Below, in pieces: positions 1 to 36,358 of a stretch of DNA of 36,358 nucleotides. The notes below the pieces were generated by a model that was not told the origin of the DNA, did not search any database, and was given only the letters and a program-made list of their open reading frames with translations. The number at the start of each line of letters is the position of its first letter. Position 1 is the stretch's first letter. A program made the translations under genes and the position numbers. Origin of the DNA: a virus. The stretch spans positions 1 to 36,358 of IMG/VR virus record IMGVR_UViG_3300017770_000054; one strand, given 5' to 3'.

Positions 1-29
1 ATAGTAAAAAAAATAAAAGCAAAAAATCT

Positions 30-36
30 GTGTAAT
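30..36 (+). promoter_or_regulatory. GTGTAAT motif before protease-scaffold gene
   Basis: GTGTAAT, with GTGTAA ending 8 bases before the ATG at 44. No Shine-Dalgarno sequence lies between them. The same spacing recurs at other virion genes here, so I infer a short-leader or leaderless promoter. It also favours ATG 44 over the ATG at 35, which lies inside the motif. Confidence 0.5.
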
Positions 37-43
37 GCTTTGT

Positions 44-1651
44 ATGAAAGCTCCTTTTAAATATAAAACAACTTTTTCGCAGAGCTCGCTAGCTTCGCTT
101 GAAATTGAGTCTGAAGAAGGTATCTCAACTGCTTCGCTAAAACCTCTTTTGCCCCTTATCCCTGAAAATGTAAATCTTGAAAGAAATCTAGATTTGCTGG
201 GTGTTGCTTTTAATGCTGCGGTTGCAAACAAATTTAATAACAATGGTGATGGAATTGAAACAGCGACAGCTGTAGCCATTAAAGATTATTTTATACATAA
301 ACCTGCGAATCTCGAACACAATAGAGAGAACATAGTAGGCCATATTGTAAATGCTGGATTATCTGAATACAATTCTCAATCTGGTAACTTGCTTGATGAG
401 AAGGAAGTCGCTGGAACAAACGAGGCATTTAATATAGCTTTAGCGGCAGTAGTTTATAAAATAGCTAATCCTTCATTCGCTCAGTTAGTAGAAGATAGCG
501 GAGACGAAGACTCCGATAACTATCAAGTAGTTTCTGCTAGTTGGGAACTTGGCTTCAATAAATATTACATTGCGTTAGGCAGTGATGACCTTAAGGAAGC
601 TGAACTTATTACGGATGAAAATCAAATTAAAGAATTTTCGCAATACTTAATTACTCAAGGAGGAGTAGGTAAAACTGAAGACGGAGTAAAAGTAAGTAGG
701 TTGGTAATCGGCGATGTTTACCCTTTAGGGATTGGTTTTACCGCCAAACCAGCCGCTGATGTCAAGGGCGTAATTCATTATAACGATGATGACGAAGGAG
801 ATCAAAATAGCTTGGCATCGTATCCAAAAACAGAAAAAATAGAAATTAATAAGACCTTTTTAAACCCTTTTTTACAAAAAGAATATAAAAAAATTTCCCA
901 GAATAATAAAAAAGGGGTAATCTTACAAGATAACACAAAATTTAACATTATGGAATCACAAGAATTAATTCAAGAATTCAAATCTGCATTAGCCGAACAT
1001 AAGTTCGATAAAGAAGCTGTCGCTTCTATGACAGAAACATTCACTCAAGCTATCAAGCAAAAAGATGAAGATTATTTGTCAAGCGTCGAAGCAGCAAAAA
1101 ATGCCGAGGCAGAATTATTGAAGCAGCAAGAAGAGCTCAAGGCTTCTGTAGAAAAACTTCAAACCGAGCTTAAAGAAGCTCAGTCTGCAGTTGAATCTTT
1201 AGAAGCTGAGAAGACTCAAGAGCTTACCAAAGCTACCTTCAATGAAAGAATGGGTGCCCTTGATTCTGAGTACAATCTAGAAGACGAAGACAAAAAGATT
1301 GTTGCTTCAGAGTTGAATGAACTTGACGTATCTGCTGAATCATTTGCTGATTATAAGGCTAAGTTCGAAAAAGTGTGGCAGCATAAAAATAAAGCTTTCA
1401 TTGAAGAGCAGGAAAAAGCTTTTCAAGAAAAACTAAACGAAGCTGTTGAAGCTAAATTAAAAGAAGTTCAAACCAGTGAAGCATCAGAAGTTCAATCAAC
1501 TGAAGAAGTAACACCTGAAGAAGTTCTTGATAACGCCGAAGCTTCTAATGTAGAAATTTCAAATTCAAGCGAAACATTGTCTGAAGAGCCAGAAACTCTT
1601 ACTGAGAGATTCCAAAAAGCTTTTAAAGACAATGTAGTCGTAAAATACTAA
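44..1651 (+). CDS. Prohead maturation protease fused to scaffold protein
   Basis: This 535-residue protein seems to join a capsid maturation protease to an internal scaffold. Residues about 1-245 look like the protease: LEHNREN (His about 92, counted from ATG 44), a second His in VGHI, VSASWEL (Ser about 164, candidate nucleophile) and PLGIGFTAKPAADVKGV. A low-complexity acidic and lysine linker follows. From about residue 303 to the end it is highly charged, Glu/Lys-rich and coiled-coil-like, as scaffolds are. It lies directly before the decoration and capsid genes, the usual order. I chose ATG 44 over ATG 35 because of the upstream GTGTAAT spacing. An internal ATG at 950 (MESQEL) begins the scaffold part and could allow a separate scaffold product, though I see no ribosome site for it. 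Function is from family pattern and context; the catalytic residues are inferred. Confidence 0.82.
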   Translation: MKAPFKYKTTFSQSSLASLEIESEEGISTASLKPLLPLIPENVNLERNLDLLGVAFNAAVANKFNNNGDGIETATAVAIKDYFIHKPANLEHNRENIVGHIVNAGLSEYNSQSGNLLDEKEVAGTNEAFNIALAAVVYKIANPSFAQLVEDSGDEDSDNYQVVSASWELGFNKYYIALGSDDLKEAELITDENQIKEFSQYLITQGGVGKTEDGVKVSRLVIGDVYPLGIGFTAKPAADVKGVIHYNDDDEGDQNSLASYPKTEKIEINKTFLNPFLQKEYKKISQNNKKGVILQDNTKFNIMESQELIQEFKSALAEHKFDKEAVASMTETFTQAIKQKDEDYLSSVEAAKNAEAELLKQQEELKASVEKLQTELKEAQSAVESLEAEKTQELTKATFNERMGALDSEYNLEDEDKKIVASELNELDVSAESFADYKAKFEKVWQHKNKAFIEEQEKAFQEKLNEAVEAKLKEVQTSEASEVQSTEEVTPEEVLDNAEASNVEISNSSETLSEEPETLTERFQKAFKDNVVVKY

Positions 1652-1671
1652 TTTAATAAAGGAAATCAAAA

Positions 1672-2298
1672 ATGGGACTAAGAATATTACCATTCAGACA
1701 GTACGACGAAAATGATGTTGTTAATCTTTTTGCTGCTAAAAGCGGCCAGGAGGTTGATAAACTCGATGATGCCCTTAGCACTGCAAAAGTGCATGGCGGA
1801 GTTTTCGTTCAAGTTGAAGTCGGAGACCTAAATAACGATCCAATTGAATATGGAACTGATTCCTACTTGGGCAAAACAAATTATCCCCATATAGGAGCCA
1901 ATCAATATCCAACTGTTCCGCATAAGGTCAAACTCGCAGATGGATCCTCTAAAGCATTAGGGATCACTCTTAACCAAGTAGCTAAAGCTGACGAGAATGG
2001 AGAGAAGCTTCTCTATTATCCTCAAAAAGCTTTGGAAAATCACGCAGTACTTCCTGGTCAAGCAGTACCTGTAGCTCGTAAGGGTATTTTTACTCTTCAC
2101 GAATCTGCATTTGATGTTGCTGATTGGGCCACAGATGCCGCTATCGGAAATACGCTTCTCGTTGCTAGCAACGGACAAGTTTCTGGGCAGGCTGCAGCAG
2201 ACTTAGATGGCGTAGGCACTGTTCTCGCTACTGGATCTCGCACAGAATCTGTTGGTTCCCTTAACGGAAATTACGCAATTTGTGCAATTGAGTGCTAA
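1672..2298 (+). CDS. Probable capsid decoration or head-stabilising protein
   Basis: This 208-residue protein sits between the protease-scaffold gene and the capsid gene, a common place for decoration proteins that bind the shell and stabilise it. The sequence is mostly short beta-strand and turn segments. The second half (GQAVPVARKGIFTL, then VGTVLATGSRTES) resembles small SH3-like barrel decoration proteins. There is no signal peptide or membrane segment. A clear ribosome site, AAAGGA at 1658-1663, lies 8 bases before the ATG, unlike the motif-driven tail genes. Cysteines occur only near the C-terminus. Codon use is richer in C-ending codons than in the fibre genes, which fits high expression. 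The role is inferred from position and general fold; a head-fibre protein is possible. Confidence 0.6.
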   Translation: MGLRILPFRQYDENDVVNLFAAKSGQEVDKLDDALSTAKVHGGVFVQVEVGDLNNDPIEYGTDSYLGKTNYPHIGANQYPTVPHKVKLADGSSKALGITLNQVAKADENGEKLLYYPQKALENHAVLPGQAVPVARKGIFTLHESAFDVADWATDAAIGNTLLVASNGQVSGQAAADLDGVGTVLATGSRTESVGSLNGNYAICAIEC

Positions 2299-2319
2299 AC
2301 TAAAGGAGAAATTACGAAA

Positions 2320-3432
2320 ATGAATATTACATTAAAAAGAACAGAAGAGCAAGTTGAACTCGTAAAAGCAATGGCTTCGAAAAATCGCGAAACCGCATAT
2401 GAGGCTCAAGCAGCTCTAGCAGCTTTCTTGGCTCCAGTGTTGGCAGAAGTGATTAACAATGCTCCTACTTTGAGCAACTTGTTTCAAACTTTATCTTTCG
2501 ATGCAGATGATAATCCAAGTATTCCATTGGATCTTTACTATGACGTAGAGGATGAAGATTACATCCAGGTTTACAGCCAGTCTGTACCAGGTGGTCTTCC
2601 AACTAGTCAAGTACAACCTAGCTTCAGCGAAATGAAGGTAACTACTTACAGTCTTGATAGCGCAGTATCTTTCGATAAGAAATATGCAGCAAAATCTCGT
2701 CTTGATGTAGTTGGTAAAACCTTTACTCGTGTTGCTCAAGAGCTTTTGCTCAAGCAAGAGCGTACTTCGGCTAACTTGATCATGGGAGCTTTGAAAAAAG
2801 CTACCACCAATACTCAATCTCACGTTATTGATTGTTCTGTAACCAGCAGAGTTATGCTTGACGATTTTAATCGCCTTATGACTCTCGCTAAAAGAATCAA
2901 CACTTCTTACAGTGGCGGAACTCCAACTGATCGCAGAAGTGGAGTCACAGATCTTATTTGTTCACCAGAAGTAGTACAAGAGCTTCGCTCCTTGGCCTAC
3001 AATCCAGTGAATACAAGAAGTGCTTCTGGAGCTGCTGCGCAAGCAGGTAATCCTCCGATTGCTGCTACTGACAACATGCGTGAAAGCATTTATAACAATG
3101 CTGGAATTCCTGAGTTCTACGGTGTTTCCATTATGGAAATCAATGAGCTTGGTGTTGGTCAAAAATACAACAAGATTTATAGCACAATTTCTGGTTCTGC
3201 CTTGAGTGGCACAGAAGAAATTATTCTTGGTCTTGACCGTAGCCGTGACTCTCTCATGAGAGTTCTTTCTCGCGATTCCGAGAGTGGCGCTGAAATGAGT
3301 CTTGTTGCAGACGATCAGTACAGTGTTCGTCAGCAAAAAATCGGATACTATGGATCCCTTGAAGAAGGACGCGTCATCCTTGATGATCGCGCTCTTTACG
3401 GATTAGTAGCTGATAACCTCAGCGGAATTTAA
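2320..3432 (+). CDS. Major capsid protein (HK97 fold)
   Basis: This 370-residue protein builds the icosahedral shell. The N-terminus is helical and charged (about 1-40, with a run of alanines near 30). Then come a region rich in beta strands (SIPLDLYYDVEDEDYIQVYS), a long helix with KQERTSANLIMGALKKA, and a domain (DLICSPEVVQELR, then EFYGVSIMEINELG) typical of the HK97 A-domain and spine. The C-terminal part (GLDRSRDSLMRVL, then QQKIGYYGSLEEGRVILDDRALYGLV) is characteristic of HK97-like capsid proteins. It follows the protease-scaffold and decoration genes and is closed by a strong terminator, as expected for the most abundant virion protein. The ribosome site AAAGGAG is at 2302-2308. Whether the N-terminus is cut by the upstream protease cannot be told from the sequence. 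Confidence 0.88.
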   Translation: MNITLKRTEEQVELVKAMASKNRETAYEAQAALAAFLAPVLAEVINNAPTLSNLFQTLSFDADDNPSIPLDLYYDVEDEDYIQVYSQSVPGGLPTSQVQPSFSEMKVTTYSLDSAVSFDKKYAAKSRLDVVGKTFTRVAQELLLKQERTSANLIMGALKKATTNTQSHVIDCSVTSRVMLDDFNRLMTLAKRINTSYSGGTPTDRRSGVTDLICSPEVVQELRSLAYNPVNTRSASGAAAQAGNPPIAATDNMRESIYNNAGIPEFYGVSIMEINELGVGQKYNKIYSTISGSALSGTEEIILGLDRSRDSLMRVLSRDSESGAEMSLVADDQYSVRQQKIGYYGSLEEGRVILDDRALYGLVADNLSGI

Positions 3433-3460
3433 TTCCCCAAAACTTAACCCCCAACCAAAG

Positions 3461-3490
3461 AAGCTCGCTACGGCGAGCTTTTTTGTTTTC
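3461..3490 (+). terminator. Intrinsic terminator after capsid gene
   Basis: Perfect 8-base-pair stem AAGCTCGC / GCGAGCTT with a TACG loop closed by C-G (a UNCG tetraloop), followed by TTTTGTTTTC. It starts 28 bases after the capsid stop codon. Confidence 0.92.
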
Positions 3491-3498
3491 TATTAAGC

Positions 3499-3527
3499 TT
3501 GAAAAAAGTGTATATTCCTATTATAAT
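3499..3527 (+). promoter_or_regulatory. Sigma70-like promoter
   Basis: TTGAAA at 3499-3504 and a perfect TATAAT at 3522-3527 with a 17-base spacer, placed directly after the capsid terminator and 20 bases before the ATG at 3548. The downstream gene has a normal leader with AAGGAAAGG. This is the only classical -35/-10 pair I noticed, and it contrasts with the GTGTAAT motif used elsewhere. Confidence 0.7.
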
Positions 3528-3547
3528 ACAAAGGAAAGGTAAAAGGT

Positions 3548-3979
3548 ATGAAAAAAACAAACACAAAGAAGAGTTCCCCAAAAACTCAATCGAAAGCTTC
3601 TAAAAAGCCAAAGAAAAATTTAATTCAAGAATTAGAATCAATGGAGCAAACTACAGGTAAAGAATATATTCAAAAGACAAAAGAACTAGAAGATATTCTT
3701 GGAGTAAAAGAAGTTAATCCATTTAAAACGGCAAACGCAAGTGTATTTCAAGAAAACTTATCAGAAATGACTCTTGTAGACATGCAATCATTAGCCGTAA
3801 GGGTTGGTGTTATGCCTTCTTCTAATCGCACAAATTTAAAAAAAAGATTAATGAAAGAATTTGAGCACAGAAATAAATCTAGAACAATTATCGGGGCAGC
3901 TGATTCTAGGCAGGTTGGACTAAATACAGATAGTCCTGACTTTCAAGAGGTGTCTAAAATTTTAAGAGAGGGAATGTAA
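3548..3979 (+). CDS. Small basic protein with SAP-like helix-turn-helix segment
   Basis: This 143-residue protein is not assigned to a known family. Residues 1-24 are very rich in lysine, threonine and serine and are probably disordered and nucleic-acid binding. Residues about 71-107 (LSEMTLVDMQSLAVRVGV, then NLKKRLMKEF) follow the pattern of SAP or Rho-N-like helix-extended-loop-helix modules, which often bind DNA. It comes after the capsid terminator, behind a sigma70-like promoter, with strong ribosome sites AAGGAAAGG (3531-3539) and AAAGG just before the ATG. Only one base separates it from the next gene. I infer a minor head or packaging-vertex protein that touches DNA; a non-virion regulatory role is also possible. 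Confidence 0.55.
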   Translation: MKKTNTKKSSPKTQSKASKKPKKNLIQELESMEQTTGKEYIQKTKELEDILGVKEVNPFKTANASVFQENLSEMTLVDMQSLAVRVGVMPSSNRTNLKKRLMKEFEHRNKSRTIIGAADSRQVGLNTDSPDFQEVSKILREGM

Positions 3980-3980
3980 G

Positions 3981-4445
3981 TTGAGCAATATAAGTGATTT
4001 AGCCCAAGAAATATTTGATCATGAATTTGATTCAGATGCAGATGTAGTAGCTCTTTCTTCTATATCTGGATGGCTAGATTCACACATAGGCAATTTAAAT
4101 ACAATGATACACACGTCGTTTGATGTCGTGGGTGGGGAGATCGAGCCTCAAGCGGATTTTAAAAATGAAGAGCAGGCTATATATCGAGCGATGTACCTTA
4201 AAGGCTTTTATTCTTCTATGTCAAGAAAGACTTTACAGGGAGCCGTCAAATCAAGTGATTTCATACAAATAAGAGATTCTGACGGGTCGATGATCGTAAG
4301 GCCTAATAAGAATACTGCAGCAGGCGCTTATAGGGCTTTGGGTAGCGGGTACGATCAAGAGCTCAAAGAGCTCGTAAACGCTTATTTATCTTTCGAGAGC
4401 AAGCCTATTCAAGTCGCAGGTAATGATGCTCCTTCTAGTCAATAA
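3981..4445 (+). CDS. Head-tail adaptor candidate, TTG start
   Basis: This 154-residue, mainly helical, acidic protein is not firmly recognised. The start is TTG at 3981, with GAGAGGGA at 3966-3973, seven bases upstream. The next in-frame ATG is about 40 residues in and would remove a conserved-looking helix (DVVALSSISGWLDSHIGNLN). The middle (NEEQAIYRAMYLKGFYSSMSRK) and the segment FIQIRDSDGSMIV are reminiscent of small helical connector or adaptor proteins that sit under the portal, but I see no diagnostic motif. It follows the SAP-like gene with one intervening base, so they are probably co-transcribed. The other neck genes are far away at 28.7-31.0 kb, which weakens the adaptor idea. Confidence 0.5.
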   Translation: MSNISDLAQEIFDHEFDSDADVVALSSISGWLDSHIGNLNTMIHTSFDVVGGEIEPQADFKNEEQAIYRAMYLKGFYSSMSRKTLQGAVKSSDFIQIRDSDGSMIVRPNKNTAAGAYRALGSGYDQELKELVNAYLSFESKPIQVAGNDAPSSQ

Positions 4446-4451
4446 GTGTAA
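4446..4451 (+). promoter_or_regulatory. GTGTAA motif before gpM-like gene
   Basis: GTGTAA right after the previous stop codon and 8 bases before the GTG start at 4460. No Shine-Dalgarno sequence lies between. The spacing matches the other sites. Confidence 0.5.
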
Positions 4452-4459
4452 CTTAGAAT

Positions 4460-5926
4460 GTGGATAGAACATACAACACCAGCCTGCAAGGCCTTACAAG
4501 TATTTGGCCAAAAAGAAACGGTCAGTACCTAGCTCCTGATTACGGTTATTCAGCTTCATATGAAGGCGCTATCCGCATGTTTAGTTACGGGGATGGTTTT
4601 TATGCTATTTCGCCTAAAGGCATAAACAATGTAACATTTTCTTTATCTTTAAATTATAGCAATTTACACGATACAGAAGCTAGGCAAATTATAGATTTTT
4701 TAGAGACTTCTAAAGGGATTGACTTTCCCTTTGTACCTCCAGACCCATTTTGCAAGAGAAATATATTTAGATGCGCAGGATTCTCTCATACTTTTAATAA
4801 AGAGAATTTAAATAATATATCTATTAATTTAAAAACAAACAAGCAGAGTTCTTTAAATATAGAGTCTGCCATTCCTGGATCTTCAGAAACGTTATTGAAT
4901 GCACCTCGAGCTACAGAATCGCATACCATGTATTTATCAATTAATTCTGACGACGAGTCCAACTTTTTACCATCAGCTGGCGCAGAACATTATAAAAATT
5001 ATGCTGATTACTGTAAAATAGGCTATAAAGAATACTTAAGAAGTATATTCACTTTTGAAGAAATGCAGAAGGTTTCAAATTATGATTTTAGTGATGGTGC
5101 GCTTAGTGTTCCCTGGCATAAAATGGGGCTCATAGAGCGAACCGTTATAGATAGTTATGGAATGCCTGATAGCACTCATGATGTTAGATCAATACATTCT
5201 GGTTATTATGATCCTCCTAGTTCGACTGATAATAACTCTAAACCTTTTGAAATAAGAGTTGTTCCTTGGACACAACCTTTTGGGTATAATACGGCTGATG
5301 ACACTCTTTATGCCGCCACAACAAGCACAGTCAATGGGCTAAAGTATCTTTCGCAGTGGGCCTACCCTAAAGATATAGTGGTATTTAAGCCTGATTATAG
5401 CGAACAGACTTTTGATAAATATTATTATTGCAAGAAAAGCCATTTCGCAAGACCAACAACCAGCGCTTTTACTTCTTGGTTAGAAGGAGGAAATTTAGAT
5501 ACTGGCAGTGGTGCATGGGTGGATAACCACAGAATTCCAGGTAGTACCGATGAAAGGCATTGGACTAAAAACTTTTTTTGGGAACCTAGTTACGCCTCTA
5601 CAATTTCTCAACAATCAAGAATACTAAGCAAGATTTACGATGGGGAAAAAGTCGAAGTTATGTCTGATGGAAAAAATGCCAATCCTTTAGTATTTGATGT
5701 TCAATTTAACAATCGTGATGACAGAGAAGCTTATGCAATTTTACATTTTCTTGAAAATCGGAAAGGCTATGTTCGTTTTAAATGGGACTCTGTTCCAGAA
5801 ATGTATAATACAACAGATAGATATTTTTTATGTAATAGCTGGGCTTTTTCTAAGAGATATATAGACAATAATTCGATCAAGGCTACATTTGTAGAAGATT
5901 CTCTCGGAGCTAACCTAGGCTACTAA
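4460..5926 (+). CDS. Tail protein with two lambda gpM-like minor-tail domains
   Basis: This 488-residue protein probably belongs to the tail tip. Two segments share the lambda gpM / Phage_min_tail pattern. The first, about residues 25-135, has YGDGFYAISPKGIN, then NVTFSLSLNYSN, EARQIIDFLETSKG, FPFVPPDP and a cysteine before the last strands. The second, about 385-485, has NPLVFDVQFNNRDDREAY, ILHFLENRKG, VRFKW, FLCNSW and KATFVED. A 250-residue region rich in Tyr, Trp and Asp lies between them. The start must be GTG at 4460, because an in-frame TAG lies six bases upstream and the overlapping ATG at 4458 is in another frame. The gene converges with the - strand gene on its right and their stop codons overlap by 4 bases, with no terminator between. 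Duplication of the domain in one chain is unusual. Confidence 0.68.
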   Translation: MDRTYNTSLQGLTSIWPKRNGQYLAPDYGYSASYEGAIRMFSYGDGFYAISPKGINNVTFSLSLNYSNLHDTEARQIIDFLETSKGIDFPFVPPDPFCKRNIFRCAGFSHTFNKENLNNISINLKTNKQSSLNIESAIPGSSETLLNAPRATESHTMYLSINSDDESNFLPSAGAEHYKNYADYCKIGYKEYLRSIFTFEEMQKVSNYDFSDGALSVPWHKMGLIERTVIDSYGMPDSTHDVRSIHSGYYDPPSSTDNNSKPFEIRVVPWTQPFGYNTADDTLYAATTSTVNGLKYLSQWAYPKDIVVFKPDYSEQTFDKYYYCKKSHFARPTTSAFTSWLEGGNLDTGSGAWVDNHRIPGSTDERHWTKNFFWEPSYASTISQQSRILSKIYDGEKVEVMSDGKNANPLVFDVQFNNRDDREAYAILHFLENRKGYVRFKWDSVPEMYNTTDRYFLCNSWAFSKRYIDNNSIKATFVEDSLGANLGY

Positions 5927-6894
5927 CGGACAGACTCTTTAATAGTTACTGAGCCTTCCATAAATCCATTTTGACTAATAGATACTTCTTGAGTGTCTAT
6001 TTGACCAGCAATTGAAAGGACTCTAGATATTTGTTCTCCAGGCTGATTTTCTGAACCAATGGCTCTAAGCAAAATAGTTATAGTCGCACTTCTTTTATCG
6101 TGACCTTTAAAGTCAATTACTTTGCCAATATCTTCTCCTTGGACAGTAACTTCTCGATTAATATTTCCAAGATTAACTTCAACAGGATGTTTTTTACCCA
6201 CAACATAAATTGGCAGCCTTTCATAGGACTCGCTCCAGCTAATAGATATTGGATGCTCTACTCCAATTGTATTTCTGTTATAACCTACAAGTTCGGTTGT
6301 TACATGATTTTGAGTATTTAGTGGAGTGATTGTGATATTTGGTTCAGGTGGAGGTATATTTGGAGTAAAAGTTCCCCCTTCTAATTCATCAGGATTAGTG
6401 GTAGATATACTCCTGTAATCATCATTTACACTGGCTGTAGAACTTCCGTCTCTATCTGATGTCATTTTATAAATTGAAAAATCAGCAGATATGCTAGCGG
6501 GCCTATAAGGTTCTAATGTCAAATTGAATGAATTGAGATATGTTTGTCCAAAATTGAATCCCGCCAACCTTCCATATAACTCATCTGCTTCCCCAGTTTT
6601 GCTGATAATTTGATTGCTATTGCCATTAAGATAAAAATCGGTATTTAAACTAGCTGTTAATGGAGCGTCAGGAAAATATCTGTGCAGTTGAGATTGCCCT
6701 AAAGTTCTCATTGGTGGAACTGAAGCTGATACTTGCAGACCCGCACTTGTTGAATAAATATAATCACTTGCATTTGCGTTAACTGGATAATCTGGATAGT
6801 CTGCAGCGTTAGCTCTAGAGTGATAGCTCGTGCCAACCGCTCCTATATAAAGCGGTGTTTCTGTATATCTGTAGAAACTTCTTTGGTTGCTCAT
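5923..6894 (-). CDS. Tail-tube-like protein (paralogue family member)
   Basis: This 323-residue protein is the last gene of the leftward tail operon. Its C-terminal half carries the signature shared with other tube-like proteins here: PISISWSESYERLPIYVVG with HPVEV (about residues 215-240), then alternating strands ending in SISQNGFMEGSVTIKES. The first half (SLNTDFYLN, then NSFNLTLEPYRPASISADFSIY) resembles the first tube domain of the FnIII protein. A proline-rich linker (about 178-190) joins the halves. I infer a minor tube, distal tail or tail-tip ring subunit, not the main tube, which is at 31161. It has its own GTGTAAT motif. The stop overlaps the stop of the convergent + strand gene. 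Confidence 0.55.
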   Translation of the reverse strand: MSNQRSFYRYTETPLYIGAVGTSYHSRANAADYPDYPVNANASDYIYSTSAGLQVSASVPPMRTLGQSQLHRYFPDAPLTASLNTDFYLNGNSNQIISKTGEADELYGRLAGFNFGQTYLNSFNLTLEPYRPASISADFSIYKMTSDRDGSSTASVNDDYRSISTTNPDELEGGTFTPNIPPPEPNITITPLNTQNHVTTELVGYNRNTIGVEHPISISWSESYERLPIYVVGKKHPVEVNLGNINREVTVQGEDIGKVIDFKGHDKRSATITILLRAIGSENQPGEQISRVLSIAGQIDTQEVSISQNGFMEGSVTIKESVR

Positions 6895-6901
6895 ATTCTA
6901 T

Positions 6902-6908
6902 ATTACAC
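6902..6908 (-). promoter_or_regulatory. GTGTAAT motif before tube-like gene
   Basis: Reads GTGTAATATA on the - strand; GTGTAA ends 8 bases before the ATG at 6894. It fills most of the 25-base gap between genes. No Shine-Dalgarno sequence. Confidence 0.55.
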
Positions 6909-6919
6909 TAAATTAAAAG

Positions 6920-7432
6920 TTAAATTCCAATAAAGGAAAAATTAAACGTGTAGTTGTTGGATCCAGCGAGATTATCGTTAATATATAAATTACTACCATT
7001 GATGAAAGCGAATGCTTCATAAGTGCCAGCCGCTGGGGCGTCACGAACGAGCCTGACGGCGTCAGCTAAAGATGCTGATCCAGCAAGTACTGGAATTTCT
7101 GCCCCGCTATATTGAAAATATCCACCAGTGTATAAGCCAGAACTCTTATGCATGCCGAAAAAGTGATAAGTTTTTGTTGAGTCAATAGAAATGCCTGAAA
7201 TACCAGGCGTATTCAAATAAGTTGATATAAGCGTTCCTGAGCTTTCGTGTGTAATTGTTTTTTCCCACTTTACGACAGTAATAGCGCCTGAATTTGATGA
7301 TACATACAAAAGTAAGTCTGAAGCTTTAATATTTTGCGTAGTGCCAGTATTTCTAGCTACAAGCAATAAATCATCATCATGCAATGTAGATACTGTATTT
7401 AAGTCTCTTACTTTTATACTTTCGATTGACAT
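6920..7432 (-). CDS. Short tail fibre or tip protein with KI-L adaptor N-terminus
   Basis: This 170-residue protein has an N-terminus (ESIKVRDLNTVS, then DDDLLLVARNTGTTQNIKASDLL) that matches the N-termini of the two S74 fibres and of the fibre at 34916: KI, L, D-L-hydrophobic run, T/Q, I, L. I infer a common tail-attachment module. The rest is beta-rich (about residues 50-170), ending in LYINDNLAGSNNYTFNFSFIGI, and could be a small receptor-binding or baseplate head. Its start overlaps the end of the upstream S74 fibre gene by 19 bases, so translation is probably coupled and no GTGTAAT motif is present. A GC-rich patch near 7021-7090 encodes AVRLVRDAPAAGTYEAF and looks unlike its surroundings. 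Confidence 0.6.
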   Translation of the reverse strand: MSIESIKVRDLNTVSTLHDDDLLLVARNTGTTQNIKASDLLLYVSSNSGAITVVKWEKTITHESSGTLISTYLNTPGISGISIDSTKTYHFFGMHKSSGLYTGGYFQYSGAEIPVLAGSASLADAVRLVRDAPAAGTYEAFAFINGSNLYINDNLAGSNNYTFNFSFIGI

Positions 7433-8934
7433 ATTTTTTCTAATTCTTTAATTCTTTTTTCTTGATCTTTTATGCACTCTATCAATAATGGTATTATACT
7501 ATTATATTTTACACTTTTAAAGCCATTTTCTTTATCTTTTACGGCTTCTGGCAAAACAAGCTCTACTTCTTGAGCAAGCACACCGTAATCTTTACCAGAA
7601 TATTTTGGCTGCATTTCTTCTTTCCAGTCAAAAGATATTCCATTTATTTGTTTTATTTTATTTATCGGACTATCTATTGTCTGGATGTTTTCCTTAAGTC
7701 TTTGGTCAGAGGCGCTATAGTATGCAACAACATCATTATAACAGAGCAAGTCTCCACTGGCGTCAATTTCTACACTCTTACTTCCTGATGTATAAAAACA
7801 TATACTATCCAAATCTGGACTTTGTTCTGTTGTTATATAAGTATCATTGTCTGCATCGGATATTCCTGTTAATAAGTCTGTGGTTGCGAAATCTCCCGTT
7901 TGACTTGTAGTGACAAACACACCAGTTTCTCCAGTAGTTACAAAATCTCCTGTCAAGCCAGCAGTGACAAACACACCAGTTTCTCCAGTAGTTACAAAGT
8001 CTCCCGTCAAGCCAGTAGTAACGAAGTCTCCCGTTTGGCCCGTAGTGACAAACACACCAGTTTCTCCAGTAGTTACAAAATCTCCTGTCAAGCCAGCAGT
8101 GACAAACACACCAGTTTCTCCAGTAGTTACAAAGTCTCCTGCCTCTATTCCAGTTAATACGGGAGCGCCGCTAATTGTGAGTTCTTGGCTGAAAGCTCCT
8201 ATTTGTCCTGTTGTGGTGCCAAAAATTCCACTAGTTCCTTTAAAATTATATCCACTAATATCGCCTGTGGTGGAGATATCAGTCACAGATTCTACAAACA
8301 TTTCTCCTGTAACATAAAGATTTCCTCCGATAGCTAAATCTCCAGTAACTCTAAAATCATGAAAAAATCCACTGACACCACTCAATTGCTCTTCTGAATA
8401 TATTAAATTAGAGCTTCCATTGAATGATGAACCGCTTTTGTATTGAATTGAAAAGTCGGGCCCACTAACGGTTGCCGTGGAGTTAGAAAATGGAGACCAT
8501 GCGTTATTGACGTAACCTTCAAATTGACCAAGTTCTGTATTGTATCTCATTAAGCCATTTGTTGGAGTTGGTCTTTGGGCGGATGATCCTGCAGGGAATT
8601 TAACTCCATCAGATGTAAAGATTCCTAATCCGTAATTTATCGGAACAGAAATATTTAATGGATTTATGTTAATCCCTGATTTATTTACAGTAGCAGGAGT
8701 AAGTCCATCGCAAATTATTGAGGCGGTATTATCTCCAGTGTGAACGCTAAATTTGGTGTTACCATCTAAATCTTCTATCTCTATATATTTTTTTAATTTA
8801 TTTATAGATATTTTTGAAGTCCGTGCGGCGTTGGAAGTTTCGGTGCCTGATTCAGTTATGACTAAAAAATCAGTTGATTCATTTGTAAAATCATCTGAAA
8901 ATGTAGGTAAACCTCTTATTTTAACATTAGCCAT
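7414..8934 (-). CDS. Tail fibre with 9-residue repeats and S74 self-cleaving chaperone
   Basis: This 506-residue fibre has: an N-terminal attachment module (VKIRGLP, then STDFLVITE); a middle with GLMRYNTELGQFEGYVNNAW, a common phage-fibre segment; ten 9-residue units of TG-D/V-FVTTG type (about residues 265-354), a likely trimeric shaft; and a C-terminal peptidase S74 intramolecular chaperone. In the S74 domain, SDQRLKENI places Ser409 and Lys414 five apart, the known catalytic dyad spacing. YGVLAQEVELVLPEAV, VKYNSIIPLLIECIK and a terminal coiled coil are all canonical. The family trimerises the fibre and then cuts itself off, here between Ala408 and Ser409. The start is 12 bases after a GTGTAAT motif. 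Confidence 0.88.
   Translation of the reverse strand: MANVKIRGLPTFSDDFTNESTDFLVITESGTETSNAARTSKISINKLKKYIEIEDLDGNTKFSVHTGDNTASIICDGLTPATVNKSGININPLNISVPINYGLGIFTSDGVKFPAGSSAQRPTPTNGLMRYNTELGQFEGYVNNAWSPFSNSTATVSGPDFSIQYKSGSSFNGSSNLIYSEEQLSGVSGFFHDFRVTGDLAIGGNLYVTGEMFVESVTDISTTGDISGYNFKGTSGIFGTTTGQIGAFSQELTISGAPVLTGIEAGDFVTTGETGVFVTAGLTGDFVTTGETGVFVTTGQTGDFVTTGLTGDFVTTGETGVFVTAGLTGDFVTTGETGVFVTTSQTGDFATTDLLTGISDADNDTYITTEQSPDLDSICFYTSGSKSVEIDASGDLLCYNDVVAYYSASDQRLKENIQTIDSPINKIKQINGISFDWKEEMQPKYSGKDYGVLAQEVELVLPEAVKDKENGFKSVKYNSIIPLLIECIKDQEKRIKELEKICQSKV
7873..8142 (-). repeat. Ten 27-base coding repeats with 135-base super-repeat
   Basis: Ten in-frame 27-base units encode the 9-residue shaft repeats of the S74 fibre. 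They are organised as two five-unit blocks 135 bases apart: 7907-8004 and 8042-8139 are identical over 98 bases by eye. This indicates a recent block duplication and a likely site of length change. Confidence 0.93.
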
Positions 8935-8945
8935 ATATAGTATAT

Positions 8946-8952
8946 ATTACAC
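8946..8952 (-). promoter_or_regulatory. GTGTAAT motif before S74 fibre gene
   Basis: Reads GTGTAATATATAC on the - strand, with 12 bases between GTGTAA and the ATG at 8934. The GTG and TAA of the motif are also the last codon and stop of the preceding 77-residue gene. No Shine-Dalgarno sequence. Confidence 0.5.
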
Positions 8953-9180
8953 TTTTACAATTGATCCATTTTTATAATAAAGTTTTTCTTTATCATCACT
9001 TTTATTTCGTATAATATTTTCTACATTAATATATTCAGAATCATCTACCACTATAACTTTTATTTCATCTTTATTGTGTGATTTATCTATATATTGTATG
9101 GCATCTAATCTTGGCTTTTTTGATTCAGCTGGAAATGCAAAAATAATTTGATCGTTTTTATTTATAAATAAATGTATCAT
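8947..9180 (-). CDS. Small unrecognised protein between adhesin and fibre
   Basis: This 77-residue, charged protein (start MIHLFINKNDQIIFAFPAES, end EKLYYKNGSIVKV) is not recognised. It looks like one small alpha/beta domain with no signal peptide or membrane segment. The start overlaps the stop of the glycine-rich adhesin in an ATGA arrangement, the same coupling used by the two genes before it, which supports it being a real gene. Position right after an adhesin suggests a fibre-assembly helper, as in other phages where small chaperones follow adhesins, but no sequence similarity supports that. Its stop codon lies within the next gene's GTGTAAT motif. Confidence 0.6.
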   Translation of the reverse strand: MIHLFINKNDQIIFAFPAESKKPRLDAIQYIDKSHNKDEIKVIVVDDSEYINVENIIRNKSDDKEKLYYKNGSIVKV

Positions 9181-10184
9181 CCTATTCTTCCCTTGAGTGT
9201 TGCAGATCCAAAGTTTCCATTGTATAGACTGTTAGAATTAATATTGAATCCATTTTTTCTTAATAAATACCCAGCAGCTCCTCCAGTTCCAGCGTTGCCA
9301 AATCCTACTTTCGCTAAATTCCCTCCAGGCATAGGAGCGTATAAATCTTCTAATAAAAGAGCTCCAGGAGCTCCCCCATCTACCACAGTCCCGTCATTTC
9401 CATTATTATTCCCCTGCCCGCCTTTCCCTCCAAACATGCCAGCGCCTCCACCACCACCACTATAAAGAGAGCCCGAACCTCCTCCCCCACCACCAAAGAT
9501 ACTGCCCCCATTATTTTCAATATGAATATCGTATTGCAAGCTAATTGCATCGCCACCATCTTTGCCATTTATATCTGTATTATAATTTAATGCGTTGCCG
9601 CCATTTCCTCCTGCTCCATAAATTAATCCTTCATTAATAATTTTAATGTAAGAGTTATTTTCCCAGCCAAAGCCCGTTTGTAATGCGGGTAAGGAACTAT
9701 TTTTAGAATATACGATACCTCTATTTATAAAAATAATAGCCTCAGCCTCTGTAGTATATCCTCTAGTTTGAAATAAAATTGATCTTAAATTAACATTAGC
9801 TAATGTAGTCTGATTAATAATATGCACCGCTACAACAGACGTACTTCCTGTTTCGTCGTCACTAACTAAATTATCTCCATCATCTGTCTCTAACCAGCCA
9901 TCATCAGATCTTTCAAGTAATGTAGGATAATCATCTTCCCCGTCTGCAATAAGATAATACCCAGGGTTAGCATCCATGAATTCAAATTCAGAAAATTTAA
10001 AATCTGGACTCAATGTAAATGCGCTTAACGTTTCACCAGCATCACCTATTCTCGGGAAAGATGAATTAAAGGCAAAATTAGAAACATCTCTTGTTGATAT
10101 GGAGCTTGTTAAGGGTACCCCTCCAGCCTCTCCCCTTATTCTCGCTAAAGAAATTGGCGAAGATTTAGAATTTATTCTGGTCAT
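9177..10184 (-). CDS. Glycine-rich adhesin, probable receptor-binding protein
   Basis: This 335-residue protein begins with a short conserved-looking segment (SPISLARIRGEAGG) seen at the start of many phage tip proteins. It continues with an acidic stretch (SDDGWLETDDGDNLVSDDE, about 93-111). From about residue 150 it has repeats of the type INRGIVY, INEGLIYGAGGNGG and NNGGSIFGGGGGG. Glycine runs fill about 190-270. This is the pattern of adhesins such as the gp38 of phage S16, whose glycine motifs pack as polyglycine II helices and display variable receptor-binding loops (established for that family). The start overlaps the stop of the upstream gene (ATGA), as does its stop with the next start. 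It probably caps a fibre made by a neighbouring gene. Confidence 0.72.
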   Translation of the reverse strand: MTRINSKSSPISLARIRGEAGGVPLTSSISTRDVSNFAFNSSFPRIGDAGETLSAFTLSPDFKFSEFEFMDANPGYYLIADGEDDYPTLLERSDDGWLETDDGDNLVSDDETGSTSVVAVHIINQTTLANVNLRSILFQTRGYTTEAEAIIFINRGIVYSKNSSLPALQTGFGWENNSYIKIINEGLIYGAGGNGGNALNYNTDINGKDGGDAISLQYDIHIENNGGSIFGGGGGGSGSLYSGGGGGAGMFGGKGGQGNNNGNDGTVVDGGAPGALLLEDLYAPMPGGNLAKVGFGNAGTGGAAGYLLRKNGFNINSNSLYNGNFGSATLKGRIG

Positions 10185-10771
10185 AATAATTGAGCATAAG
10201 AGCCATAATTTGAAGGATTTGCTACTGTTCCATTATTCACCAAAATAATTTCTGAGTCTGTGGGCCAACTCGATTCTTGTAGATATAAATTTTCAATGTT
10301 GCCATTATTTGTAAACTCGTAAAAAACTCTTGTGTACGGGAATCCAAAATTTCTACAAAATTCAGCAAATAAATAAACTTCACCGCCGCTGGAGCTTTCT
10401 GATTTATGCTTTACAATAGTTTCGTCCCCTACTTTATCGTCAGTTCTTAACGCTCTGCCATCGTCATCTGTGATTAAAAAAGCTCCTGTATCTTTTATTC
10501 TGCTAGAATGGGCTTGCGATCCGTCTTCAAGTTCAGAAATTAAAAAATTATTATCATCATATCCGTCAAAGCTATAGAATTCCGAAAATTTAATCTTTGG
10601 AGTTTGGCCATACTCATCTACAAAATTAGGAGCATTAACATCTCCGACTTTATATTGATCCGCTAATTTTTTTCGTATAAATTTGTCTTGTTCAGATAGT
10701 TGCCCAAGCCCATAAGAACTTTCGCCTATAATTTCGCTGAAAGAAATTGGACCTGAAGGCGGAAGTGTCAT
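10181..10771 (-). CDS. Tip protein related to the glycine-rich adhesin
   Basis: This 196-residue protein starts with LPPSGPISFSEIIGE, a short motif typical of phage fibre and adhesin N-termini. It shares features with the adhesin downstream: a K-I/F-K-FSEF motif followed by a hydrophobic stretch, then an acidic hairpin-like run (LITDDDGRALRTDD against LETDDGDNLVSDD). Its C-terminus has NNG-type turns (FTNNGNIENLYL, VNNGTVANPSNYG) like the adhesin's repeats but no glycine-rich domain. It overlaps both neighbours by ATGA junctions, so S74 fibre, this protein, adhesin and the 77-residue protein form a translationally coupled set. It may be a shortened paralogue that links fibre and adhesin. Confidence 0.6.
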   Translation of the reverse strand: MTLPPSGPISFSEIIGESSYGLGQLSEQDKFIRKKLADQYKVGDVNAPNFVDEYGQTPKIKFSEFYSFDGYDDNNFLISELEDGSQAHSSRIKDTGAFLITDDDGRALRTDDKVGDETIVKHKSESSSGGEVYLFAEFCRNFGFPYTRVFYEFTNNGNIENLYLQESSWPTDSEIILVNNGTVANPSNYGSYAQLL

Positions 10772-11550
10772 TTTATTTGCTTGCTTAAACTGTCAATTTG
10801 TTTTTGTTGGTCTTTTATAGCTTCAATTAAAAGACCAATAATATTTTGGTACGCTACAGCTTTCTTGCCTTCAGGCAAATCTTTTACTACCTCAGGGATT
10901 ACCTCTTCCACTTCTTGAGCAATTAAACCCATATGAACCTTTTCTTTATCTTCAGAATCATTCCTTGTATAGAGTCGCCCGTTTAATCTTTTAACTTTTT
11001 GAATAGCGTGAGGAATTGGCCGAATATTGTCTTTAACAGAAACGTCGGAAAACGCAACAATATCATTAGACGCATAAATAGATGTGCTTTGTACTGTATT
11101 ATGGACCTCAAGAGCTGCTAGAGTATTGTTTCCGATAGATACAGATTCGATATCTGTTCCCCCGTTTTGGCCTATAGAAACGTGATTATTAAAGCCGACA
11201 TTTTCATCAAAAACTTTTGCGGCTGTAATATCTTGAGCGTCTGCCACGGTTACGAAATTGCCTCCTAGATTATTTAATGCCTGCGTGTTACTATTGACAT
11301 CTGAAATAATTGAAGACAAAATATCTCCAGTTCCTCCAACTGTAATATCGTTTGTTGTAGTGAGATCTGCTGAGACGACATCTGCGACATCTATTGTAGA
11401 TAAGCTATCTGAGAATAATGCACCCTCTAAATTTGACTTAGTTATTTTTTTAGTTTGACTTGCGTCTATGTCAACAACTACCAAAAGATCGTTGGTCGCT
11501 ACATCTAAGCCGTTTAACGGAGGTAAATCTGAAATTTTACTTTCTGCCAT
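10768..11550 (-). CDS. Short tail fibre with S74 self-cleaving chaperone
   Basis: This 260-residue fibre has an N-terminal attachment module (ESKISDLPPLNGL, then DLLVVVDIDASQTKKITKSNL), a short shaft with NGG/NNT turns (about 95-160), and a C-terminal peptidase S74 domain. Ser168 in FSDVSVKDNI and Lys173 keep the catalytic spacing of five. The usual Arg at Ser+3 is Ser here. Other hallmarks are present: VKRLNGRLYTRN, HMGLIAQEVEEVIPEVV, VAYQNIIGLLIEAIKDQ and a terminal coiled coil. Cleavage between Phe167 and Ser168 would leave a mature fibre of about 167 residues. The gene has its own GTGTAAT motif 8 bases before the ATG and no Shine-Dalgarno sequence. Confidence 0.85.
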   Translation of the reverse strand: MAESKISDLPPLNGLDVATNDLLVVVDIDASQTKKITKSNLEGALFSDSLSTIDVADVVSADLTTTNDITVGGTGDILSSIISDVNSNTQALNNLGGNFVTVADAQDITAAKVFDENVGFNNHVSIGQNGGTDIESVSIGNNTLAALEVHNTVQSTSIYASNDIVAFSDVSVKDNIRPIPHAIQKVKRLNGRLYTRNDSEDKEKVHMGLIAQEVEEVIPEVVKDLPEGKKAVAYQNIIGLLIEAIKDQQKQIDSLSKQIK

Positions 11551-11557
11551 ATATTAT

Positions 11558-11564
11558 ATTACAC
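11558..11564 (-). promoter_or_regulatory. GTGTAAT motif before short S74 fibre gene
   Basis: Reads GTGTAATATAATAT then ATG on the - strand. GTGTAA ends 8 bases before the ATG at 11550. The whole gap between genes is 16 bases, so there is room for little else. Confidence 0.58.
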
Positions 11565-11566
11565 GT

Positions 11567-14500
11567 TTAATCATTTTGTTCTAGCAAAATAATAGATTCA
11601 TCTTCTTGTAAAATAGGGAATTCTGTTTCTTTTAATAAACTTTTTGCAGTCTCAATTTTGTACGGATCAGATTCACAAGAATCTCCTGTTTCATTTGTTG
11701 CAATAGCGACAACATAATATTCAAATCCTGGGGCTAAATTACTAATTGAAATAGATGTTGATGTGAAAGTTTCCTCTCTAACTAAATTAGTTAAACTAAT
11801 GCTGTTATAAATTTTCACATTATATTCATTTACCGAAGTTGCGTTGCTAGTCTTACTTTGAGAAAAAACAGGTATGATATTTATACTAGCTCCTGTTGTT
11901 CCACCTATATTTAATACGCTAAATCCAGGGGTGAACGGTTTGGTGAGTACTGTTTGTATATTCGAATCAAGAGAGGTGCCTTCATCATTAAAAGCCCTTA
12001 CTCTATAGTAGTAGAGGGTGCCCGTTTTTAAATTTTTGACATCCAAAGAGTTTGATGAAGCTCCTGTAATTTCAAAATTTTCCAAATATACTTCTTGATT
12101 TTGATTGTTATTGGCTGTGACGAAACTATCGAAAGTTGATTCTTCGCTTAAATCTAAAAAGTAACCCAAGGCTCCTAATTGTGTGTTCCAGTTTATAGTG
12201 AAAGATGCTGCTGTGCTTGAGAATGTATTACCTGTCTCAGTGCAATCAATGATGTTATTTGACGCTGCTGTTGTAACTGGAGGGCCAGCTGTTAATGTCG
12301 TAGTTTGAGAACTTGATTGACCGCATGTCTCTCCATCTGTATTGTATGCTTCTACTTTAAAGTAATAAACATTTCCAGTTAGTCCTGAAACGGTCACCCG
12401 ATTTGTAAAAACTTCGATACCATTATATGAGGATAGGATTGTTGAGAAGTCTGAGTATTCTGACAAATAGAATTTAAAGTAACTGGCTCCTTCGGGGTAA
12501 GACCAATTCGCTGTAAAGCCATCACTACGGATATCAGAAGATATTCTTGTTGTGGGTATTTCTGTTTGAGTATTAACTGAAATTTCTGAAGGCGATCCTT
12601 CTCCGCAATCATTGTATCCTATTATTTTAATATAATACTCTCTACCTTTTGATAGGTTGCATACTTCATGAGTATTATCTCCTGAACTGATGTTTTTGAA
12701 ATTATAGTCAGTTATTGTATTAGAATATTCTGAATCCAAAGCTATATATAATTTATAACCATTTACTCCTGAGCTAGTGCCCCATGCTAAGTCTATGCAA
12801 TCATCGCACCCCACTTCTGTAACTCTTAGATTTGAAACTTGATTTGGTAAAGTTGTTATATTGTCTACTGTTGAATAAGCGCCCTCTGAATCTTTATTTT
12901 TTGGCTTAATTCTAAAGTAGTACTGAGTGCCTCCTGATAGATTTGAAAATATTACTGAATTTGCAGTTGTTGAGTGCGAAGTATCAAACCCTTCGACAAA
13001 AGATGAAAAGGAAGAGGACGTAGATAAGTTTACTTCGTAAGAAGTGGCGTTCTCTGCTTGGCTCCAGGATAAAGTAAACCCAAAATCGCTGCCACTATAA
13101 TTACAATCAGAGGTTTGAATATTTGAAACTGAAGAGGGGGCGGCAGAACTAGTAGTTACTGAGATTGCAGTTGATTTCAAACCTTCTCCGCAAGATTGAT
13201 TGGATGCTGAAACTCTAACATAATAAGTAGAGTCTTGAGAAATTCCTGTGTTAAAAGTTGCGCTAGTTGAGCCAGTAGTCTTTGAATCGATAATAGAACT
13301 AAAGTTGGGGTTAGAGGATATTTCAACAATGTATTCGTTTGCAGAAGTAGAACTGCCCCAAGAAGTCGATATAGAAGAATCTGTTGAGGATGTAATAGAT
13401 AAATTTTGCGGGCTAGCAGGTTTAGTTGTTACAGAAAGCTTCGTAGATTCTGAAGAAAGACCATATTCATTTCCAGCTTGCACTGAAACTTGATATTGGA
13501 ATCCTTCTGATAAATTATTAAATTTTGTCGAGTTTTGGTATACATTTAAGAAAGTTGACAAAACTTCTCCTTTATAAAGATTAACTCGATAATAGTCAGC
13601 ATCTGAAACATTAGCCCAATTTACCTCAAAACCTCCTGAGAAACAATTAACTTTTGAAAGTCCAGAAACAGAAGCTGCTAAAGATGCTGTAGTAAAATTT
13701 TGCTCATCAGAAGCTTGACTGGCCCCACACCCATTATTCTCCGCTTTTATATAAATAAAATATTTTTGACTAGAGTCTAGCCCGCTTATAGTTTGAGACA
13801 GTTCTGTTGTAACAATTTCTGTATAAGAGGCTGCTCCTTCTTTTTTGTAATAAATAATATATTTATTTGCGGATTGAATTAAGTTCCAAGAAAGAGAAAC
13901 AGAATCGAATGTTATTGATCTAATGTTTAAATTAGGCGATGCTGGGAAAGTTAAGAAGTTATTAGGTGCAGAAAAAGCAGAATACCCATAGTTATTTTTT
14001 GACCTGACTTTATAAAAATATCTCTTGCCTGGATCTAAATTTGTTAAAACTTGACTTGTGGATGAGGTTAAAAATCCTTGATTGTAGCCTTGTTCGAATG
14101 ACGAAAAATTTTGATCTTCTGATAGGACTAGATTGTATTCAGTTGCGTTTGAAGCTGCCGCCCATGACAATGTTATTCCAAAATATGTGCAAGATCCAGA
14201 AGATAAGCTTGATGGAATAGATGGCATGGACTCCGTTAAAACATTAACAGTGGAAGAATTTTGACTTAAGCCGCACCCTAAGTTTCTAGACCTAGAGCGA
14301 ATATAATATCTCGTATTAGGGGATAGACCTATAATATTTAAAGACGAATCACTTGTTTTGTAAGATTGGAAATCAGTAATGAAATTAGAAAAATTAGATG
14401 TGGTTGAAATATCAATTTCATAAGAGATCACTGACTCTGGTTCAGATAAAGCAAGATCAAAACTTGTTGCGGTTACGTTTGATGTCGTGACTGAAGGGGC

Positions 14501-17500
14501 GGCGGGAAATGTTAAAATTGAACCTGGGTCTGAATATTCAGTAGATCCGTACTGGTTGTAGGCTTTTATTCTATAGTAATATTTTGTTCCTGGATCTAAA
14601 TTACTAATAGTAATTGAAGTCGAAGAAGTGCGAAAACTGTTGTTATAGGAACCTACGAAAGAAGTAAAGTTAATGTCTTCAGACAAGTTAAATTCATATT
14701 CTGTAGAGCTCGCATCTGCTATCCATGATGCAGTGAATCCATAGTAAGAGCAATTTGATGGCGGATTTAATCCTTTGAGCGAAGATTTTGAAGGAGTAAT
14801 TTGAGAAACAATTCCACTATATGGACTTTTGCCACAATCACCGTTAGATGATCTAACTCTAAAATAATACTCTGTTTTCTCTTGTAAGTTGCTTAATGAA
14901 ATATTAGTTGTTGATAATTCAATTCCTGCGTAATTACTGATCAGGGGACTCATCGTCTCTGATTTTGACAGATCAAATATATATTTAATTCCACTACCTG
15001 CGGACGCCCAAGACACGTTAAATGAGTTAGGAGTTACTGCAGAAGTAGATAGACTAGTTGGCGTTGGAGGAGCTGTGCAGTCAGTTCCTGTTTCTGAGTT
15101 TTGAGATGCACCACAATCGTTAACAGCTCTAATTCTATATACGTAGTTTTGTCCAGCTGTTAGTCCTGTCACTTTTAAGTAATTTTCTTCAACTAATTTC
15201 GAATTATAACTTGTTAAGTTAGGGTTAAAGTTGTTTGATTCAAGTGACACATCAACCTCATAACTTTCTGCGCCGTCAACGTCATTCCATTTTAAAAGTA
15301 TCGAATCTTGTTCGGTGGAGGGAGAGTCTATAATTAGCGGCGCAGGAGGTATTGTAACTTTGAATTTATCAAAAGAATAATCGCCTTCGCCTGTAGAATT
15401 GATTGCTCTAACTCTATACCAGTATTTTTTTCCAGCCAGCAAATTTGTTATATCATAACTATTGACTGAAGAATTTTTTGTCAAGCTGTATACTGGGAAA
15501 CCATTTGCATCAACTGCGTTAGTATACTGTATTTGATAATCGGAGGCTCCAGTAATATTAGGCCATGATAGAGTAAAACCATAAAAGTCGCATTGAGAGG
15601 CTGATATATTTGTTACTTGTTCTGGTATTAAAGTTATTGTTTCTGGAGAGGTTCCTGATGTTTCTCCACAATCATTTTCCACATGAAGAACCACTGAGTA
15701 TGTGCCGCCTTTCTCCAAGCCATTAACCTCCATTGATGTATAAGGAGTTTTTTTGCGATTATATCTACTTAATGCTGTTGAAGATCCTTGGCGGTATACT
15801 GAAACCATATACCCTTCATTTAGTTTAGACGCAGACCAAGTTAACATAAACTCAGTTTCTAGAACATTTCTAAAATTTATGTTTGTGGGTTTAGGCGCTC
15901 TACTTTTATTTACAAAAACTTGAGAATTAGAACTTATTCCAGAGTTGTTGACTGCTCTCACTCTTGAGTAAAAAATTGTGCCAGCGTCAAGCTCTTGTAT
16001 TAAATAATTATTTGTATTAACGAGGTAAGAATCTAAGACAAGGTTATTAAAATTTGGATCGTCAGACAAATCTAAAAGATAATGGTTGACCCCTTTTGAA
16101 GAGGTCCAGTTCAGCCTAAATCCAAAACTAGGAGAGTCTTGACAGTCAGAAAAGCTAGTAATTTCTGGATCAGCAGGAATCGTGATAGTCTCAACAACAT
16201 TAGACCATTGCGAATATTCTCCATATTCGTTTTTAGATCTTACTCTATAATAATAAACAGTGCCTGGTTCAAGGGCGCATAACTCATATGAATATGTAAT
16301 TTGTAAGTTGCCGTTTCCTTGAAAGCGCATTTTATCTAACACTTTATTGTTGTTATTGAAATAAGGATCTTCTTTAGAAACATCAAGTTCATATTCATGG
16401 TCTATAACAAAGCCTTTCCAATTTAAGGTAAAGCAAGATTGAGTATGGCTTGTAGCTAATTTAGCTTGAGGTCTATATGCCTGAATAGTTGGCTCTCGAC
16501 ATTCTCTTTCAGGCTCAGGGCCAATTTCTACATCGTCCAGTTCTGCCGAAAGACTTCCAGAAATTACTGATTCATCAAGAAAATTATAATAGCCTTGATA
16601 CGATAAAGAAATTTCTAACTGCTCATCTGCTGACGCGCTTATATTTTCGGATATAAGTCGTGCATTAGGAATATTATAAGAACCGATAGCTGATGTATTG
16701 TCAGAATTTTTAACTAAAATAAAAAGATCTTTTTTATGTGGGCTAGTTTCTTGTATTAAATAATCAAAAATATTTTTAGCTTCATAGTCATCAACATGTA
16801 TCACTATTTCAGCATTAATTTCATATGGAGGAATAGTTTGTACTTCAACAGGCCTATCTCTTCCTACAACATAAATAGGCTCTCTTGGCGTAGAAAGCGA
16901 ATAAGAAAATCTTTGAACACGGTTTGTTTCTGTGCCGAATCCTGATATATGTATTGAACCCTGGTCGGGAATTTGAATAATTTCATTTTCTTCTTCAGGG
17001 TATAAAATTGGAGTAGCTGACCTAGGGTGGTCTCCAGAGAGATTTTTCCATCCGTAATCAAGCCATTCTATAGCGTCTAGCTTCATCTTGTCTTGATCCC
17101 TGACTACACCAGTAGTTAGTATTCCAGTTTCAACGTATTGTTTAACTATGCCTGTTTCGGTATGATGTAAAGTTGTGTTATAATTTTTAACTTTATTCTT
17201 TTCTAATGTGCGAGATCTTCCTCCTATATTGCCATAAACAGCAATGTCGGCAGAAACTGAAGGTATAGCTCCTACGGCACAAGAAACAGAGTACTCTTGT
17301 AAGTAACCACTAACAAAATCAAAGCTAGTTCCGTTATAATAAATTCCACCATTGAACCCTATTTCACCAGTATAATTTAGAAGCGGATCTCTTGTGATTA
17401 AACTTCTTTCTATAGAAAAATTACCTTGCAGAGGTTCAGTGACTAAACTATCAAAATATCCGTGACCTAAAACATTGAGAGGTTCTTCGTTTATTTGGTA

Positions 17501-17584
17501 ACCGCCATCTATCGCTGTAACGCCAGAGACTTCATAGTTATCTATAAAAAACTTTTGTTCGTAATTAAAAGTGCCTCCGTTCAT
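11567..17584 (-). CDS. Tube-like tail protein with about 17 fibronectin III domains
   Basis: This 2,005-residue protein follows the tape measure after 6 bases. Residues 1-345 are tube-like in two halves: GNFSIERSLITRDPLLNYTGEIGF and SGYLQEYSVSCAVGAIPSVSADIAV, then VQRFSYSLSTPREPIYVVG with RPVEVQ. They match the N-terminal logic of the tube proteins at 31161, 32425 and 5923. Residues about 365-1978 are about 17 fibronectin type III domains of 85-110 residues, each with W, YxxxLS, NL-pGT-YYYRVRA-N and a closing T-P border. The last residues (ILQEDESIILLEQND) resemble the C-terminus of the protein at 32425. I infer a distal tail or tip ring subunit with long FnIII arms that may bind cell-surface carbohydrate. 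FnIII domains are common on phage virions, but this number is large. No clear Shine-Dalgarno sequence or GTGTAAT motif precedes it. Confidence 0.82.
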   Translation of the reverse strand: MNGGTFNYEQKFFIDNYEVSGVTAIDGGYQINEEPLNVLGHGYFDSLVTEPLQGNFSIERSLITRDPLLNYTGEIGFNGGIYYNGTSFDFVSGYLQEYSVSCAVGAIPSVSADIAVYGNIGGRSRTLEKNKVKNYNTTLHHTETGIVKQYVETGILTTGVVRDQDKMKLDAIEWLDYGWKNLSGDHPRSATPILYPEEENEIIQIPDQGSIHISGFGTETNRVQRFSYSLSTPREPIYVVGRDRPVEVQTIPPYEINAEIVIHVDDYEAKNIFDYLIQETSPHKKDLFILVKNSDNTSAIGSYNIPNARLISENISASADEQLEISLSYQGYYNFLDESVISGSLSAELDDVEIGPEPERECREPTIQAYRPQAKLATSHTQSCFTLNWKGFVIDHEYELDVSKEDPYFNNNNKVLDKMRFQGNGNLQITYSYELCALEPGTVYYYRVRSKNEYGEYSQWSNVVETITIPADPEITSFSDCQDSPSFGFRLNWTSSKGVNHYLLDLSDDPNFNNLVLDSYLVNTNNYLIQELDAGTIFYSRVRAVNNSGISSNSQVFVNKSRAPKPTNINFRNVLETEFMLTWSASKLNEGYMVSVYRQGSSTALSRYNRKKTPYTSMEVNGLEKGGTYSVVLHVENDCGETSGTSPETITLIPEQVTNISASQCDFYGFTLSWPNITGASDYQIQYTNAVDANGFPVYSLTKNSSVNSYDITNLLAGKKYWYRVRAINSTGEGDYSFDKFKVTIPPAPLIIDSPSTEQDSILLKWNDVDGAESYEVDVSLESNNFNPNLTSYNSKLVEENYLKVTGLTAGQNYVYRIRAVNDCGASQNSETGTDCTAPPTPTSLSTSAVTPNSFNVSWASAGSGIKYIFDLSKSETMSPLISNYAGIELSTTNISLSNLQEKTEYYFRVRSSNGDCGKSPYSGIVSQITPSKSSLKGLNPPSNCSYYGFTASWIADASSTEYEFNLSEDINFTSFVGSYNNSFRTSSTSITISNLDPGTKYYYRIKAYNQYGSTEYSDPGSILTFPAAPSVTTSNVTATSFDLALSEPESVISYEIDISTTSNFSNFITDFQSYKTSDSSLNIIGLSPNTRYYIRSRSRNLGCGLSQNSSTVNVLTESMPSIPSSLSSGSCTYFGITLSWAAASNATEYNLVLSEDQNFSSFEQGYNQGFLTSSTSQVLTNLDPGKRYFYKVRSKNNYGYSAFSAPNNFLTFPASPNLNIRSITFDSVSLSWNLIQSANKYIIYYKKEGAASYTEIVTTELSQTISGLDSSQKYFIYIKAENNGCGASQASDEQNFTTASLAASVSGLSKVNCFSGGFEVNWANVSDADYYRVNLYKGEVLSTFLNVYQNSTKFNNLSEGFQYQVSVQAGNEYGLSSESTKLSVTTKPASPQNLSITSSTDSSISTSWGSSTSANEYIVEISSNPNFSSIIDSKTTGSTSATFNTGISQDSTYYVRVSASNQSCGEGLKSTAISVTTSSAAPSSVSNIQTSDCNYSGSDFGFTLSWSQAENATSYEVNLSTSSSFSSFVEGFDTSHSTTANSVIFSNLSGGTQYYFRIKPKNKDSEGAYSTVDNITTLPNQVSNLRVTEVGCDDCIDLAWGTSSGVNGYKLYIALDSEYSNTITDYNFKNISSGDNTHEVCNLSKGREYYIKIIGYNDCGEGSPSEISVNTQTEIPTTRISSDIRSDGFTANWSYPEGASYFKFYLSEYSDFSTILSSYNGIEVFTNRVTVSGLTGNVYYFKVEAYNTDGETCGQSSSQTTTLTAGPPVTTAASNNIIDCTETGNTFSSTAASFTINWNTQLGALGYFLDLSEESTFDSFVTANNNQNQEVYLENFEITGASSNSLDVKNLKTGTLYYYRVRAFNDEGTSLDSNIQTVLTKPFTPGFSVLNIGGTTGASINIIPVFSQSKTSNATSVNEYNVKIYNSISLTNLVREETFTSTSISISNLAPGFEYYVVAIATNETGDSCESDPYKIETAKSLLKETEFPILQEDESIILLEQND
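11651..16492 (-). repeat. Fibronectin type III domain array with matched cysteines
   Basis: About 17 diverged FnIII domains. From the third on, many B-type domains have a Cys in the loop before the last strand (NDCG, NGDCG, LGCG, NNGCG, NQSCG, ETCG) and the next A-type domain starts with a Cys (QCDFYGF, NCSYYGF, SCTYFGI, NCFSGGF, DCNYSG, DCTETG). Paired positions: 639/665, 917/945, 1104/1132, 1286/1314, 1465/1494, 1754/1781. Confidence 0.85.
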
Positions 17585-17590
17585 TATGTA

Positions 17591-20500
17591 TTATTTTTGA
17601 AGTATACCGCCTAGTCTTTGTTGATCTGTTATTACTTTAATTACAGCCTCTTCAATTTGTTTAGCGATATTATCAGCTTGGTCATTCACGCTGGTGTTTG
17701 TTCCGTTTGCTGTGCTTGAGTCGCTCCCTCCTTCATAGGAAGATGATGAGCCGCCTTTCGAGTCAACCGTAACATTAATATATACATCGCCAACGCCTCC
17801 ACCCCCACTTGAGCCTCCTCCTGAAGGGGAAAACCCGCCGCCTCCTGATGATGGGCTTGATTGTACAGCTATTAATATTTGAGATAAAAGGTCATTTTGT
17901 ATAGAGGCTTGTTCAACAAAATTTGAGCTATTCGAAACATTTGATACATTGGATGAATTGCGGACAGAAGAAGAGTTAGATCTAGATGAATTATTTATTT
18001 CCGTAGATTCAGATGTTTGGCTTTTGTCAATTACATTTTGTACGCTATTTGATATCTCTTGAGAAATAGTAGTATTTTGATTTTTAATTTCTTCTAAAAT
18101 AGATTGTAGTATTGCCGACTGATTTGTATTCGCTTCACCTGATTCTCCAGTCGTTATATTGTTTGTTGTTTTTGATTCTATTGTTTCTTTAAGTGTCTGG
18201 GTTTCACTTCTGGTTGACTCAGCTGTTTCTCCTTGCGTAATTAATGTATCTAAGATTTGTTGCAATAATTCAGATTGAGAGTCCATATTACTTGCCGCAG
18301 GCATAGGTATGTTCTTACCTACAACGCCACCTTTATTCAATCTTTGAGCATTAATACTATTAAAAAATGAAAGGCCATGCTTTTTGACGGCATCTTTATT
18401 TACTACAAATTCACCTCCAGTTAGCAGAGCTGGCACTCTGTCCTCAGATTCCCCACTGGCTCTGATGACTTTTCCTCCAACAGCCATTTTTCTTTTCCCT
18501 AGCAATCTTTGGGATTGATAATTAGTATACGTTCCTGAATTAAAGCCAGCTTTAGTGGCAGTTTCACTACTCGAAAAGCCGCCGCCTGTAGAGAAGTTTG
18601 AAGCTGCCGAAAGTCCCATCATTCCTGTTCCTCCAGAATTCATCCAATTTGTTCCCTGCATATTTATCATATTGCCGACTGTATTTCCGCCTCCTATTCC
18701 TTGATTAAGGTTAGCTCCTTTAAATCCTCCAAAAAAACCTGTTCTTTGTGAGACAGCTCCCATAGAATTTACTTGGAAGCCACTTCCTTGAAAACGTGCA
18801 TTTGTTGCGTTTTGACCTCTAGAGAATAAATTTTTAGTAAAACTTGTTGAGCCCCTTGTGTTTCCTCCTCCAGACCCTCCTGTCATTTGTATGTATGCTT
18901 GAGGATTGTTAATTCCGTTCATTGCAAATCTTGAGTTTGCTTTTGCAATATCAAAAGAGCCACCTTTACTGTAAAAGTCTCCAGAAGAAAAGCCTAGGTT
19001 GCCTGCAGCTGTATCTGTAAAGGAGCCAACTTGTGCTGGGCTAGGAGGGCCCATCATGTCGGGCGCCGACTTAATAGCTAAATTAGTAGCTTCCCCCTGG
19101 ATTGCTACCGTATTTGAGGCTTTTGCCATTTGGGTACTTTGAACCGCACCTTGTACCGCTGACAAACCAGCGCTAATTGCCGCTCCTATCAATACCCCTT
19201 TAATGGCGTCTTTAATCGCTTTCTTTTTCTGTTCTCTGTATTTTCTTAAAGCTTCCACGTTTCTGTCGTAAGCGCCAACAGCATCGAGAGCTTGCTGCTT
19301 TGCTTGCATTACTTCATCTGCAACAGGGCCGCTAATTAAACCTAAACCAGAAAGACGAGAGCTCTCATCTTCTAGCTGCATATTTATTCCGCCTCCTGAG
19401 CTGGCTGGCATTGCTTGACCGTAATCATCAATAGCGCCTGTTGACTGTATAACATCTAGAGCTCCTGAGGTTCCTGTCTGCTTTGCGAAAGCCATTAAAT
19501 TGTCTCGACCTTCGATATTGCCAGCTTCAAAAGTTCCAGCTTGGCCAAGAGATGAAATTAGGAAACCTCCTTCTCCTGTTTGATTTTCTAATTCTCTATT
19601 TGGGTCAGCGGGCCCAACTGTGCCTCCCTGGTTTCTTTGTTTGACTGTACCTGAATTTATTGATGTTAAAAAATCTTTGCCATATTTATTAACAGCAGAC
19701 TTTCTAATAACATACTCTCCGCTATTTAGCATGGCAGGAACATCATCTTTTGTTCCACTACCACCGTAAACTTCACCTCCGCCACTCCTTCTAACAACCC
19801 CGCCTTTAGAAAAGGGGCTAAAGCCTGGACCCATTATAGAATTTATCCCAGTATTTACAACGCCTAAAATTTGATCAGAAAGCCTTCTCTGGATGGCTTG
19901 ATTTAAAGTGTTTAAGAAAGAAAGGGCGACATCCTGAAAGGCTTCTTTCCAGGATTTTATACCCGCACCAGCTTCGGTTAGTGCCTTAGCCATGTTATCG
20001 GCAAATGTCCTAGGTAGATCCCTACCTATACTCTTGTAAAATCTAGTTTCACTTGTTTTGACATCATTATCATTAAGCGATACGCCACTCAAAAACATGT
20101 CTCTACGCGTCATGGGTCTCATTCCGCTTGCTCGCATTACCGCCTTGCCGTCTCTATTTTGCATATCGTATTGCATTTGCTGATCGAGGGCAAGATTCGC
20201 CGCTGCAGTTGTATCTCCTCGGGCTTTTGCTTCCATTATTGCACGATTAGCCTTTTGGGTATTGTCCGCTAATTGATTGAGTATGTTTCCTGCTTTTTTT
20301 GCGTTTTCTGATTGTTTGTCGATAGTTTTGATGTTATCTTCTATTGTCGCAGATTGTAGCTTTGTGGCATTACCTATTTGTACAATACTATCTCTGGAAT
20401 TAACTATTTCTGTAGCGAGCTCTGGAAATTTATTATTTATAACTGTAAGTTCCTTTTCAAAATCTTCAAAGGAGTTTATAGTTTTTGGGTCTATACCTGT

Positions 20501-23500
20501 AGCTTGTTGAAAGCCTTCTTGATTTTTTATAAAGCGTGAGGTAGATTGATCAATTGCGTTTTGTATCTTCTCTCCAATTTCCCCTTCAGGGACTCGTAAA
20601 GCTGAAATTTGAGCTAAAAGATCAGACTCTGCTGAGATTGGAATCTGTGATTCAGCCGATACGGTAACTGTATTATTTTTGATTCCATTTGAAACAGCAC
20701 TTTCAATTTTAGCTTGTGAGTTCGCGATCTCTTTTGTTAGCTGATTGATTTGCGCATCTATAGCAACTATTTTTTCAGTATTATCTGTTTGAGTGTTTGG
20801 CGCCGTGGAGGGCGCGCTTTGATCCCATTGGCCTGCATATGTTCCTCCTGGGCCTGTCATTAATTTATTACTTGAATTTAATTGCTGAGTGAATGGATTT
20901 GGCTGATTGAGCATTAAAAACCCATTATTATCAAATTGCAATCCAGACCAATCAGATTTTTGACTAGGGGCTCCTGAGTTATTTTGCAAATTTGCTCTTT
21001 CATTTTTTAAATTTTGGAGCTCTTGAGTTTTGCGATTTAAATCTTTTTGTTGTTGAATTTTTTTAGGATCTGATGGTCCCCCTTCAACAGGTTTAGGGCC
21101 AGTAGGTCCGTCCCCACCTAACTCATTAATAAGTCTGTCTATTGAGTCTGTTAATACTTGTATTCTTGCGTCGTTTTGAGATATTGTAGCTTTTAGACCT
21201 GAATTTGACTTAATAAGGGCGTCTTGCGCAATTTTAGTATTAAGGCTATTCATTACTTGCTTATCTAATTCAATCGTCAATTTTTCATTTAAGTATTTAA
21301 GCTGATTCTGTTCTATCTTTTTTCTTTTTTCGAGTTCTAATAACTGCTGTTTTACAGGATCTACGTTATCAAAGGGAGTCATATAACTTCTCTCGATATC
21401 TCCTTTCTCGCGTACTGCCCGTATATCTAAATCGCTTACTCTACTATCTAAGTTTGTTTTTTCAATTTGTAATAAATTATTTATTTGAGACCTTAGTGCG
21501 TTTTCTTTAGTCACATACTCTTTTGATTTCATAGAATTTTCAATAATTTCATTTTCTATTTTCAAGTTTGTTTCGAGCACAGATTGTCTTTCTTTCAAAG
21601 AGGCTACAAAATCAGTAATCGCTTGAGATGCATTACCAAAGGCTAATGATCCTGCTTCCAGACCTAACATTTTTTCTATTTTTTCTGGAGCCTCTAATAA
21701 AGTCATTAAGGTTTGTTCGTTAGCGTTTTCGATGTCTTTTTGAAATTGAGCAGCTTTTTCTGGAGTTATCTGATTGAATTCTGATTTTAATTGACTTAAA
21801 ATGTCTGTTTGCACTTTTATTCTTGCTTCAGAAATAGCAACCGTTTTTTCATATAAATTTTTATCTTTTGCTTGCTGTTTTAAATTTTCTTCTTCGAGAT
21901 TTAATCTTTTCGTGGTGGAAGCTGATAAGCCAATATAGTTGAGTTTAATTTTTTCTAAATCATTTTTAATTTTAATATCAGTTTCTAAAAAAGCTAAAGC
22001 GGTTTTACTCTTTAAGGCTGCTCTCTGCATAGACTTTTTAAGAGTTTGCATCTCTTTAAATGTATTAACCCCTTCTTTATATTTTTGTTCTAAAACTTGT
22101 TCTATTTTTTTACCTTCTCCAACAGATGCTCGAATTGCTTCATGTAAAGCTGTCAGGCCATCTTGATCTATAATGTCTTCTATAATATTGGTTATGTTTT
22201 CGAAGGCTGCGTCATCAATATCCCTGTCAAACCCTAACTCTTTTGTCATCATTTCAGCTCTTCCGTATGCACTAGTACTGCCTGTAGCTCTACTGGCTTG
22301 TATGGCTCTATTAGCTTGAGCTTCATCTAAGTTTGCGTTTCTTAAGGCTCCTCCCATTGCCTTAATTTGACTTTGTGACATAGAGTCTTTTCCGAAAAAG
22401 CTATCTAATCCAATTTCTTCGAGGAAACTGAGGCTGTCTACCTGTTCTTCGAATTTAACCATAGCTTCCATTATGGTAGCGTTATCGAGGTCTCGCTTGG
22501 AGAGGGATCTGAACTCTTTCATAACTGCATTTTGAGCTGATCTGTTTCCTCCTGCAGCCGCCATTGCTTCTCCGAATGTTTGGTTTTTCGAATTTAACCT
22601 ACCAGAGCCAACATCTTTAAATATACTTTCTAGTTCTGCTTTAAAAGAGTCTCTACCTTTTGTTATGTCTAGATTTTGAAATTTAGTAATTGCGGCCTCT
22701 ATCTCTCCGTATCGAGAAGAAGCATCTTGAGTGGCTTCAGTTAATTCTTCGACACTGAGCTTGACATCGGTCAAGCTCATCATTAAACCAGTGATGGCGC
22801 CACCTCCAGCGCCAATAGCTGTTCCTATTGCTGTGCCCACACCTGGAGCTATAGCTGTCCCAACGGTGCCCCCGAGCATAGCTCCTGTAGCTGTATATGA
22901 ACCTATATTCGAACCTAAGTTCCCAAAAAATCTTTCGGTTCCTGTTTGTTGAGCTCGAGAGCGTCCGCCCATTAACATTGCAGTTCCTTGATCTATAAAG
23001 CCTCCTGCCATTGGAAGTCCTATCATCATACCAAAGCCATCCATAGATTGACCCACTCTCTGCATTCCGCTTGTGGCTCTTGGAAATCTTTCGGCAAATC
23101 TACCCCCCATGTTCATGACGCCTTGTCTTGCTCGACCCATCATGCCTATACTTTGCATTGGATTGCCAGCTTGTTCTCTAGCTTGTTGAATTTGCTTTAA
23201 CGCTTCTTTTGCTGCATTTTTACCTAGGGCGGTTTTTTCTTTTTCAAATCCTAATTGTTTTAGGACTTCTTTAGTTTCTTCTTTTGTGGCGTCACTTTGA
23301 GCTAACCTAAGCATTACAGTTTCTTTTGTTAGCGTTCGCTGTTTGTCTATCGAGATTCCCCATCTCTTTAACATTTTTTGTAAATTTTCGCTAAGTCTTG
23401 TGCTCGAAGCTTCTATTTTGGCGAAATTGTTTACTACTTTACTACTGCCAAAGTCACCCCTTACCGCGGAGCGAGTAACGCCTCCTTCTTTTGCGAAATT

Positions 23501-26440
23501 TGGGACATCTCGCATTCCTCTTGGTTCATCTCTGGTATTGGTAACCGCAAGACCTAAAGGATTTCCTGAGTCTTTTAATTTACTGCTTTGATTAATCCTT
23601 ATTTTTGAAAGAGGCAAACCAGCTTGCTGTTCTCTTTTTATTGCTTCTATCAATGGATGATCTTTCGCAAAGCTTGGGATAAATCCTGAGGCAGCTGTCT
23701 GACCTATTTGAGATAAATAATGTTGCCTATTATCATTAAAGATTTTTTTAGCCATACTGTCAAATGTCCCCTTTTCTGCAGAAGCTTTAAAATCCATTCG
23801 GGATATTGATGATGGTATTCCGAAAAGCTGCCGAACTTTATTCATTGTGCCAGGAGATTTAGATGTATTACTAAGGTTAACATCAAAATCGCCTTTACCT
23901 CTTTCTGCAGACATAGCACTATCTATTCCGTATGCTTGAGCCACAGCGGCTTCAAATGCAGCTCCAACAGCTGCTCCAACAGCCCCCTTACCACCAGGCG
24001 TTGATTCTAGTTTTTTCTTTATCGTTGACGAATTGACCCCTTGGGTGCCTGATGGTCTAATTGCGTTTGAGAACTGGGCAGATGATTTAAAAATATTTCT
24101 AGAAACACTATCTTCTAAATTATTTTCTTCGGGATTGGTTGTTGCGCCAGTGGATGGGCTTTTAGGCCCAGCAACATACAAATTAGATAAGCTATATGGA
24201 TAGGTGTTGCTTCCCGATTTAAAGGTACCTATCCTAGTCTCTTCTCGTGCTGCAACTCTATTAATTTGAGGAATTAACGTGGCGTAACCAGTACCATCAA
24301 TTTTCATTCTTCTAGCGTCATCCGCCTCTCGCCTCGCTTGTTTTGATGCTACCGCATTTGCATCTTTTATTTTTTTACCTCTCTGGGCCGCCATATAAAT
24401 ATCAGTTGGCATATTTTGCGCTCCTGCCATAGAAATTTCATTTCTGCCGATTCTATCTGTGAGGCCTTGTAGACGAGCTTCCTTTTCTTCGGGTTTGAGT
24501 CGGTCAAAGCCTTCTAGATATTTTTTCATGGTCATCTTCGAAAAATTAGGAATGAATCCTTTATTCGCATATGGATCAAGCCCATGCATGTCTAATGCTT
24601 TTTGACGATGATTCTTACCTGCTCTAGAGTCTAGCGGCGGATTTATGAAAGGATCTTGAAAGCCTGGAACTTTTTTAACTTTTTCAGCGGTGTTATATAT
24701 GACCATTTGCCCACTTGGCATATCCATACTCTTGACAGAACCTGGAGCATAACCTCCTGCGATGGCGCCGCTTCTTTCTCTTTGCTTGGCATTAAAATTA
24801 GGTATGTATCCTGAAGAGCTTCTTCTTGCCCCTCGCTCAGGTATTATAAGATTTTCATTAGCTCCTATATTAACAGCTACTCTGGAAAGATGCTGGGCTA
24901 ATTTTACCTGCTCTCTTTGAGCGGCAGTTTGTTTTACAATTAAATCTAAAATAACCTGTTCTTGCTGCCTTTTTGTTTGACCTTGCCCGATTAAAGATCC
25001 TACGACTTCGTGATTACTGCGTAATAGATTTAAAATACTTTCTTGTACTGCTTTCTGTTTTTGAGCTTCAGAAGTCATTCCCATGAAGTTCGCAATACTA
25101 GTTTGAGCAAATTTAGCTACATCTACAAAGAGCTTACCAACAAGACCTAAAATTAAAACAGCTCCTGGCCCAGAAATAATATTTCCTATTCCTTTTAGAA
25201 AACCGTTTGCGAAGTTACTACCTATAGAATCTCCGTCAAGCACATTTGAGATTCCATCTGCGAGTCCGTTTACCGCTTTGAGTATTTTTTCAATTCCTGG
25301 ACCTACTGTGATTGACCCAATTTGTTCAGCTAGCTTCTGTAAACTTAAGCCTGTTTTGGTCAATAAAGCATCAAGCGTTTTATTTAATTGTTCATTTTTT
25401 TGTATAGCTTCATCTGTGGCGCCTGAAGATATTTGTATTGCTCTTGCTGTAATACTATTCTCTTTCCCTAAATCTCGCATTGCGGCTTTTAATGTATTGA
25501 TCTGAAACATTCCACCAACTAATTGAGCGATGTTAGATTGTTGGGACTGAGATAAAGTGTCGTATGTTTTCGCTAAATTTTCAAGAATTTTAATTGCTGG
25601 AATAACATTACCCTGCATGTCTTTCACGGCTACTCCTAGCATTTCTAATTGTTCTATAGTTTGAGGTCGTTGTATTCTTGTAAAAATTGTTTTAAATGAG
25701 TTACCAATAACGGCGCCTCCTCTAGCGGTAATCTGCTGAGCCGCTGTAATAGCTCCTATTAATTGATCGATATTCATTCCTGCATCTTGCGCAACTGCAG
25801 AAGCTCTGGATAAGCCATCGATTAAATCTTCTGAGCTAACCGCAAATGCCATATCAACGGCAGCAAGTTTGTTCATTATATTCGCCGTAGTTAAGCCTGC
25901 TTCGCCGAAAGCATTGATTGCTGCAGTCAGACCTTTAACCGAGTCTGCCGCCTTCATGCCAGTCAATCTTGTTAAAACAAGAGCATCATTCGTGCGCTTT
26001 AGAGTTTCTTCCATAGATAAGCCCTGCCTCGCAAATTCTGTAGCAGCAGAAGCTACTGAGTCAAAACTTTGGGCTGTATTTTTGGCAATTTTAAACAAGC
26101 TATTACCAAATTTGTCTAGATTTTGAGCGCTTGTGCCCATTACTACATTGATATCAGCTAAAGCTTTTTCGACTTTAATTGTTTGTACAACTAATTGAGT
26201 AAAAGCATCTTTAACTGAATTAATAACTGCAACTGAAGCTCCGAAAGCTACAACACGAGCATTAGATGCCTCAATCGATTTAGTAAATTCATCTGCGGCT
26301 CCAGTAATTCTACCTAAGGGCTGGGTGAAAGAACGATCATCAACATTTATCTTTAAAGGCTTGCGATTAAACTGATCCATAGCCTTCTGGATGGATCTTT
26401 CTAACCCTACTTGTTCGACTGGAAGTTTAAAAGTACTCAT
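17591..26440 (-). CDS. Tape measure protein (TP901-like core) with embedded cassettes
   Basis: This 2,949-residue protein sets tail length and is probably ejected with the DNA. Residues about 60-340 hold the TP901-type minor-tail core (ARVVAFGASVAVINSVKDAF, FARQGLSMEETLKRTNDAL, AFAVSSEDLIDGLSRASAVA, ARGGAVIGNSFKTIFTRI). Residues 540-985 carry G-Y/F-IPNF-type motifs separating compact cassettes, one of them nuclease-like. Hydrophobic Gly/Ala stretches at about 1187-1222 and 424-442 could cross a membrane. Coiled coils fill much of 1400-2000. Two copies of the tail-end motif DDVPAMLNSGEYVI...AVNKYG (about 2225-2262) and DRVPALLTGGEFVV...AVKKHG (about 2660-2698) follow. The C-terminus has a Gly/Ser region, VYINVTVD and QRLGGILQK, typical of the family. 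The start is 13 bases after GTGTAA. Confidence 0.95.
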   Translation of the reverse strand: MSTFKLPVEQVGLERSIQKAMDQFNRKPLKINVDDRSFTQPLGRITGAADEFTKSIEASNARVVAFGASVAVINSVKDAFTQLVVQTIKVEKALADINVVMGTSAQNLDKFGNSLFKIAKNTAQSFDSVASAATEFARQGLSMEETLKRTNDALVLTRLTGMKAADSVKGLTAAINAFGEAGLTTANIMNKLAAVDMAFAVSSEDLIDGLSRASAVAQDAGMNIDQLIGAITAAQQITARGGAVIGNSFKTIFTRIQRPQTIEQLEMLGVAVKDMQGNVIPAIKILENLAKTYDTLSQSQQSNIAQLVGGMFQINTLKAAMRDLGKENSITARAIQISSGATDEAIQKNEQLNKTLDALLTKTGLSLQKLAEQIGSITVGPGIEKILKAVNGLADGISNVLDGDSIGSNFANGFLKGIGNIISGPGAVLILGLVGKLFVDVAKFAQTSIANFMGMTSEAQKQKAVQESILNLLRSNHEVVGSLIGQGQTKRQQEQVILDLIVKQTAAQREQVKLAQHLSRVAVNIGANENLIIPERGARRSSSGYIPNFNAKQRERSGAIAGGYAPGSVKSMDMPSGQMVIYNTAEKVKKVPGFQDPFINPPLDSRAGKNHRQKALDMHGLDPYANKGFIPNFSKMTMKKYLEGFDRLKPEEKEARLQGLTDRIGRNEISMAGAQNMPTDIYMAAQRGKKIKDANAVASKQARREADDARRMKIDGTGYATLIPQINRVAAREETRIGTFKSGSNTYPYSLSNLYVAGPKSPSTGATTNPEENNLEDSVSRNIFKSSAQFSNAIRPSGTQGVNSSTIKKKLESTPGGKGAVGAAVGAAFEAAVAQAYGIDSAMSAERGKGDFDVNLSNTSKSPGTMNKVRQLFGIPSSISRMDFKASAEKGTFDSMAKKIFNDNRQHYLSQIGQTAASGFIPSFAKDHPLIEAIKREQQAGLPLSKIRINQSSKLKDSGNPLGLAVTNTRDEPRGMRDVPNFAKEGGVTRSAVRGDFGSSKVVNNFAKIEASSTRLSENLQKMLKRWGISIDKQRTLTKETVMLRLAQSDATKEETKEVLKQLGFEKEKTALGKNAAKEALKQIQQAREQAGNPMQSIGMMGRARQGVMNMGGRFAERFPRATSGMQRVGQSMDGFGMMIGLPMAGGFIDQGTAMLMGGRSRAQQTGTERFFGNLGSNIGSYTATGAMLGGTVGTAIAPGVGTAIGTAIGAGGGAITGLMMSLTDVKLSVEELTEATQDASSRYGEIEAAITKFQNLDITKGRDSFKAELESIFKDVGSGRLNSKNQTFGEAMAAAGGNRSAQNAVMKEFRSLSKRDLDNATIMEAMVKFEEQVDSLSFLEEIGLDSFFGKDSMSQSQIKAMGGALRNANLDEAQANRAIQASRATGSTSAYGRAEMMTKELGFDRDIDDAAFENITNIIEDIIDQDGLTALHEAIRASVGEGKKIEQVLEQKYKEGVNTFKEMQTLKKSMQRAALKSKTALAFLETDIKIKNDLEKIKLNYIGLSASTTKRLNLEEENLKQQAKDKNLYEKTVAISEARIKVQTDILSQLKSEFNQITPEKAAQFQKDIENANEQTLMTLLEAPEKIEKMLGLEAGSLAFGNASQAITDFVASLKERQSVLETNLKIENEIIENSMKSKEYVTKENALRSQINNLLQIEKTNLDSRVSDLDIRAVREKGDIERSYMTPFDNVDPVKQQLLELEKRKKIEQNQLKYLNEKLTIELDKQVMNSLNTKIAQDALIKSNSGLKATISQNDARIQVLTDSIDRLINELGGDGPTGPKPVEGGPSDPKKIQQQKDLNRKTQELQNLKNERANLQNNSGAPSQKSDWSGLQFDNNGFLMLNQPNPFTQQLNSSNKLMTGPGGTYAGQWDQSAPSTAPNTQTDNTEKIVAIDAQINQLTKEIANSQAKIESAVSNGIKNNTVTVSAESQIPISAESDLLAQISALRVPEGEIGEKIQNAIDQSTSRFIKNQEGFQQATGIDPKTINSFEDFEKELTVINNKFPELATEIVNSRDSIVQIGNATKLQSATIEDNIKTIDKQSENAKKAGNILNQLADNTQKANRAIMEAKARGDTTAAANLALDQQMQYDMQNRDGKAVMRASGMRPMTRRDMFLSGVSLNDNDVKTSETRFYKSIGRDLPRTFADNMAKALTEAGAGIKSWKEAFQDVALSFLNTLNQAIQRRLSDQILGVVNTGINSIMGPGFSPFSKGGVVRRSGGGEVYGGSGTKDDVPAMLNSGEYVIRKSAVNKYGKDFLTSINSGTVKQRNQGGTVGPADPNRELENQTGEGGFLISSLGQAGTFEAGNIEGRDNLMAFAKQTGTSGALDVIQSTGAIDDYGQAMPASSGGGINMQLEDESSRLSGLGLISGPVADEVMQAKQQALDAVGAYDRNVEALRKYREQKKKAIKDAIKGVLIGAAISAGLSAVQGAVQSTQMAKASNTVAIQGEATNLAIKSAPDMMGPPSPAQVGSFTDTAAGNLGFSSGDFYSKGGSFDIAKANSRFAMNGINNPQAYIQMTGGSGGGNTRGSTSFTKNLFSRGQNATNARFQGSGFQVNSMGAVSQRTGFFGGFKGANLNQGIGGGNTVGNMINMQGTNWMNSGGTGMMGLSAASNFSTGGGFSSSETATKAGFNSGTYTNYQSQRLLGKRKMAVGGKVIRASGESEDRVPALLTGGEFVVNKDAVKKHGLSFFNSINAQRLNKGGVVGKNIPMPAASNMDSQSELLQQILDTLITQGETAESTRSETQTLKETIESKTTNNITTGESGEANTNQSAILQSILEEIKNQNTTISQEISNSVQNVIDKSQTSESTEINNSSRSNSSSVRNSSNVSNVSNSSNFVEQASIQNDLLSQILIAVQSSPSSGGGGFSPSGGGSSGGGGVGDVYINVTVDSKGGSSSSYEGGSDSSTANGTNTSVNDQADNIAKQIEEAVIKVITDQQRLGGILQK
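23486..24823 (-). other. IPNF-bounded cassettes in tape measure, incl. nuclease-like domain
   Basis: Tape-measure residues about 540-985. Boundary motifs are GYIPNF (544-549), GFIPNF (628-633), GFIPSF (919-924) and VPNF (979-982). The 629-919 cassette contains GAAFEAAVAQAYG (Glu830), GDFDV (Asp851, Asp853) and MDFKAS (Asp883, Lys885), the order E...D...D-x-K expected of a PD-(D/E)XK nuclease fold. The 920-978 cassette has GLPLSKIRINQSSKL, then NPLGLAVTNTRDEPRG, which I do not recognise functionally. Domain assignment is by pattern only. Confidence 0.5.
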
Positions 26441-26453
26441 TGCGTATGAGTAT

Positions 26454-26459
26454 TTACAC
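26454..26459 (-). promoter_or_regulatory. GTGTAA motif before tape measure gene
   Basis: Reads GTGTAAATACTCAT on the - strand; 13 bases separate GTGTAA from the ATG at 26440. No Shine-Dalgarno sequence. It lies in the 24-base gap after the chaperone candidate. Confidence 0.48.
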
Positions 26460-26464
26460 TAATA

Positions 26465-27472
26465 TTACTCTTTTGGATTCGCTCCCATTAAGGCAATTAA
26501 ATCATTCATATCTAGTGAACCGCCTTTTTTCTTTGCTTCTTCATAAAGAGAGACTTCTTTTACGCCTTTTTCTTTATCGACGCCCATGTATTCATAATCT
26601 TTTTCTGTGGCACCGAAGACTGTTGTGGCCCCCTTCTTGTCTTCATCTTTAGTTAATGTTTCTTTATTTTTTTCAGAAGAACTAGCAAAATCTAATAAAG
26701 CTAGAGGATCTTTTTTAATATGTTCAGGAATTTTATCATGCCTTTCAAGGATTGATTTAAATACTCTACTGTATACTATTAGCTTGATTTGATGCTGTGT
26801 TAAAAAACATACAGGTTTCCCGTAAAATTGAGTAGAGTCTTCACAGAACGGCATATAGGGAAAGAAAAATTCTTCTAAACAAATTTTTTGTATATTGTAT
26901 TCTGATATTTCATTATGCCATTTATTATGAATATTTATAATCTCCGTCAATTCGTCTTTAGATATAATATCATATTCTTCATTCGAAAATAAATTTGTTT
27001 CAAGATTTTTATCTTTATAAAAACATTGTATTATATAATGGTCATTGACTCTTTCTTTGGCATATCTTTCTGCGGTCCTACCAAGCAATTCTTCTTTTTG
27101 ATTTTCTTTTTCAATTAACTCATTTTGAACTTTTAAAATTCTGTTATTTTGTTCGTCAATTTGAGATTTAAGACCAATATTCTTTTTATTAGAAACTAAA
27201 GAATCAAGATATTTTTTCTTCTCTACAATATACGCTTCATCTTCTTCAGTCCAATCTCCCCCATCAATAATAAGTGATAAATTTTCAGACTCAGAAGGAA
27301 CTCCTCTAGATTGTGCTTCTTGTAAATATTCGTCGTGAATGTCTTCAAGATCTACTTGATCGTGCGAATTAATATGTTTTATATATACATTATTATTTCT
27401 ATATTTATCTTGAGAATAACCTCTTACAATATCCCTAAAGATTTTTCGTAAAAGATTTGAACTTTCACTCAC
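26465..27472 (-). CDS. Pre-tape-measure protein, tail assembly chaperone candidate, GTG start
   Basis: This 335-residue protein lies directly before the tape measure, where tail-assembly chaperones usually sit. It starts with GTG at 27472. The N-terminus is charged; residues about 95-125 (LKSQIDEQNNRILKVQNELIEKE) are a coiled coil. The middle has LGRTAERYAKERVNDHYIIQCFYKDK, EEFFFPYMPFCED and FLTQHQIKLIVYSRVFKSIL, likely a helical domain. The C-terminal 70 residues are Lys/Glu-rich and end in DMNDLIALMGANPKE. No enzyme motif or membrane segment is seen. The gene is in the same reading frame as the gene upstream, separated only by two TAA stops and three sense codons. Function is inferred from position. 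Confidence 0.55.
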   Translation of the reverse strand: MSESSNLLRKIFRDIVRGYSQDKYRNNNVYIKHINSHDQVDLEDIHDEYLQEAQSRGVPSESENLSLIIDGGDWTEEDEAYIVEKKKYLDSLVSNKKNIGLKSQIDEQNNRILKVQNELIEKENQKEELLGRTAERYAKERVNDHYIIQCFYKDKNLETNLFSNEEYDIISKDELTEIINIHNKWHNEISEYNIQKICLEEFFFPYMPFCEDSTQFYGKPVCFLTQHQIKLIVYSRVFKSILERHDKIPEHIKKDPLALLDFASSSEKNKETLTKDEDKKGATTVFGATEKDYEYMGVDKEKGVKEVSLYEEAKKKGGSLDMNDLIALMGANPKE

Positions 27473-27484
27473 TACATCAATTTA

Positions 27485-28372
27485 TTAAGTTTTTTTTGTA
27501 GTTTTTTTGGTAGCTCTAGAAGCTTTTCGAGTGGTAGCTTTAGGTTTGGCTGTTGAAGATTCTTCAAGAATTTCTCGTGCATTTGACTCTTCTTCTAATT
27601 CTTCAGTAACTTCCTCAACATCTTCATTAAGATTATCAAATTCTGTTTTATCTGTACTACTGCTAAAAAACCAATAACTTACGAAAGTCGTTAATTTATT
27701 TTTAATATTATTAAAAATTTCAGATTTTCCCTGCTCGTCAAAAACGTAATACTGCTCTAGCTTCTCATCTGCAGAAACTCCTTCGAAAAGAGCTTTAGGA
27801 GCTTCTTCCGATTCCTCTTCTTTGAAGTAAGTTAAATTGACTACGTACCACATAATGACTTTATTTTGGGCTTTAGTGTCTGCTGTATGATTAAATAAGG
27901 AGGAGTAGGCTGTTTCTAAATTTACTATGCTAGTTCTAGTTTCAGTCAAATCCACTAAAACTTGCCTAATTAAAGACAGATCGTCTGCAGATTTATTTTC
28001 TTTACTTTGAAGCCTTTGATAATCTGTCTGGAGTTCTCCAACTCTTGCATAATGCTTATTAAGCTCGAGAGCATCGTCTTCGGTCATCATTCCTCCTAGG
28101 TCTGAGTATTTTTTTGAAAGCATGGCTTTTGTCAGAATGCCTTTTTTGATGCAGCGACTCATTTCAATACTGTATTCCATGTCAGCTTCTTCCATTTGTC
28201 TGCGGTTCGGCTGTTTAATGATAATCCTGTATCTTGTTGGAACTTCTACAGTTTTGGAGACAGTGAACTTTTCGGATTTTCCTGTTTCTTTATTTACCTC
28301 TGTTTTAGTTTCAGATATTTCTTTTGTTTGTTTTACTTCTGTGCTGAAGCTGTAGATTTCTTTATCACTCAT
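27485..28372 (-). CDS. Pre-tape-measure protein, tail assembly chaperone candidate
   Basis: This 295-residue protein has an N-terminal beta-like region rich in Lys/Thr/Val (about 1-45, EVPTRYRIIIKQPNRRQMEEADMEY), then helices including SIEMSRCIKKGILTKAMLSKKYSDLGGMM, a coiled-coil segment (about 105-160), and a hydrophobic run with two aromatic clusters (KVIMWYVVNLTYF; LTTFVSYWFF). The tail is acidic, then strongly basic (KPKATTRKASRATKKTTKKT). It is the first large gene in the leftward operon and sits two genes before the tape measure, so a tail-assembly chaperone analogous in position to lambda gpG is the best guess. No Shine-Dalgarno sequence is evident. The end of the gene has two A-runs, but no frame leads from them into the next gene. 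Confidence 0.5.
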   Translation of the reverse strand: MSDKEIYSFSTEVKQTKEISETKTEVNKETGKSEKFTVSKTVEVPTRYRIIIKQPNRRQMEEADMEYSIEMSRCIKKGILTKAMLSKKYSDLGGMMTEDDALELNKHYARVGELQTDYQRLQSKENKSADDLSLIRQVLVDLTETRTSIVNLETAYSSLFNHTADTKAQNKVIMWYVVNLTYFKEEESEEAPKALFEGVSADEKLEQYYVFDEQGKSEIFNNIKNKLTTFVSYWFFSSSTDKTEFDNLNEDVEEVTEELEEESNAREILEESSTAKPKATTRKASRATKKTTKKT

Positions 28373-28380
28373 AATATATT

Positions 28381-28671
28381 TTATTTTTTAAACTCAAAAA
28401 TTAAATTAATTTTTTCAAATTCAGAATTATTTTTCCGAACCGATTCATTTCCCATGTCTAATACTTTTTTTCGAATAGATTGTAATTTTTCATAATCGAA
28501 GTAATCAGCCATATTAATTAACCCTTCATGTTCTTCGGGTAAGGAATGCTTGAGTTTTAAAAATATTCTCTGGTGCTCAGAGTGTAAATCCTCAACAATA
28601 TTTAAAAATCTTTTAAACAGATCTTTAGTATGTTTTTCAATGTTTTCTTCTATTAATTGTTTTGGTTCCAT
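28381..28671 (-). CDS. Small helical unrecognised protein, first gene of leftward operon
   Basis: This 96-residue, highly charged, all-helical-looking protein (EPKQLIEENIEKHTKDLFKR, then FLNIVEDLHSEHQRIFLKLK) is not recognised. It has no cysteine, signal peptide or membrane segment. It opens the leftward tail operon, 8 bases before the next gene. Unlike its neighbours it has a strong ribosome site, AAGGAAAGG, in a 27-base leader downstream of a GTGTAAT motif. It may help early tail assembly together with the two following genes, but only position suggests that. Confidence 0.6.
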   Translation of the reverse strand: MEPKQLIEENIEKHTKDLFKRFLNIVEDLHSEHQRIFLKLKHSLPEEHEGLINMADYFDYEKLQSIRKKVLDMGNESVRKNNSEFEKINLIFEFKK

Positions 28672-28697
28672 AAGCCTTTCCTTTTACCTTAATTAAA

Positions 28698-28704
28698 ATT
28701 ACAC
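28698..28704 (-). promoter_or_regulatory. GTGTAAT motif, leftward, in divergent gap
   Basis: Reads GTGTAATTTTAATT on the - strand, 27 bases from the ATG at 28671. This is the one site whose downstream gene has a proper Shine-Dalgarno sequence, which argues for a transcriptional and not a translational role. Confidence 0.58.
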
Positions 28705-28718
28705 GATTTTCTTTTAAT

Positions 28719-28725
28719 GTGTAAT
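28719..28725 (+). promoter_or_regulatory. GTGTAAT motif, rightward, in divergent gap
   Basis: GTGTAAT with GTGTAA ending 9 bases before the ATG at 28734. It faces away from the leftward copy at 28698-28704, 14 bases apart, so the 62-base gap holds one motif per direction. Confidence 0.6.
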
Positions 28726-28733
28726 AAAATATA

Positions 28734-29180
28734 ATGGTAGGACTATTCTCAGAATCTGATAAAGATGAAATAAGGCAGAGCTTTAAGCTACTTCATGATA
28801 CATTTGGTAGAGAGGTATTTATATATAAAGATGCTAAAAAAATAATTGTATCCTCTGACTCTACATTTAATTCTGTTTATGGATTAGCTAATAACGGAAC
28901 TCAATCAGTTGAATATGAACCTGTTCAGCAGTCAATAAAAGCTAGGATAATATATGGTAAGCAGCAAAACGAATCAAATTTTCCTGGCACAAGCGTAAAC
29001 GCAGAGTTATCCGAGGGAGAAGTAAAAATTACTGTAACAAAAGAAGATTATAATAATTTTGTTAAAGATGCTAAGCGGGCAGAAATCGATGGCGAGAAAT
29101 TTATTTTTATAAGTGATCCAAGACCTCAAGGAATGTTTGGGCCTGATTATTATTCATTTATGCTAAGGAGAGCTCAATGA
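28734..29180 (+). CDS. Head closure (neck) protein candidate
   Basis: This 148-residue protein opens the rightward neck-tube operon. An N-terminal helix (ESDKDEIRQSFKLLHDTFG) is followed by beta strands (REVFIYKDAKKIIVSS; QSIKARIIYGKQQN; GEVKITVTKEDYNNFV) and a C-terminal segment (EKFIFISDPRPQGMFGPDYYSFMLRRAQ). Size, the helix-plus-barrel pattern and location before a tail-completion-like gene and the tube gene fit head-closure (stopper) proteins that plug the connector. No residue-level signature is seen. The start is 9 bases after a GTGTAAT motif without a Shine-Dalgarno sequence. Its stop overlaps the next ATG (ATGA). Confidence 0.58.
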   Translation: MVGLFSESDKDEIRQSFKLLHDTFGREVFIYKDAKKIIVSSDSTFNSVYGLANNGTQSVEYEPVQQSIKARIIYGKQQNESNFPGTSVNAELSEGEVKITVTKEDYNNFVKDAKRAEIDGEKFIFISDPRPQGMFGPDYYSFMLRRAQ

Positions 29181-29776
29181 TCAATCAAATATTGGCCAAC
29201 AAAATAATTGAACAGCAATTAATGAAGCAACCTTCCGCTCTTAAGAGCCTGAGAGTTCATGCCTTAAGGGAAGTCGAAACAGAAATAAACATAATCAAAA
29301 AAGAAATGTTGTACGAATTTGAAAATCATCCAATCACTAGAGAAATAGAAATGGGGCCAAACGGGCAAAATATAAGCGGAACCTTGGGAGGCAAAGGTAA
29401 TTTATTTACATTTATAGGTTTTGATAAAAATGATAAACCAACCCTTCCGATAAAAGAATACTTATTAAAAGTTAGTGTGGCTTATAAAAGAATGGAGAAA
29501 GGGCGTTTTATATTTGACATAACATACCCTTCTAAGGAAGAATTATTTTCAATAACTCCAATGCCTTGGGCCTCGGGCAGAAGCTGGTTAAAGGGTATAG
29601 AACTAGGCATGTCTGGATTAGGAATGTATTTACATAAATCAGGAGACCCTATCAGGGTTAGTCGCTCAGGGCAGGCTATACAAGTTAAGGGTAAAATTAG
29701 TCCTGGCAAGTTTACAAATACATCATATATTTCTAAAATAATTAATAACTTTACGGCAAAAATACAAAAATTATGA
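29177..29776 (+). CDS. Tail completion (neck) protein candidate
   Basis: This 199-residue protein begins with two helices (LKSLRVHALREVETEINIIKKEMLYEFENH), then strands (TREIEMGPNGQNISGTLGG, YLLKVSVAYKRMEKGRFIFDI) and a C-terminal segment with RVSRSGQAIQVKGKISPGKFTN before a final helix. The helix-first layout resembles HK97 gp10-type tail-completion proteins, and the place between head-closure and tube genes agrees. It has a good ribosome site (AAGGAG at 29165-29170) six bases before the ATG, which also overlaps the previous stop. The last codons overlap the next start as ATGA. Assignment is mostly positional. Confidence 0.5.
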   Translation: MINQILANKIIEQQLMKQPSALKSLRVHALREVETEINIIKKEMLYEFENHPITREIEMGPNGQNISGTLGGKGNLFTFIGFDKNDKPTLPIKEYLLKVSVAYKRMEKGRFIFDITYPSKEELFSITPMPWASGRSWLKGIELGMSGLGMYLHKSGDPIRVSRSGQAIQVKGKISPGKFTNTSYISKIINNFTAKIQKL

Positions 29777-31035
29777 AGATATCATATCAGCATGAAGTGA
29801 CTACAAGTTTTGTTTTATGGTTTGATAATTTTTTATTATCGAAAGGAGAAGCTTTTAAAAACTTAACAAGTTCTTTTTATTATCAAAACGACAGTAGGTT
29901 TCCTGACAATAAAATATATGCATCTCCGCATAAACAATGGGTTACCGATTCCAGTATTCCTGGAGCCAATATAGCTAACGGTATTTATAATGATGGTGTT
30001 TTTATACCTAGAGGTAGCAATGGTTTAAAATTAGATTTTGAAAACGGGCGAGCTATATTAAACTCTGGTTTTTCTAGCTCTGCAAATATAACAGGGTCTT
30101 TTGCTTTAAAGGATTTTAATATATATGTCACAGATCAAAATGAAGAAGATCTAATTATAGAAAGTAATTTAAAAATAAACAGTAGATTTTTTAGAGAAAA
30201 TGCAGGGATACCTCCTTATGATCATGTAGTTCCAGCTATTTTTATATCTAATGAAGGCTCCAAGAATGATCCTTTTGCGTTTGGTGGGGAGGACAAGACA
30301 ACCACATACTTCAAAGCTGCAGTTATAGCTGAGAATCTGTATATGCTTGACGGCGTCCTTTCTATTTTTAACGATTCAAGTAGAACTATATTCAGCAAGA
30401 TACCTTTTGAGGATCACCCGATAACAGAATTTGGAGATATAAAACCACGATCTAGGAGGGCTGTTTTTGATATTGGGCGTCGAACTCTTAGGGGTCACAA
30501 TGATTTTGGGCAATCTATCTCGAATAATTTTCAGAACACGGGAAATATGACAATAGATATAAGGAGTACTAGCCCTTATTTTTCAAATTACAATAATTTA
30601 AAATTAAACTGGTTAGCAGGCGGGGGTAATTTTAGTTTCAGTACTAGCGGAGCTACTTTGATATTGAATGTTCCAATGGTGACAGGCGTTGGAGTTAGTA
30701 ATTTACGTTATTATCCCGCAGTCGGGGTAGTGAGGGATTGGTTAAATACTCAAGTTGGTATTTCGGCAACTTTTAGTTCTGCCGTAGATCCCAATAAGAG
30801 TGGGCTACAGATACAAACAGGCCATCCTGAGACACCAATAACAAAACCCATACAGGAGGCAGAATTTTATTATAACTATAAAGAGTTGGCTGAAGAAACT
30901 AAACAAGACTATTTTTTAATAGAATCTGTATCATGTTCTAGAATGTCAGATAATTTAAGAAAAGTTGTATTGGATAATTTATTTGTAGGTTTTATTGATT
31001 TTGAAGTGGCCCAAACTAGATTCCCTAGATTATAA
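29773..31035 (+). CDS. Unrecognised virion protein in neck-tube operon
   Basis: This 420-residue, beta-rich protein is not assigned to a family. It has KISYQHEVTTSFVLWFDNFLLSKGEAF at the start, SGFSSSANITGSFALKDFNIYVTDQNEEDLIIESNLK (about 98-136), an aromatic and Gly/Ser-rich middle (NLKLNWLAGGGNFSFSTSG, about 276-294, which may be an inserted domain), and EETKQDYFLIESVSCSRMSDNLRK near the end. It sits between the tail-completion candidate and the tube gene, where tail-terminator proteins occur, but it is more than twice their usual size. No ribosome site; the start overlaps the previous stop (ATGA), so translation is probably coupled. Confidence 0.55.
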   Translation: MKISYQHEVTTSFVLWFDNFLLSKGEAFKNLTSSFYYQNDSRFPDNKIYASPHKQWVTDSSIPGANIANGIYNDGVFIPRGSNGLKLDFENGRAILNSGFSSSANITGSFALKDFNIYVTDQNEEDLIIESNLKINSRFFRENAGIPPYDHVVPAIFISNEGSKNDPFAFGGEDKTTTYFKAAVIAENLYMLDGVLSIFNDSSRTIFSKIPFEDHPITEFGDIKPRSRRAVFDIGRRTLRGHNDFGQSISNNFQNTGNMTIDIRSTSPYFSNYNNLKLNWLAGGGNFSFSTSGATLILNVPMVTGVGVSNLRYYPAVGVVRDWLNTQVGISATFSSAVDPNKSGLQIQTGHPETPITKPIQEAEFYYNYKELAEETKQDYFLIESVSCSRMSDNLRKVVLDNLFVGFIDFEVAQTRFPRL

Positions 31036-31160
31036 AAAATTTTAAATTAATAACTAATTAAATTAAATAAAATTTAAGAATCTTACAGGAAAGATAAATA
31101 AAAATTTCCCAAAAAACAAAAAAAAATGTAATCGACCATATCATCTAATATTTTTTTATT
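31036..31160 (+). other. AT-rich leader of the tube gene
   Basis: A 125-base gap with no gene. It is almost entirely A and T and holds a near-copy of the promoter motif, ATGTAAT at 31126-31132, 28 bases before the ATG. AGGAAAG at 31087-31093 is too far upstream for a ribosome site. I expect the tube promoter here but cannot place it. Confidence 0.4.
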
Positions 31161-32354
31161 ATGGCTAGAAACAGAGTTATATACCAAAGTGAAGCGTTAT
31201 TCGTCAGTCCAAATTCTACGGGCTATCATTTTTCTGGAGGCAATTCAGCAGGAATTTCGATGGCTGGTGACATTCTTGGAGTAGGAGGAACGCATGTAAG
31301 AGATTCGGGCAATATGGTGTCCCAGTTAAGTCGGGTACAGAGTGCGAATTATAGTTTTACAATTAATAGGACTGATATCAATGAATTTGGAAGATTGGCG
31401 CGTATCGACGCTTTGATTACCGAATCTCCAACGGTATCTTTAGACTTTACATATTATCCAATCGACGGAAAGAACGAAGCATTGCTTAAGTTCGAAACCG
31501 ATGGTACGACCAACTGCATTAAGAATCACCTTAATGATACTGTTGGTTCAAACTTTTTTATTCAAACAACCGCAGAAGGTACTGACGTTGCTGGCAACAA
31601 TGATGCTGATAGCACAAAAACTACAATTGGTTTAGGAAACGGATTCTTGTCTGATTATACATTTGATGCTTCTGTCGGAAGTATTCCTACGGCCAGTGTT
31701 ACAATTGAAGGTTTCAACATGAAGGCCGATCAAGGGGTCACAGGTAATAGTATTCCAGCAGTTACTCTTGAGGATGGAAGTCCTATTGATGAAATTCAGT
31801 ATAGCTTGCCTTCTGGCAGTACTGGAGATCATGGTTTAGCAGCGCTTCGTCCTGGTGATTTAAAGCTTCTTTTCCCTTCAGATTCTGCTTTAATTACTAA
31901 CACATCTGGAGAAAATGGCGGAACTGCGGCTCACGTTCAAAGTGTTAGCTTTAACATCCCGATGTCAAGAACTCCAATTGAAAGACTAGGTAGTGTATTC
32001 CCTTATGTTCGTGTGCCTGATGTGCCATTGAATGCAAGTTTTACAATCAATGCTTTAGTCGCAGACATTGGAACTGGTAATCTTGCCGTCTTGATTGATA
32101 ATGAACAAAAGCAAGAACTAACTGTAGAAATGACAAATCCAGCAGATAATGGCAAGACTATGTCATTTACTATCAAAGGAGCCTTACTAGACTCAGAGTC
32201 ATTTAGTTCAGATATCGGAGGCAACAAAACTGTAGACATGACCTTCACGACCCAGGTAGGTGGTCCAGAGGATACTGAAAACGGTGTTTTCATATCAGGC
32301 ATGTATGATACTAGTTATCTTCCTGACTATAGTAGCGTCACGGAAGAGCCTTAA
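31161..32354 (+). CDS. Major tail tube protein, duplicated tube domain
   Basis: This 397-residue protein probably forms the hollow tail tube. Two tube-like domains are visible. Domain 1 (about 55-190): LSRVQSANYSFTINRTDIN, SPTVSLDFTYYPIDGKNEALLKF, GFLSDYTFDASVGSIPTASVTIEGFNMKAD. Domain 2 (about 225-375): LRPGDLKLLFP, VQSVSFNIPMSRTPIERLGS, VPLNASFTINAL and MSFTIKGALLDSESFSSDIG. The two-domain form recalls tube proteins such as T5 pb6, where a trimer of doubled subunits replaces a hexamer. Codon use is richer in C-ending codons than its neighbours, as in the capsid gene, and a strong terminator follows directly, both signs of high expression. No Shine-Dalgarno sequence. Confidence 0.82.
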   Translation: MARNRVIYQSEALFVSPNSTGYHFSGGNSAGISMAGDILGVGGTHVRDSGNMVSQLSRVQSANYSFTINRTDINEFGRLARIDALITESPTVSLDFTYYPIDGKNEALLKFETDGTTNCIKNHLNDTVGSNFFIQTTAEGTDVAGNNDADSTKTTIGLGNGFLSDYTFDASVGSIPTASVTIEGFNMKADQGVTGNSIPAVTLEDGSPIDEIQYSLPSGSTGDHGLAALRPGDLKLLFPSDSALITNTSGENGGTAAHVQSVSFNIPMSRTPIERLGSVFPYVRVPDVPLNASFTINALVADIGTGNLAVLIDNEQKQELTVEMTNPADNGKTMSFTIKGALLDSESFSSDIGGNKTVDMTFTTQVGGPEDTENGVFISGMYDTSYLPDYSSVTEEP

Positions 32355-32357
32355 TTT

Positions 32358-32372
32358 AGAGATGTAATCTCT
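32358..32372 (+). other. Small hairpin just after tube gene
   Basis: AGAGAT / ATCTCT with a GTA loop, 4 bases after the stop codon. No U-run, so not a terminator by itself; it may protect the 3' end or aid the terminator that follows. Confidence 0.5.
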
Positions 32373-32380
32373 TAACTATA

Positions 32381-32410
32381 AAAACACCCCGAAAGGGGTG
32401 TTTTTTTATT
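32381..32410 (+). terminator. Intrinsic terminator after tube gene
   Basis: Stem CACCCC / GGGGTG with a GAAA (GNRA) loop, extended by AAAA/TTTT pairing, then TTTTTTTATT. The next GTGTAA motif begins at the base after it. Confidence 0.93.
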
Positions 32411-32416
32411 GTGTAA
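32411..32416 (+). promoter_or_regulatory. GTGTAA motif before large tube paralogue
   Basis: GTGTAA immediately after the terminator and 8 bases before the GTG start at 32425. The nearer ATG at 32421 gives only a 4-codon frame. Confidence 0.55.
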
Positions 32417-32424
32417 ATATATGT

Positions 32425-34896
32425 GTGAAAGGTAAAGTATCATATGAATCAGCTGGCATATTAATCGGGCCATCTCCTGCTTTTGCTCCTCATACTGGTG
32501 AGGAAAATTATTGTATGATGGATCAAATTAACAGAGTGCAGGATGCTAGTTTTAATTTTTCTATAGAAAGGCAAGATATAAAACAAATTAATTCTTTCAC
32601 AATGGCTGACAGAAAAATAGTTTCTCAGCCAGAAGTTAATTTGAGTTTTTCTTATTTATTAACAAATTCATTCAACGAAAGAAAATTTGGATTTCATATT
32701 AGCGATGAAGAAAACTATTCTGCTATAAAAAATTTTTATGATAAAACTACAGAAGATAGAAATTTATTTTTTTTAATAACAAATCGAGAGGGTAGGCATT
32801 TAGAGTTTGCCACTAATGTATATGAAGAAGCTTATAGAGATGAAACTTTTACAGCCTCTATTGGCGCAGCTACTCAAAATAAGGAGATTGATGCTGATGT
32901 AAAAATGTATGATTTCAAAGATTATGATATCATTGGGTTCGGGAACAGTTTCCTAACAAATTATTCCGTTTCAGCTGCTATAGGCTCTTACCCTTCAGCT
33001 AGCGTTGATTGGTCTTGTTGTAACATGAAGTTCGATAAGCAAGATGAATCTGAAAATATCACAAGAGGAATATCAAGTTCGCAAACTTTTACAGGTTGTC
33101 TTTCTAATATAGTTAAGCAAGGAGGGCAGGAAATGGCGGGCCCTGAATCACTAGGCCAAGAAGTTATCATTTATAATAATGCAGTTAATGATGGAAGTCA
33201 AACATATTTTTTTGATAAAGAAGATAACGCTTTAGTTTTAATACATCCAGATTGCGTAAGAAAAAGAGGTAAATGTAATAATTTAATAGATCCAGAAAAG
33301 TTCTCATTTGAATATGATGTTTCTTTGCCTGTTTCTCTAAATAGGGATCAGTTTGATAGATCTGAAAAAGAAAGGCATTTTAGGGTGGAGGTAGATCTGG
33401 ATATAGGAGTATTTGATGAAGAGGGTGCTTTTATTCAAGATGCAGATTTCACTTTATCTGATGTAGAGGTTTTTTTAGTGAAAGAAAATGAGTCAGGAAA
33501 AATCAAGAAACTAATACATGAATATGGGCAAGGTTATGGATACAAAAAATTTAGGGTTAGAAACGTAGAAAATCAAATAAAAATCTTTTGGGATGATCAT
33601 GACGCTGGTCATCTTGACTTGAGTGCGTTTATGGATAGTGATGTAAAAGCTACTTGGTCTTTACATATATCTTCTTTTGCTGGCGGAAGATTAAATGAAT
33701 TTAATGTTTCAGCTGTGGTTCCAATATATCATGATATACCAGCCATCAATAGACAAACTGGCGATATTGCGAATAGGCCGAAGTACAATATTATAGCTAA
33801 TGATTTTATTTATCCAGAACATATAAACGCGCTATTGCCAGGAGATGTCGTTTTAGAGTTGGAAAATCCTAATGTAGGTGGTACTAAATTATTAAATGAT
33901 GATAATAGTGTTAATATTCAGTCTTTCCAGATGGAGATACCTCTTGCTAGGGAAAATTTATTTAAATTAGGATCTAGATATGTTTGCGATAGAAAATTAT
34001 TATTTCCACAATTGCCAACTATCTCTATAACATTAATTGTTGATAAATTACTACAAGGAGAGTTGCATCAAATATTTAATAGAGATAAAAAATATAATTT
34101 TAATATTAAATTAAAGAAAAATTTTGAAAAAGCTAACGCCAAACCAGGAAGCCCGCATTATATTGAGAACGAAAAAATATATGAATCAGATTACTCAAAA
34201 CCTTTAGTTGAGGGCAATTGCGATAATTCGAATAAGGCTGGAGATTGGGTGGGAACAGAAGTTACTAAAGGTAGATATTATAAAAATTTACGACATGAAG
34301 ATGGTTGGATTTATTATTCAGAAGATGACTCTCAGAGAAGAATTTCAGTTAACTATATGGGTACAATTTTTAAAATAATGGATCCAGAAGATCAAGTCGC
34401 CCCTTTTCTCTTAGTGACAAAACAAGATATTCCTGCGAACTATAGAATGAGAATTTTAAAGAGCGGTGAATATGCACAAGCTATATCCAAACAGGATGGT
34501 ATTTACAAAAGGAAAAGCGGTAAATATATAGGATCAATTAAAGATGAAGCAGCTGATAAAAATGCATGCGAAGATCGAGAAGTTTATTTCGGGATAGATC
34601 GATATGAAGACCCAAGGTATTTTGGGAACGAAAATGAAGAATCAATTAGAGAGGATTTTATAATATACAAAATAAGAGGAGCGAAATTAGTTTCTCAGGA
34701 TTACGCTTTAGGCTTGTCTGATATGATGGAGTGTAGTTTGAGTTTTGATTTCGAGATATCGCCCGAATTTGGATTTCATATACAAGGAGCGGGAGAACCT
34801 ATATCTCAAGAGCATAACTTTTTAATATTTCAAGAAGATTCACCTTTTATGATTACTATGGAAGATTCCGACTTACCTATTTCTTTAAGGGGCTAA
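32425..34896 (+). CDS. Large tail-tube paralogue with two inserted domains
   Basis: This 823-residue protein repeats the tube signatures in order: INRVQDASFNFSIERQDI, QPEVNLSFSYLL, GNSFLTNYSVSAAIGSYPSASVDW, then LLPGDVVLELENPN, IQSFQMEIPLARENLFKLGS and IIYKIRGAKLVSQDYALGLSD. About 200 residues are inserted between the two domains, and about 150 more inside the second. A short C-terminal acidic tail (FLIFQEDSPFMITMEDSD) matches that of the FnIII protein. It directly follows the main tube gene and is twice its length. I infer a minor tube or tail-end ring with outward decorations. I chose GTG 32425, 8 bases after GTGTAA, over an upstream GTG that lies inside the terminator stem. Confidence 0.68.
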   Translation: MKGKVSYESAGILIGPSPAFAPHTGEENYCMMDQINRVQDASFNFSIERQDIKQINSFTMADRKIVSQPEVNLSFSYLLTNSFNERKFGFHISDEENYSAIKNFYDKTTEDRNLFFLITNREGRHLEFATNVYEEAYRDETFTASIGAATQNKEIDADVKMYDFKDYDIIGFGNSFLTNYSVSAAIGSYPSASVDWSCCNMKFDKQDESENITRGISSSQTFTGCLSNIVKQGGQEMAGPESLGQEVIIYNNAVNDGSQTYFFDKEDNALVLIHPDCVRKRGKCNNLIDPEKFSFEYDVSLPVSLNRDQFDRSEKERHFRVEVDLDIGVFDEEGAFIQDADFTLSDVEVFLVKENESGKIKKLIHEYGQGYGYKKFRVRNVENQIKIFWDDHDAGHLDLSAFMDSDVKATWSLHISSFAGGRLNEFNVSAVVPIYHDIPAINRQTGDIANRPKYNIIANDFIYPEHINALLPGDVVLELENPNVGGTKLLNDDNSVNIQSFQMEIPLARENLFKLGSRYVCDRKLLFPQLPTISITLIVDKLLQGELHQIFNRDKKYNFNIKLKKNFEKANAKPGSPHYIENEKIYESDYSKPLVEGNCDNSNKAGDWVGTEVTKGRYYKNLRHEDGWIYYSEDDSQRRISVNYMGTIFKIMDPEDQVAPFLLVTKQDIPANYRMRILKSGEYAQAISKQDGIYKRKSGKYIGSIKDEAADKNACEDREVYFGIDRYEDPRYFGNENEESIREDFIIYKIRGAKLVSQDYALGLSDMMECSLSFDFEISPEFGFHIQGAGEPISQEHNFLIFQEDSPFMITMEDSDLPISLRG

Positions 34897-34900
34897 AATA

Positions 34901-34907
34901 GTGTAAT
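34901..34907 (+). promoter_or_regulatory. GTGTAAT motif before partial fibre gene
   Basis: GTGTAATTTTAGAAA then ATG: GTGTAA ends 9 bases before the ATG at 34916. No Shine-Dalgarno sequence. It lies in a 19-base gap after the previous stop. Confidence 0.58.
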
Positions 34908-34915
34908 TTTAGAAA

Positions 34916-36358
34916 ATGGCAGGAAATAGAAAAATATCTCAACTATCAACATATTCTGGGTATGTTGCGCCTAAAGATTTATTTATAACTGCTACCCAGA
35001 GTACTCCAGTAAGGAATAAACAAATATCATTTTATGATGGTGGTCCAGATGGTGATAATTTAATATCTAGTATTCAGAAAGCAGGTAATTTTGTATCTAC
35101 AACTGGAGTTGAGCAAATACATGGAGATAAATATTTTAGGAATAATATAGATGTAAGAAGAAATGTAATAATTCATGGAGAAGATGATCCAGGAGAACAT
35201 TCTGAAGATGCTTTATATGTATATGGTAATATAATTAATTCTGGAATAGATGTTTTAACATATGAGTCTAGTGATAATTTATGTATTGATATTCCAGTTG
35301 GAAATGTATCTCAGATTAATTCTAGAGGAGTTAGTAATTCATTTAATGTAGATGGTCACTTAGGAGTATATCCTGCTCGAGTTGATGATCAAAGCATATT
35401 CAACTATTACCCTATAGAAAAAGTACAAGTATTTTTTGAAATAGCTGAATATAAAAACGATGATTTTATAAGAGTTTGGTCAGGAGTTAACCCTGTTACA
35501 TTTGATACTGATCCTATTCATTATCAAACTAAAACTCCTGGATTAATAGATTCTACCGATGGTGCCGTAGGCTATCCACAACAAGAAATAGATTTTAAAG
35601 AAAAAAGTAATGTTGACGGATTATTTATAAAAATAACTTCTCCTGAAGGTACTGAATCTGAAGTTTATAATCATTTTCAAGGGTTAGATTATCAAAGAGA
35701 TCATGCAGTGTTTAAAGATGAACAGGGAGTTGGAACTTGGAAGTTAACTTTGATAGATGAGTGTGGAGATGTTATTGATGGCCAACTTAAAAAATGGTGG
35801 ATAAAAATACATAGACGACTTGGCATTACTGAATTAGGGCATAACAATGACACAACAGGCATTGATGCAATAAATATTGGTCAAAGTAACTCAAACTATG
35901 CTGAGTCGGGATCTATATATGGAAGAGAAAATATTAATTCGGGTTATAACGCTTTTGTTGTTGGGGACTCAAATAAGCATACGGCTTTGGCTAGAATCTC
36001 AGACACATTTGGAAGAGGGAATCATATTGATACAACTGGTGCAAGTACTTTTGGTAGTGGCAATTTTGTGACAGGAGAGTACTCTTCTACTGTAGGTTAC
36101 GGCAACGACATTACTATTTCTGGAGTAAGAGCTCATACGATTGGTATGGAAAACGTAGCCAACGCAGAAGATTCTGTGATGGTTGGTAGCGGTAACGAAA
36201 ACAACGCTGCTGACAGCATGACGGTAGGTTACGGAAACTTGAACGAGGATGACGCTGATGGTTCACATGTATTTGGTAGAATAAACACCTCCGATTCATT
36301 TAGAGCAACTACGGTTGGTAGTGGTAACTTTGTAAGCGGAGACTATGCGTCAACTGTA
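34916..36358 (+). CDS. Tail fibre with P-like domain and YadA-like repeats (3' partial)
   Basis: An open frame of 481 codons runs off the window without a stop. The N-terminus (NRKISQLSTYSGYV, then KDLFITATQSTPVRNKQIS) matches the attachment module of the fibres on the other strand. Residues about 185-300 resemble the P domain of proprotein convertases: ITSPEGTESEVYN, then VGTWKLTLIDECGDVIDG, QLKKWWIKIH. From about residue 315 come repeats of the type G-x-GN-x(6-8)-S-x-T-V-G (FGRGNHIDTTG, FGSGNFVTGEYSSTVGYGN, VGSGNENNAADSMTVGYGN), like trimeric YadA-head beta-rolls. Its C-terminus, perhaps another S74 domain, is outside the window. The last 300 bases are clearly richer in G+C than the start of the gene. 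Confidence 0.78.
   Translation, partial: MAGNRKISQLSTYSGYVAPKDLFITATQSTPVRNKQISFYDGGPDGDNLISSIQKAGNFVSTTGVEQIHGDKYFRNNIDVRRNVIIHGEDDPGEHSEDALYVYGNIINSGIDVLTYESSDNLCIDIPVGNVSQINSRGVSNSFNVDGHLGVYPARVDDQSIFNYYPIEKVQVFFEIAEYKNDDFIRVWSGVNPVTFDTDPIHYQTKTPGLIDSTDGAVGYPQQEIDFKEKSNVDGLFIKITSPEGTESEVYNHFQGLDYQRDHAVFKDEQGVGTWKLTLIDECGDVIDGQLKKWWIKIHRRLGITELGHNNDTTGIDAINIGQSNSNYAESGSIYGRENINSGYNAFVVGDSNKHTALARISDTFGRGNHIDTTGASTFGSGNFVTGEYSSTVGYGNDITISGVRAHTIGMENVANAEDSVMVGSGNENNAADSMTVGYGNLNEDDADGSHVFGRINTSDSFRATTVGSGNFVSGDYASTV

Follow-up and report, generated by a model that had tools for sequence, protein, structure and literature searches.

What would a nuclease be doing inside the tail ruler of a phage? 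The question is raised by the stretch of DNA analysed here in its entirety (the window: 36,358 nucleotides, record IMGVR_UViG_3300017770_000054), which comes from an uncultured phage. One long ORF encodes a protein of 2,949 aa that matches PhageMin_Tail and several PHROG tail-length tape measure families (phrog_4211, E=4.2e-52), and its gene adjoins FN3/tip-attachment-like and tail-fibre genes; the domain of interest is thus confirmed to lie in a tape-measure protein (TMP), within a tail gene module. Known TMPs are distant, with only 23-28% identity to its N-terminus, and cultured relatives were absent from INPHARED when this was searched with the cassettes described below and with the region around the first motifs. 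A host search by motif through 84,980 species genomes found a multi-motif ORF only in L310, a 4-kb contig of a Proteobacteria MAG that resembles phage DNA; the rest were single, chance-like matches. Comparisons draw on 250 environmental TMP ORFs, among the matches listed from IMG/VR motif scans. Residue n of the window TMP begins at position 26440-3(n-1), such that 24058-23726 corresponds to residues 795-905.

Cassettes in the tape-measure protein

The TMPs in this set are punctuated by a short motif with the consensus A-[AS]-x-G-[FY]-[IV]-P-N-F-A, which occurs two to nine times in most of those among the matches listed. Strict motifs number 845 in the 250 listed ORFs, against 0.2 expected by shuffling. 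In the window, the N-terminal residues 1-543 are 96-97% identical to those of its relatives L003 and L004; then come the boundary motifs (Table 1) and, after them, a conserved C-terminal part. Across the TMPs the cassettes are likewise internal, at about residues 545-1700. One cassette is recognised in the window TMP, and the nuclease-like domain does sit in it, between GFIPNF and GFIPSF, as the earlier note had placed it. A short last segment of ~59 aa is closed by DVPNFA, of which both L003 and L004 have an equivalent. The cassette has what we call the Type I layout, in which the catalytic core is preceded by a beta-rich part. A similar ‘LhP’ strand lies upstream or downstream in Type I versus Type II cassettes, which prompted the idea of a circular permutation; a profile test between the two types was negative (probability 0.2%), and the permutation stays no more than an idea.

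Table 1. Features of the tape-measure gene in the window; residue counts are of copies of the domain among the matches listed
Feature	Residues	Position	Strand	Basis or count
Tail tape-measure protein, carrier of the cassette array		17591..26440	-	PhageMin_Tail PF10145, E=3.5e-26
PhageMin_Tail domain, constant N-terminal part	119-306	25523..26086	-	profile match
Boundary motif 1, GYIPNF	544-549	24794..24811	-	
Boundary motif 2, GFIPNF, left edge of nuclease-like cassette	628-633	24542..24559	-	
Nuclease-like cassette	628-918	23687..24559	-	interval between motifs
Nuclease-like core	800-905	23726..24043	-	HMM family, 165 copies
E830, helix acid of GxxFE motif	830	23951..23953	-	E 159/164, D 5/164
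D853, second acid	853	23882..23884	-	165/165
D883, third acid of (D/E)xK	883	23792..23794	-	D 116, E 48, G 1 of 165
K885, lysine of (D/E)xK	885	23786..23788	-	164/164
Boundary motif 3, GFIPSF, right edge of cassette	919-924	23669..23686	-	
Degenerate fourth motif, DVPNFA	978-983	23492..23509	-	

What fills the slots is diverse: there are at least 119 sequence families in all, at least 118 of them non-nuclease. The latter include staphylococcal nuclease, GNAT, GHKL ATPase and cytidylyltransferase-related domains (matches: SNase, E=2.3e-9; GNAT, 7.2e-8; HIGH_NTase1_ass, 3.3e-8; HATPase, 3.9e-5). Among the matches listed, the nuclease-like family is present in 74 of 87 arrays that span the region, 69 of which have exactly one copy; some arrays are without it and carry other domains instead.

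The cassettes are exchanged whole. In five comparisons within four TMP pairs, nucleotide identity ends precisely at the motif at either edge; the cassette is swapped between related tape measures, one of the outcomes for which the earlier note proposed to check. In one pair (L055/L086) the nuclease allele is replaced by another only 28% identical, between flanks that are 95-98% identical; in a second (L268/L283) two whole cassettes have been gained or lost; in a third (L146/L271) one cassette is replaced; and in the fourth (L019/L088) a staphylococcal-nuclease cassette stands in place of the nuclease-like one. An allele simply missing the nuclease was not seen in the pairs compared. Neighbouring genes, in the immediate flanks, remain 90-99% identical despite differing cassettes (L268/L283, L136/L212, L146/L271). 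TMPs are long, variable and often mosaic-looking by sequence for trivial reasons, and a recent survey of mosaicism in phage proteins confirmed no genuine recent case among them (PMC10684548); the pairs described here are recent cases, with exact boundaries.

Could the traffic be driven by the nuclease itself, as a selfish element of the intein-like or homing kind spreading through TMP genes? Where phages exchange genetic material, nuclease genes are a common feature of the boundaries (PMC10448857). Against this, many non-nuclease cassettes share the same boundaries, the pairs offer no allele that merely lacks the nuclease, and the domain is read in frame within one unbroken ORF, in which no Hint/intein domain was matched. 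The exchanges of the nuclease with unrelated cassettes at the motif also seem to leave no sign of self-splicing or homing. An intein or homing element was rejected on the grounds of the in-frame ORF and the missing Hint match, and the selfish account as a whole is very improbable.

The nuclease-like domain

The case for a nuclease begins with three short stretches noticed in the sequence, GAAFEAAV (E830), GDFDV (D851 and D853) and MDFKAS (D883 and K885), all of which are present at the positions, on the strand and in the frame first reported. The bare pattern E..D..(D/E)xK is no better than chance, since two regular expressions for it match ~4% and ~7% of shuffled cassettes. Conservation across homologous copies is what makes the observation real. 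An HMM of the domain found 165 copies in 154 of the 250 environmental TMP ORFs, among the matches listed; in these, overall identity is ~20% and near-invariance is confined to residues of catalytic type. Besides the residues in Table 1, G826 is invariant (164/164 listed copies), and 164 of 165 have either D or E at position 883. This agrees with a separate, independent alignment made by MAFFT from 56 whole cassettes: mean column identity is 16%, and the only invariant columns are G, E, D and K. The proposal that the acids and the lysine are conserved thus stands for E830, D853, D883 and K885; it fails for D851, which is kept in 29 of the 165 listed copies and was rejected as a catalytic residue, so that the catalytic-type acid of that stretch is D853.

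Strong purifying selection acts on the core, where dN/dS is 0.053 against L004 and 0.081 against L003; across much of the remaining variable part the ratio is 0.33-0.52. These figures bear on a different idea, in which the domain would be structural filler within a fast-evolving ruler protein and its common residues would reflect ancestry. The trivial mosaic appearance of many TMPs would suit that idea; near-invariance limited to catalytic-type positions, low dN/dS in the core, and matches of several other cassettes to enzyme families all speak against it, and it seems quite unlikely.

The order G-x-x-F-E, D, (D/E)xK, with alternation of D and E at exactly the third acid, is the hallmark of PD-(D/E)XK enzymes. 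Ordered and conserved E, D and (D/E)xK are found here in the 165 listed copies and in the 56-row alignment alike, and the active-site signature is, at the level of sequence, PD-(D/E)XK-like. The earlier reading of the domain as a PD-(D/E)XK nuclease holds to that extent; membership in the fold did not find support, as neither a profile nor a structure match was obtained. Searches of Pfam, PHROGs and PDB sequences with the domain gave no match. By hhalign, probabilities were 1.0% against UPF0102 and 1.8% against Mrr, below profile-level homology, whereas the positive control, UPF0102 against Mrr, gave 97.3% (E 1.7e-11). AlphaFold2 modelled residues 628-926 confidently (pLDDT 84.9, pTM 0.73), as it did a second family member, but Foldseek recovered no nuclease: two models against the PDB, and one against BFVD, gave nothing significant, the top hits having TM <0.25, which is noise. 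The best hits were unrelated G-protein chains for the window model (E 0.012, probability 0.21) and one of E 0.34 for the second member. E830 falls in a helix of the model (190-209). The predicted secondary structure runs helix(E)-short strand(D)-strand(DxK)-helix; a clear first core strand is absent, and only some core elements are visible.

The domain might be a catalytic domain of some other sort, such as an RNase, a phosphodiesterase or an enzyme of nucleotide signals, with a similar acid/acid/acid-lysine site on an undescribed fold. Confident models that match no PDB structure, and the lack of Pfam or PDB sequence matches, would fit such an enzyme. The hallmark order, with its alternation at the third acid, argues against it, as does the best UPF0102 alignment by hhalign (not a significant one), which pairs G826, E830, D853 and K885 with the G, E, D and K of UPF0102. 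We regard this alternative as unlikely, if worth keeping in mind. In UPF0102/YraN and Mrr, a GxxFE-type helix, D and (D/E)xK follow one another as they do in the window domain. The window domain differs in that a stretch of ~30 residues that includes a helix separates D from DxK, and in the absence of a Foldseek match.

A probable cargo of the tail ruler

The best explanation, in which we have moderate confidence, is that the domain is an enzyme, most probably a metal-dependent nuclease whose active site is PD-(D/E)XK-like, and that it forms one exchangeable cassette of a polymorphic effector-delivery array in a siphophage TMP. We infer nuclease activity from the sequence, and delivery into the host from the biology of TMPs. 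For lambda, labelling from ManZ, a protein of the inner membrane, reaches the TMP during infection (PMC13190303). Related phages, in their hundreds, swap different enzyme-like domains through slots of this kind, which makes it probable that the tail ruler takes cargo into the host as well. In the general form of this explanation, which we think stands an even chance, the TMP of a large group of uncultured siphophages would be a modular effector magazine: one to eight exchangeable motif-bounded segments would be delivered at genome entry, drawn from at least 119 families, of which a nuclease-like, fast-diversifying one is present in most of these TMPs. The TMP would be ejected together with the genome and reach or cross the inner membrane; motif-bounded linkers would let single domains traverse the tail tube and fold as they emerge; after that, the nuclease would act early in infection, inside the host, on nucleic acid of the host, a plasmid or a rival phage, as a takeover or counter-defence effector. 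An arms race over its target or an inhibitor would explain both the swapping of alleles and the varied sequence around fixed catalytic residues. A difficulty is size: once folded, a domain of 290 aa may be too large for the tail lumen.

A second perspective supposes that the nuclease serves the phage's own DNA: it would trim or release the end of the genome in contact with the TMP, or process the genome on entry. The prevalence of the family in the listed arrays, mostly in single copy, could fit housekeeping in phage DNA handling equally well, and speaks more for a core function than for a weapon that a phage can do without. However, sequence diversity is far above what housekeeping would need, alleles are swapped between near-identical TMPs, a staphylococcal nuclease has naturally taken over the slot in one of them, and some listed arrays do with other domains. 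This perspective is rather unlikely. An effector or counter-defence role is favoured over processing of the incoming genome, because cassettes exchange and other cassettes are enzyme-like.

If the effector explanation holds, many environmental phages have a tail ruler that doubles as a delivery platform for swappable enzymes; tape-measure biology is joined to that of polymorphic toxins and polyvalent proteins; and a large set of candidate early effectors, the nuclease-like ones first, becomes available together with a motif by which they can be located. The explanation also bears on what besides DNA enters the cell with the TMP, and on how a folded domain traverses the tail tube.

Several known systems are comparable. 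As in polymorphic toxins, a constant delivery part is combined with exchangeable domains, here putative effectors; a variable C-terminal domain is not found, as the cassettes are internal. Immunity partners are described for polymorphic toxins, whereas here no exchanged neighbour gene was seen in the immediate flanks. The MuF toxins of temperate phages (PMC5576092) likewise join a constant delivery part to a variable toxic domain, but at the C-terminus of a head protein rather than inside a tail protein. Polyvalent proteins, thought to be coinjected with DNA, mix peptidase, ART, GNAT, methylase and other enzyme domains (PMC5512222); several disparate enzyme domains in one polypeptide are found in the TMP family as well (L103, for example, has SNase and other cassettes). 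Polyvalent carriers are delivered from the head or by conjugation and have no GFIPNF boundaries, and their description does not mention tape measures.

Closer in carrier are effectors of bacterial contractile injection systems, Tme of Streptomyces davawensis (PMC11126660) and Sle1 (PMC13277306), in which a variable functional domain is joined to a TMP-like carrier; that domain is an endonuclease in Tme, which is TMP-related. The variable domain is C-terminal there and internal here, in a phage TMP; the nuclease of Tme is of the EndA type (DRGH/HNN), unlike the E/D/(D/E)xK site of the window. The TMP of P23-45 (gp96) includes an RNA polymerase, which transcribes the pre-early genes; the polymerase is reported to be active, and virions to contain it as part of the full-length TMP (PMC10770324). 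It too is an enzyme within a siphophage TMP, one that acts at genome entry; gp96 has a single N-terminal polymerase and no motif-bounded exchangeable array, whereas the domain described here is nuclease-like and lies in mid-protein.

Boundary motif and cassette exchange

The window, a 36-kb virus fragment from IMG/VR, encodes its tape-measure protein (TMP) in a siphovirus-type tail module. Next to the TMP is an FN3 protein of 2005 aa that shows tip-attachment-like Ig matches; tail-fibre proteins are also present, one with an S74 endosialidase chaperone. The residues named in the earlier note for a nuclease-like cassette are at their positions and in frame, between GFIPNF (628) and GFIPSF (919). 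The long stretch of the TMP that varies most against the related loci L003 and L004 (see table) has flanks that are 96-97% (N-terminus) and 75% (C-terminus) identical.

Coordinates of the TMP and of cassettes in related loci (ORF residues unless nucleotides are stated)
Feature	Location	Strand	Matches and characters
Tape-measure protein	window nt 17591-26440	minus	largest minus-strand ORF of window; PhageMin_Tail E=3.5e-26; several PHROG TMP families
Most variable long stretch	TMP 1000-2050; window nt 20291-23443	minus	29-33% identity to L003/L004
Type II nuclease-like cassette	L268:628-815		
Staphylococcal nuclease (SNase) cassette	L103 nt 8736-9362	minus	PF00565 E=2.3e-9
584-aa GHKL/HSP90-type ATPase cassette	L027:954-1537		PF13589 E=3.9e-5; HEAAH motif near end
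P-loop-like cassette	L301:73-242		GPAGSGKST
TTLYRG/TLFRG-starting cassettes	L266:837-1098; L041:632-855; L259:223-426		
Variant nuclease-like family	L102:630-820; L094:551-738; L019:499-682; L044:66-231		GRxFE, D, GxGH motif

Three motif scans of IMG/VR gave at least 250 non-redundant ORFs with the motif, many of the loci being fragments. Among the matches listed, 837 copies define the consensus A-[AS]-x-G-[FY]-[IV]-P-N-F-A, and 250 ORFs hold 845 copies where shuffling predicts 0.2; the other ORFs of these loci have none. As the loci were selected by the motif, the evidence is its multiplicity, not its presence. The first copy mostly lies near residue 545 or 630. A search of INPHARED found no cultured relatives of the cassettes or of the region around the first motifs.

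The earlier note proposed comparing the interval across related TMPs, and swapping is borne out by L055/L086 and other pairs. On the two sides of the array, L055 and L086 agree at 98% and 95%; their short cassettes agree at 89% and 96%, but their nuclease cassettes at 28%. L268 carries two cassettes (167 and 157 aa) absent from L283, with 97-99% identity in most of the adjoining ones. Three cassettes are common to L146 and L271 (95-98% identity), whereas the fourth is different. A single slot is occupied by a nuclease-like variant in L019 but by SNase in L088, and the cassette after it is 91% identical between the two. In all five comparisons (four pairs), nucleotide identity ends and resumes at the motif. 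The immediately neighbouring genes are 90-99% identical in L268/L283, L136/L212 and L146/L271, so that among these flanks no candidate immunity gene was seen to change with the cassette.

Cassette repertoire

Inter-motif segments of at least 100 aa number 386 among the matches listed: 149 contain the nuclease-like domain, and the threshold applied sorts the remaining 237 into 118 families. Matches include GNAT (7.2e-8) and a cytidylyltransferase-related domain (3.3e-8); SNase-like cassettes lie between GFIPNF motifs in five TMPs (L103, L007, L088, L110 and L253). The commonest non-nuclease cassette, P-loop-like with 20 relatives among the matches listed, matches AAA_30 weakly (L091, E=0.0038). 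Inspection by eye alone suggests further cassettes of HEXXH zincin, HAD-like DxDxT, kinase-like and ADP-ribosyltransferase-like character; the last are the TTLYRG/TLFRG-starting ones, which have no Pfam match.

Counting TMP ORFs that have the N-terminal anchor and continue for 300 aa or more beyond the last motif, 74 of 87 arrays among the matches listed carry the nuclease-like domain (single in 69, double in 5). L109 is also positive at a relaxed threshold, and several remaining arrays have SNase or the nuclease-like variant instead. The variant has D-A-H or D-A-Y where the window family has DxK (hhalign between the two, 48%); it possibly has another kind of active site or has lost activity.

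The nuclease-like domain

Close relatives of the window cassette in IMG/VR number only three, on contigs of 48, 194 and 203 kb and with 79-90% identity, all of the same TMP lineage. An iterated profile finds 165 copies in 154 of the 250 motif ORFs, among the matches listed. In its alignment G826 (164/164), D853 (165/165) and K885 (164/164) are invariant; position 830 is E in 159 of 164 and D in 5, position 883 is D/E in 164/165, position 899 is K or Q in 160/160 and F829 is kept in 150/164, figures biased upward as the profile selects its own conserved columns. When 56 cassettes are aligned independently, G, E, D and K are the sole invariant residues. D851, which the earlier note counted in the acid pattern, drops out (29/165). 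A loose version of the acid/lysine pattern matches 4-7% of shuffled cassettes, so that the pattern alone is not rare; near-complete conservation of catalytic-type positions at ~20% identity is nevertheless hard to explain other than by function. The dN/dS ratios, approximate as several dS values are near saturation, are 0.053 (L004) and 0.081 (L003) for the core (residues 800-905), 0.37 and 0.33 for residues 1000-2050, and 0.52 for residues 628-730 against L004.

The proposed PD-(D/E)XK assignment is supported at the level of the active-site signature, carried by the conserved residues; for the fold the comparisons gave no support. Pfam and PDB sequence searches gave no match, and hhalign gave 1.0% to UPF0102 and 1.8% to Mrr (positive control, UPF0102 against Mrr, 97.3%); the best UPF0102 alignment, suggestive and not significant, places G826, E830, D853 and K885 on G, E, D and K. 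AlphaFold2 models are confident for the window cassette (pLDDT 84.9, pTM 0.73) and for L268 (86.4, 0.81), and in both E sits in a helix, D beside a very short strand, and (D/E)xK where a strand precedes a helix; yet Foldseek found no known nuclease and no significant match with either (PDB; for one also BFVD). Since profile and structure comparisons found no significant match, membership is not established; the signature is PD-(D/E)XK-like and the domain is named nuclease-like.

Layouts differ: in Type I (window) a beta-rich part lies upstream of the core; in Type II a catalytic-type E stands ~20 aa after the motif, with the beta-rich part downstream. A permutation possibly relates them; a profile test of it was negative.

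Proposed function and known systems

By analogy, the cassettes would be carried along by the TMP and exert their effect inside the host. The precedents are the P23-45 TMP, with an RNA polymerase domain that is found in virions and is responsible for transcribing pre-early genes (PMC10770324); Tme, a TMP-related CIS effector whose nuclease domain is required for its phenotype (PMC11126660); and the lambda TMP, which during injection becomes labelled from ManZ, a protein of the inner membrane (PMC13190303). The nuclease-like cassette is near-universal but hypervariable, its alleles are swapped, and other enzymes lie alongside, features that seem to suit an effector for takeover or counter-defence better than a structural role; the main functional rival remains that the domain processes phage DNA.

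No paper on the motif was found among open-licence PMC papers. TMP-fused enzymes, polymorphic toxins and polyvalent proteins have all been described before, the paper describing the last making no mention of tape measures; an array of exchangeable, motif-bounded cassettes within the TMP of a phage is, in the literature searched, a new form.
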